From contig CAIIXF020000005.1 of NCBI GenBank assembly GCA_903813345.2, forward strand, positions 18,789,375 to 18,853,374: a stretch of DNA of 64,000 bases. Direction: 5' to 3'. Positions within the stretch are counted from its first letter, which is position 1; each line of letters opens with the position of its first letter. The notes below the pieces were generated by a model. It made no database searches and had not been told where the DNA came from. It was given only the letters and a program-made list of their open reading frames with translations. The translations under genes and the position numbers were made by a program. Below, piece after piece: positions 1 to 64,000 of this stretch. The DNA comes from Owenia fusiformis (Eukaryota > Annelida > Polychaeta > Sabellida > Oweniidae).

Positions 1-714
1 AGAAAGGCTATCAAACATAGAACAATCATTGTATGGAGAATGAAGTGATTAAATGTAGTAAGCAAATAATTCCATTTGATTTCACCCATTGTATTTGTTC
101 AGCGAACTATTAGAACCCACTCTGTTATACTAATTTCTAATTAATTTCTAATTTATACTAATTGCCATGCATTGATTTTCCTGTAAGTGAAGGGTAATAA
201 ATGCTCATTTTAACATTCATATGTGTTTGTAAATAATATATATGCTTTAAATTATATATTTTATTTTTTTAAATTATATAATTCAACTGATCTGCTCCGG
301 TTACGTTCCCAGCTCCGGTTACGTTCCTAAGTAATATTTTTAAAACTTTTTTTTTATTAAACAAATCAGAGTCGTGTGAATCAGAAAAAACAGAATTATT
401 CAATAGTATAAGGACTATTCTGTACTTTTTTCAAAAGTCTATACTTAAATGTTGTAAAAAGTTATAATCGAAAAACCATCTTTCGGAGTAAAGTCCGACT
501 GCGCCGATTTCAATAACTTCGTACTTGATCAGAACTGGGTTCCAACAGAATTCCTACAAACTCATGAATGAAATAGCCATTGCATGGAATACTTACTTTT
601 GTCAAAATCAAAGTAGAACTCTAGTTAAAAAATATATTGTGCTAAATTATTGCCATTTCTTAGTAAAATGTCGTTCTCCGGTACGTTGCCAAAATTATTC
701 GATGGTACCCCGTG
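1..714. other. AT-rich intergenic sequence, no gene seen
   Basis: No convincing coding sequence is visible. A short tandem repeat with a 17-bp unit containing CTCCGGTTACGTTCC occurs twice around 293-327, and a degenerate third copy sits near 676. The 64-codon frame at 525-719 has no recognisable features. From about 715 the sequence becomes homologous to the foldback-element interior described below. Confidence 0.5.
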
Positions 715-1800
715 GATAAGCTGTTACTTAACCAAACATATATGTCTACTTAAGATGGATCATTTTATGTCTTATCTTGATACTGATTTTAAATAGATTC
801 AATTTCAGAAACTTTCAGTCTAATGTATTACAATGTATTATGAATTCTCTACCTTTTCAATATATTGAAGCAAAATTAGATAGTTATAAAAAAGCAAGAA
901 TCAAAGGTCATCAGTACTTTTTAAAAGTAATGAGCTGCAAATAACTGGAGTTCCAGAAACATATCTATCTCCAAGTTTGCTTATTTGGAATCCAACTTCA
1001 ATTAAGGAACTCCATTGTAAAGAGTGTAATATCGCTCCAACTTTGGAAATTCAGAAAGTAAAAGTATTAGAAATATCTTATAGAACTGTTTTTGTTAACA
1101 TTTTTTGTCTTTTAGTGCAGTTGTTGTTGCTCCTTTCTACCAATTCTTGAGAAGGAAATAAAATGTCTTTCTGAACCTTGTTTGAATACAAAGGATTTTT
1201 TGGTTGATTTTAAAAAAGTATTCAAAAAAGTAAAACAAAACCCCCCCAAAAATAGATAGAAATCAAGATCAACCTTTTATTTCATTAACAAGATACTTTT
1301 TCAAAATCAACCAAAATTTCCTTTGTACAATTACAATATTGAGAGCCCTAAACATGTTGTATTTATGTCGTTTTGTTCCAATGAGGTTCAGAAAGATGTT
1401 TAATTTCATTCTTAGCATATGATACCAGGAACAAAAGAAGTGTTTGCTGTGTTTTCTAAAACAATATAGAGAAATGTATATAAATTTTTTTCAAATTATA
1501 TTGATACCATTCAAAAGATGACCATTAAATTGATGATGTGTAATATTTTTAGAATTTTTTGATGACCGATTTTAGAGAAACGTGTGTTCAAAATGTTCAC
1601 CATATTGATACCAATCCTCTACAGGTTCTCCTAAATATCCAGGACGTCAACTCTACAGTCTATATGGAAAGGTTAAACTTTTTGTGACTATGATAACAAA
1701 AAGATCAATCTTTATAATTTTCACATATTTTGTTTTACATTGTATATCAGATAGACATTGAAGTTCTGCCTAAATAAAATCTGGCTGTTCTTGAATTTAA

Positions 1801-2117
1801 CCCTTTCACGACGATGGGCTCCATATGGAGCCCTATTATGTAATACCTTTCAGGACGATAGGCTCCTTTTGGCACCATAATTTTTATTTATATACATCGA
1901 TTAAATGATGATATCTCCAGTTCTATTCAGTATTTTTACACCAAATTTTGACAAGTTGTTCTAATACGATAGTCCTTACTAAAAAATGTATTTCAGTGAT
2001 AAAATTCAAGGTATAGGTCCCTGGGCATAGGTAATTTTCAGTTTTCCCCTAAAAGCTGCTCTTACTTATCCGTCACCAGGGCCATCATTTTCCTCTTATA
2101 TTCACGTCGGGAAAGGG
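1801..2117. mobile_element. piggyBac-like miniature element with TTAA target duplication
   Basis: TTAA lies immediately on both sides (1797-1800 and 2118-2121). The ends are inverted: CCCTTTCACGACG on the left and CCCTTTCCCGACG as the reverse complement of the right. A perfect palindrome GGGCTCCATATGGAGCCC lies just inside the left end, and a related GGACGATAGGCTCC subterminal repeat follows. The homologous place in the second foldback copy (16194-16197, opposite strand) is a single TTAA without the insert, which directly shows insertion with TTAA duplication. TTAA targets and CCYTT-type ends are hallmarks of piggyBac. At 317 bp it is non-autonomous. Confidence 0.85.
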
Positions 2118-2406
2118 TTAAAGTGTTATGTAAACACGATAACTTAATGGCTATTAGATGACTCTTCCACCTACACCAGTCCAGTCTATACCATTAAACG
2201 TGCAATAAGAGAAGTTGATATAAAAGGTCAATATGATTATGTTTTAATTTTCTCTGTACACAACTTATATTTCCATGTTTTAAATCACATCTAAATGAGG
2301 TTTTATATAAGATTCATCCTCAGTGCTATCAACTCATGAAAGAGAATGGATCAAGATGAATCTTAAATGATTAAAATTTACTTTAAAATAGTTTACATAC
2401 TTTAAC

Positions 2407-2800
2407 ATGGATATTTCAAAATGGGAACTGGGGACTGGGGTCCAACTTAGAAGATACATACAAATACATATACTAGTATACACAAACATAGATATCTCAA
2501 ACTGGGAACTGGGGACTGGGGACCTTCTTAAAAGATACATACAGATACATACATATATATCACATATAGATACCTCAAACTGGGAACTGGGGACTGGGGA
2601 CCAGCTTAGAAGATACATACAAATACATACATACATATTATATATAGCATATAGATATCTCAAACTGGGAACTGGGGACTGGGGACTGGGGACTTTCTTA
2701 AAAGATACATACAAATACATACATATTATATATAACAATATAGGTATCTCAAACTGGGAACTGGGGACTGGGGACCAGCTTAGAAGATATATACAAATAC
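2407..2800. repeat. Minisatellite in foldback arm (copy A)
   Basis: Five units of roughly 75-90 bp, each with the core CTGGGAACTGGGGACTGGGG after a GATATCTCAAA lead-in. AGCTTAGAAGATACATAC and CTTCTTAAAAGATACATAC variants alternate in the spacers. One unit has an extra GGGGACT. The same array occurs in both arms of the element at 14517-21452. Long reading frames across it on both strands arise from the repeat, not from a gene. Confidence 0.9.
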
Positions 2801-3088
2801 ATACATATATAACATAACATACAATACACATATATCTCATAAATTAAAGCATATTCATAGATATCTCAATGTAGGATATTCATGAATTATTGTTATTTAA
2901 TTAACATATTCTATGCCAACTAATAAATTAATTGTTATGTATCTACTGTAGTTCTATATATGTATCTAGTCTATCTAATTAACATATTCCATGATTGTAT
3001 ATATATCATACATATATATAAATACATATAATAATGTATGTATCTATCTAATTTGCATATTCTGTGCAGGTTAACATGGCCCATAAGC

Positions 3089-5401
3089 CGAGAATTTGAG
3101 TCAACACAGGGGCTTTATGCAAACTACCTTCATGTTAGGTTTAACATTGTACATTCCTAACCCACTCTATTCTTCTCAAACCAATATACATGGATGGTGC
3201 AAGCCTTGACCGATCTGTAAGCAACATTAGCTGTTAACTCAGGCTTATTGTGGAAACCATAATGGGACATGATGCTTGCCCAATGAAAAACATGATTAGA
3301 GTTGTTATTGACCATTAATTTGATTAATATGCTTCCAGGTTCCATCACCCAAGTGTCTTTGGCTTTACTTGTGGCTATGATCTGGGGACAGCTGTTTGCT
3401 TGATGAGATGTAATTGGGGGCCATGCAGAATCAGCTACTATGCATGATGTATCAGCCTCAACTACAAATCTACTGAACAGTGTAGAATCTCAACTTTCCA
3501 ATTAATACGCACAAATGTCACATTTAATTTTTTGCAAGCTATTGAGCATAGAATAACTGAAACCTTGTAGATCAAGATGCACAAATGCACCCCTGCCCCG
3601 ACAAATACATCATTTGGGATTTCAGTCAAGGAATAGAGTGGACTGCCTTTCAAGGAATGACCCAAATACATAATAGTTCTAACTTTTTTTACCATTTATT
3701 GACCAATCAATATCTTGTATTTGGATTGAAGAACTAACAATGAAAAGTATTATCCATTAAATAAAGAATTTGACTTTACACATTTAAGGAAATGTAAGTC
3801 CCAAAAAATGAAAATGTAATATGTTGAATGTATAAACAATAGGAGGATGTTTATATTCTTGTTCTTGGAATAGATTTCCTAGTTTTACTGTTATTGCAGT
3901 AAGTGTTCTTAAATGATTCAGAATGCATTTTATCATAAAGTGATATTTTTGTAAAAATCTTAGTGAATGAATGAACGCTGGACGTGATTTTATATTTCAA
4001 AGTGTGTTCCTTTATATTTATTGATAGAAGCTATGTTATCATTCCAATTCTCGAACATGTACATATATATTGTAGAATATAGGCTACAGGGTGAAATAAA
4101 AATGTTGTACCCAACCCCAGAAAAAGGGTAACTGAATGTTCATACTTTTGGCCCACCCTATACATGCATTAATACTGAGTTATTCAGTATTTATTCAGTA
4201 GTTATTCCCAAGTGCTTATCATGGTAAAGAAATTGTGAAAATAATCTAATAATTCATTGTAATTTAATAAAATGTTGTACAAATACAATTATTGAGATAT
4301 GACTTTTATTATGTAAACATGGTAAACAACTTAGGTAATAAAGTTAATATATCAACTTTATAGAAATATTTTATGAGATGGGATATTTAAGTTATACAAG
4401 TACATTGTAGATCTGATTTTTGTTGAATTGCGATCCTATAGTGCAAAATAATATATAAGTACTGTCTTCAATTTACATGATGTGTGTTTTGTGTTTGTAC
4501 ATTCCATATTTAATTCTGTTCATATAAAGTGCAGTGTATATTGTAAAAGAGTCTTGTATTGTTGAAACTATTTTAAGAATTTATTTCCAACAGTGATCTC
4601 TGGTGCGGTATAAATAGTCGTTATGTAGTTTAGCTCATTTATAGACTAGGTGTAATCTTTGCTTCATTCTTTGGCTTCAGACAATCTAAATATTCATCAC
4701 TACACATTATATTTTCTAATTGATTCTCACCTTTTACCTTTGACCCTTCATTTTGAAACCAGAACCCTTTAAAGGAGTCTTAAATGAGCTTTAATATTCT
4801 GACTACCTTGTACCTCACCAGTCAATGCTAAAATTGTTTTTTAAATTACTGTTTCCAACAATACCCCTTACTTTATATTTACTGTTCTGCATGCTGATGT
4901 GCATATGTCTTAATTTTAGTTTTCTTGATTAAGAAAATCATGATTTAAACAAAATTACATGTTTCGTGTTATGCATTATCACAATGTTTGGTGCATAGTT
5001 AATTTCTTACTGGTATCTTATTGGCTCCTGATAAAAAGATGTGTATGCAATGCATTACTTATGACAGTTCTCTGCCATTACATACTGTACTTCTACTTAA
5101 TTTGGAGGATTTGTTGTTTTGAACATTTGGCAGAGTTTCAATATCACAATGCACCAATGGTACTAATTACATGGGAATAAAATTACCTGGAAATTTGGCA
5201 GACTATGAGAATTTGGCAGATGCGCCAAATTAAAATTGCTGCCAAATTAAGTAGAAGTACAGTAGGCGTATGAATTGCTAGTTATCAAAGAAGCATGCAG
5301 GGCCAATGAAGAACAAAAATACAAAACTTAACTAAATCTCATTGACAGAACTTACAGATATGAATTATAGAGAACAACATTTTTGGCACATTGAATTTTG
5401 G
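3089..5401. other. Intergenic region downstream of the 831-residue gene
   Basis: No coding sequence is supported. A short stretch at about 4094-4162 begins CAGGGTGAAAT and ends GGCCCACCCTA, resembling worn mariner-type termini. The 3' untranslated region of the minus-strand gene at 5402-7897 presumably starts here, but no polyadenylation site could be assigned with confidence. Confidence 0.45.
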
Positions 5402-7897
5402 CTATTTACTTTTACTAGCAATATTGGCACCTTCATTGATAGTAACAGTTTTCTTTTTCAAGCTTGATTTTCTTGGGTACGATGCCAATGCTGATGGCGC
5501 CCTTGTTGGTGAATCAGTTAGTCGAGTGGGTGATCCTCTGACTGACTCATCTAAAGGGGCCTTGGTAGAGTCATGGGGTGATGTCAATTCACTATTTGAT
5601 TCATCTTTTGTAATACAACTAGCGTCACCAGTAAGTAGTTTTTCAGGTGGTGGTTCATTCTGAGTAGGATTATCACTGCCAGCTATTGTAGCATCCACAT
5701 GTTTAGGCTTCTTGTCGATACTTGTATTGTGAGTGTCTTCTTGACCTATTGTTGGCTTAACAATGTATGCCATGCCTTCAATAACCTTGAACTTGGGTTG
5801 ATCAGTGGCTTGGATAGTTGTGTCTACAGCAACCGAAGAGTCAGTTAAAGTTAGGGTAGTACCATCAGATCTCCAAGAATAAGAGCTGAATGTAGAGTCA
5901 CGTCCAGTTTTCTCACTTTTTGCATCATCATTTGTGTCAACAGCTAGCAAGTCATTTGTAGGTATCGGATCACTTTGAGTTGGTTCATCTTTGTCATTTG
6001 TAGCTTGGGGTGTTTGTCCACCATAGCATGATTCAATGGTTAGGATTTCACCAGGTTTTGTGAGGTGGTATGAATGTGTGCGGAACTCATTGATTTTCTC
6101 TTCGAGTGTCATTGTGTTATCTCTGCTTAGGATATCATAAGTGAGATGTTTAAATGGGCCAGTACCATTAGATGGATCAGTGGTTGGATTCTTCAGATGC
6201 TTTGGAAGGGGCTGAACAATGTCAGTGTCTCTGTTTGATGGGGGCCATTTGTGAACCAAGCAGCTTTCACGAAATTTAGGTACACACCAGTAGGTCATAT
6301 GAATGTTAAGGTTCAGTCCATACGGCCACACCGTATCATGTTTGAGCATCATGTCATTCTCCAGTATATCAAGTTCATGTGGTTCAGTGGCATTAACAAA
6401 GCAGAAATACCACTCATCTGATGTAGTACATAGCAACAGGGTTGCCAGGTGACAATAATCGAGCCTTCCGATGAGGCAATCAGAGATCAAGACGCGACAG
6501 AACTCCAGGATATTATCAGTTTGGCCGACATAACGGAAGTATGGGATTTTCTTATGTTGGAAGCAGAAAACACCACTTTCAGCTATTCTATCAAACAGTG
6601 GTGTGCCAGTAGGGTACCATTCCTCTGCCTTCTCGAGCAGTAGTTCACGGAAAATTTTCAGATCAAGTAAACCAGGGTTAAACTTATGGAATGCTACATC
6701 CTCACTATGGCCCCACCAACCACTACCAAATCTCATATTTTTCCTGAATGTGTTATAGCTCTCTGGATCTTTAGAGGTAAAAGATTTTTGGTGGAATTCA
6801 TAGATTTTCTCAAGCTTTTCAGAGTCATTTTCCATAAATGCTACATCCCGTGATTTTATCTCTCTTACCAGATCATACATGGTTTTGACTTCTCTGTCAT
6901 ACCCCTGGAGGCCCCTTGGTATCCCACGTAGGATGAACTTAGCAAATACTGGATAGTCAATGTCTTGTAGGGTCTTAAGAATGGAAGCAGTGAGTGGGGT
7001 GAGATCTGCATTAGATGCTCTTGATATAGGTCTATCATCAGGACCAGATGTCATTGGAGGCCATCGATGTGACACACAAGATGTCATCAAATCATTCATT
7101 ATCTCCTTTTGGATGACTAACTCCATATTGGCTCCATATGGCCACAAAGTGTTATACTCAAGGATTGTGTCATTCAGGATTACATTGTGACGGTCAGTGT
7201 CACCTATTGGCAAAAAGAAAAACTCCCAATCTGTTGCCTTGGTGATCAGTAACAAAGTTTCAAATATTTGGTATTCTAGATTTCCAGAAAGTGCACCATT
7301 GATATGATTTTGGCATGTCTCAAGAATGTTATTCCTGGCGCATCCTGCAAACCTTACGTATGGAATATGTTTATGTTGAAAGTAATATACTCCTGGAGTT
7401 TCAATTTTAGTCCCAAATTCTAAGGATCGATCCTTAACATTGTACCATTGCATGGTTTTAAATACAAGAATTTTCTTAAATGTGTCTAAACGTGTTAAGG
7501 ACCCTCTCCCTTCAAACACAGTTTTTGGATTAGCACCCCACCAGCGACTATTCAATTTTGCATGCTTCATATGAGCTACGAGTTCAGTACCCTGTTTTCT
7601 GTTCAGAATCTTTTTATGAAGTCTGTGGATCTCCTCAATAGTTTTCCATTCATCATTTTCAAATGACTCGATGTGTGACATCACTTGCCTTGCCAAGTCC
7701 TGGAGGGAAGCCTCATCATCAGTCAGTGAAGTCTCATCTTGGCCAAAAAGCATCAATTTACTCGAGTGCCCAAAATCACTGAACACAGATCTGCCTGAAT
7801 GAGGACGTGAAATTGAGGAATTGGGTCGAGGAGATTTGGGCTCGGGTAAAGAGGTCCTAGATGATGATCGTGGAGGTATTGAGATGTCAGCAGCCAT
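5402..7897 (-). CDS. Duplicated-unit protein with GIY-YIG-like signature, family not recognised
   Basis: A single uninterrupted 831-residue reading frame, starting at the ATG at 7895-7897. Residues 1-60 are Ser/Pro-rich and probably disordered. Two related units follow, about 64-281 and 337-553. Each has, in order, an EIHRLH/KIYEFH-type helix, a WWG motif (119-121; 394-396), an aromatic-rich core, a GVY/GVFCFQHK strand (169; 442), a TLWPYG/TVWPYG motif (250; 522) and a closing HRWPP/HKWPP. In unit two, GVF is followed 11 residues later by YVGQTDNILEFCR, the spacing and pattern of GIY-YIG domains. In unit one the second half reads RFAGCARNN, so it is likely degenerate. Residues 600-831 are low-complexity and acidic, with a basic KKK patch near the end. 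No signal peptide or membrane segment is seen. The GIY-YIG link is inferred from a short motif; nuclease activity is not claimed. An intronless gene could be a retrogene or may have introns only in its 5' UTR. Confidence 0.85.
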   Translation of the reverse strand: MAADISIPPRSSSRTSLPEPKSPRPNSSISRPHSGRSVFSDFGHSSKLMLFGQDETSLTDDEASLQDLARQVMSHIESFENDEWKTIEEIHRLHKKILNRKQGTELVAHMKHAKLNSRWWGANPKTVFEGRGSLTRLDTFKKILVFKTMQWYNVKDRSLEFGTKIETPGVYYFQHKHIPYVRFAGCARNNILETCQNHINGALSGNLEYQIFETLLLITKATDWEFFFLPIGDTDRHNVILNDTILEYNTLWPYGANMELVIQKEIMNDLMTSCVSHRWPPMTSGPDDRPISRASNADLTPLTASILKTLQDIDYPVFAKFILRGIPRGLQGYDREVKTMYDLVREIKSRDVAFMENDSEKLEKIYEFHQKSFTSKDPESYNTFRKNMRFGSGWWGHSEDVAFHKFNPGLLDLKIFRELLLEKAEEWYPTGTPLFDRIAESGVFCFQHKKIPYFRYVGQTDNILEFCRVLISDCLIGRLDYCHLATLLLCTTSDEWYFCFVNATEPHELDILENDMMLKHDTVWPYGLNLNIHMTYWCVPKFRESCLVHKWPPSNRDTDIVQPLPKHLKNPTTDPSNGTGPFKHLTYDILSRDNTMTLEEKINEFRTHSYHLTKPGEILTIESCYGGQTPQATNDKDEPTQSDPIPTNDLLAVDTNDDAKSEKTGRDSTFSSYSWRSDGTTLTLTDSSVAVDTTIQATDQPKFKVIEGMAYIVKPTIGQEDTHNTSIDKKPKHVDATIAGSDNPTQNEPPPEKLLTGDASCITKDESNSELTSPHDSTKAPLDESVRGSPTRLTDSPTRAPSALASYPRKSSLKKKTVTINEGANIASKSK

Positions 7898-9965
7898 TTC
7901 TAACTTTAATTTGAATCAATAATCTGAGGATATTTCCTTCTGTTCAATCGTCATCAATATTAAATGTATTTACAATATTAAAGTCATATTCAACATCACC
8001 ATTTTTCATGTTCTATAGTTTAAGTCCATCCAAGCGTACACATTTTGTACATTTCTTTGACTGACATTCACCAAGGCGATGGTCTGTTTCTGCAGTTGTT
8101 ATGGTAACACATATGTTTGTATTTACCTGGAATTAAACAGATTTCTAGTATATTTCATACAGTGAGACAGTTCCTTTAAATGTTTAGTTCATAGTGACTT
8201 AAATAAATTACAAAATAATACTAGTATAAACTAAAAGATCTACTGTAAGTAGCATTTGTGTGCTTTAATAACCTTTATCAATCATCTTGATTTGTAAAAA
8301 GTATTTAATGAATAAAGTACACATACAGGAAAATAATTTATTTCAATACACATTCAAACAAGGTATAATGTTGACAACTCACTGTTCCATACTTCAATTT
8401 TCTAGTACAATCACAACACTATTAGATAGTAAATAATGATACCGATGTTTTGTATTTGTATTATTACCATGACATGTTATCAGTTCATCTTAAAAAATCT
8501 TGTTGTTGAATTTCAAAAAGCACATTGAAATATACATGACATTATAAAGGTGAACTTTTCTATATTTTTCATCAATAACATTTCCATTGATGTTTTACTT
8601 ACCTTTATAATTAACTAATTGCAATTTCCTTTGGCCATTTCTCTCTATCGCTGTATATAGCAACCAGTAGAAGTCTGAAATGCTTTACCTCCTAATAACA
8701 CAAAATTGACTGTATATTAATCAATACAAGGTGAACCTCTACCTCTTAACTCTATTGACTAAATAGAACCATCAAATATTGGTCCTATATGACTAACAAT
8801 ACATTCTCTCTGTGTAAATTTACCAAGTATTTTTGTTTGCCGATAAATCTGATGGTTTAAAATTGATTGTTCCGAGAGCTATTGACACAACAAAAAGATC
8901 AGAGTAATCTTAAAAGAATTCAAAATTGTTTTGTGAAGTAATCTTTTGTTAATATGTAATACATTTATGGATAACAACTACATCTAAAAGTTAATCTTTA
9001 ATAGTTTAAAGGCTTAGTCTAACATACACTGTAGGGAGATATTATAGCTACAATAATCTCAATTTGACTTCACTGCCATCTTTAGATTGGCATAAAAAGT
9101 TAAATGACCAATATGGTTTAAGGATTTAAGTCCTGTACTCAGTGCAATGTGGATGACCAATCCTTGAAGTTGTTAATTTCCAAAATTTGCACAAGATGCT
9201 TGCATCAAGTGTTAATTTTAGAAAACAATGCCTGAAAGGAATGGTCATTCCACAATGCATTGTGTCTTGGGCTTTAATTCATTTCAAAATAGTTCCTACA
9301 ATATCACTTAAAAGATATGAAATGACTTGAAGAATATATTTTCAAGGTAACCTTTTGCAAGGGTCACTTTTGTTTGTGTCAGTCAGTATCATAGATTGTC
9401 ACAATGACAACAATGTAACACTTAAAGCACGTAGATTCTTATTCCCTATGATACCATTTATAGAATTTTACTCAAACATACACTCATCAGTTTATCGGTT
9501 TCATTAGTTTCAAGGCCAGTTTCAATAGAATCTAGAATGAGTGACCTAAGATAAATTGTTGGTTATATTACGGAATGCAGTTATGGGAAATAGCTTGTTC
9601 TGATTGGCTGGTATTGGACACACCTTGCTTAGCTATGTGTGAATTCAGGTTTAACTTAGTTTAACTTGAATTACTATGGTAAACTATCTAGTAGTTATAG
9701 CAGAATCAGATGATGGACTTTCAATTGTTGCTCCTTGAGCAGAGGTCCTAGACACATGAGGCATACATTTTGAGCCATTTGACAATTGAATTTGAGTCAT
9801 CACCAGGACACAGACAAACCATGGCTTTTCAACTAGAGAATTGAAAGCCCATGGACAAACTAACAAATGAATGGAAGAACTGATGGAAAGATGAACCAGA
9901 ACAACGGCAACGCCAAAGCGTAGCGAATCCCATCGAACAGAAATAGCTGGCATTTTTACAAACGA
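7898..9965. other. Upstream flank of the 831-residue gene, no gene seen
   Basis: AT-rich, no reading frame with coding character and no recognisable repeat. The promoter and any 5' UTR of the minus-strand gene should lie here, but no specific element could be identified. Confidence 0.4.
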
Positions 9966-10945
9966 AATACAGGGTGTCCCGAAAGTATAGCAAATATCAT
10001 AAAATAACACACATAAGAAAGTTGTCATCAGAAGAAGTAATATGCTTTTTTATAGTATTCACATGGCAAATATGAACAAAATCGCTCCACTACTTTTCGA
10101 GTTATAGTAAAATACTTTAAAATGGTGGCCATTTTTCAAAATGGCCGCCTTCTACCAAAAGTGTCATTAGACAGTGTGCCATGCTTATATTATTCACATA
10201 CCAAATATGAACAAAATCGCTGCACTACTTTTCGAGTTATAGTAAAATACGTTAGAATGGCGGCCATTTTTCAAAATGGCCGCCTTCTACCAAAAATGTC
10301 ATTAGACAGTGTGCCATGCTTATAGTATTCACAAACCAAATATGAACAAAATCGCTCCACTACTTTTCGAGTTAAAGTAAAATATGTTAAAATGGCGGCC
10401 ATTTTTCAAAATGGCGGCCAATTTTCAAAATGGCCTCCTCCTACAAAAAGTGTCATTAGACAGTGAGCCATGCTTATAGTATTCACATACCAAATATGAA
10501 CAAAATCGCTCCAATGCTTCTTGAGTTACAGCAAAAATCGTAAAATAACGTGTAAAGGCCGCCATTTTTCAAGATGGCTGCCATGTGCTATTTTAATATC
10601 TACATTTCTAGCTTTATCAATGTCCTATATAATTTTTTTACATTTAAAACATATTGCTATCACAGTTTTACATATTGCACCTAAATTACTGTAAAATCAG
10701 CACTAAAATGGCCGCCATTTTGAAATGAGCGGCCATTTTGAAAATCGGCTTTTGAGCAGAACTTCTATCCCCATAGGGTATATGTGTACAAAATATGAAC
10801 AAAATCGGGCCTACGGTATTTGAGTTATTGCCCGGACGGACAGACGGACGGACGGACGTACGTACGTACGTACGGACGTACGGACGGCCGTACGTACGGG
10901 CGGACGGAGGCGTTCCCTATATCCCTCCGAACTTCGTTCAATGGG
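9966..10945 (+). mobile_element. Non-autonomous element with about 135-bp internal tandem repeats and GACG tail
   Basis: Four similar units containing CAAATATGAACAAAATCGCT begin their shared core near 10068, 10202, 10337 and 10492, and a diverged fifth lies near 10793. Units also share AAAATGGCGGCCATTTTTCA and TGTCATTAGACAGTG. The element ends in a (GGAC/GTAC)n microsatellite at about 10838-10905 followed by CTATATCCCTCCGAACTTCG to about 10945. That terminal segment recurs, inverted, at 60985-61037. The left boundary is uncertain; an ACAGGGTGTCCCGAAAG motif at 9969 may be it or may belong to another element. No protein is encoded. Confidence 0.65.
10838..10905. repeat. GGAC/GTAC simple-sequence tract
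   Basis: Tandem tetranucleotides GGAC and GTAC with minor variants, forming the penultimate part of the element that ends near 10945. A shorter GTCC tract adjoins the related terminal fragment at 61024-61037. Confidence 0.85.
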
Positions 10946-11108
10946 ATAATTAGTAGATTTGATTACCAATGCTTGCTGCTATTGTAATCATTAATGCAAT
11001 TGTATTTTGTATTGGATTTGGATTGATGGGGGTGGACCTTATGGTGTTTCATTACAAACACATCACATGTTCATGTCCCTGAGTCACCTCCAGTTGAATA
11101 TAACACAT

Positions 11109-11398
11109 TATTATATCACTATCTAGCTAGCGACGGTATGATTGGTCAAAACCGGGTCACATGTCGTGGGATATCTGGCGATATTCAATGGCAATACTAA
11201 TCAGATAAGACAACCGTGAGATATCTAGCGATATCCCACGCTCCCGGGAATTTTCAAAGAATTTGTTTTCGTTCAGTGTAAATAATTAAGATCAATGTAA
11301 GTCAAAATGGCAGACGAACCGAGTAGATTTAATGTATTTCAATGTTAACCTATGACTTAATAATATTAGGGATGTTTAGCTAGACAGTGATATAATAA
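11109..11398. mobile_element. MITE-like repeat with TTATATCACT termini
   Basis: Left TTATATCACTATCTAGCTAG (11111-11130) is the inverted counterpart of the right TAGCTAGACAGTGATATAA. The interior has a second inverted motif, ATATCTGGCGATAT / ATATCTAGCGATAT. At about 290 bp it is non-coding. It is directly followed by the hairpin at 11399-11536, which may be part of the same structure. Confidence 0.55.
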
Positions 11399-11536
11399 AA
11401 CAAATATTTCACTCTATTTTCGGTGAATACCTGTAGCACTTTCACAAGGTGATATTCCACTTGCCCTTCGGGCTTCGTGGAATATCACTTGTGAAAGATG
11501 TACAGGTATTCACCTCAATAGAGTGAAATATTTGTT
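11399..11536. repeat. Long imperfect hairpin
   Basis: Two arms of about 60 bp are inverted around a short loop containing CCCTTCGGGC. The left arm starts AACAAATATTTCACTCTATT and the right ends AATAGAGTGAAATATTTGTT. This looks like a foldback MITE or the internal part of one. It lies about 350 bp beyond the GRPEL1 stop codon. Confidence 0.7.
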
Positions 11537-11887
11537 CATTATTAAATGTAAGTCTAAAATAAACATTTGAATATTCATTTCATCTATGTCAATTTTATTA
11601 TTAATATCAATTAAATATACAAAATAAAAACATGATATTTGGCCAAATAATTTCTCAAAAATCTGTCATTATGTTACAATTACCTTCTTATTTTGAACAT
11701 AGACATGTACATTGAAGTCAAATCAAAAATTAGGCCTATTACTTTTAAGATATGTTGCACTGTGCATTGGAATCATTTGATATAATAATACAGTAGTATA
11801 TGATGCACATGATGCACATGTGACAAGACATTGCAGATTTCCAGTTCTCTGTTGGACCATTCATAATCTTCAATATATATTGTTCAA

Positions 11888-12319
11888 TCAAGATGGAGAC
11901 TTTACGACACCAACCAAAGCAGCACGAATGGTACGCTCATGTAATCTGTAACCAACTTTAGTTACAACAGCTATAGTATTGTCCTCCTTTCCCTCCATAG
12001 GTGTCTGAAACAATGCCTCATGGAAGTTTGGATCAAATACTTCACCAACGTCAGGGTTAATCATTATTAAGTTATGTTTGTTAAACACTTTTTGTAATTG
12101 TGTCTCCGTCATAGTTAGTCCTTCATGCATTGACTTCAGGTAGGGGTCACCAGTTAGGGCATCTGGGGGAACACTTTCCGTGGCTTTACCAAGAATATCA
12201 GCCACCTCAAGTAAGTCCTTACAGAATCCTTGGATTCCAAAGATTTTTGCATCATCAACCTGTTTCTTCATCCTTGTTCGAACATTTTCTGTTTCTGCTA
12301 GTGATCTTTTGTATTTATC
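11888..12319 (-). CDS. GRPEL1: GRPEL1 exon 3, conserved GrpE domain
   Basis: Runs from the acceptor AG at 12321-12320 to the TGA at 11890-11888. It encodes 143 residues from DKYKRSLAETENVRTR through the C-terminal VGVVKSPS, covering the dimer-helix end, the four-helix bundle and the beta domain. Opposite-strand reading frames over it (for example 12130-12426) are shadows. Confidence 0.95.
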   Translation of the reverse strand, partial: DKYKRSLAETENVRTRMKKQVDDAKIFGIQGFCKDLLEVADILGKATESVPPDALTGDPYLKSMHEGLTMTETQLQKVFNKHNLIMINPDVGEVFDPNFHEALFQTPMEGKEDNTIAVVTKVGYRLHERTIRAALVGVVKSPS

Positions 12320-15300
12320 CTGGAAAGTATATAAGGAATGCTTTTAGTTCTATAACTACTACATATATTGCTACCAAATATGTTACAACTATATGGTCAG
12401 GTCAAATTCAGTATATGTGCAAGTAAATATCATAAGAAAATGAAAACTGATGAGTAATTTCATTGTTAATGTTTATTTCAAACTTGTCAATTATTACCAG
12501 TTTTGAATGGGCTTTACAATGGTATGAAGAATATAACATATAGAAAATGACGTCCTTGGCTAAATATGAAAATGTATTACACTGTAAAATAGCAAAGTGC
12601 AATTTATGAAGTAATTTAAAGGAAAAGTCACATTAGTAAGTTTGTAGGACAACATTTTTAACCATTGCTAACTTTTTTGAATTTTCATCTCATTTTTTCA
12701 AATTTCCACCAGGTATTCACAATATTTATGCCATGTACCTCCAAGAGTTTAGTAATATCATACAAAATTCTGAAAATGTTATGGCTGATAAAGGAGCATG
12801 CACCTTTTTTCTTTACAGAGGGTATATCTATGCAGTTTGAAGGAAAATAATTTGGGCGCACATAAAAAACTATAATTAGTAATAATAAGAAAAGATATTC
12901 CAACACCTTTTGGACTTGATAACCAAAGTTCTGTTAGATTGCACAGCATTATCCAAAAGCATTATTTACCTGAACATCAGCTATCTGGTCTAATAGTTTC
13001 TGTTTTTCTTCTCGTAAACTCTTTTCTATATCTGATATTTCAGGTTTTTCTTCAGGTTTATCAGTTTTCTCCTCTTTAGAATCAACATTTTCTTCTGTAG
13101 CAGTTGTTGACCAATGTCTGCTTTGTTGAGGCGATCTGAAGTCATAAATCTGGCAATTAAATAATTCATTTAGGCTATTTGCACTTAGTTAAAATAGGAA
13201 TTATTAAAATAATGATATTCTGACAAGCTCACCGGAGCAATGACCAAAAGAGTCCAACTGAATTTCTGAGTCAGGAATCATATTTATTCCTTCAACTTTC
13301 ACGCTTGATCATTAAGCAACTGAAGCTATCTTTTAAAAAAATGTTTCTCTTATATACATCCCTTATTTTATTTTCTGAAAATATACCTGATCAAATAATT
13401 ATCAAAGATTTTAAATGCAGAAATATCTAAATTTTATAGGAATTGAAAAAGGGACTCCATCCTTAATTTTTTAGCCGATAAGACAACGAATGATATAAGA
13501 TTTTAATGTTATTTAGAAAATCAGTCTCAACTCATCTTTATTCTGAGTCACAGGCTATGCAAGTTGAGCAGTGGTTTGTATATTTAATACTCCTACACAT
13601 CAATTCAAATGTATAGAAGTCATTATCAAATCTCACCCAGAAAAAAGCTGCACTCAAGTTCACTGATTGGTGTATCACTTTTTATGCATATTATATATCA
13701 GCAACATATCTTTTTGCAACATACTTAATTGAAGTTGATTATTGTTATCATCGAGTTCTTTTGTCAATTTCATAAGAAGTAGACATTTAGAAAAACATAT
13801 TTATTTCACAATTAAAGGCCAACGTTGCGTATTTTCAACATTTTTTGGGTAAAATAAAGACTTACATTTGAATTTCATTGTATATCTTTCATTTGACACC
13901 AACAACAGCTCAAACAGACCACATCAAAGCTTACAATAAATTATCAAAAAATATTTTCGATCTGCCAAGCCTTTACATATCAGGTTTTTATTAATGTCAT
14001 TGAAAGATGGCAATATTGTTTGTATTACATGATACATTCATTTTCATATAAGTGTCACCATATTTAGATCAACAGTAATTTAAAACATGCACTTTGTTTA
14101 ACATTTAAGAGTCGCAAAATTCCAAGAAAATTCCCCGGAATTTCAATGTTGACAATATTTTCATCCAGTACTGGGCGATAATAGGTAAAATAGTGACATT
14201 TCGAGATGAGAAAAAGAGAAATTAGATGAAAGATCGTAATTATGGTTTTAAAATGAACATTCTAACGAAATGGTAATTAGAAGCCAAAATTATCAGGCGA
14301 AGGAACAACCATGACTGATAGCGAAGTCAAAAGAGTGATCTTGTATGACAAATCAACAGAGGGGGAGATTTCCCAAAGAAGCTTTTTATATTGGCAGGCC
14401 TCATTTGCCATTGACATGAATTAGTTGAAATGAAATTAATTAATGTTCCCTGTTGTTTTATGAGTATTCTCTACAAGTTTGGATCGAGTAACTTCGATAG
14501 TATTACCGTAGTTTTGGCTTATGGGCCATGTAAACCAGCATAGAATATGCAAATTAGATAGATACATAATATCTATGTATTCATGCATATATATATTATA
14601 TGCCAGCACAGAATATGCAAATTAGATAGATACATACATTATTATATGTATTCATATATATGTATGATATATACAAGCATGGAATATGTTAATTAGATAG
14701 ACTAGATACATATATAGAACTAGATACAGAACAATTATTTATTAGTTGGCATAGCATATGTTAATTAAATAACAATAATTCATGAATATCTGATATATCT
14801 ATGAATATGCTTTAATTTATGAGATATATGTGTATTGTATACATGTTATATATGTATGTATTTGTATATATCTTCTAAGCTGGTCCCCAGTCCCCAGTTC
14901 CCAGTTTGAGATATCTATATTGTTATATATAATATGTATGTATTTGTATGTATCTTTTAAGAAGGTCCCCAGTCCCCAGTTCCCAGTTTGAGATATTTAT
15001 ATGCTATATATAATATGTATGTATGTATTTGTATGTATCTTCTGAGCTGGTCCCCAGTCCCCAGTTCCCAGTTTGAGATATCTATATGCTATATATATAT
15101 GTATGTATTTGTATGTATCTTTTAAGAAGGTCCCCAGTCCCCAGTTCCCAGTTTGAGATATCTATGTTTGTGTATATATGTATTTGTATGTATCTTCTAA
15201 GCTGGTCCCCAGTCCCCAGTTCCCATTTTGAGATATCTATGTCATATGTATTTATGTATCTTCTAAGCTGGTCCCCAGTCCCCAGTTCCCAGTTTGAGAT

Positions 15301-18300
15301 ATCTATATGTAGGTTTTTGTATTAAACATTGACAGACTATGAAATGAATATAACATCGTAACAAAAAAGTTTGGGATATCAAAAAAGTAAAGAAAATCGA
15401 TAATTTCCGGCGCGCTGATTGGTTGTATGCAAATGAGTCAAATCAATGATGTCAATGCCTGAAAGTTTTGAAGAATTAGTACAGCCAGCATAGGAATATT
15501 TTGAATTAACTGCAATAAAAAGGATTCTATTTGCCCAATGCACTAATTATTTTTAGTCAAATATGAAATATGGACGGGGCACTTTCATTCCGAATCTTAT
15601 GTAATTTAATTTAATCTTTTTTTGACAGAGCTATTGTTTATTAAGACTTCTCAGATCAGCCTCACATACCCGGGCTCATATGTCGTAGTAAGAAATTCCA
15701 TCAGAAATTCACCATGAGTAACATTCGCACAAAGCGTTACCTTTTGGTACTTATTCGCCATCAGCGATGTCAATAATGATCAGCAATGTCAACATATCAT
15801 CAATAAACATTGTATGATATACGCTCTTTCTCTGAAATCTTCCCAGTGATCATTATTCAAAACCGATCATCACATAACTAATTCATCTTATGAAAAGTGA
15901 GGTTTTACAAGTGACGTTTTCAGGACACCCTGCATATCCAGTTTTTTTTTTATTAAGCGTTCTCATTCTCATTATTTTCAAGAAATCCATCATCATTTTG
16001 GTTAAAAAAAATTATAGGGTCTGCTGGATCTATTTTGACAGTTTTGCTTTAGCAAGATACTTTTACAAATTGACTGTTTCTACACTGAATAATATATTAA
16101 CTTCTCTTATTACATGTTTAATGGTATAGACTGGACTCATGTAGGTGGAAGAGTCATCTAATAGTCATTAAGTTATCATCTTTACATAACACTTTAAAAT
16201 CCAAGAACAGCCAGATTTTATTTAGGCAGAACTTCAATGTCTATCTGATATATAACAAGATATGTGAAAATTAGAAAGATTGACCTTTTTGTTATCCTAG
16301 TCACAAGTTTAACCTTTCCATTTAGACTGAACAGTTGACATCCTGGATATTTAGGAGAACCTGTAAAGGATTGGTATTGATATGGTGAACTTTTTGAACA
16401 CACTTTTCTCTTAAATCAGTCATCAAAAATTTCTAAAAATTACATATTGTCAATTTAATGGTCATCTTTTGAGTGGTAACAATAAAATTTGAAAAAATGT
16501 ATATACTTTTCTCTATATTGTTTTAGAAAACACATCAAACACTTCTTTTGCTTCTGGTATCATATGCTCAGAATGAAATGAAACATCTTTCCGAACCTGT
16601 TTTGAACAAAACGACATATACACAACATGTTTAAAGGGTGACGATAAGCATCCCGTATAAAAACAATATGGCGGCTCCAGGCGAATCAACTGGATCAGTC
16701 CATTTTTAAGAAATAAGGGGAGTTCTGTAAAATCCAGTTTATTGAAATTGTCTTTGAGATAAAGTAATCCGTTTATAATGGTTTTGAAAACGTTATCCAT
16801 AGAGTGATTGCGTTCAAACAGTACATGTACAACAGCCAATACAAATCCTTGTATTAGAACTGCTTTGTTTCATTTGTAGGATATTTCATATGCCAAGCTG
16901 TGTGCTATTACGTTATGGGGAAATGTAGATGCCAATTTTTCCTTATTATACACAAATAGAAGATCCTGAAACTTCACCCATAAATTTGGAATTGATTTGA
17001 CAAAATAAAAATCACCCTTTTATAAATGTGTGACGATCTATAATATACTTAGGCTATATAACAGTTAGAGGTGTTGACACAACGACATCGAACCTGTGAA
17101 CCCTTGAGTATTATTCCGGGATCGGGCCTTTTATACTAAACGGTGAGCAACACCAGAAACGAGCGTTCGATTTGCTAAACGATATGCGTCACCCTTTAAG
17201 TCTCTCAATATTGTAATTGTTCAAAGGAAATTTTGGTTGATTTTAAAAAAGTGTTGATGAAATAAAAGGTTTATCTTGATTTTTATCTATTTTTGAGGGG
17301 TTTTGTTTACTTTTTTTCTAATTTTGCTTCAATATATTGAAAAGGTAGAGAATTCATAATACATTGAAATACATTAGACTGATAGCTTCTGAAATTGACT
17401 CTCTATTTAAAATCAGTATCAAGATATGATCCATCTTAAGTAGACACATACATGTATGTTTGGATAACTAACAGCTTATCAGCTTTATAGTGCTTCATAT
17501 AACTGTATAATTCTTTTCCAATCTGGAGACAGATTATTTAAGTTATGTAAGTTATGGGTTTGTCTCATTACTGTAGTCTTGACTGGATTAACTGTTTTCC
17601 TCTAGAAGATAGGTTTCAGGCTGATTCAATATATAATTCAAAGACAATTTTAAAGAGTTCTTAAAAGTTAAAGTTCTGTCAAGTCTGGAGTAAAGTTAAA
17701 ATTTCTATAATGAAATATGAAGTATAAAATATCTACATTGGAATCACTTATATTTTTAGACATACTATGACCATTGCCGCTTACCATTTTTGACCTATAT
17801 ACCTATCATAGGCGTAGCCAGGAGGTAGGGGCGATGACCAATGAAAATAAGAGCTTTAAAATGCATTTTGTTTGAAGCTTCTAGCTAATAGCAAAAATTT
17901 GGCGATTGGGACCCCCCCCCCTGGTCTGCTGGTTGCGCTAATGTCTTTTATTTCCACATATAGGGTAACTCAGTGAACTTAAATATACAAGTTTAATGTT
18001 AAACGTTGCTCTAAAGTTTGTGTAACTGATATCTACCTGGTGTGCTCATGTGGCCAGTATTAGATCAGATAGAGAAAAAATATAACACCTTCATTATGAA
18101 CTAGCAGCTCATACCCAAACAGAAGAATAAAAATCTGTACAAATTGATTGATGCTGTATGCCAAAAAAATAGGTTTTAAAATGCTCATAAATATTAGATA
18201 ACTTAAACATGCAATATACTGGAGTAATACTACTCAGATAACATTTTGGTTATTTTACCTTGATATTTGAAGACAATTGTTAAATACATAAATATTAGAT

Positions 18301-21300
18301 TTACAATTGTACTTTTTTGTTATAATGTTATTCACCTTTCCACAAAGTCAGCTCATGAATATTATAATGAGCTGCTTAGAAATCTTTGAGGTCAATGAGA
18401 GAAACTTTTTCCCGCGAAAAACAAATGTAATTGAGTTTACATGTAAATCCTCGGTTGATTGCTGTAAGTTTTGCCTCTTCAAATGTGCAAGTAATCAGTA
18501 AATTATTGACAGATTTTTATTGAAAGTCAAATTGGCATTTATTTACGCCTTCTAAGCGATTGAAATATTAAATTTCTGTTCATAATGAGTAAATAATTTG
18601 AAGAGAATTACTCCGGTCAGTTTTCAATCATGATAGGAACTGGATGTGAACAGGTGAAATTATCATAATGATTAGTTCACTAACATTATAACATGTCTCT
18701 CATGCATATAAATATATAGATAGACAATCTATTTTAAGTTAATCTTCAGTTGTCATTTGATGAATGACCTGTTCAAATGAAAAAACATTTGCTCTAATTC
18801 ATTAAATCATTGACTTCACTACTTCCATGATTCAATCAACTAAACGATTACTTCCTATTTATTTCTGCAAGTCATATCTGATCATATCTTGAAAATACTA
18901 TACTTGAAAACATCGGGATATATATAGATTATCCTATATGAGGTTCAGGATATTACGGCCCTCTGGCAGATATATAATATTGGCCATTGGCCAAGGGATA
19001 ATCCAAATATCTTGAACCGACTATAGGATGATTTGTTAATCCCATACCAATCACATTGTTCAATTGGCCAAAGTTCAGAAACTTTGCAACCAACCGTAGA
19101 ATTATTTTAAAATGTCCAGTTTTGTATTCCTGTTTCTTTTCCTGTTCAAATCTTTGATAATTATTATGCTCCTTCCCTTCATTAACGCATCAAACAGATC
19201 GCAATTGTCTGCGTTTTTCTCCATTGTGGTTTCGTTATGCGAACGTTACAAAAAAGAACCAATACGGGAACAGCGGTTATGACGTAGTGGGCAGATATAC
19301 TATATCTGAACTTTCAGAGCGGGACGTAAAGCTATATCTGCCCGCTGATGAAAATATAAGTTTTATCAAACCGGCTTTATGTACCCGTAACACATCCAAG
19401 TATGGGATAAAGAATTGATATCTTATATAGAGATTATCCTATATGAGGTTCAGGATATTGGCATTATCCCGAGGTAAATATAATATATCTGTCCGAGGGC
19501 CGCAGCTAGGTCCAGAGGGAAAATATATTATATTGGCCAAGGATAATCCCAATATCCTGAACCGACTATAGAACAATATGTTTATCCCATACCAATCTTG
19601 GTCATCTGGTTCACATTGTTCAATCGTGGAAATATTTTAGAATATTCATGTCCAGTTTGGTTTTCTTGGCCGTGGGCGGATTTTCCTGTTCTCTCAAATA
19701 TTCCCACATTTATTTTCTCGAATTTTTGATTGATTAAGTGGATGCTCCTTCCCTTTTTTAAACCTTCAAACAGATCCCGTAATATATACCTGTAACACAT
19801 CCAAGTAAACATATATATATTCCAATGTATATTTCCCGCTGCGTATCTCCCAATCCAAATATTCCCGGGAAAACGTTTTTTTATTCAGTGTAGAAACAGT
19901 CAATTTGTATAAGTATCTTGCTAAAGCAAAACTGTCAAAATAGATCCAGCAGACCCTATAATTTTTTTTAACCAAAATGATGATGGATTTCTTGAAAATA
20001 ATGAGAATGAAAACGCTTAATAAAAAAAAAAACTGGATATGCAGGGTGTCCTGAAAACGTCACTTGTAAAACCTCACTTTTCATAAGATGAATTAGTTAT
20101 GTGATGATCGGTTTTGAATAATGATCACTGGGAAGATTTCAGAGAAAGAGCGTATATCATACAATGTTTATTGATGATATGTTGACATTGCTGATCATTA
20201 TTGACATCGCTGATGGCGAATAAGTACCAAAAGGTAACGCTTTGTGCGAATGTTACTCATGGTGAATTTCTGATGGAATTTCTTACTACGACATATGAGC
20301 CCGGGTATGTGAGGCTGATCTGAGAAGTCTTAATAAACAATAGCTCTGTCAAAAAAAGATTAAATTAAATTACACAAGATTCAGAATGAAAGTGCCCCGT
20401 CCATATTTCATATTTGACTAAAAATAATTAGTACATTGGGCAAATAGAATCCTTTTTATTGCAGTTAATTCAAAATATTCCTATGCTGGCTGTACTAATT
20501 CTTCAAAACTTTCAGGCATTGACATCATTGATTTGACTCATTTGCATACAACCTATCAGCACGCCGGAAATTATCGATTTTCTTTACTTTTTTGATATCT
20601 CAAACTTAGTTTTTGTTACGATGTTATATTCATTTCATAGTCTGTCAATGTTTAATACAAAAACCTACATATAGATATCTCAAACTGGGAACTGGGGACT
20701 GGGGACCAGCTTAGAAGATACATACATACATATGACATAGATATCTCAAAATGGGAACTGGGGACTGGGGACCAGCTTAGAAGATACATACAAATACATA
20801 TATACACAAACATAGATATCTCAAACTGGGAACTGGGGACTGGGGACCTTCTTAAAAGATTCATACAAATACATACATATATATATAGCATATAGATATC
20901 TCAAACTGGGAACTGGGGACTGGGGACCAGCTTAGAAGATACATACAAATACATGCATACATATTATATATAGCATATAAATATCTCAAACTGGGAACTG
21001 GGGACTGGGGACCTTCTTAAAAGATACATACAAATACATACATATTATATATAACAATATAGATATCTCAAACTGGGAACTGGGGACTGGGGACCAGCTT
21101 AGAAGATATATACAAATACATACATATATAACATGTATACAATACACATATATCTCATAAATTAAAACATATTCATAGATATCTCAGATATTCATGAATT
21201 ATTGTTATTTAATTAACATATGCTATGCCAACTAATAAATAATTGTTCTGTATCTAGTTCTAACATATTCCATGCTTGTATATATATCATACATATATAT

Positions 21301-24300
21301 GAATACATATAATAATGTATGTATCTATCTAATTTGCATATTCTGTGCTGGCATATAATATATATATGCATGAATACATAGATATATGTATGTATACATA
21401 TATGTATCTATCTAATTTGCATATTCTATGCTGGTTTACATGGCCCATAAGCCGTAGTTTTGAACTGATGATGTTGAACTGATGTTAACACCATTACAAT
21501 GATTTCAAATTTTACTTTGCGCATGCGCAGCACTGAGAGAGCAAGTGCTCATGATTGTTCACGTAATCACACCCTGCTATTTGATTGGACATCATATAAT
21601 GGGGAACTGACAAATCAGCGAAAATCAATAGCCCCAAAATTTCAAACAAGGCATTAATGTGACAAAATGTCACCACCTAGTTGCTCACAATATTATTAGT
21701 TCAATCTTAAGTCAGATTTGAATTTTTGAGAATTCGGATATGATTTTGAAAAAGAAATTGGTCAATTTGAAGCAAGTTTACAAATTTCTTCTTCAAGTTT
21801 CTCAATAACACTGGATTGCCATTGACCTCTTACCAGATGTGCTAAAAGAAGTAAGTTGATTGAATGATAAGAATTAGTGTTCACTAGATACAGGTGTTCA
21901 CTAGAGAAGGTAGAGACATGTTTTACTACATACATTGTACATTGATAATCTAAGTGTCTGATATCATAAAAATACCGTGCAAATGTTATCATATGAATAG
22001 CCCATGACAGGAAATGCTGATTTTTCAAGAAAATTGATGCTTTTTCAATTTTACAAATTTCTTCTTCAAGTTTCTCAATAACACAGGATTGCCATTGACC
22101 TCTTACCAGATGTGCTAAAAGATGAAAATGTAATGATACTTTCCTGAAGAAATTGAACACAATTGAGTACTATCAGCTTTCAAATGACAGGAGCACAAGA
22201 GTGTTGGCAAACTTGGCGGAGCGCCTTTAGCCAGGTAGCCAATCAGATTTAAAGGCAAAACTACCATTTACACAAGGGGGGACGTAATACCCGGAACGTT
22301 CGCAAATTGGCATTCGTTTTTTTTACAGCATCCAATTTGAATAAGCCAATAAACATGATAGGGGTGTAAGAACTTGAAATTTATTCTGACGATGTGTCTT
22401 ACCCCCCAGTGGACATAAAGTCCAGAGCTGAATATGTCAGCACATGTTGATGATTGGTAAGTAAAAACAATCTATCCTTATAACTTAACATATTTTCTAT
22501 AGTTAAGTGAATTTCGGTCACGAACCATTCAGAAACAACAGTTAAAACGTAACATTATCCGGGTCAGATTTGATTGTACCACAATGGAAACCAATGGGGT
22601 TTTCTCATTTGCATAATCAGGTCACCTTAAACCGTGCTATAGAGCTGGGTAAGGGGGTAACATTGACAGAAAACACAATCGCCACTTCAAGTACATTTCC
22701 CTGTTTATTCTGTTCGTATCAAGCCGTTTTTACATGTCATATATTTAAGTTAATCAATTATGTAGCTCATGTGAACAGATTCCAATGCTATATAACTGCA
22801 AACGATACAGAAAAAGATACCTAGGTCTTAGAAAACCTACCCCTCTATACACCATTGTCTAATGAAGACCAAACAAAGCCCTGGATGTCTCGTTTGGTAC
22901 ACAACTAAGCCCTGAGTATTAAATAAGCAATTGATTTACAGAGTTCCTATGGTCATTGGTAAAATTAATTTGACCAGTCAGCACATAAGCTAAATTAGCA
23001 CATACAGTTAACATTTTTTTATGTTGAGAACAAGTTCATATTGTAAAAATAACAGAAAGTTATGATGAAACCACATATCTACTTACCAGTACGTTCTATG
23101 CCATCTCTCGAACTAGGTTACATTGTGAAACTCAGCTAAACACGACAGAAGGCAATATCCCGAGGTTATAAAATATTAATCGAAAAAAATTCCATTTCTC
23201 GATTTCCTGAATTGAACAAAGAAGCTTTTCAGAGATTTCAGCTATTTCTACTAAGATCAGTATCAGTATTTTGTTGCCTTCACTGTCGTGTTTGGCAATA
23301 TAACCTCGGACAAGAGATGACATACATACATTCAGAACATACTGATAAAAATAACAAATTTAACTGTAAAGCTGCAGTTTCATGGCTTTTTGTTGGGAAG
23401 TTAACAGGGGATTCAGTGGTATGGCTCAACAAAAAAGTCCAGTGGGATGTAATTGCACTATCCTATTGCAGCATCCCTCTTTGGGTCTTATTTTTCATGA
23501 TCAAAGTCACAAAAATCATTTGGAATTACTCGAGTCTCTAGCCAATTCTTGTCTAGAAGTGATTTCATCTGGAACAACGTGAACCATTTGAAAAAAGCTG
23601 GCTGTCGTGTTATAAATTCATCAAATAATTTAAAAATCGTCAGATAAATAAATCATGAATTAAAATGAAACTGGCTGAGCTCCTTGATGAGATATTGCAT
23701 GATTTCGTCAGGATTTCATCTAAAATAAAAATAAATGGCTCTAAGAAAAATGGCGATATCCGAAAACTGGACGAAATGTCGTTATTGTCTGACATTAGTA
23801 ACTGACTGTAAATTCTAAGTTAGCGATCCAGAAGATGTGAACTAATACTTTGATCACTTTAGGTGCGTTTTGGGATTTTTGGTGAGGTAATAAGACCAAA
23901 ACTCACAATTCAAATTGTGATATGGAAAAACGGCGAACATTTGATTTCATATTTTAGGATTATGAAATAACCTGTATATAGCAGTAAAGAACATGCAGGG
24001 ATTTATCTTTGGACGAAGGCCATGATATAGTGGCCTTAGAAGAAGGTAAATTTGGAACACTGTCAGTAAAAGCAAAATCAATAGATTAGCCCTATCCCTA
24101 CTAATGATACTTAAGCTATAAAAATAACTACAACGATGTCGTAATAAATGATGGAACTTTGATCATAATTATTTCAATTCAAAAATTAAAAATTTCGATA
24201 AATTTCCCCAAAAATATTTAATACACACATTTTACACCTGATTGAGTGTCCTATGATTTTGAAAGTTTGTGGACAATAAAAATACATGTTTCTAATTTGT

Positions 24301-24393
24301 AACTAACCTTAAATGTGTTGATCGAGCCAAGATTGAACTGTTAAATCCAACTAAACTTCTAGTAGCTCGGAAACACGCACTGAGGGCTGCCAT
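11888..24393 (-). CDS. GRPEL1: GrpE homologue, mitochondrial (GRPEL1), three exons
   Basis: Nucleotide-exchange factor that releases ADP from mitochondrial Hsp70 in the matrix, supporting protein import and folding. Exons read from the start: 24393-24308, 13135-12970, 12319-11888 (684 nt including stop, 227 residues; the human protein has 217). Both introns are GT-AG and all junctions keep frame; the first splits an Arg codon. Residues 1-40 are rich in Arg, Ser and Ala and poor in acids, a mitochondrial presequence. Exon 2 encodes an acidic Lys/Glu-rich linker and long helix (EKSLREEKQKLLDQ). Exon 3 carries the conserved GrpE body: DKYKRSLAETENVR, GIQGFCKDLLEVADIL, GLTMTETQLQKVF, FDPNFHEALF and the beta-domain end GYRLHERTIRAALVGV. 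Intron 1 (13136-24307) hosts the large foldback element. Start lies 428 bp from the INPP5A start on the opposite strand. Confidence 0.95.
12320..12969 (-). other. GRPEL1 intron 2
   Basis: 650 bp, GT-AG, AT-rich. Frames on both strands at 12408-12906 have no coding features. No repeat recognised. Confidence 0.85.
12970..13135 (-). CDS. GRPEL1: GRPEL1 exon 2, linker and helix
   Basis: Bounded by AG at 13137-13136 and GTAAAT starting at 12969. It is 166 nt long; reading continues from the split Arg codon as RSPQQSRHWSTT, then acidic linker, then the helical EKSLREEKQKLLDQIADVQ. It is too interrupted to appear as a long open frame on its own. Confidence 0.92.
13136..14349 (-). other. GRPEL1 intron 1, 3'-proximal part
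   Basis: AT-rich intronic sequence between exon 2 and the repeat split by the foldback element. No gene or classified repeat seen. Confidence 0.6.
14350..14516 (+). repeat. Left half of dispersed repeat R, split by the foldback insertion
   Basis: Starts near GGGGGAGATTTCCCAAAG and shares CAGGCCTCATTTGC and GAGTATTCTCTACAAGTTTG with 53083-53247. It stops at CGTAGTTTTG (14507-14516), where the foldback element begins. The homologous continuation resumes at 21453 on the far side of that element, so the two halves were once contiguous. Confidence 0.85.
14868..15310. repeat. Minisatellite in left foldback arm
   Basis: Six units of about 75-85 bp with the core GTCCCCAGTCCCCAGTTCCC and AGTTTGAGATATCTAT, separated by alternating TCTTCTAAGCTG and TCTTTTAAGAAG spacers. 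It mirrors the array at 20672-21105. Confidence 0.92.
16635..17195. mobile_element. TTAA-flanked insertion inside the foldback interior
   Basis: TTAA lies on both sides (16631-16634 and 17196-17199). The ends are inverted AGGGTGACG. The homologous place in copy A (about 1348-1351, opposite strand) has one slightly mutated copy, CTAA, and no insert. At 561 bp no transposase is visible. TTAA specificity suggests a piggyBac-type mobiliser, but the end sequence differs from the element at 1801-2117, so it is a different family. Confidence 0.75.
17808..17942. mobile_element. Small MITE with GGCGTAGCCAGG end
   Basis: Left CATAGGCGTAGCCAGGAGG and right CCCCTGGTCTGCTGGTTGCG are roughly inverted around about 100 bp. 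The style of terminus (C-rich tract next to a CTACGCC-like end) also appears at 34785-34973. No target duplication was resolved. Short and worn. Confidence 0.45.
18925..19880. repeat. Two diverged direct copies of a hairpin-bearing repeat
   Basis: Copy one (about 18925-19425) and copy two (about 19430-19880) share, in order: TCCTATATGAGGTTCAGGAT, an inverted GAACCGACTATAG, TTATCCCATACCAATC, ATGCTCCTTCCC, TCAAACAGATC and GTAACACATCCAAGTA. The first two motifs form a terminal-inverted-repeat pair around 100-140 bp containing ATATTGGCCA. Both lie in the interior of the foldback element, adjoining its right arm. Confidence 0.75.
20672..21105. repeat. Minisatellite in right foldback arm
   Basis: Six units with the core CTGGGAACTGGGGACTGGGG, the inverted partner of 14868-15310. 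The unit number and the order of spacer variants match the left arm. Frames such as 20652-20891 are translations of the repeat. Confidence 0.92.
21453..21607 (+). repeat. Right half of dispersed repeat R
   Basis: Begins with the second CGTAGTTTTG and continues colinearly with 53239-53402 through TTTACTTTGCGCATGCGCAG, GTGCTCATGATTGTTCACGT and ATTTGATTGGACATCATATAATGGGGAA. Confidence 0.85.
21777..22123. repeat. Direct duplication of about 75 bp separated by 195 bp
   Basis: The sequence ACAAATTTCTTCTTCAAGTT continuing to CCAGATGTGCTAAAAG is present at about 21779-21848 and again at 22053-22122 with two or three differences. Both copies lie in one minus-strand frame of 132 codons, each giving LLAHLVRGQWQS-VIEKLEEEI. 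No homology is recognised, and a duplicated repeat fragment is likelier than an exon. Confidence 0.7.
22124..24307 (-). other. GRPEL1 intron 1, 5'-proximal part
   Basis: No coding sequence or classified repeat recognised. Small frames at 22570-22824 and 23132-23582 lack coding features. Confidence 0.55.
24308..24393 (-). CDS. GRPEL1: GRPEL1 exon 1, mitochondrial presequence
   Basis: ATG at 24393-24391, donor GTTAGT beginning at 24307. Encodes MAALSACFRATRSLVGFNSS and eight further residues, plus two bases of the split Arg codon. The composition (Arg, Ser, Ala, no acidic residues) is that of a cleavable mitochondrial targeting peptide. Confidence 0.9.
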
Positions 24394-24821
24394 ATTTGTT
24401 CTCGTGTGATTACGTGAGACTTCGAGAAAATTCTGGGGAGCGATCATTTGCTATAATTTTCTCCACATTCCAGCTGGTTCAAAATAATGTAAAATATAAT
24501 TTTGTAAGATTGACCTTTCTAATAACACTGATGATAGACTAATCAGAATCGTATAATAATTTTATGTTATTCAGTTAAAATGCTTTAAGAAGGCATTATT
24601 TTTGTATTTTGATATTGACATGATGTGTAAAATTGCACTCAAATCAGTGACGTCATTTACTGCAAACACTCACTAGGCGGATCAAGTTCGGATTTACCAA
24701 TATTTAGAAAATGAAATTAGCAATAAATTTTGCTTTAAATCAGACATAAATCAGGATATATAACCGATTCGTCATATCCAAATGATAAAGGAAGTATCTG
24801 GACGTATTCAGACAAAGCAAC
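24394..24821. promoter_or_regulatory. Shared GRPEL1/INPP5A bidirectional promoter interval
   Basis: 428 bp separate the divergent start codons of GRPEL1 (24393, minus) and INPP5A (24822, plus). Both 5' UTRs and promoters must fit here unless upstream non-coding exons exist. No TATA box is placed with confidence. The arrangement suggests co-transcription from one open-chromatin region; this is inference. Confidence 0.6.
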
Positions 24822-24884
24822 ATGGCTAGAAAACATCTAGAAGTGTTGCTAATCACCGCTAATGTGGGCTCAATATTCGAAGAT
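24822..24884 (+). CDS. INPP5A: INPP5A exon 1
   Basis: ATG at 24822, donor GTGAGT at 24885. Encodes MARKHLEVLLITANVGSIFE plus Asp. It matches the family N-terminus VLLVTANVGSLFDD, and the next exon begins PE as in the human PENLQKNWL, which fixes start and junction. Confidence 0.93.
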
Positions 24885-27800
24885 GTGAGTTATTTTTGGA
24901 TTATTTAGCTCTTCACACAATTTGACCATGTAAATATTTTCAAGATGCATACCATACATTATCTCTATAGCTTACATTGCATTGCATTTTAAGAAATCGC
25001 ACTTGTGTTTCTAATTGAGGCTTCTATTCTATCCATGTAAAAATGAATTGGTGTAGCTAGGAATCCCTGTTGTAGAATTGTGGGGTAAGACTTATCGCAT
25101 CCTACGACCCCTTTAGATTGTGGTCGTAGGCCCGTTTCATTGGTAAGCCTGTCTTTCTACAATGTCGGAGAATGAACTACGCATTGCACTATTAAATGAC
25201 CTACCTCGATACATTCCAGAGATACATCGGAAATATGTCAGCAATTTTCAAAATGTCGGAAAGGGAATTCCCCAGGGATTTCCCTTATGACTGGTGCATG
25301 CCAGGAACTGAATGGAGGAATTTGACGGTTGAAATAAGTTAAATATTACACGCAAATATCGCTATCAAAAACGAAAATATCTTCGTTCTGCCGATAAACC
25401 CATACAATTTGCGATTCAACTACATGTATATGAAAAGAATTCTAAAATACTCAGGAATGTATCGAGGTAGGTCATTTATGTGTGCAATGCATAGTTCATT
25501 CTCCGACATTGTAGAAACACAGGCTTACTAATGAATCGGGCCTACGACCACAATCTAAAGGGGTCGTAGGATGCGATAAGGGTAAGACTATTAGGCCTAC
25601 AACCTGAAGCGCCTCCTGGGAGCTGCAGTGTAACAAGTCAGATACTTGAATGGAGGAATTTGACGGTTGAAATAAGTTAAATATTACACTCAAATATTGC
25701 AATCAAAAACGAAATTATCTTCGTTCTGCCGATTAACCCATACAATTTGCGATTCAACTAGATATAAAAAAAATTCTAAAATACTCAGGAATGTATCGAG
25801 GTAGGTCATTTATGTGTGCAATGCGTAGTTCATTCTCCGACATTGTAGAAACACAGGCTTACTAATGAATCTGGCGTACGACCACAATCTAAAGGGGTCG
25901 TAGGATGCGATAAGAGTAACTGGACATAAAGGGAGTATGCTAAATTCAATACCCCATGCGGGAGTCAAACCCAGGACCCTCCACTCCAAAGTCTGATACT
26001 GCTGAGCCATATGTGCTCTACAGCTGGGCTGTAGTAGTAACTTGTCATCGGGGGGGGGGGGGTTATTACAATACTGCTTCTCAGGCTTTCCCTTGAATGT
26101 CTACAAATACCTGTAAACAAACAAGAGACTGACATCATAATGGCTTACATGTAATATGATACAGTTGTTAAAATATATAGAAGCTCAGTGATGCCAAATG
26201 CATTTGGAATGGAGGTCATGCATCCAAATCCAGCCCTAGCCACAACCTATATATTGATGATAGCTGCCACTGTATAAACTTGTCCAAAACACAATCTTGA
26301 TTTTTCCTGCACCTAGGTGAAATATACTCATCATAGGTAAAAATGTTGAAATAAAATAGGCTTAGTAATGTTTAGATCTACCCTGTTTAAATCATTACAT
26401 TGGCAGGACAGGTTTTATCTTAAGACAACCTATATATTGATGATAGTTGCCACTGTATAAACTTGTCCAAAACACAATCTTGATTTTTCCTTCACCTAGG
26501 TGAAATATACTCATCATAGGTAAAAATGTTGAAATAAAATAGGCTTAGTAATGTTTAGATCTACCCTGTTTAAATCATTACACTGGACAGGTTTTAACCC
26601 GTTAAGAGCCCAGAGGCTACACTTGCTAAGATTTGCTTCTGCTACATAAAATTGACAATCTTTTGCTGTTTACATGTACATGGTTCGTGGCAATAATGAT
26701 CGGTGATTTCTAATTTCTTTAATTCATATAGCCCCAATGTTGAGTATAAATAATAGATATTCAAGTAATCGGCAACTAACTCAACTTTAAAATCATCTCA
26801 TTAGGAAATTTTAACCTGTCTTAAAATATGTTTTAAACTCATGTATATGCAAACAGCATTTGTTTTTAGACGGGTAAACTTTATTTCAAGTTTATTTTTT
26901 GTGACATACTTCGTATGCATAGTAGTTGACTGTTCATGCTGCTCAGTAAGAATAGGTGCAGGACTGCGGGAGTAACATGTGGACTCTGCTTGAGCTTAGT
27001 ACAAAAATAAAATTGTTGACTGGTGCAATATATATATAGAGGTCAACAGGTATTGTAACATTATTTGATAGAATTCAGTAGAAAACATACCTGACCTTAA
27101 TCACATATTTCATATCAAATGTTTAACTCAAGGTCAAATATACCCTACAGTATTTTTCCAGGATTATCTTCAGCTATATCTAAACTTTGTCAGAATGTCC
27201 CAATTTTTCATGTTTTTTCCCGTTTTTTTCTAAAACATCATTTGGGTGCAAATAGAATTGGTGCAAGGTTGTTCTCAAATGGGTGCAACTGCAACACCAA
27301 GTTGCCTCAATCCTGGGGAGATCACTACATCTTGGTAATTTTTGAGAATATATGGCCTGATGGGCCTAAATACTTAATTTTATCTGTGAGTTCTGAGATA
27401 AGTGGTAGTTCTAGTTCTGTTTGTGCCACAAGGTAAACTGTTGTCTTGGCACTCAAAATTATCTCTACTATTATCAACTCTATTTTTGAGATTATAAGCT
27501 TCTGACTTTCAAACTTGATAGTCATAGAGAGAAGCGACTTGTTCTGTTTTGTTCTATGTCATTATCTGTTATGTAATTATACTTTATCATATACTCTGAT
27601 ATATCTATTTTAGCTAAAATACACATATCATTACCCATGTACTTGTATGGTAACTAGTATACTGCCAACATGACTCAACTTGAATAGAAAGATTATTTCA
27701 CTTTTCTATTGTTGAGGTCAAATTCCAAATTGATTTTAATTGAATAAGATTAAGGTTAACTGACCTGGTATAGAATAGAATGCCCAAGTAAGATTAAGTA

Positions 27801-30800
27801 TAGTGATTAACAAGGAGCACCCTTCTTAGAGGTTAAGATAGTTATATACCCATTAGTTTATAACTAGACTCTGCACGCAGGGTACTAAAAGTTGGTTGCA
27901 TTTAAACTTTCTAATGAAGATAAAACTGAATCTGAGATGCATGTTTTTTTTCAATCTATGAACTTATTTACTATTATACGATCTAACAATTTTAAAGTAA
28001 CTCAGTCTTGCTTCAAGACCCTGGACTATCTAGTTGACTTCATTCTAGTCCTTTATCATCCAAATCACTCTTTCAAGTAATTTGTGGAAACAAAAAAATT
28101 ATGAACACAAAAATAATGTTGACAAAAATGATAGAATGATTGCTGAAAGGCCTCTTAATGTAAAAGTAATAATCAATTTCCGGCAGTAGATTACAAAATG
28201 AAAGTCTCGAAATCATTGAATCTCTGTGAAATATGAAAGCAATGCAGCTGGTTAGAGCTGTAAATATAATTTTGTGAGTGTTACTTGAATTGTATCCTGT
28301 ATTGATTTGTTCATGAACTTGGCATAACTGACTTGATCTCTAATAATATTTATAGATTCCTCAGACAGGTCGAGGTGCCTTGAGAAATTCAAGGCTATTA
28401 GCGTTTGCATGTAATTGGGTTTAGTAAGATTTGGGTTGATTATTAGAATTGATGATACATGTTTAGCCAAATCAAAAGGAATAAAATAAACAGATATCGT
28501 ATAATAATTGGAGAAAGTCAATCATATTCATTCAAATATTGAGAGCATTTGTTTAGGAAAATCATGTGGTGGTGCAGAAAATAGTCATAGTCACGTCATT
28601 GATGCATTGAGGGTCTTGAATAATCCTGACGACTCCATTGTCCATAATTGCGACTTGGTGAAGTCTGTTTTAACTCACGAACATTAGCGAACATTATTAC
28701 AATTTTAGATATTCCTAGAGGAAAATACAAAATATGACTTTAAATGTAATAGTACAATAACGTCATTTCGAAGGGCGAGGTCTAATATTTCACTGTATTA
28801 CATACCTAGCGAAGCATTTGTATGGAAGTCAGTGGAGCTGAAGGTCGGCTATAAATTCTTGTATAGCCGCCAAACTTTTTTACCATGACAATATTATGAC
28901 GTCATGTTTCACTTCATCCAAATTTCACTCGCAAGCAGACGTGTGACGTCATTGATATAACATAGCCATGAAAATAAAGGTATGTAATACAACAATTATG
29001 TCTGTATCATTGAATATATGCCTTCGGTCTGTCGTAATAGGGACATAACTGCTAAATACTGCACGTAGAAATGACGATATTAGTAGAGGGGTCACATCGA
29101 CCCAAACTCCACCCAAATCTCGGGTCAGAAGGCTCGGCCCGACCCGCGAACAACTACTTACTGATTTCGAGTCGGATCAGAACATTCAGGAACATCGTAA
29201 ATGATCGTAAAATGTAGGTGAAATGCTTTGTATTCCCGGAAAAATGATATAACTTCTAGCTGACCTATTTCTTGTATACGTATGAATTACAACAGGAAAA
29301 TAATTTACGGTTCTTTCAGAACAATTTATCAAAGCCTTATAATATGCAGTAACACTAACTGAAACATTTATAGTCTATAGACATGTTTATATTGTGTTGT
29401 TTATTCCCCAAGTCGTTTCAGTTGGTTGTACTATATGACGCATCAGTTAACACAAAAAGTGCATTCGTAATTTACACGCAAACAAATAGCAAAAAACGAA
29501 GGGTAATAATTTCGCACATGGGCCTAAAATCATTTGGACATACTTTAGACATCCAAAGTCTTCAGAGGATGCCACTGCCAGAAAATACATTACTGTCTGT
29601 AAGCTTTATGATACCGACTTCGTCTATCCAGGCCGGTAAGGATCATCAGGAAAAATGATATTCAAATGATCTTCTGTTCTGTGCATCATTGTAATAGGAG
29701 AGTTCGATAATTAAGTCATATTCATTTTTCTGTTTTCTTCTGAACCGACCCGAAAAATGTCTGACCCGTGACATCTCTAGTTATTAGTATTATTACCACC
29801 GTTAATGCCCAGGGCTGAAATAGCAAGAAAATCTTACCCACTGAACAATATCTAATTTCCCGGGGAAAATTGCCGGGTGTTAATGCATTATTGGTCCACC
29901 ACTATATCGTCACATATTGCTCAGGTCGATATAGTAAAATAAATGCCTTCTAAACTAGCACTAATACCCCTAGAACAGGCCCGGCAAGGTGGTAATAATA
30001 CTAATTAGGAGAAATGGAGTTGTCTATTTAAAGAATATGGCAACAAAATGTTCTAATCTTGATCATTGTGTCAATTAAAGCATCGATAAACTGTTTTAAA
30101 TGAATTAATACAGTTTTCTTTATTAATTTTTTCAAAAAAAGACAAAAAACATGCTTTTTAGTCAACTTTCATAGTAGAGTTGACTCCTGCTTTTCCCGCG
30201 ACTTGCACCACTGATCATGCGGCGACTTGAAGAATTGATAATACATACAGTATCTGTGCTTTCATTAACGCCGTCCCATAATGGAGAGGACCCGGTTTTT
30301 ATTATAGGGACCCCAAACAATGAAAATGAGGGGTCACTTGGACGCAGTGCAGGTCATATCAAAAAATCATCTCTGGATGAATGGATTGATAAAGATCTTA
30401 CCTTCAGTCTTTTATTTGGTCAAAATCCGCTAAATAAACGAAGGATATTCTATTTCTAAAAGAAATAAAATTATCTTTTGGACTTTCTTTCCCGGAAGTT
30501 GATTTCCGATCAATATAGTATGAGGTATGTGATAGGACAATCACTAGTAGTTGATTTCCGAGCGGTAATCGGTACGAGTCCTATGATTGGCCATGATTAT
30601 TAATCGCGCATGCGTCTTGATAATTTTGACTAATCAAATTGCTGGATTTGTTGCGCATGCGCAAAAAACTGAACCAAAGAATTGAACCTCACGGAGATTG
30701 CTCCTAATCAAACTTTCTGAGCGATCAAAATCAATAGCAAATTGCTTTGAAATACGCGAAGAAAAACGGTATTTAATGGTTGAATATTAGTAACCTCTTT

Positions 30801-33800
30801 CAAATGAAGGTATCTGCATCATTTAATGACCTACTAGACGTGTGCAGAACACTGATCTGGGCCAAAAAATAACAAAACTGATGCAAACGTTTCATCAATT
30901 TTTTTTCGTTCAGTGCAAAAATGTGACATTGAATTCCCGGGAACCTTTTTTCATGCGGACGCACTTTTTTGAGGGGGGACGCAATTTTGGAAAATCAATC
31001 CGTCCCAGGGACGCACTTTTGGACGAGCCTACTGAAAGCACTGAGTATATTGTGATTATACCATGGACTACATACACTTGGAACTGCAATCAATATATTC
31101 TCCCTCGTAATAACATATTGAACACTCTCGCAAGAACATATTTCATGCTTAGAGAAAAAACTGTTCCTTTCCCCTGGAAAATGATAGTGATTATTTTATG
31201 TTATAGATTGTCTTGTGATGATTTTCTGTTTTCTACAGTCTCTGCCTTTTACATATCATTTCTGTTATAACTGGTAAATTATTAAATACAGATTCATTAA
31301 GTGAATCTGTACAGTAATTCTTAAATGAAGTGACCCTTTTTTAGTACACATTATTTGTGACCAATACGTTATTGTTATAACTTTAGAGAGTCAATGCAAG
31401 ACATGCTGCAAACAAAACACGCTTAATCAGCCATGTAATTTTCATGAATTCAGAACATCAGAATTAAAGTTCAAAATAAAAACAAGAGTCTTTAACATAA
31501 ATAGAGATATCGACTCTTTCAATATGCCGATAATCAGATATTAAAAATGCGTACTCTCAAGAAATTAAACAAAAAAGTATTTGTGAAAAAACATAGCACC
31601 AAGTGAAATCAAATTATCAAGTGATCTAACGCAGCATTAAAGAGTCATTATACACAAACAAGTAAATTAGATTAAGAAGAATCAAAATCAATTAGAAGTT
31701 TTTTGCTTCATGATGAATTCATGATTTTTAGAATTTCCTCTATTAACATCAATGGTAAAATGATAAATTTCCTCATGTAAAATTCCAAAAAGTCGTTTTA
31801 GTGAAAATAACTTTTGTGAAATAAATATAACATAATAGAATGTTAAATCTTTAAAACTATCCCAGTTTAAATTCTTCATATAGCTGTTCATAAAAGCATA
31901 AATGTCCTATAAAGAAGAATGGGAAGTACATGGACATCCAAATTTCGTGACCAGAAAGTACATTTATTTGCAGTTGGAGGTATTTAATGTCCATATAATA
32001 CAGGTTTATATATCCTATAGTTTATTGAAAGCTTATCATGTTCTTACCACAAAACCAAATCGAATACACTGGACCATGTTTGCACTAATCATTATAACTT
32101 GCAATTTTACCACACAGATTGGTCATTTTATATGAGGATTCTTTGAAAAATAATATACTATTAGTATATAACCTGATAACAGGAAATTCAGCAAAGAGGT
32201 TAAATATCATAACAATGAAGCATCAATGGCAGCATTTTGTATCATGAAAGATATGCCTATGTTTAGTATTCTGGCTTTTCAAACCCTAAGTCATATTATA
32301 ATATGTCATATTATTTATGGGGGGTTGGGGGGGGGGGCTACTGAAAGATAAAATGAACATGGCACCTAAGATTATATGCCTTAACTAACTAGGATTATCT
32401 CTGCTGTTTTTTCAGCCCTCAAGCAGGGAAACACTTGCAGAGATCTGATATGCCCATATCTTTGCTGATTCTGACCTTAATTGATTTGGAAATGATGATT
32501 TATAGTCATGCACATGTTTCTATGGTCTAATACCATTAATATCATGGTTGTTGATTTATAAAGTGTTTTTACCTTGAACAAGATAAGTGCTTTGCTAAAA
32601 TATGAACTAAATATCAGGATGATTTACTACTCTATCTCAAGTTTTGTTTTGAAACTAGCAATGAAGCACAGACAATGATATATGAAATTCTAATTCAACT
32701 TACAGAAAATTTTGAATGCTAACTATTATAATCACCAACATTTACATGAGTATTGTAGATGAAATAAATCACATAAATACTGTTATAACATATAGTAGTA
32801 ATACAACTCTCTGATTAGGACAAAAAATATTAAGCTAATAAAATTATATTTATATTCTGATCTAAAGGTATGTCTAGATCAAAGGATTGGCTCAAATCAA
32901 TCAGATTTCACATTTATAACATCATCCTGCTATCCTAGCTATGGTTATATGACAGATAAGGTTACAGTATATCTTCTGAAGAAGATTGATTATATATCAA
33001 TAAAGAATCTAGGGGATTGTAGGATTTACATCTATAAGTTCAAGAGCAATTGTAAACATAGAAAATGTACAACAACCTCACTTTGGATTAAAGGGCAATA
33101 ACACTGTTAAGACAATTCAATATTTTGAATGAATATGAACTAGGGGTCCCAAGATACATTATCTTTAATTTCAATATGAGCAACGATATTTACCTCACGA
33201 TACGATACGAGCAATGTAACGGCGCAACAAAATTTTTATTTGCAAAAACATATGGGAAAACAAGACATTAAGATGCCAAATGTACCAACCGCCTAATTTC
33301 AAACTCGTGAAACAGTGTGTAACTATGAATGTCCTCCTGAATGTCCATAAGTGTCCAGTATCCATCCATGATTTTATATTTTTATTTCACAATCTTTTTC
33401 AAAGTTTTTTTCATTAAACAAAACCGGATCCTATACTAGAGGTACATTCTATGCCAGATTACACAAGGAACAAAATGGAAAAAACAGGAAGATACAATCT
33501 TACATTATTTAAACTGCTTTCGAACATGATTTTGCTGTTTTGGGAGGCTAAAAACGATGAATTTTAACCAATATTTAAATTCAGTATCGATACGCTTGTA
33601 TGGTGACCAATTGTTCGAGCACTCGAGCAAATCCGAGCAATTGCGAGACCCCTAATATGAAACATATTATATATTATAATTATACCATGGTATATATTCA
33701 CCAATTAAAGATCAATAACACATTATTTATATAAGACCTCCGGTGGTTTTCCATAAATAAGTACAAAGCAAAACATAATTTTGATAGCGTAGATGATTAA

Positions 33801-36800
33801 TTACATCTAGAATTGTATGATGAATGTTATTAGCTCTAGACATTCTCATGGGGTTTTACCATAACAGTTTTTCATGCATGCAAGTTATCAAGAACCTCTT
33901 TATGGAATTATATTCTTAAATTGACTCCAAAAGTTACTGCTTTCTAAAAATGGATGAATGTAAGCACAAAATATAATATCCTGTTGTCTTATCCCTCCAA
34001 ACGTAATTAATAAAGTGTAGGCGTACATCGGGACATATAATTGACCTTGTCCCAGGTTGGATTAGAGACAAGGTGATTGATAGATCAGTCATGTCAGATA
34101 TAAATCAATTATACCAAGTTCTATGTTTCACCCTGGACTATAATTTCTCCAGCATTGAATATTAAATTGGTACATTATAACCCATTCATGGAAATATATA
34201 ATTCTGCTGGCAGTCATACTAAGCTCTCATTGCCAATGTTTTGCAAGACAAAACCTTGATCAGTCAAGATACAGGACAGAAAAACCTGTATAGGTTTATT
34301 TTGTATATTGGCATATAAGCTAGTGCCATTGTCATGATGTCATTGAATTACAAGGTGGTCCCCAGTTTTTCTGCTCATATCTTTTGAAAGAGCACAATTC
34401 TTTATGAGTTAAAAAGAGGCAATATGTTGATAGATCTGGTATTAGAAATCTATAAGAAAGTAAACATCTCCGTTCATGCTCTATTGAACTTAAATTATCA
34501 GCACATTTCTCCTCATTCTGATTATATGCTCTCTGCTTACTCTCTTAGAACCAGAATTCTTTGATATCCTGAGAATTAAATGATGAGATTAGAATTTCAC
34601 AGTTGGTTGAAGCTCCTGGATTTCCTCTATAGATTTACAAATTGCATTTATCTGTGAATAGCATTTCTCTGTAGACTTTAGACAGAGAATTTCATTTGTC
34701 AAAGTCTTGCTCTGATATGATGAGATGATGTAAACATCAGCCCAGAGTTTACCCAGTCTTGCGTTAAGTCTCTGGTCCGTCCAGGCCCGTAGTTCGATGG
34801 GTTCGAGCGATCCCCCCCTGGCCAAAAAAATCTTTCAAAATAATGCAGTTTTTCACCATTCTGAGCACTTTTTAAGTGATTTTGGCCATTTTTGGATCAA
34901 AATTGTCACAAGTAAACCCCCCTGGAATTTTTCAAAAAGTGAACCCCCCTTGGCAAATCCTGGCTACGGGCCTGCCATCCCTATCTGTTCAGAGATTGAT
35001 GAACATATTAGTACTTGACTTCCAAGGTTCAAGGTTGTGAAAGTATTATAAAGTTGTGAAGGTGTGGTGTGGAGAGGATAGTTATAGGAAAGGGGAGGTT
35101 TCTTTTCATACATGTTCTCTCCCACATATTCTTTAGGTTATGGCTATTATGAGATTCAGCTTGTTTACAATTTGTTGATTTTGAGAACAGAATTATAATA
35201 GCATCTATTATATAGTGAACATGAAGAAATTAGAATCAACACAAGGTAGTCTGGCTACAAGCCCCACTATATAACTTTGTGAGAAGATGTATAGACAAGA
35301 AATGGGGGGGGGGGGGTCACAGGGGCTTGTAAACATAAGGAGTCTCAACCAATAACTGAATATGGTGAAAAGATTATTGTAATTTTGATGTCTGTCATCC
35401 TGATCCATCAAGTTATTCATATTGCTGAAATTATGGTAGGTGATGGTTTAACTTTTTTATGGCCATCTTAATATGCATTTTACATTCAAACTATCATAAA
35501 TGGCTATGAAGGTTGTATTTGAGATTATTATATAAATGTATCATCATTATCTAAATTGAAGGTAGCATATCCAGCTGATGGGGATTTCTGTTCTAATACT
35601 AAGGTGATAGGCTTAATGTTATATACCCACTGCTATTATCTTTATTTACCTCAAGAAGTCTGGGCACTTTTTCACCTTTGTTGCAGGAAACTCGGGCATT
35701 GTTCGGAAACATCACATAATTTGATGTGAAGTATTATCCTGCAATATTATCTTGTGGAAATCATTGTATGATAGAATTAGATTCAGAGTCTACAACAGAA
35801 GTGATAAAAATCTGTGTAGAAGCTTATAAGCAACCTCAGATAAGGTCAGGCCAACTGGCTTATCTTGCATGTATTCTTTCACTCTGGAGTAAGTAAGTCA
35901 ATATTTTTTTACCTGGCTATGCATTTCTTTTTCATGTTTTATGGAGAATGGAGTAAGACATGTTCCAAGATAGTATGTTGATGTCTTTGCACCATTATAA
36001 TGGTGCAGTTTGCACCATTATATTCTTGAGAAAAATATCCTCTGTAAATCAGACTTCAAAAGGCTGTACATATATTCTTAATGGCTTAGTAACTCTCACT
36101 AAAATACAGAAACGTCATGGAACAATTTTTGGGCTTAAGGGTGAAAATAAGAATTGTGTTCGAAAAGTGACATAGAATAATAACTTTTGATGTATGCCAA
36201 TTCCATAGTCCAGGTTTACGAATGTGTCTTGGACGTGTCTACTGAAATGCTTCTTCAGTTTGTAAGGCCGAGTTTGTTTTGAAATAGTTTCCAAGTGTTA
36301 CAATGATGTTTTCATTACAACTATGTACAGTATTGGCATCTCTGCTTCAAACTTTCTAGTTTGGCTTACATATTAATAGAATGTGTAAAAATTTTGGATG
36401 TTTCTTGTTTATTTTGGATGCCAAATTACATGTAGTTATTACATCTAGTCTGTAGGTATAGTTCTGTATATAGGTTACTAATAGTTTTGTCCATAGTGAG
36501 AGATCTCATCCTTCTATGAGTACCATTCTAGAAGATTCTTAGCGAGACAAAGATGGTCTGAGGATCAGAATGAGTTCTGTCCGAAGAAATGCTGTAACAA
36601 GTAAATTCATTCTGTGACAAAAATCGCAAGAAAACCTCAGCTTTAACTTCAGCTGTGAATTGTGGTATCACACAATAAACCAATGACGCAATAGCGCAGA
36701 TACGAGGAGGTAGTTACCAGTTGCCGAACTAGAAGTCACATTTTCAAAATAAATTAAACTTTCAAAGTTGATAAACAATTTTTAAAGTTGTGACATATTG

Positions 36801-39800
36801 TTAATGTCTCTAACATTTTTGTAGCCAGTGTCTGTAACAAATGGTAGGTGGTGATATTTTACATATTAATGCCTCATTGAGGTTTAAAGTTCTCATAAGA
36901 TTGTAATCAAACTGGTAAATAGGTTTGGAGGTTCAAGAGAAGTCTTTGATTCATCCTTGAATTAAATGAACAGTTTATTACTTTACAAGTTCCATCATAT
37001 GGTATGCAGCGGAATACCTTTATATAAGGATGTGCTTGATTTGCCTCTTGGTACTCTACTTATTTAGATGTTTGCCATCTACATGCGTCACAATAATTGC
37101 CCATGGGAGAATGCTCTAACCCTGAATTGAATGATTTACCTCTAGTATTGAGCATTTTATTTTCACCAAGTGTTTTTCATAAAATTCATAGCCACTGGGT
37201 ATGAACTTGCCATTTAAAAGTGTATAATCTCTTAACAGATGTGATGATATTTTTGTATAAATTTACTTACTCATGTGATTTTGGTATAAACTTTCTTTCT
37301 GACAAAAACATTGAACAAAGCTTTGTGTATGAAAGAACCTTGGAAGAATGTAAAACATCTTCTTTTTAGAAGTTCATCATAAATACCATGCCTAGTACTT
37401 CAGTTCACACTGTCTTGTTTTACTCAATCTTCACTCCGGTTTCTATATTCAATGCAGTTCTCACTATCAACATCAGTTTCCCAACTTCACTTCTCATTAT
37501 CTTCTCTTGTTTCTTTATAGTTTTGTGAGATTTCTAAAGAATGTGCTTAATATTTTGACAGAAAATTTTGTTGAAAATTATGCATTTACTTGTAAGAGAA
37601 ATGTGTCTCCCAACAAAAACAATTTTGTTTTGATCAGTGAATAATGAAGGTTTTATGCATACTGAAATATGAATAAAATAATGCGTTCTCATATTGTGCC
37701 AGTATATGTATATTACATAGCATTTCTAATATGTAACATATCATTTAGCAGCAATTAACTTTTATGCAAGGCTCTTTGATTTGGAGAATTCTGATTTTGT
37801 TGTTTGGGACTGCCTGGCATTTACGTTTGAATGTAGTGGAAACACATGTTATTGCCTAAATACTCTGAGATGATGCGTAATATCAGCATTTACCTTTAAT
37901 TGCTTGAGGCCAAGTTCCAGCTAAACAATCTCTACCCGTATTTTCTTAACTTCAGCTGTACTTGGTCAGAATTTGGGCTATCTCATAAACACATCCTGTC
38001 CAACTTCAGGATCCTTGCCAGAGATGTATAGCTCTGCTGGGAAGAGCAAAATGTGAGCTTTCAGAGAGAATCTTTAAGAATAAGACTCCAGAATAAGACG
38101 TAAGAAATGAGAAGATGCCAGATTGATCCTGCATCTTATTAGACCCCAGACATTGAATTGTATGAGCAGATGCTGATTGATAACTGGAGACTACATTGAA
38201 GTGACAACTTTATTTAGAATTTCATTTCGAAAATGCATACTTTTCTTATTCAGTTCATGTGAAAAGCAAACAAGATTATTAAAATTGTAACAAATTTTAA
38301 GAAGAAAACTAGACATATTATTGAGCCTTTCAATACAAACGTGCCTATTTCCTTAGATTTGTACAATTTCTGTATTTCACGATTTATTGTCGAAGAAGTG
38401 ACTCATATTATCATTTAACCAAATTGATGGCTATTGATGTGGAAGAACTAGTTTAGTGAAGAGATAAGCCTGCATACAAAAAACTGATTATTCAAACATC
38501 TGTTTTATAAGTACTTCTTCAAAAAATATTCTAACATGTATATAACATCTACTTGCAGTGATTCACTCAAGGAGTGAGGTTATAATAATATCTGAAAATA
38601 TATTTATAGTTATATGTGATAAACTATCGATAAATGAACTTGACCATTTTGTGATTACAATAGCAAATGAAACAAAACTATATTCCTTTAACCTTTAGCG
38701 TGCTGCCGGCGGACTCGTCCGCCGAGACTAAAATGTCTCTCACAACTGCCGGCGGACACGTACGCCCGATTTCAAACTTTTAAAAACTTTACTTTTTCGC
38801 GCCATTCGTATTGTCCAATTAGATTGCCCGATTTATTCAGTGCCTAACATGACTTCCTGTTGACCTAGAAATGGCGATATTTCGAAAAATAATTCTCAAT
38901 TCAACAATTTAAACAGTGTTTTAGTCGTTTTTAGTGAACGAATCGTACAAAATGGTGGACAAATACGATCACAACGAAAATGTGGAGGAAATAGATTACG
39001 ATTTCGAGCTCTTTAGGCTCTTGGAAGCCGATAACGGTCATCGAAAATAGAAACTAGAATATTTTCTGAATTGAAAAATTGAACATTCGATCGCTGCAAA
39101 TTCAGATTTGGATTCTGACCAGACGAAGAGGCGGAGCGGCGGATTCCGGAGGAGTATTCATGGTATATTTATGCCCAGTCGTGTTAATGTACGAAAAAAT
39201 TCATGAGAACATTTTTTTCATGAGCCAGGCCACTGTATCTTCCCTTTGTGAAAATTTTATCCAGATTCATTCAGTAGTTATTGAGATATTAATTATTTAG
39301 TCCAGGCATATCATTTTTTGCACTCTTTGAAAAATAAGCCAGTTGCGTGGGATATATTTGCTGAAATAAGGCAGCATGGTAAAGGTTAAAATCTACTCTT
39401 ACTTCCTATTTTACATTTCATTATGACCACCATGATGGATGTTTTAACAGAATGTTATGTAAAACAGCAATGCTTCATCTCAGGTCAATGCTTGTGTTGA
39501 AACTCAACTAGAAATACACTGTGTTATTACAGCTCTCCCTGGCACATGCTATTTCTGTTCAATTCCCCAAAAATATAAATAAAGAATTATCTGAGTTTTT
39601 TAGAAGTGCATGCAATGTTGTGTGTTATTTTCGTGCTTGTTTAGTTCGTTTATCTAAAAGTGTATGCTATTTGCATTATTTTGGATGATTAACATAGCCA
39701 TAGTATAATTTTATCTATAGGTTAAAAATATGTTGTTTGAGTTGCTCTTGGCTCCTGGCATACATTCTCCAATATATAGTTCATCTTTTAGGGAATGGAT

Positions 39801-42800
39801 GGCAAGTTAGAGAAATTGATGCATTTGGAGGACTGCCTGCCAAGTCTAAAAATACAAATTGTTCTATATTGCTCGGAACATCATCGTTATCCCCTATTTA
39901 TTGAATTTGTGATAATCTCGTAATCTATCTACTCTACTGAGCTAACATCATCAAATCTACTTTACTCATATATTGGTGTAATTACTCTTCACTAATTGTA
40001 GAAAATACATCATGATGATTACTGCCATTAATTAATAAAGCTGTACTAGATCGAGCACATGTAAATCGAAACTACTTTTAGTTGAACATGGCAGATGTAC
40101 ACCTTATCAAGGTGATCCATTCTATTTCTGTGACAATAGTTTTGTTGACATTATTGTAGAAATATAATTGATCATTTCAGTAAAAATGGCAACCTTACCC
40201 TTTGGGAATGGAGATAATGTTTCATAGCTTTTTCGGCATGCGATACCATTTTGAAAATGTTGATTTCTGTATTCTGTTAATATTAATACAGAGCCTTTAT
40301 TAGGCATACCTTGAAGAAATGTGAACTTGAACCTGATCCTAGTAATATGTAATTTATTCAGGTTTAACTGTCTGTCTCATATCTGGGACAATATCATTCA
40401 CATTTGGAAAATATATTCTTAAGTCTGCATATCCATCTTTCAATGTCAGGTTGGAAACTAACTAAATAAATCTAGTTTTGACTCTGACCCCCCCTCCCCC
40501 AAAAACTAAATACATGAAAGTTGATCGCTGACTTCCGGTTTGAGAATTTGAAAAATGATTGCTAAACACAATCTATTCCTATCGTAATTTGCGGCTTTTA
40601 ACAACTTTATAGAATTTTATTTATAGAATAAAATCCTTTGAAATGATCTTGATGAAGAAAGCATCAGGTAAAATCTTTATTTTTTAAACCATTCCAAGGC
40701 ATTCTAAGTCAAAATTGCCAAAAATTTGAAATGTTGAAATTTATCGGATAGCAAACTGAAATGGGTTAGAACCCCCCCCCCCCCCCCCACCCTAACTAGA
40801 TTTATTTAGTTTTCTATCCGACATCGAACTTTTGATGCCTCCCCTTATCAAAGTGTGACGACTTTCAAATGTCAATTTGTCATACTTATAATTCATTTTT
40901 TATGAGTTATTCATTAATTTCGGAAGAGTACAACAATTTTACAGGTTTGTGTGGCTGGGCAATATCATTATCACCCATGTTTCAAAATATTTGTATTTGA
41001 TGAAATGTTGTATGTTCTTTTATTTTATAGGTATTAGTAGACTAGCTTTTCAACTTAGATATAGCAAAGAAAAATGGAGCAGGAACTTGTAATTTGAGAG
41101 ATAAAATTTTACAAAGTCATAATTTTACATGATAGAATATTGGTACATGGTTCATTCCAACCCTATGCAAAAATATTCTGTAACAACATTTCTAAATGTG
41201 TTCTTTTGGTGTTTTTTCAGCCTGAACACACACTGAAGCAATGGATGAACGAGTTTCTCACAGTAAGTACATTTATGAACTACATACCCTGGGAGCCATG
41301 CCTCAAGAAAAAACTAGGCTACATTAAGGATGGTGTCCAATTGTTTTGGATTAACGAGGTTAAGTTTGTTATGGTTTGAACTCCCCCTCCCCTCATCTAA
41401 CGAAATTTTAAAATGTTGATTTGTCTTTCACTTGAATATTAGAAAAAATCATTCGCCAATGAAACCATCATTTACCCCCTCCCCCTAACAAAAGTAACTT
41501 CATTATTTACACAATTGTTGATAATTAAGACACCATCCCTTATACCCTTGAACCCAAATAATAAGCAATTGTAATAGGTTGGTGATAGTAAATATTTGAG
41601 GTTTTTCTTGGTATACAAGTTGCCCACTTAAATTGAGAATGCTAGGTTCATTTGTTGGGTTAGTGGGCATAACGTCTTCCCAGAAAGGGTAAGAGAATTG
41701 CAAGTTTTTCATTTAAACCCTATTGGTACCTGTTACACTGCTGGGTTGAGTCTAACGAAGCATTTTTGTAACGAAGGTTAGCGAAAAAATTGTGTCCACA
41801 CTGGCTTTATCCAACCCTAACGAAGCAATTATTTGGTGTTACACTGCACTTAAAATGCTTCGTTGCGCGTGCGCATTACTCATCTGCCCCACCCACTTAT
41901 TATGATTAATATTTTTATTCTTTTGATATAAACCATTGATCAAAGTCAAAAATCTAATCTTTAATCTTTATTTTAACAAATCAGCACAGAAAAAGACTAT
42001 AGTTCAAAACTCTCGGGAAAATAAAACAAGATGAATGTGATCATTCCGTGCACATGTCCATACATTTTTCCTATCATTTCGATTTTTATATATTTCAGCT
42101 GTCAATACGATTAGACGTATTGTTTTCATTTTCTATCATTTCCTTTGGAAAACATATGGAATAAAAATAGGCCTATGTTAATTACTAGGAGGAATTGGAT
42201 TCGGGGTTTATACAGACGACTAGTATGTAATATCGTATAAAATCGTTCAATTTCCAAATGGACTTCTCAGTTATATTTCAAACAGTGTAGCCATTACTAA
42301 GATATCTCGGTGTTCGGCTGGTGGTTTAACTCACGCGGTCCTAACTTCGACCGTTAATTTGAATTTTCGACCTACCAGATGCTTGAAAATCAAGGATTGC
42401 GAGTCTCATACTGCAACGTTTTTCTTCAAACCTATACCATTAAAAGCAAAACAAAATTGCCTTTCTGTCGGTGCATTACTTTATTGTAAAGAGTCCCTCG
42501 TTCTAGCAGCGTTTTGGTCCCCAGCTGTTAGAAGGCCTTCTTACCACTGGGGACCAAAATGCAGCTGGAAGTAGGGACTCTGTTTAAGAGAATAATGTAC
42601 CATCAGAAAGGGATTTTTGTTATGCTTTGAATGGAACAAGTTTGAAGAAAAACGGTGCAGTATGAGACTCTTAATCCTTGATTTTCAAACATCCGGTAGG
42701 TCAAAAATTCAAATTAACGGTCGAAGTTAGGACCGCGTGTAACTACTATTTCATGACTAATTCATTTTAATATGAATATTACCCGTCTCGCCAATACTCC

Positions 42801-45800
42801 ATGCATATTTGAGTGAGTTTGACATAAATTAGTATGTTAATCCATCAGCCGTCCGTTGAATTCGAAAATGGCGCAAATAGGAAGAAACTTGAATATCAGT
42901 TGTAAGCATCGTCTTACGACACATCAATAGTGTTTGGGGCTGGCCTAAAACATGCAGCCTCTCTGTGGCAAATATCTGTCGACAAGAAACAATTTTGGCC
43001 ACCGTTCCTTGTCCGCAGGTTTTACCGTATTTGTATACGGAAGTTTTGAAACGTAATTAATTCAACATATTTAAACATGAAGTTTAAATTCAATTCAATT
43101 CAATTTCAATTTCAAAATAATTTATTTCAGTTTTCATTACAAAAATTACAACATTATACAGGCTATGACACCCCAGGGGGTGTATGACTGCCCATAATTA
43201 AATTTACAATAAACATGATAAACTGTGAACATTTAAAGTGGTACATAGGTCAATACAATAATATAATATAAATACAATATACAAATACAATAATATGAGA
43301 CAATAAAGAAATGAAATAAATGTTTTGGTTACTCTGTACTCAGGAGGTCAATTTTCAAACGAGATATGAGTGAATTTAATGGTTTATTTCTAATATCTTC
43401 ATTGAGGGAATTCCATATATATGAACCATGGACCTTAATAGAATTTTCACCAATTCTGGTTCTATGTTTAGGAATATCTAAGTTATGACCAAATCGAGTT
43501 ATACGTTGATGTATGTTTTCTCTAGTTTTGAAATAGTGATCGTATAATTTTGAAGGGAACTGTACAGATTTGCTTATAACTTTTTTCATGAATGAAACAG
43601 TTTGGATTGTGTGAATATGATAAATATTAAGTATTTTAAGATCTTGAAAAATTGGGAATGTGTGAGCTAATCTATCTGAATTTGTTATTAATCTAACAAA
43701 TTTCTTTTGCAATATCAGTAGTTTATTTAATAGATTCTTAAAAGCATTTCCCCATAAAATATTACAGTAATTAAGATGAGAAAAAATCAGAGAGTTATAT
43801 ATTATCATCTTTGAATTTAAAGTATGAGCATAATTTGTTCGATATAACATTCCTATAACATTTGAAACTTTTCTATGAAGAGCATTGATATGGGGAGCCC
43901 AAGATAATTTTGAATCAATAATTACTCCCAGGAATCCTATCTCATCTACTTTTTCAAGGTTAGAATTTGCAATTTTTATTTCATTGTTCACAGATATATT
44001 TCTTTTATTTCCAAAGACCATGTATTTTGTTTTCTTAACATTTAAAGTGAGTTTATTGGCCAACAACCAATCATTGATGTCACACAGTTCAGAATTTACG
44101 GTTGTGGTCAAATTATCAAGATTGGAATCACTACATAATATATTAGTGTCATCCGCATAAATCACCAGTTTGAGTTTATCAGAAACTAGATAGAAATCAT
44201 TTACAAATATGATAAATAGGAGGGGGCCTAGAACAGACCCTTGGGGTACTCCACAGTTAACGATTGCTTCTTCAGACAAATATTTCTCGGATAAACTTTT
44301 AGAGTATTCAGTTTTCATTTTTCGATTTGATAAATAAGATGAAAACCATGAAAGTGCAATTCCTCTTATACCATAATGTTCCATTTTTTTAAGTAATATT
44401 GCATGATTAACAGTATCAAAAGCTTTTGATAGATCCAAATATATTCCGATACAATATTCTTTGTTATCTAATGAATGTCTGACATTTTCAATAAATTCTA
44501 GGAGTGCCATGTAAGTTGATCTATGTTTCCGAAAGCCGTACTGGTGTAAATACAATAATTCATATTTCTCTAAAAAAGTAGATACTTTGTCATGCATTAT
44601 TTTTTCAAACATCTTAGCAAATACACTTAAAATAGATATTGGTCTATAGTTTGTGAATTTATCATGTTCCCCCTTTTTGAAAATTGGAATAACTTTAGCA
44701 AGTTTAAGTTCTTCAGGAAAAATACCTGTGGTCATAGAGAGGTTATAAATGAAAGTAAGAGGATCAGCTATATGATCATGTAATACTTTAACAACCTTTG
44801 GTTTAATATCATCAATGGCTGCGGCTGAGTCCTTTAAGTTCTTGATTTGATTTTGGACAGTATTAACATCAACAGGTGCCAAGAAAATTGAATTAATATT
44901 ACGTTCGATTTTATTAACATTATCAAGTGGGTCTTTATCAGAGTTAATTTCATTAGCTAGCTTTTCACCAATTGTGCTAAAAAATTTATTAAAATTGTCT
45001 GCTATGGATTTTCCATCATCAATTTTTCTTCCTTCATGGATAAAATTATCATTAAGGATCTTCTTAGGTTGTTTACGTTTTAAAATAGAGTTTATTACAT
45101 CCCAGGTCTTTTTTATATTGCCATTGCTAATTTCAAATTTTTTCTTATAATGAAGCTTTTCTGCATTCCTGATAATATGATTAAGTCTATTTTTATAATT
45201 AGTGTAAGTGAGTCTATTTTCATCAGTTGGACATTTTTTAAACTTAATATATAGTTTATTTTTCCTCTTAGCTGAAGTAATAATACCCAGGGATATCCAT
45301 GGTCTTTCTAAGTTAGAGTAAGTTTTGACAGTTTTAGTTAATATTGGGAGACATCTATTGTACACCTCAGTAAATTTGTTAATTTGTTACACCTAAATTC
45401 CAGAAGTCTTCCGAAGAATAAGTGGAAGTTTGATCTTATGCAGTCATTAACAAAACATTCCTTCTCTGTTATTGCTATGTCTGAGACATGGCTTAACACG
45501 GAAAATGAAGCCAATTTTCAATTAACAGGATATAATTCTGTTTTTAAATCCAGAGTTGGTATTAAGGGAGGTGGAGTTTGTATATATATTAAGGAAAATA
45601 TCATTTTCAAAGAACGTCATGATCTTACAATGAATTTAAATTCCTGTGAAAATGTAACAATTGAAATTACTCCACCTAATGGTAAAAATACTTTAGTATC
45701 TGCTATTTATAAGCCTCCAAATTCTAATTTGGCTATTTTCAATGATGAATTTAATGAATTCTTAAATAAAGTCACATCTGAAAAAAAGCCAAGTTATTTA

Positions 45801-48800
45801 TTGGGTGATTTTAACTTAGATTTACTTAAAGCAGATGAACATAACTTGTTACAATTTGTTACAATTTAAAATCGTCGAGGAATAAAATAATGGAACGACT
45901 AGTACAAGTACATGTATTGCAATGGGGCGATAGCCAGTTGAATACGATTTCTGAAGAGAAACATTTTCGAATCAATCAAATCGGCTATATTCCCTGATAT
46001 GATTCACCGGGAAGCAATTGTATCAGTATCATGGTATTAACACCTTTAGAATTACATTCAAGGTATAATTATTCGAGGCGCAAGAAAAAATTAATATTAA
46101 ACATGTATGCCACAACTTTCTATTTAGTAAGCATATCTTATGTAATTTCAAAAGTTTACCCTTCCACACTTGAGACGGAGTTTTCTGAAAGAGGGACATT
46201 TAAATATTCTAGGTTTATTCTCTAATAGATCAGATAAACGTTTCAAAATACCGTATACATATACGGTAAAACCTGCGTTTTTTAGTCATATCAATGCGAG
46301 GAAAGGCAGGGAATTGAATGAAATGCTACGAAAGACGGTAAATCACATTTGTACGTGGCGTTTAGGGCTTGAGTTAGCGTCAATCAGTGACGCAAATAGG
46401 TAATTATTTTAATCAAAACGTAGCATTATAATAATACGTACTTAGAAACATGTTTTTTCCTCGCGATTCCTCTCATTTAATACAAAATGATGAATGTGCT
46501 CTTTATTACGCGCATGCGCAAACCGCCAACTAAGCATTTTCTAACGAAGCTACCTGTTACACAGGCCAAAAAAGCTTCGTTGGGAGCTAACCTTCGTTGA
46601 ATTTTCTACTCAATTGCTTCGTTATCAACTAAGCTTTTCCAACGAAGGCAGAGGTGTTACACTGGCCCAAAATTGCTTCGTTACGAAGCTTTTTGTCAAA
46701 TTGCTTCGTAACGAAGCATTTCAACTGGCCTGTGTAACAGGGGTCATTGACTATTGCATCATGGCTTTAAATGTTAAACATCAGTGACTCTTTCATTGTA
46801 TCATATTAAGTTTCCAAGTAAAGTTCAACTTTGATCAACTTTCCTTATTTTTTGTCAACTGACTTGGGAAATTTAATGTAAAAAGGATGGGACCAGCTAT
46901 TTTAAGATGTAAGACTGGATAAGAAATAAGATTGATTGATCATCAAAGTCACCCTCTTATGCTATAGTAGACAATGATATATTGCCTACAAGGATATCTA
47001 CCAAAGAATCCCATAGACAAGATGCGAGTAGAAATAATCTTGATTTATGTCATTAAATATTCAAAATTCAGTCAAAGTTATGTCATATTTAATATCTACA
47101 TGAAAAAGTACATCTAGAAATATTGTTTCGAAAATTGTTTATTAACTTTGAACATTTAATTTATTTTGAAAATGTGACTTCTAGTTTGGGTTGATTCCCC
47201 ATAGACCCCATGTTACAAAATCATATAAAGTGAAATATCTTGTCTCATATTGGACAGATAACATTTTCTTTTATTGGACATATTTTAATTTGCATAACTA
47301 TTAGATACATAAGGGTCATATGAAAATTAGAACCATGTAACAGCTACCTGGTGGTGAAACTGGTAACTACCTACTAGCATCTGTGTTATTAACAAGTTCT
47401 GCATCAAGTCTTTGGTCAATCCAGAATGTTTGAAAGAAAAAGTAGGGTAATAAAATCAGAGGCTTGAGACAAGACTACCAATGATCAATTAGGATTTCCA
47501 AAGTATGACATTTTCATATCAATTTTCATTCAGACCCATATATTGGGCATCTTCACTTATCTGGTATTTTAAAAATCAATCAATCTTTTTGCTGTTGAAA
47601 ACCATACCCTCATTCTGATACTCTTTACATCTTTCTGTTTTCCTACTCTCAATTTATGGATAGCAACTGATAGAAGGCAGCATAATCTTTCAAGATGCCT
47701 TGCCCTAATATATCAAGCACTTTGTTGTTTCTAGTATACCTAACATGTTTATAATATTGATTAGCACCCTGGCTGATTGGTTCTTGTCATGAATTAATCA
47801 GTTCTGGTAATGAATTACAGATTATTTCCTAGGCCTACAAGGCATATAGTTTGAGTACTGTAGTAGTTGCAATCAAACGGGAATTCTGCAAGGGGAAAGT
47901 TAAAATTCTACATGAATTTTCAAAAACCCAAATTCTGCAAATTTTTGAAATGTACAGGGTGTCAAAAAACAACGGCACCCCCCCCCCCCTCTACAGCAAA
48001 AAGTCCTGAATGTTCCATATCGTGTCATACATCATTTGAAAGATAATTAAATTCTGGAGTTACTCCTCAAATTTCATTTAATAAAACTTTGTATTAAAAA
48101 AGCTACATTGTTTTTAAGTTTGCTGTATTTCTGAAGAATTTGAGGAAAGTGCTTAGAGGATTATGCAATGCTACACCTTTATCTGGATTTTTATGAAATT
48201 TCTCAGGTAACTCCAGAATTAAATTGTCTTAAAAATGAGATATGGCACACCATGTAACATTAAATACTTTTTGCTGTAGAGGGGGGTACCGTTGTTTTTT
48301 AACACCCTGTAGATTAAATCTTCATGAATCTATTCATTTTTAACTGTTGTTTAAAATCCCATATCTAAACTAGAAGTGAAAATTCGTAAAAACATATAAT
48401 TCTGGTAATTCCGTGGGGTTTCCATAAAAACAGGGATTCTGCAAAATGTGGAAGTGTTGACAAACATCCGCATCGCAGAATTGCGGAAAATTAGTATCTA
48501 TGTATTGTATAGGATCAGCCATTGGTGGCAACATGATGTTTGTTTCCTTGTTACACCTTTTGAGTCAAACTTTTTGGTGGATTGATCTGAAATTCTTTGG
48601 GATGTTTCTCCAGAACTGATTAGTTTTTAGGCATTCTGGGTATACAGTATGTCTTAAAAAATGCAACAAACAAAAACATTGCAAAATCACAAAATGAGTG
48701 ATAACTACATTGATTCCATTTAGTTAACCTCTTTCCAATGATATGTCATTTATTCACGTGTGACCACTGACCACCAAATAATCATTTCTTTTGCACAATG

Positions 48801-51800
48801 GTTCAAAATCTGCTCTTGACCAAGTTTAGACATTGTACACAATGACAGAGAATCACCATTGAGGTTGCTGCTTTCTGCCAGAACCCATGAATGATCCAAA
48901 AAGCTTTGTGTGACATGAAGAGATGAGCCAATATCTACTTGCAGAGAAATGATGGGCATGGAAAGTAGTTTGCATGAGTAATATTCATAAGATAACAGAA
49001 AATGATAGTGACTTTAACTGATTTAACTGTTTTAATAATGCTACTTCTTTTTTCCATAATATGTCTGGATACCGATAAACAAATGATGAGTGAAATAATT
49101 TTTTTCTTTCTAGAACTACGTCTGAAATGTAGGTCATGCAAGTCTTGTGACCAAAAGTTAATCCTCAGCCCCAATTACATAATGATTCACCTGATGAGGA
49201 TCAGTTGAATTAGGGTGTTTCAAACTTGACACAAGGGCATTTTCACTCATGTGTGAAGAAACAATGATTATTCAGTAGAGATGTCATACTGACCTGAAGT
49301 TGACCCGAATCTGGGGTCGGAAGGCTTGGCTCGGGTCACGAACAACTACTTACCAATATCGGGTCAGGTCAGAACACTCAGGAATATCATAAATTATTGT
49401 AAAATGCTTTATATTTCAGGCAAAATTTCAAACTTCTGTCTGGCCTATTTCTTGAATATGTATAAATTATGAATAGGGAATAGTTTACGGTTCTTCCCAA
49501 ATGATTTAATGCAAAGTTTCTTTATCCTAAATATCAAAGTAATGCAGGCTTAAACAGCAAATCCAATTCATTTTTTTGTTTTCTTCTGACCAGACTCGAA
49601 ATTACCCGACCCACACACTTTTTGTCCCGACCCAACCTGAAAGATATCTGACCCATGACAACTCTATTATTCAGTGGTACGGGTCCATGATGGTATATGA
49701 AAAAATGATAGAAATGGAAAGAGACATGTGGTTACATTGTTAATTAAACGATTATTGATGTAATTATCCCTGGATTTGTGATATTACAAAATTTTTGTTT
49801 GTTGCGTTTTTTTGAGACACATTATATGTCAAGGTGGTAATTTTGAATTCTTCATTCTAAAATCTTGTCTCAAGTCTTGCAGCCTACATGATTGAAACCA
49901 AACTGTTTCATTGATTGATCTGAAATTTGAAAACTGATATGAGTTTTAGGTCATTCTGGGTGAATGTTAATGTGCGGCCATTTTCCATCCCAAAATCTGT
50001 TTATATACTATTCAAGGGTGTGATACTGTTAACTTTGTGTTGTTCTGTTTTATGGAAAGATTCCATCTTAATAATTTATTTAAAATACAGGGTATTTCTA
50101 GTGGCTTATATCATTAAAGAAAAGAAACAATGATCAGCGAGGAATGGCAGTTCAACACTTGCATTATAAGATGAATTCAATTGATTTTTTTGTATTTCGT
50201 TGATAATAGCTCTTATGTTAAGAATTAATTGCCAAGTAAAATGAATTATTTCTTGGTCCATTGGTGCTGAGCAGTAATTTAACGTCTCTTAAATTACTTG
50301 ATCCCATTTTAGGAACCAAGCACTGCATTCATATGGTTCATAAACAGCAACTATATCAAATTAATAGATGTTCAACATCAGTTCTAAAGCAATGCTGCTG
50401 AGTATTGATAGTCATAAAAAATCTTAGATATACCCCCCCCCCCCCCCTAATCTGTATCCTCATCAAACAGTGCTGTCCAGTGCTTAACAGCACTTTAAAA
50501 GTACTGCCCTGTTCTGGACTCTGAGGTTGGCAGTATTCATAAAAATCAACACAATACATGTAGATGAATAAGGCATGAATAAGGCATAAACTTGTTTTTC
50601 TAAAACTTTGAAAAAATCCTGTCTCAGTGGTTTTTTATAATCAATTTCTAAGAAACCATTTAGAATATTTCATGGTAACCATTTCTCAGTAACCATTTAG
50701 AATATTTGATGGTAACCATTTCTCAGTAACCATTTAGAATATTTGATGGTAACCATTTCTCAGTAACCATTTAGAATATTTGATGGTAAAGTCCTCGAGT
50801 GTTTCATCATGATTTTTTTTAAAGTAATTATTACCCTCCTACTAAGTAAATGTTTCTGTATTGAAGTCAGTTTGACATAACGTTTGAACTGTTTGAGAGT
50901 TGTGAACATAAAATATTTCAATGAAGATAAGAGGGCACTTAGTAGATTATTTGCCAGTAAATTTATTATTTGTAGCATTGTGAAAATATCAAAGTAGGCA
51001 CAGATGAAACTGATCCGCTGGCATCATATTTGGACTTCAAATGTTGTGTTTAAACTTTCTGATTAAAATAATTTCAAACATGACTTAATTTGGTACATGT
51101 ACTTAATTAGGCAAGGGTCACCCTTTGATGAAAAAGTCCACGAGGAAAACTAAAAAGGTGAAAAGAATCAATACTCAACATTACAGACATTTTGTCTCAG
51201 TTTCAAAATCCTTTATGCTCAATATCATCTATTTCCATTTGCATCCCAATCATCTAAAAGATATGAAAACTTAATTCATATTTTGTTGACATCAATTGTG
51301 GATCATCAAATGAAACACATTTACACTTGCCACATTTATTATTTTGAAAAATGCACACATCCTACATGTAAAGAGAAATTTATTTATTTATTTAGCCTCC
51401 AATACTGAAGAATAGTTTGACAATTAAAACAATCTTACACTATACCTTATGCTAATTATACAATTACAATATCATTAATTATACATGAATGTAATGAGCA
51501 AAATTTAGACCCAACATAACAATGGATACATTGGTAAATCAGCTAAAAAATCTTCTTTGGTACATAATTGAGACATTCTTACATGAATACCTCGCTTGAT
51601 ATTGGAAGGAGGTCAAATTATTCTGCAGTTCTGATATGATTCAAGTTAGGATTAATGATATGGTTGTAAAAGAGTCTCAGATGAAAACATATTGATTAAT
51701 TGGGCCTATAATGTTTATCAGTTCTGGCAGTCTGTTAGCTTGGCTCCAGTAAGTTACATCATTTCTGATCTGCTTTTTCTATGAGAGGACCACAGTGTAT

Positions 51801-54800
51801 TTTTTACATCGTTCTGGTCCATTTTATAACTTTGAGCCTTCTCCATCTCTATCCTGCAATGCAACAAAGAGAGATGTTTACATGTTTAGTTTCAAAATGG
51901 ATAATTTGGGTTGTTATAAAGTATATACATGAATCAAATATCCATGAATAGGTAACAAACACAACATAGTAAAGTCACAAAAGGTCTGTTGGTCGAGATT
52001 ATATAAGAGATCACTATCAAGGTCAATCGAATCATATTTCACATTTTTGAAATCTTAGTGTCTTGAGATCTATAGAGGTCATAGTAGGTAAAAGACTTGC
52101 ATAAAGTTCAAGGTTAGATGTATTTGATTTGTATCAATTTTTCAAAACACAAACAAGAATTTTCATCAGTGCTTGATGGGAATAAATACTCTGTAATCAG
52201 GAAGAAGCCATCTTGAATTGCCAATATATGAAGAAGAGGGGGAGACCCCAGAAACCCCAGAGTTCAACGATGACATACGCTTATAATGTAAATCTGTATT
52301 GAGATGACATCGTCGCTGATTGGTTTAGCGAGTCGATCGTTGATTGGTTTAAATTAAGTCAATTTGAAAACTTTGAAAACCAAGATGGAGGATATTCCGG
52401 GAAAGGATGTGCGTATGTCATCAATTGAATCATGGGGTTTCCCTCCTCTTTGTATGCAGTTTTCATAATTGAAAATCAAACTGGTAAATCATACTGTGAG
52501 TGGGAAAAAGCATGGTCAGCCAACATTCATCCACTAACCATGTTTGTTCTGTATTTTCAGTCGATAAAGGCTATGTCCCCGGAGTTCATAGCTATACACT
52601 GTCAGGAAGTGGGGGGCAAGAACTATGAAGAATCGATGCAATATGTCAATGCATTTGTCAAGTAAGTATACTATTTATAGCATTCACAAAATATATGCCT
52701 TTCACTCAAACTTGAATTATATTTAGTAGTTTTTTACAGTATTGAATGTAGCTTGCCTCAGAGAATACTCATTGATCTCTTTAGTGAAATTCATCTCACT
52801 TGAGAACAAGTCTTAATAATATGATCTGATGTAAATATACAATGTTATATTAAAATTGGAACTTGACTAATCCAAATACCACTGGGACTGACCAAAAATG
52901 TTCAGATTGGCAGGTTTTCACATTTGGAGATTTTTTAACATATGAATCCATGGTAGATTTAAAGATGAGACCAAAAGTGTTCATATTGAGAGGTATTTGG
53001 ATATACAGGTTTTACTTTGTTATCATGACAACTGAATAAACTGAAAAAATTAAATTTGATATTGTATAGTCCATGCCAGTGGGGGAGATTTCCCAAAGAT
53101 GACCTGTAGTATTCGGCATGTTCAATGACCAATTTTATAAACAGGCCTCATTTGCTATTGAAATGGATCTCACTATGTTCGCTGTTGTTTATGAGTATTC
53201 TCTACAAGTTTGGATTGAGTAACTCCAATAGTACTACAGTAGTTTTGAAATGATGATGTTGAAATGATGTTTAACTGAAATAAACGCCATTTCCACGATT
53301 TGAAATTTTACTTTACGCATGCGCAGCACTGAATGAGCACATGCTCATGATTATTCACGTGATCACATCCTGCAATTTGATTGGACGTCATATAATGGGG
53401 AATCCCCGAATACGATAGAATATGAAAGAATTGTGGGAGCTACTCACTTCTTCTGGTTCATGCAGTCAGTTTCATGAACAGTTTTTTTCCCATTGTTATA
53501 TACAGTGAAACCTGTATTTCCAAACATCTCTCTAATTTGAACATCTCTCAATGTGAACATTTTTTCTCAATACCAAATTTGTTATCTCCATTAACTCACT
53601 TATTTAAAAAAATGAAATGTGAACTGCTAATCCAAACAGTTTTGGCTGGTCCCAAAGGTGTTTAGATGGAATAGACAGATTTTACTGTATACCCGTACAT
53701 CTATTATAGGGGTATGTTGGCAAGTGATGAACTCCAGGAGTATGACAGAGTCAGGGTATTCCTGGATGAGGACTTCACAGCCCAAGACAAGTTCACAGTA
53801 AGTTAACCGAGAGACTGGGAGAAGGTGTGAATAAAGACAAAAAATGAGTTGACATGGTCGAGGCAATATTATTATACTATAATTTGACTTCGTTTTCATG
53901 GTTTCTGAAAAAATGTCTGCACAAATATTATTCTGTAAAATTTTAGCGAGGCACTTGCCTCACGCCTGGCTTTGCGGGATGGTTTGCCAATTTATATTTA
54001 AATGGTTATATGATATTACAAAATATATAAAGGCAAAAAGAAAAAAGTGCTCTGTAGAACATTGAACAACCATTTATTATTACTTTGTTTCAGACTATTC
54101 ATTAAATGTATACAAGTTAATAGGAGACATGACATTAGCCTTGTAACACAAAAGAGATCAATCTAAGTATGTTTGCTGATATAGGTAAATCAATATACTT
54201 TTTGATATAGTTTATTTGAAACATGCAGATTTATTGTTCACCAATCATGTCAAGTCTTCATATTTGTTTTTTCAGGCTTTAGGCAATCTCTATTTTATCC
54301 ATGAATCTGTGAAGTCTGTTGAAACCTGGGACTTTGACGGTGAGTCTTTGTAAATTCTCTACTTGTATCAGTACAAACTCTTGGTATTTCATTAATTAAT
54401 ATTTGAGTCCTACTACATTGACTTGTATCAGGAGAAGGGAAAGACCATAAGCCTTCTCTTTCAAAATGGTAGATGATAAATGTCAGTTTTGATATTTTGA
54501 GTTTTCATTTTGGACATAGGGCTTTGACAGTGCATCATGTCATCTAAAAATGGAACTATTTATCAATATGCAGAGTTTCTATGTCATGCAAGTTTGACGT
54601 GGTTAAAATTTCAAAAGTCGAGTGTCTACAGTAGTAGTTCAGTTCAATCAAAATTGAAATTATCACAATGAACACTTACATACACAATCAACACTTACAT
54701 ACACAATCAACACTTACATATACAATCAACACTTACATACACAATCAACACTTACATACTCAATCAGCACTTACATATACAATCAACACTTACATACACA

Positions 54801-57800
54801 ATCAACACTTACATACTCAATCAGCACTTACATACACAATCAACACTTACATATACAATCAACACTTACATACACAATCAACACTTACATACTCAATCAG
54901 CACTTACATACACAATCAACACTTACATATACAATCAACACTTACATGCACAATCAACACTTACATACTCAATCAGCACTTACATGCACAATCAACACAT
55001 ACATACACAATCAAGACATACATACACTAGACATACATACACTATCAACATATACATACACAATCAAAATATACATACACATTCAACACTTACAAAAACA
55101 ATCAAGACTTGTCAATCAACCATATGCCATTTTTAAAGAGAAGGTGTGAAACAGCTGTTACATTCTCCTCATTTCTAAGACATCAGTCCTTTGCTAAAGT
55201 TAATACATTAAAACCTGTGCATTTAAAGAAAATAGTCACACCATGGAACTAGGACTAGAAAGGCACCTATAATCATTTTTTCTTTAAATTTCAGAAAACA
55301 AATTCGTTGAAGTGGAAGGTAAAGATGTCCTCTCAGGGAATATTGAAAGTGTTCCTATAAAAGAAAAAAGAAAATTTCCCCAACATTTTTTCCCTGATGT
55401 AAGTATAGCAGGATCTCTGTAGTGTACATGGTTTTCTATACCATTGTACCATTTACCATTATTGAATATCATTTTACCCTCTTAGAATAAGAACTTTTGG
55501 TGTCATTGTCTTTTGAAAAGTTGAAAAATAACATCCTCAGAAAAATTGGACTCCAGATAGATTAATATGCAGCAATTTAGATGGAGTCATCTTGTCAGCT
55601 CTATTATCAAGAAGTCATGCTGCAACAAAGCCAACTGGCAACATTGACTTATAAGTGACTATCCATAACCTTGTGTTTACAGTTTCATGATTTCCATTTC
55701 AGTTTAGGTGGTCAAGAAAAGGTTTCATCAGAACCAGGTGGTCAATTAACAACTTGTAAGTAAAGAGTTTCTTACAAATCTCATGTCTGAAAGTTAGATA
55801 GTGAGCTTTTTTATAATAATTATTCAAAGTGCGATATTGTTATCATCTTGTGAGTGGATGGGTGTCACATAAATCTTGTCCTCCAAATTCCATGAAAATT
55901 GCTGACCTGATCGACTCAAAATGTTTGAAGATGCAAGAACAGACTAGTACCAAAAGTTTTAGGCATGCTTAGTGGCCATTTTGAATTTTTCAATAAAAAG
56001 TGTGATAATCACTGTGTGTCTTCATTTCTAGTACTAAATCTTTTCAATCTTTTGAGCTAATATCTTCCTAGTTTGTAATGCCCATTTTCTAAAAATTTTG
56101 GAAGTTCATATCGTATTCAGGAAACTTGTATATATTGTCTTGGCCTAATACATAAGATCTCACATACATTTCTACATCTAAAGCTTTCAATAACTCATAT
56201 CGAAGATGAGTATCAGGAATTTATTTGAGATCTTATGTTTGGAATGGATTGGTTGGAACCTTAACCAACCAGAGCTCTGATTCTTGGCCAATCAAAGAAT
56301 ATGGATGTACAAAGAAAACTGCATTTGATTTAAAGATGCTATATATCAGTAGATCTAATAGGTTTATGTGCAATATTATAAATCATGGGAGACATTGATG
56401 ACTTACAACACACATTTGATAGATTAACTGCTATACCAAATTTACTCTAGTTTTCTGATTAAAGTAATTCACACTGTGAATTCAAGTGAACTATATTAGA
56501 CTAACATCCTTGCTTCAATATCAAGGCACTTTCTGGCCTTCATCAGTGTAATTTGTCAAAAAAATTAAAAATGTCAAGTTATTAGATAATTTGAAATATG
56601 TAACATGCATTCTAGAAATCATGCATTTCACAAAACACATATTTTAGAAATTATGCATTTCACAAAACATGTATCCAAACATTTGAAAATTTTGTCATGA
56701 AATATCTTCATTCAATAGACCTTTATAAATCCTCTACATTTAGAAAAGGTGAGAGTGTTCAATTATTTGAAATGTGCTTGGCTTCCTACTCCAAGTCAAA
56801 TCCCCCTCAAATGGTTTACATAATCTTATACTACAGTTATAAATGTGAAGTATGTTAATGTATATTACCCAGATCAATGTTAGTGACAAACTGCTATTAA
56901 TTCATATGGCCCTTAAGTAAACAGTTCTGCCTGGTAAAATCCAGATATTCAGAGGATTAGCAGGAATTTCTGTTTGTTTTACATAATGGTATTTTATCAA
57001 CTTGTTCTGGGGTAGTGAAGAAAAGTGTCTTATGGTGCAATATTTGATTGAAGACAACATTCTGGAATGTTATTACAGGGGAGAGGGAGGGTACTGAGTT
57101 TCTTAAACCTTATCTTTAATGCCAAACCTTATCTTTAATGCCTTGTTCCTCCAGTTTTAAGTTTTCCATTTCAACCTTGTATGTCTATTGGGGCCTAGTT
57201 TTTGGCCTTGTATTCATTGCCTTTTGGGGACTTTTTATATTATCTCAACTGACCTCCCCTATGTTATGCCCCTAGTTTTCCAATCAGCCTGACTTGTGCC
57301 AATATCTTGGGGGTCCATATTCTAGTCTTGTATTTTCCTTAACACACATCTCTCTCTATTCTAATCTCACGGGCTATCTTACAATTGTATTTTTTGTGCA
57401 TAGATTTTTATCATGTGTTTACTTGTGTTTGTTTTGTTTTATTTTCAGAAAGTTTGACTTAATTAATATCCACCTGTTTCACGATGCCTCTAACATACTC
57501 GCGATGGAAACTGTAAGTGAACAATCTTCTTACAAGTTTGTAATATATTGTGAGATGCATTTCAATAAATCTTTCATTTGAATGGATATGGTGGTTAACT
57601 TGCTCTGGAATTGAATTGCATCTTATGACTCTTATATGGAAATGGGATTTCAAAGAGTAATCGTTTTTGTTTTTAAGTTATAAAGTAAATTGGCATGTGG
57701 ACGAGACTCATGAATTATTAGTATAGATTAGATGTCAGAATATCATGCAATTCATTCAAATCCAGATCGACATTGAAAGCATTTTAATGGTATTGAGAGT

Positions 57801-60800
57801 CACTATATTCGATTTATTTCATCAAACTTATTTTTGATACGCTTGAATGTGTCTGAATGGCAAGTTAACCTTTTGTATCAATTCCATAACAGTTGTAGAA
57901 ATTTTATTCGCTGATGCTTGAAATATGAGTCAATAAAACTTAAAGTGACTAATGGAATCCAGTTTGGTTAAGCACAAGGGACATCTTATTTATTGAATAT
58001 GACCCACTATTACGCAGTAATGTTTAATGGTGTTCCAGCACATTAATAAATCAAATGATTTATGAGAAAGTTTTGTGGATTTGTAAGACATTCATTCCTC
58101 AATAAGAAATAGTAGATGTGTAGTTTTTCAATAATTACATATTGTTTGGTCAGTCTACAGTGCTTATATTAGAGTGTCAAACTCTTAGAAATGCTTGTGA
58201 ATACAGTTGATATTAATTATAATTATTACCACCTTGTCGGGCCAGTTCTAGGGGTTTTAGTGCTAGTTTAAAAGGCATTCATTTTTCTATATCGACCTGA
58301 GCAATATGTGACGTCATAGTGGCGGTCAATGTAGCATTTCAGACTGGTCGAGAATGCATTTAACGACCGGCAATTTTCCTCGGTCCAATATTTCACTATA
58401 TTGCCCTTCGAAATGACGTTATTGTACTATTATTGTAGCTGTTGTAGCTTAACTTTTATATTTATTTATGTTTCAGGCTCCATCAGTATATGTTTCAAAC
58501 AGAAATGGTGCTCTACGGTATACATTAGAAAAGTAAGTGCCAATTACCAGTGCAATATTTTCTTGTTTTTATCTTGGGTTGATACATTGCTGTACTGTCA
58601 CATGGATACTTTCCATGTAGATGCTGTTGCATCTGAATGTACAACATAGGAGGATGAAGTTATATAGTTGTGTACCAATTATTATGGTTTTAACACATAA
58701 AACCTGACCTTTTAAACCATGCAGATAATTTGAGAACTTTCATTGAAAATTGTGTTCATTTAAAACAAGGTCTTGATCGGTTTGGGGTATTTTGTGGAAT
58801 AATTTCCCTTTGAAATATTTACACTATGTAGATGAAACACTTGACTAACTATTAAAGCATATTACTGCTTTTACGATGTTTTACTATTTGTATGTGATTA
58901 TATGTTTTTTTTCTGTGTTGTAGGCTTGAAAATGACGAACTTGAAAATGTGCCATACTTTATGTTTGGGGACTTCAACTTTAGGCTCGACACACACGCTC
59001 TAGTCAAAGTGAGACATTATTGTTGTCATTTATGACCATATAAATTCACAAACCCTCAACAGTCTCTGTGATTCATGTATTTAAAAACAAAATGAGGCAA
59101 CGATAAAATTATTTTGAATTTAAGTTTGGAAACATTTTCAGAATTTCTTTTTTTTAACTTTTAGTAATAGGTTCAGGGTAAATTTATCAATATTCATTCA
59201 TGATTAATGGAAATCAATAAATGCCCACTTATATCTGTTCTTGAAGTATTTCTATTCTGGAAAGAATCTTAGACTGTGTAATATGTATAGTTTTGTCCTT
59301 TACTGTGGTTTTACATGCTGACAGCGTGCCTAAATATTGTCCAACTACAGCATTACCTCCCTTGTAAATTGACAATATCCTTGAAGAATTCTTGATGTCA
59401 TCCGCCTTGACTGGACCCGTGAAATGTTTTTTAATCAATTTTGTTTTTTCAGGATCTTACACAAAACCATGTAAAAACAAACAGATGTTCAATACGAAGT
59501 AAGAAGAACGACGAAGTAACGAAAATTATATTCAAAGATCAGGGAAACAGTGAAAAGGTAAATCCAAACTTCCAGATAATTTTGAGTTTATGTATTGGAA
59601 TTAAATTTGACCCAAATATCATGTAGGTGGAGACCTCGTATAATATGAAAGACCATTTGATTAATAACAATGACAATAAATATCTCAGAAATACTTGTCA
59701 GATATAAGGCCCCTAGATGTTGATCAATTTTTATTTCTAGTTATATCTGAACTATAGATGCATGAAGCTGAAAAACATATGTTTATTTGCAGCCTATTTT
59801 AACTGTGGGCAAGAAAGATTTCCACCATCATCTAAAACACGAGGAGATCTTTCTTAGTAGTAATACATGGGTAAGTTTATGATTATACTTTTAGTACAGT
59901 GTTAAATACTTAAATACTTAGGCTTTAATTATTAAATATTTGCCATATATAGATGGATAAATAGATGGAAGCACGTGTGTTTCTAAAGTCACTTGATTTC
60001 TTGATATATTGAATATTTCCAAATGATTTCCAAATCTCCATTGGCATGATGATCTTGTTCACATTTGGATTGTGCTTTTACCTCAAAATTGTGATTATTA
60101 AAAGAATAAATGAACTTTTAAAAAATTAAATGGGAATATACCCTTGAATTTTAGAAAAGTTTAAATTGAATTAAGAACTTAAATATGTCATGAAAAGAGG
60201 TAAATGAAAGTCCTATTAGTAATTTCATTGAGATTTCAAAACTATAGCAAATAACAAATTTTACAATGTATAACTTTCTCAACATTGCAAAGTTCTTGTT
60301 ATACTTTTATGGGAAGATGATTATTCTTTGGATCATACAGATTTTTCCCTTCCTTACTATGTAACATTTATAAAGCTTGTAAATAATTTTTCTTCCAGTT
60401 AAGGAGTTTCGACAAAGAAGTAAACCCATTTTACGACAAAACAAATGAATTTCCCATTCATTTCCCACCAACGTAAGTATGATTTATTTTTTCTTATAAT
60501 GCCCTATCTGGAGAAATTGACTGTCATAACTGTTCTTGATATTTATAAATCAGAGGCTTATTTGCAATAAATTCAGACATTAATAGTACTGTGTAATTCT
60601 TAATCTGAATACCAGTTTGTGCACCTTTTTAAGTATGTGTGTTAACTAGATTACATTTAAAGTTGACTAAAAAATAAATTCAATTTCTATGGGAAAATAC
60701 AAAGTCAGTGGAGCACGCCATTAAGAACAAAATACATGTAAATGTTGATATGCGCCTGCCTGATGTTTCCTTGGTAAAATATAAAGTCAATGGAGCAAGC

Positions 60801-62451
60801 CATAAGGTTTACTATAAATGCTGAGATATGAATGTCTGATGTTTAGATACCCATTCAGTGAGGACATAGATGATGGAAGGTCATATATGAAGACTAGGTG
60901 TCCAGCATGGTGTGACAGAATACTATACTCTCACAGTGCCAAGGAGATCATTATACAGGTATACGAACTGTTAATTACATGTCATTATCCCACTGAACGA
61001 AGTTCGAGGGGGATATAGAGAAGCCGTCCGTCCGTCCGTATTAGAGCTGTAAAGCTACATGTCATTCCAATAAGTTACATGTGATACCAACAAGTTACAT
61101 GTGATACCAATAAGTTACATGTTATACAATAAGTTACATATTATACCAATAAATTCAATGTTATACCAATAAGTTCCACTTCATAATGTAGTAGCACATG
61201 TACAGTTGTGATTTTAATTCATTTTTGACACACACCCCGTGGAGGTAATGCCATCTTTTTATACAAGTAAACAATGATTAATTTAATACTTAATTCCTTC
61301 CCCTCTTTTTATTTACAGGACTCTGAGAAAAAAGAACCAGAATATTATATTATTGGAGAAAATATATGTATGGGCGATCATAAGGTAGGTTTTGTGTGCT
61401 AGATTAACTTGCTGCAATCTGCTGTTTTTAATATATTAGTGTATTGAGAGATGTTAATTTAACACTGAAAGGTCCGAAATGTATGCAAACCATTTAAAAG
61501 AAACTTGTATTTAAAAATTAATTTTGACTCAACGATTTCTTACTGTTTCACTTAACTGTTTTATGCTTACAGCCAGTGTACCTAAAACTGAAGCTCCGCA
61601 TAAATCAACCAGGTAATCTTTTAAGAGGTTCACGAGAACGTGTAGATTCAATCAGCCGAGGGGTCTCAATTAATGGCGAAATATTTCCCAGCACAGAAAT
61701 CACTGATCTGAACATTCATGACTATGCCAAATTTGAAAAAGAAGAACATATTATCCCAGAGTTCCGTCAGAGTCTAAAAACAAAAAGTCTTCCCTTAGAT
61801 CGTAGCAGGAGTAATTTGCAAGATAGACATTCTGATAAACCAACGTTGTTAAGACGAACTTTCAGTGACTATGCGAAAGAGATTGTTTTGGCGTCATCTG
61901 TTTTACATGAAATGAAACGTCGTAGATGGGATCATCATTCAGATTCCGATGACTCTATCTCAGATAATGAAAGTGTTGCTACTGATATTGAGGAAATTGT
62001 AGATGAGGTTGTCTCTCTTGATAGTCCTAGTCAATTGCAGTCCGCTTCAAATGATCAAACAAGTAGCCAATTAAAAGTGTCCCATTCTGATTCAATTGTT
62101 CAGGAATGTCTTGTGTCTAAAATAATGGTCTCTAATAACAACAATGCTCCAAATTCCAATAATACCACAAAGGTGGCCCCTGAAGTTGTGACCACCTCTG
62201 GAAAACTTCACTCCGAAATACAAGTAAAACCTGACCCCAAAAGCATGGTGGATCCTGACCCCCAGGACATCACAGTTGAGCTGACTGAGGGTGGTGACAC
62301 TGGCATGCCGCATGATGACACTTTAGGAGGTAGTACCCCCACCCCAACACAACCACTGGTCAAAAGAAACAAAAGCATTGAGTCCTTAGCCAGCAGGACG
62401 GCTAAGAGGTCGGGATATTGCCGCGACTGCCCAACTTGTGTAGTGTTGTAA
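24822..62451 (+). CDS. INPP5A: Inositol polyphosphate 5-phosphatase A (type I), 16 exons, extended tail
   Basis: Removes the 5-phosphate of Ins(1,4,5)P3 and Ins(1,3,4,5)P4, ending calcium signalling at membranes. Exons: 24822-24884, 41221-41262, 52561-52661, 53710-53797, 54276-54339, 55295-55398, 55703-55755, 57449-57512, 58477-58532, 58924-59008, 59453-59557, 59793-59870, 60399-60472, 60847-60958, 61319-61384, 61573-62451. All introns are GT-AG and the frame holds throughout, giving 677 residues. Motifs: ITANVGS (11), IHCQEVGGKNYE (47, with the metal-binding Glu51), NIHLFHDASN (178), FGDFNFRLD (226), TRCPAWCDRIL (342), MGDHKPVYL (381). These are the phosphatase signatures with the type I form of motif one. 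Human INPP5A is about 412 residues, ending CVVQ; here exon 16 adds about 265 Ser/Asp-rich residues before a terminal CVVL, a CaaX box whose final Leu predicts geranylgeranylation. Exons 1-15 align end to end with my memory of the human protein. Confidence 0.96.
25092..25579. mobile_element. MULE-like MITE with about 127-bp TIRs and 9-bp target duplication
   Basis: Terminal arms 25092-25217 and 25453-25579 are inverted copies starting TTATCGCATCCTACGACCCC. GGGTAAGAC lies on both sides (25083-25091 and 25580-25588), a perfect 9-bp duplication. Long TIRs with 9-bp duplications are typical of Mutator-like elements. The 488 bp encode nothing recognisable. Confidence 0.85.
25651..25917. mobile_element. 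Partial second copy of the MULE-like MITE (right half)
   Basis: Repeats 25309-25579 in the same orientation, from TGAATGGAGGAATTTGACGG to GGATGCGATAA, with few differences. The left arm is absent and no target duplication is present. This is either a truncated insertion or a local duplication. Confidence 0.8.
26242..26596. repeat. Two-copy tandem duplication, 183-bp period
   Basis: ACAACCTATATATTGATGAT begins each copy (26242 and 26425). They are nearly identical down to GGACAGGTTTTA. This is a recent simple duplication within INPP5A intron 1. Confidence 0.88.
26597..28745 (+). other. INPP5A intron 1 sequence, nothing recognised
   Basis: AT-rich. Frames at 27119-27436 and 28252-28521 have no coding features or homology. 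Confidence 0.5.
28746..30005. repeat. Mosaic of nested miniature elements
   Basis: Outer ends match a 210-bp repeat at 58224-58433 in opposite orientation: TAGTACAATAACGTCATTTC at 28751 and GGCAAGGTGGTAATAATAC at about 29983. Inside are a MITE at 28793-28991 with inverted GTATTACATACC / GGTATGTAATAC, and a segment at about 29076-29785 that shares CGAACAACTACTTAC, CTATTTCTTG, TTTACGGTTCTT and TTTTCTTCTGA with 49279-49665. The order suggests serial insertion into an older element; exact boundaries are uncertain. Confidence 0.65.
30006..33132 (+). other. INPP5A intron 1 sequence, no gene seen
   Basis: Frames at 30217-30459 and 30842-31270 lack recognisable coding character. GCGCATGCG motifs occur at about 30608 and 30653 in inverted context. 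A G-rich run lies at about 32320-32337. Confidence 0.45.
33141..33654. mobile_element. hAT-like MITE with 8-bp target duplication
   Basis: Left TAGGGGTCCC and right GAGACCCCTA are inverted, the common hAT terminus. The flanks are ATATGAAC (33133-33140) and ATATGAAA (33655-33662), matching at seven of eight positions. Internal GATACGATACGAGCA and CGAGCACTCGAGCA motifs lie near the ends. 514 bp, non-coding. Confidence 0.8.
34785..34973. mobile_element. Small hAT-style MITE
   Basis: Left CAGGCCCGTAG and right CTACGGGCCTG are perfectly inverted over 11 bp, with C-rich tracts inside (CCCCCCCTGG; ACCCCCCTGG). No convincing target duplication. Confidence 0.7.
35000..38687 (+). other. INPP5A intron 1 sequence, nothing recognised
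   Basis: No gene or classified repeat was found. A homopolymer G run lies at 35307-35318. Frames such as 35960-36175 show no coding features. Confidence 0.5.
38692..39385 (+). mobile_element. piggyBac-like element, internally deleted
   Basis: TTAA lies on both sides (38688-38691 and 39386-39389). Inverted ends are CCTTTAGCGTGCTGCC and CCTTTACCATGCTGCC, 14 of 16 matching. Inside, a GCCGGCGGAC motif is repeated near the left end. A start at 38951 gives an acidic peptide, MVDKYDHNENVEEIDYDFEL, that closes after about 33 codons, plausibly the head of a piggyBac transposase, which commonly has an acidic N-terminus. The catalytic region is missing, so 694 bp is a deletion derivative. Confidence 0.82.
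40452..40816. mobile_element. Candidate MITE with 18-bp perfect inverted ends
   Basis: AACTAAATAAATCTAGTT at 40457-40474 is the exact reverse complement of 40794-40811. C-rich tracts lie just inside both ends (40488-40500 and about 40771-40789). No target duplication resolved. Confidence 0.6.
42332..42739. mobile_element. 408-bp foldback MITE
   Basis: Nearly the whole element is one inverted repeat with arms of about 195 bp. The left starts CACGCGGTCCTAACTTCGAC and the right ends with its reverse complement. The loop is GTTAGAAGGCCTTCTTAC. TAACT occurs on both sides (42327-42331 and 42740-42744), a candidate 5-bp target duplication. Confidence 0.85.
43329..45365 (-). CDS. LINE reverse transcriptase
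   Basis: 678 residues including a linker (about 1-190), the RT domain and a C-terminal region. Visible motifs: IPIFKKGEHDKFTNYRPISI, QYGFRKHRST, YLDLSKAFDTVNH, GVPQGSVLGPLLF, the catalytic YADDT (Tyr at residue 403, 44148-44159), and the NDWLLANKLTLNVKKTKYMVF thumb-type motif split over its usual spacing. The frame continues upstream of the first Met as KFTEV before the inversion junction, so the true start is missing. It makes no complete ORF2 because the endonuclease is inverted and truncated. Confidence 0.92.
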   Translation of the reverse strand: MYNRCLPILTKTVKTYSNLERPWISLGIITSAKRKNKLYIKFKKCPTDENRLTYTNYKNRLNHIIRNAEKLHYKKKFEISNGNIKKTWDVINSILKRKQPKKILNDNFIHEGRKIDDGKSIADNFNKFFSTIGEKLANEINSDKDPLDNVNKIERNINSIFLAPVDVNTVQNQIKNLKDSAAAIDDIKPKVVKVLHDHIADPLTFIYNLSMTTGIFPEELKLAKVIPIFKKGEHDKFTNYRPISILSVFAKMFEKIMHDKVSTFLEKYELLYLHQYGFRKHRSTYMALLEFIENVRHSLDNKEYCIGIYLDLSKAFDTVNHAILLKKMEHYGIRGIALSWFSSYLSNRKMKTEYSKSLSEKYLSEEAIVNCGVPQGSVLGPLLFIIFVNDFYLVSDKLKLVIYADDTNILCSDSNLDNLTTTVNSELCDINDWLLANKLTLNVKKTKYMVFGNKRNISVNNEIKIANSNLEKVDEIGFLGVIIDSKLSWAPHINALHRKVSNVIGMLYRTNYAHTLNSKMIIYNSLIFSHLNYCNILWGNAFKNLLNKLLILQKKFVRLITNSDRLAHTFPIFQDLKILNIYHIHTIQTVSFMKKVISKSVQFPSKLYDHYFKTRENIHQRITRFGHNLDIPKHRTRIGENSIKVHGSYIWNSLNEDIRNKPLNSLISRLKIDLLSTE
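45380..45869 (+). pseudogene. LINE endonuclease fragment, inverted
   Basis: About 161 codons on the plus strand: LHLNSRSLPKNKWKFDL, the catalytic-type MSETWL, GGGVCIYIKE, AIYKPPNSN and LLGDFNLDLL. These are the N-terminal motifs of the AP-like endonuclease. The piece stops soon after GDFN, so the C-terminal catalytic part (the SDH region) is absent. The frame lies head-to-head with the reverse transcriptase about 15 bp away. Confidence 0.9.
47955..48309. mobile_element. Mariner-like MITE with TA target
   Basis: Ends CAGGGTGTCAAAAAACAACG and its inverted partner CGTTGTTTTTTAACACCCTG, with TA on each side (47953-47954, 48310-48311). Arms extend about 135 bp through CTCTACAGCAAAAAGT and TAACTCCAGAATTAAATT. 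Poly-C tract at 47981-47990. Non-coding. Confidence 0.85.
49279..49665. repeat. Dispersed repeat, second copy of the family at about 29076-29785
   Basis: Shares GACCCGAATCTGGGGTCGGA-type sequence, CGAACAACTACTTAC, GGCCTATTTCTTG, TTTACGGTTCTT, TTGTTTTCTTCTGACC and CTGACCCATGACA with the copy in intron 1, in the same order. Ends AGAGATGTCA and TGACAACTCT are roughly inverted, suggesting a TIR element. Confidence 0.7.
50654..50788. repeat. 37-bp tandem repeat, about 3.7 copies
   Basis: AACCATTTAGAATATTTGAT begins units at 50654, 50691, 50728 and 50765; each continues GGTAACCATTTCTCAGT. Copies differ by one base at most. Confidence 0.92.
52850..53020. repeat. Worn pogo/Tigger-like fragment
   Basis: GACTAATCCAAATACC and GGTATTTGGATATACAGG are roughly inverted, and ACAGGTTTTACTTTG resembles the end of the element at 53503-53688. 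AAAAGTGTTCA and AAAATGTTCAG repeats lie inside. Probably an old relative of that family. Confidence 0.45.
53083..53402 (+). repeat. Dispersed repeat R, uninterrupted copy
   Basis: Colinear with 14350-14516 joined to 21453-21607. It carries a single GTAGTTTTG (53239-53247) where the other locus has the 6.9-kb foldback insertion. Starts GGGGGAGATTTCCC and ends near ATAATGGGGAATCCCC. About 320 bp; no tail or TIR was clear enough to assign SINE or MITE. Confidence 0.85.
53503..53688. mobile_element. pogo/Tigger-like MITE with TA target
   Basis: Ends CAGTGAAACCTGTATTTCC and CAGTAAAATCTGTCTATTCC (reverse complement of the right), flanked by TA at 53501-53502 and 53689-53690. The CAGTRRAACCT pattern is typical of pogo-group termini. 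It lies 21 bp upstream of INPP5A exon 4, so its right part is close to the branch-point region. Confidence 0.75.
54667..55100. repeat. 19-bp minisatellite in INPP5A intron 5
   Basis: About 22 units of AACACTTACATACACAATC with T-for-C, G-for-A and TACTCAATC variants, degrading after about 55010. Since 19 is not a multiple of three, all three frames read through as T/Y/I/H/N/Q-rich peptide. This is not a gene. Confidence 0.93.
57115..57152. repeat. Two-copy 19-bp tandem repeat
   Basis: AAACCTTATCTTTAATGCC is repeated directly at about 57106 and 57125 in INPP5A intron 7. No other function seen. Confidence 0.6.
58224..58433. mobile_element. Short dispersed MITE-like repeat in INPP5A intron 8
   Basis: TATTACCACCTTGTCGGGCC through CGAAATGACGTTATTGTACT. 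It matches, inverted, segments at about 29840-30003 and 28747-28775. The interior contains CTATATCGACCTGAGCAATA and ACCGGCAATTTTCC. It ends about 43 bp before exon 9, so the exon 9 acceptor region adjoins the repeat. Confidence 0.75.
58924..59008 (+). CDS. INPP5A: INPP5A exon 10, catalytic motif one
   Basis: Encodes LENDELENVPYFMFGDFNFR and LDTHALVK. GDFNFRL is the first 5-phosphatase signature, with catalytic Asp228 and Asn230. Acceptor TAG at 58921-58923; donor GTGAGA at 59009. Confidence 0.95.
60847..60958 (+). CDS. INPP5A: INPP5A exon 14, catalytic motif two
   Basis: Encodes YPFSEDIDDGRSYMKTRCPA followed by WCDRILYSHSAKEIIIQ. CPAWCDRIL is the second phosphatase signature. The donor is GTATAC at 60959; 26 bp later a repeat-element fragment begins. 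Confidence 0.95.
60985..61037 (-). mobile_element. Terminal fragment of the GACG-tailed element
   Basis: CCCACTGAACGAAGTTCGAG followed by GGGATATAGAG and a GTCC tract is the reverse complement of the end of the element at 9966-10945. Only about 55 bp are present. It lies 26 bp past the exon 14 donor. Confidence 0.75.
61065..61180. repeat. About 21-bp degenerate tandem repeat
   Basis: Five to six units built on AAGTTACATGTGATACCAAT, diverging toward the right end. Intronic, between INPP5A exons 14 and 15. Confidence 0.8.
61573..62451 (+). CDS. INPP5A: INPP5A exon 16, family end plus long disordered tail and CaaX box
   Basis: 292 residues. The first dozen (PVYLKLKLRINQ) complete the phosphatase fold. 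The rest is rich in Ser, Asp, Glu, Asn and Thr, with an acidic DSDDSISDNESVATDIEE stretch, a Pro/Thr patch, and a basic RNKSIESLASRTAKRSG segment. The end is CRDCPTCVVL. Besides the CaaX Cys674, cysteines at 671 and 668 could be palmitoylated. No domain is recognised in the tail. Confidence 0.93.
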   Translation, partial: PVYLKLKLRINQPGNLLRGSRERVDSISRGVSINGEIFPSTEITDLNIHDYAKFEKEEHIIPEFRQSLKTKSLPLDRSRSNLQDRHSDKPTLLRRTFSDYAKEIVLASSVLHEMKRRRWDHHSDSDDSISDNESVATDIEEIVDEVVSLDSPSQLQSASNDQTSSQLKVSHSDSIVQECLVSKIMVSNNNNAPNSNNTTKVAPEVVTTSGKLHSEIQVKPDPKSMVDPDPQDITVELTEGGDTGMPHDDTLGGSTPTPTQPLVKRNKSIESLASRTAKRSGYCRDCPTCVVL

Positions 62452-64000
62452 TGTGTGCAGTGCCCCCTATAGTGTTTGATGTTGTATTCAAGGTAGTGTT
62501 ATGTGGTTTATTTTATTACATTTTCAGTCACAATAATGTTTTGCATATGAGATCTGGTTAATACGAATGCAATCAAATGATTTGTACAATTCAATTCAAT
62601 TCATTTGTACTCTATTGCATAACTAAATGAGACAAGTTATCTAAAATTTACTTTTTCAGTCGCTATTGACTGGCGATCAATTATTTTTGCTCATTATTGA
62701 AAAAGAATTATTTCGATACTTGATGAAAATCATATGATTCATTCTGATGGTTCATTTTTTAAATTTTATTGTGACTGGAAATATACCTTGTTATTACTAA
62801 GTACTAAATATTGTAGCTTCTTTAGATATTGTTATGTTTATTTACTTAAATGTTTTTGAATTTATAAGGTTAGGTTTAAGTTTGTTTAGAATATCCCTGC
62901 ATTGTTTACTAAATTTATTATATTGAAATATCTTTATTAATTATTATGTTGTTATATATGAAATGCATGTTCTGTTATAACTCTAGTCTAATTTTGTGAT
63001 GATTTTAATTGTCTTTTTGTCACCAATCATTTTCAATCATTTCTCTATATTATCTTTGTTCTCTCTGTTGCACACACATGTCAAATGTACTATCTGTTAG
63101 CTTGGCATTGGTTTGCATGTTTTAGAAATGTTTGTTTTTCTTCATCTTTAAGTATATTAAAAGACGTAGCATGTGTTAAGAGTGGTATGAGAAATTGTTA
63201 AAGGTTGTGTTATTTTCGCATATTTATTTGATTCTAACTATGTATTGTGTCATATATGTTGTTATGTAATCGAGTTGATAAACCCTACACAAACCTATCT
63301 CTTTCTTGGAATAAGTTAACACCTAATCTGCCACATCACAGAGTGAATTCCCTGTACCCCGAGATACAAAAAATTAGGATAACATGATGTGTTATTTTCT
63401 CCCTTGTTTTACTGGTATTGTTGGTTCCAGTTGGTTGGTTAATATAAGAAAGTTCAGGTATTCAGTGATTGGTGTGTGATTAGCCTCTGGATCATTGGTT
63501 GATTTTGGTGAATTGTATTCTTTTGGTTGATTGTCTTGATATTGTTGGATTTGTATTCATCATGGTTGATTGGTTTGGTAAATCTACTGATTTAGATAAC
63601 CCAAATTTATTGTTAATTTCACAAAATGCACAAATATATATCTGTACTTTGATTGATGACCGATTGATGATGTGTTTAACTTTGTATCACTATATCTCTA
63701 CTCATAATCTAAAGTAATCACATTCCTCTAAGGAACAACTCACATATAATACCATCATTCTCATTCTGTTTCAAATAATACGAGGGACTGTTCAGGAATT
63801 TCTGGACCTTTGGGTCTATTTTTGCCATTTTTATCCTTTCTTAGTGATTTTTCACACAATATAACTCAAATATATAGGATCACACCATGAAGATTTCACT
63901 GTTGTATGAAATCATTATCCTTTTATTTTTGTTACCATGGTAACTGGTCTTTGCCTACAAAATGTGATTGTTTCCATTGGTTGTGGCTGTGTACCACACG
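62452..64000 (+). other. INPP5A 3' UTR and downstream flank
   Basis: AT-rich with no further coding sequence supported. The 3' UTR must begin here; no single polyadenylation site could be chosen. At about 63782, ACGAGGGACTGTTCAGGAAT resembles the first bases of some mariner elements, but the window ends before a partner terminus. Confidence 0.55.

Follow-up and report, generated by a model that had tools for sequence, protein, structure and literature searches.

The window, by which we mean the whole 64,000-nucleotide stretch of Owenia fusiformis DNA analysed here (C5:18789375-18853374 of a 498-Mb genome), harbours a 6938-bp element that runs from GGCTTATGGGCC to GGCCCATAAGCC and carries GTAGTTTT on both sides. 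Every part described in the original prediction is present: the two inverted arms, the interior between them, the duplication on the flanks and the repeat that the insertion interrupts (Table 1). The boundaries then given, 14507-21462, do enclose a real element, which the family termini, taken as a guide, confine to 14516-21453. The arms are inverted and near-identical as described, with lengths corrected from 1576 and 1572 bp to 1577 and 1573 bp and an identity of 96.2% in a single gapped alignment of 1598 columns; another count gives 17 mismatches in 1596 columns, and a second alignment 14 substitutions and five indel events. Among the elements compared, the nested insert of about 560 bp is common to the window copy and to copies L024 and L026 only. 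A second family copy, L034, reaches into the window 11.4 kb from the element. Scanned against Rfam at gathering scores, the window gave no match.

Table 1. Features of the element and its surroundings, in window positions
Feature	Position	Strand	Remark
Second family copy L034, right part only in the window	1..3089	.	Whole copy 6695 bp, duplication GAGAATTT
Left target-site duplication	14508..14515	.	GTAGTTTT
Whole element	14516..21453	.	6938 bp
Left arm	14516..16092	+	1577 bp; AGCATA end copied inverted, at the usual AGCACA-end position of most copies
Subterminal tandem repeat in left arm	14537..14716	.	Period about 71 bp
Left-arm TIR minisatellite array	14847..15308	.	6 units (at most 1 mismatch to the 25-base core)
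Junction of duplicated end and interior	16092..16093	.	30-base string across it: single genomic place (at most 3 mismatches)
Interior	16093..19880	.	Six-frame Pfam (X at stops): no match at E 1
Nested insert, edges approximate	16635..17194	.	About 560 bp; ends AGGGTGACG / CGTCACCC beside TTTAA
Right arm	19881..21453	-	1573 bp; family AGCATA end at its usual position
Right-arm TIR minisatellite array	20671..21127	.	6 units (at most 1 mismatch)
Right target-site duplication	21454..21461	.	GTAGTTTT
Repeat paralogue without interruption	53083..53402	+	Single GTAGTTTT at 53239-53246

The window element and its relatives form a new family of a known kind, foldback-like and non-autonomous. Searching the genome with the arm matched at least 66 places (40 of 392 candidates scored), while the terminal 27 bases occur at 64 places when three mismatches are allowed (none in the reversed control). 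With the terminal 20 bases and the same tolerance there are 81 matches (12 in the reversed control), of which 65 are counted as family ends, 59 exact and six with one mismatch, the 16 matches with two or three mismatches being left out of the count. These ends comprise 29 pairs, that is, 29 genomic copies with both ends found, together with a rearranged cluster of five ends (C6:16336052-16339867, part in L036), which is kept apart from the pairs, and two single ends (L039 and L040) that retain merely 100-200 bp or so of family sequence. None of the 65 lies on contigs C8, C11 or C12. The two ends of a copy usually differ, 20 of the 29 copies pairing AGCATA with AGCACA; AGCATA stands at both ends in the window copy and L022 only. 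The remaining combinations are TGCACA/AGCATA (one copy), TGCACA/AGCACA (four), AGGCTA/AGCACA (one) and AGCACA twice, in L041. In the literature covered, outside which older subscription papers fall, neither a match for the 12 terminal bases nor a report of an annelid foldback element was found.

The family also fixes the length of the target duplication. Exact 8-bp duplications adjoin the GGCTTATGG ends in 27 of the 29 paired copies, the two others agreeing at seven (L038) and five (L024, counted as lacking a duplication) of eight bases, and are what insertion at an 8-bp staggered cut leaves behind. In the window alone, 8 and 9 bp are indistinguishable, so the value of 8 bp is taken from the family; the earlier 10-bp reading, CGTAGTTTTG, includes the last C and the first G of the element, and the target length of 9-10 bp first proposed must be abandoned. 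It had also been asked whether copies share termini and 9-bp duplications: the termini are shared, exactly over 20 bases in 59 of the 65 ends, and the duplications are those of 8 bp. Read on both strands, the 27 exact duplications are rich in A and T: A is preferred at position 1, T at position 8 (30 of 54 each), and G or C at the position two bases outside (34 of 54). When the flanks of the element are joined with one GTAGTTTT, they match 53158-53402 at 83.4% over 247 columns, with an additional match of 22 of 23 bases at 53077-53099. The interrupted sequence is a dispersed repeat with many copies (at least 41 matches in the genome, 40 of 805 candidates scored), and the repeat at 53083-53402, which does contain a single GTAGTTTT as reported, is therefore a paralogous empty site and not an orthologous empty allele.

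Long inverted arms set the window copy apart in size. Most copies have terminal inverted repeats (TIRs) of about 0.5-0.9 kb: in 21 of the 22 other copies measured they span 472-917 bp with 67-93% identity, L010 yielding no single end-to-end alignment. Tandem repeats lie within the TIRs of all elements except the 278-bp L041, with a minisatellite spacing mostly of 66-85 bp. The 25-base minisatellite core, allowing one mismatch, occurs at 319 genomic places, 298 of them inside the elements at hand, and the 100 places among the matches listed are all inside paired elements; the TIR minisatellites hardly occur outside the family. The genome-wide copies bear out the reading as a DNA transposon of foldback-like build, whose arms contain tandem repeats and whose insertion duplicates the target.

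No transposase was found in the frames of 28 of the 29 copies (the 278-bp L041 being left out) or in six-frame Pfam scans of three of the 29 interiors, in agreement with the original prediction, and because of this the family copies look non-autonomous. In 23 copies stop-to-stop frames reach at most 153 aa; of five further pairs, L14_33 (1247 aa) and L034 (169 aa, within the TIR repeats) alone have longer ones. A longer copy encoding a MULE transposase had been envisaged, and the 16.3-kb L014+L033 was considered as such. Its length is due to an insert, matched by none of the 29 other elements compared, whose 1247-aa frame is gag-like by eye (zinc knuckles). A Mos1-type HTH in L018, with a weak HTH_23 match at the same place, was likewise rejected as the family transposase, for it sits in a nested insert private to that copy; besides these HTH matches, the three interiors scanned in six frames gave no Pfam match.

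How did the window copy come by its arms? Judged by comparison with its relatives, the long symmetric arms are secondary and private to the window copy among the copies seen, and not, as had been supposed, the element's own design. Apart from indels, the window copy is collinear with L017 from the right end inwards. Its positions 1-1577 correspond to the inverted right end of L017, after which the alignment resumes at L017 position 1180: the AGCACA end, 1179 bp long in L017, is absent, and an inverted 1577-bp AGCATA end is there instead. The outer 791 bp of the left arm match the left end of L017 at 89.7%, better than positions 1-1169 of this arm match the right end of L017 (84.7%). As these outer parts consist of TIR and tandem repeats, it is the sequence beyond the TIR that carries the case for end replacement. 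Of 30 elements (L017 counted), 27 contain all or some of the 294-bp stretch adjoining the AGCACA end of L017; it was not found in the window copy, L036 and the 278-bp L041. The 30-base string across the junction, with its one genomic place, had none in the control, and the junction itself displays no clear microhomology.

The divergence between the arms speaks to the age of the event. Over the inner 405 bp they differ by 0.49%, the nearest of 11 other copies being 2.2% from the left arm and 2.7% from the right. Over arm positions 800-1165 they differ by 1.6%, and four other copies differ less than this from the left arm: L026 (0.67%), L012 and L14_33 (both 1.0%) and L024 (1.4%). Polarised against other copies, seven of the eight arm substitutions within 800-1577 and both indels of this stretch are right-arm changes, the remaining substitution being a left-arm change; such polarity would be expected if the right arm has accumulated more changes since the event, or if a related copy was the source of the left arm. 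In the spacer at 196-335, both arms are equally near several other ends. Most likely, the arm extension is fairly recent and one end was copied over the other. Read together, the unmodified relatives, the private junction, the low inner-arm divergence and the target duplications date this end-over-end conversion after the divergence of the family.

We consider it very probable that the element is a non-autonomous, foldback-like cut-and-paste DNA transposon whose AGCACA end was replaced by an inverted AGCATA end via break repair. A transposase supplied in trans would recognise the terminal 20 bases, with the TIR minisatellites perhaps acting as extra binding sites. A break at or in the AGCACA end, arising most simply during excision, would have been repaired on the template of the opposite TIR, belonging to this copy or to a near relative of it, and synthesis would have run about 0.7 kb beyond the shared TIR into interior sequence. 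The new end would finally have been fused to the existing interior at a point lacking clear homology, lengthening the TIR to 1.58 kb. Template switching during replication, or conversion from another copy, in place of break repair would leave the same anatomy. A quite different reading makes the symmetric arms an assembly artefact. Assemblers cope poorly with long inverted repeats, and the private junction is known from one assembly; the arms are however non-identical, with the 14 substitutions and five indels noted above, and the same duplication stands on both flanks, which continue one repeat. Given also 28 further paired copies, we hold an artefact of the arms to be extremely improbable, and for the element as a whole it is excluded by these copies, 26 of which have exact duplications of their own.

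The origin of long-arm foldback elements is still debated. If replacement of one end by break repair is the right account, the window copy is an element with asymmetric TIRs that a single conversion turned into a large symmetric hairpin, and arm length would be a poor guide for classing foldback elements. An annelid genome would thereby show the process described for Galileo in flies, whose TIRs are lengthened by an inverted copy of TIR-adjacent sequence, explained by conversion past the TIR; the so-called 2RT copies of this Drosophila element of the P superfamily display the same kind of TIR extension (accessible part of PMC3573991).

As to the superfamily, an assignment to neither P nor Mutator is a real prospect, a P-like one is tentative and a Mutator-like one doubtful, in this order. 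Transposase domains match the genome at eight places for MULE, 13 for P-like and four, weakly, for the Merlin-type PF12762, and every one of them is more than 500 kb from each of the 74 exact 12-base places, a comparison blind to partners with different termini. Were the family an analogue of Galileo, moved by the P-like transposases of this genome, its 8-bp duplications (27 of 29) would agree with those of the P element, which are 8 bp long, although this length is compatible with other superfamilies too. The 13 P-like places match PF21787 (TNP-like_RNaseH_N), a domain linked to P-type transposases; four of them, equal in score and in span, contain open frames of 227, 452, 591 and 591 aa. The PF21787 place nearest to an exact 12-base end is nevertheless 503 kb away, and the family termini start with GG, whereas those of P and Galileo start with CA. 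Anatomy and TIR extension are like those of Galileo, in which however the duplications are 7 bp (accessible part of PMC3573991).

Membership of the Mutator/Foldback group (MULE, Phantom or Rehavkus-like), with movement by a MULE transposase, would accord with the statement that most foldback elements belong to Mutator and with the duplications of 8-10 bp in Tetris and Tm1, a range that includes 8 bp (PMC4079207 and PMC3169594, accessible parts), and the eight MULE-domain places point the same way. Yet the duplications, 8 bp in 27 of 29, do not peak at 9 bp as in Tm1, no MULE domain turned up in six-frame scans of three of the 29 interiors, and no exact 12-base end occurs within 650 kb of any MULE place; the MULE link first suggested finds no backing here. 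hAT elements make 8-bp duplications of pattern nTnnnnAn and have CA or TA ends. The family shares the duplication length, but its termini start with GG, the pattern is absent from the 27 duplications (position 2 is A in 27 and T in 17 of 54, both strands), and six-frame Pfam of three interiors revealed no hAT transposase; a hAT origin is very unlikely. For Merlin (IS1016/IS1595-type), none of the four weak PF12762 places has an exact end within 3.6 Mb. A combined reading, in which a transposase from none of these superfamilies moves the family, making 8-bp duplications and acting on GGCTTATGGGCC ends, and in which the window copy records, as a single end-over-end conversion, one step in the birth of a foldback element, is on the whole unlikely.

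Long inverted arms built on tandem repeats are known from TU in sea urchin and FB/NOF in Drosophila melanogaster, which the family resembles in its repeat-bearing arms by general description. A sea urchin foldback element is also cited in PMC4079207 (accessible part). Like Galileo, the family has long TIRs, which carry tandem repeats in some Galileo subfamilies, and as there the longest TIRs occur in non-coding copies; unlike here, copies with transposase sequence are described for Galileo (PMC3573991, accessible part). Tetris, a foldback element of Drosophila virilis, is likewise non-autonomous, no transposase being found, and has TIRs with tandem repeats, organised in three domains and up to 1735 bp long. 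The 8-bp duplications fit its range of 8-10 bp, whereas its 220-bp repeats also form satellite-like arrays, in contrast to the 298 of 319 units located inside elements here (PMC4079207, accessible part). Tm1, a Mutator/Foldback family of root-knot nematodes, shares composite TIRs with tandem motifs, asymmetric terminal motifs and non-coding members, and differs by its mostly 9-bp duplications and by one copy with a MULE transposase (PMC3169594, accessible part).

Shorter or looser versions of the terminus add little to the family. Of the 74 genomic places with the exact 12-base end, 61 are family ends, one (C308) was left out of the locus comparison, and at the 12 further places (11 loci, L042-L052) the sequence diverges right after, and these are taken as chance matches or unrelated repeats. 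One place, in L050, matches a few bases beyond the 12. Ten terminal bases gave 407 matches (111 in the control), with no new inverted pair seen by eye among the 100 matches listed. A sister family ending in GGCTTATATGACATGGAAAC and its kin were considered and rejected: in two short examples, L053 and L054, this string lies within a longer inverted repeat and is therefore not their terminus. Terminus-like 20-base strings with up to two mismatches have 345 matches, a count that includes the family's own ends, against seven in the control, and a second terminus-like variant, GGCCTACGTGACATGTAAAC, appears among the matches listed.

The small inverted-repeat element nested in the foldback-like transposon of the window is shared, among the elements compared, only with two further genomic copies of the family (loci L024 and L026), marking these three copies as a subgroup. 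Within the window copy itself, the two arms (left, 14516-16092; right, 19881-21453) differ asymmetrically: along arm positions 800-1577, seven of the eight substitutions between them are right-arm changes when read against other family copies, several of them C to T.

Features of the window discussed here
Feature	Position	Strand	Details
Small inverted-repeat element, nested in window copy	16635-17194		ends GGGTGACG, TTTAA adjoining
Intronless open frame, 831 aa	5402-7897	minus	between foldback copies 1-3089 and 14516-21453
Reverse-transcriptase frame, open	43329-45365	minus	RVT_1 3.6e-36
Endonuclease fragment of LINE-type element	45384-45869	plus	1.2e-08

Just 11.4 kb separates the two foldback copies of the window, and none of the 65 counted family ends (at most one mismatch from the 20-base terminus) lies on the large contigs C8, C11 and C12. 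The frame between the two copies gave no match in a Pfam search at E 0.1; judged by eye, it contains an internal duplication.

Elsewhere in the genome, four P-like transposase matches (C2:10986184, C4:29370493, C10:19101834 and C11:2203561), are equal in score and span, and their open frames are 227-591 aa long; they may belong to a young P-like family of Owenia fusiformis.

The LINE-type element at 43329-45869 is split into two oppositely oriented pieces. Between the reverse-transcriptase frame and the endonuclease fragment lie 18 bases. The element has the appearance of a twin-priming 5′ inversion.
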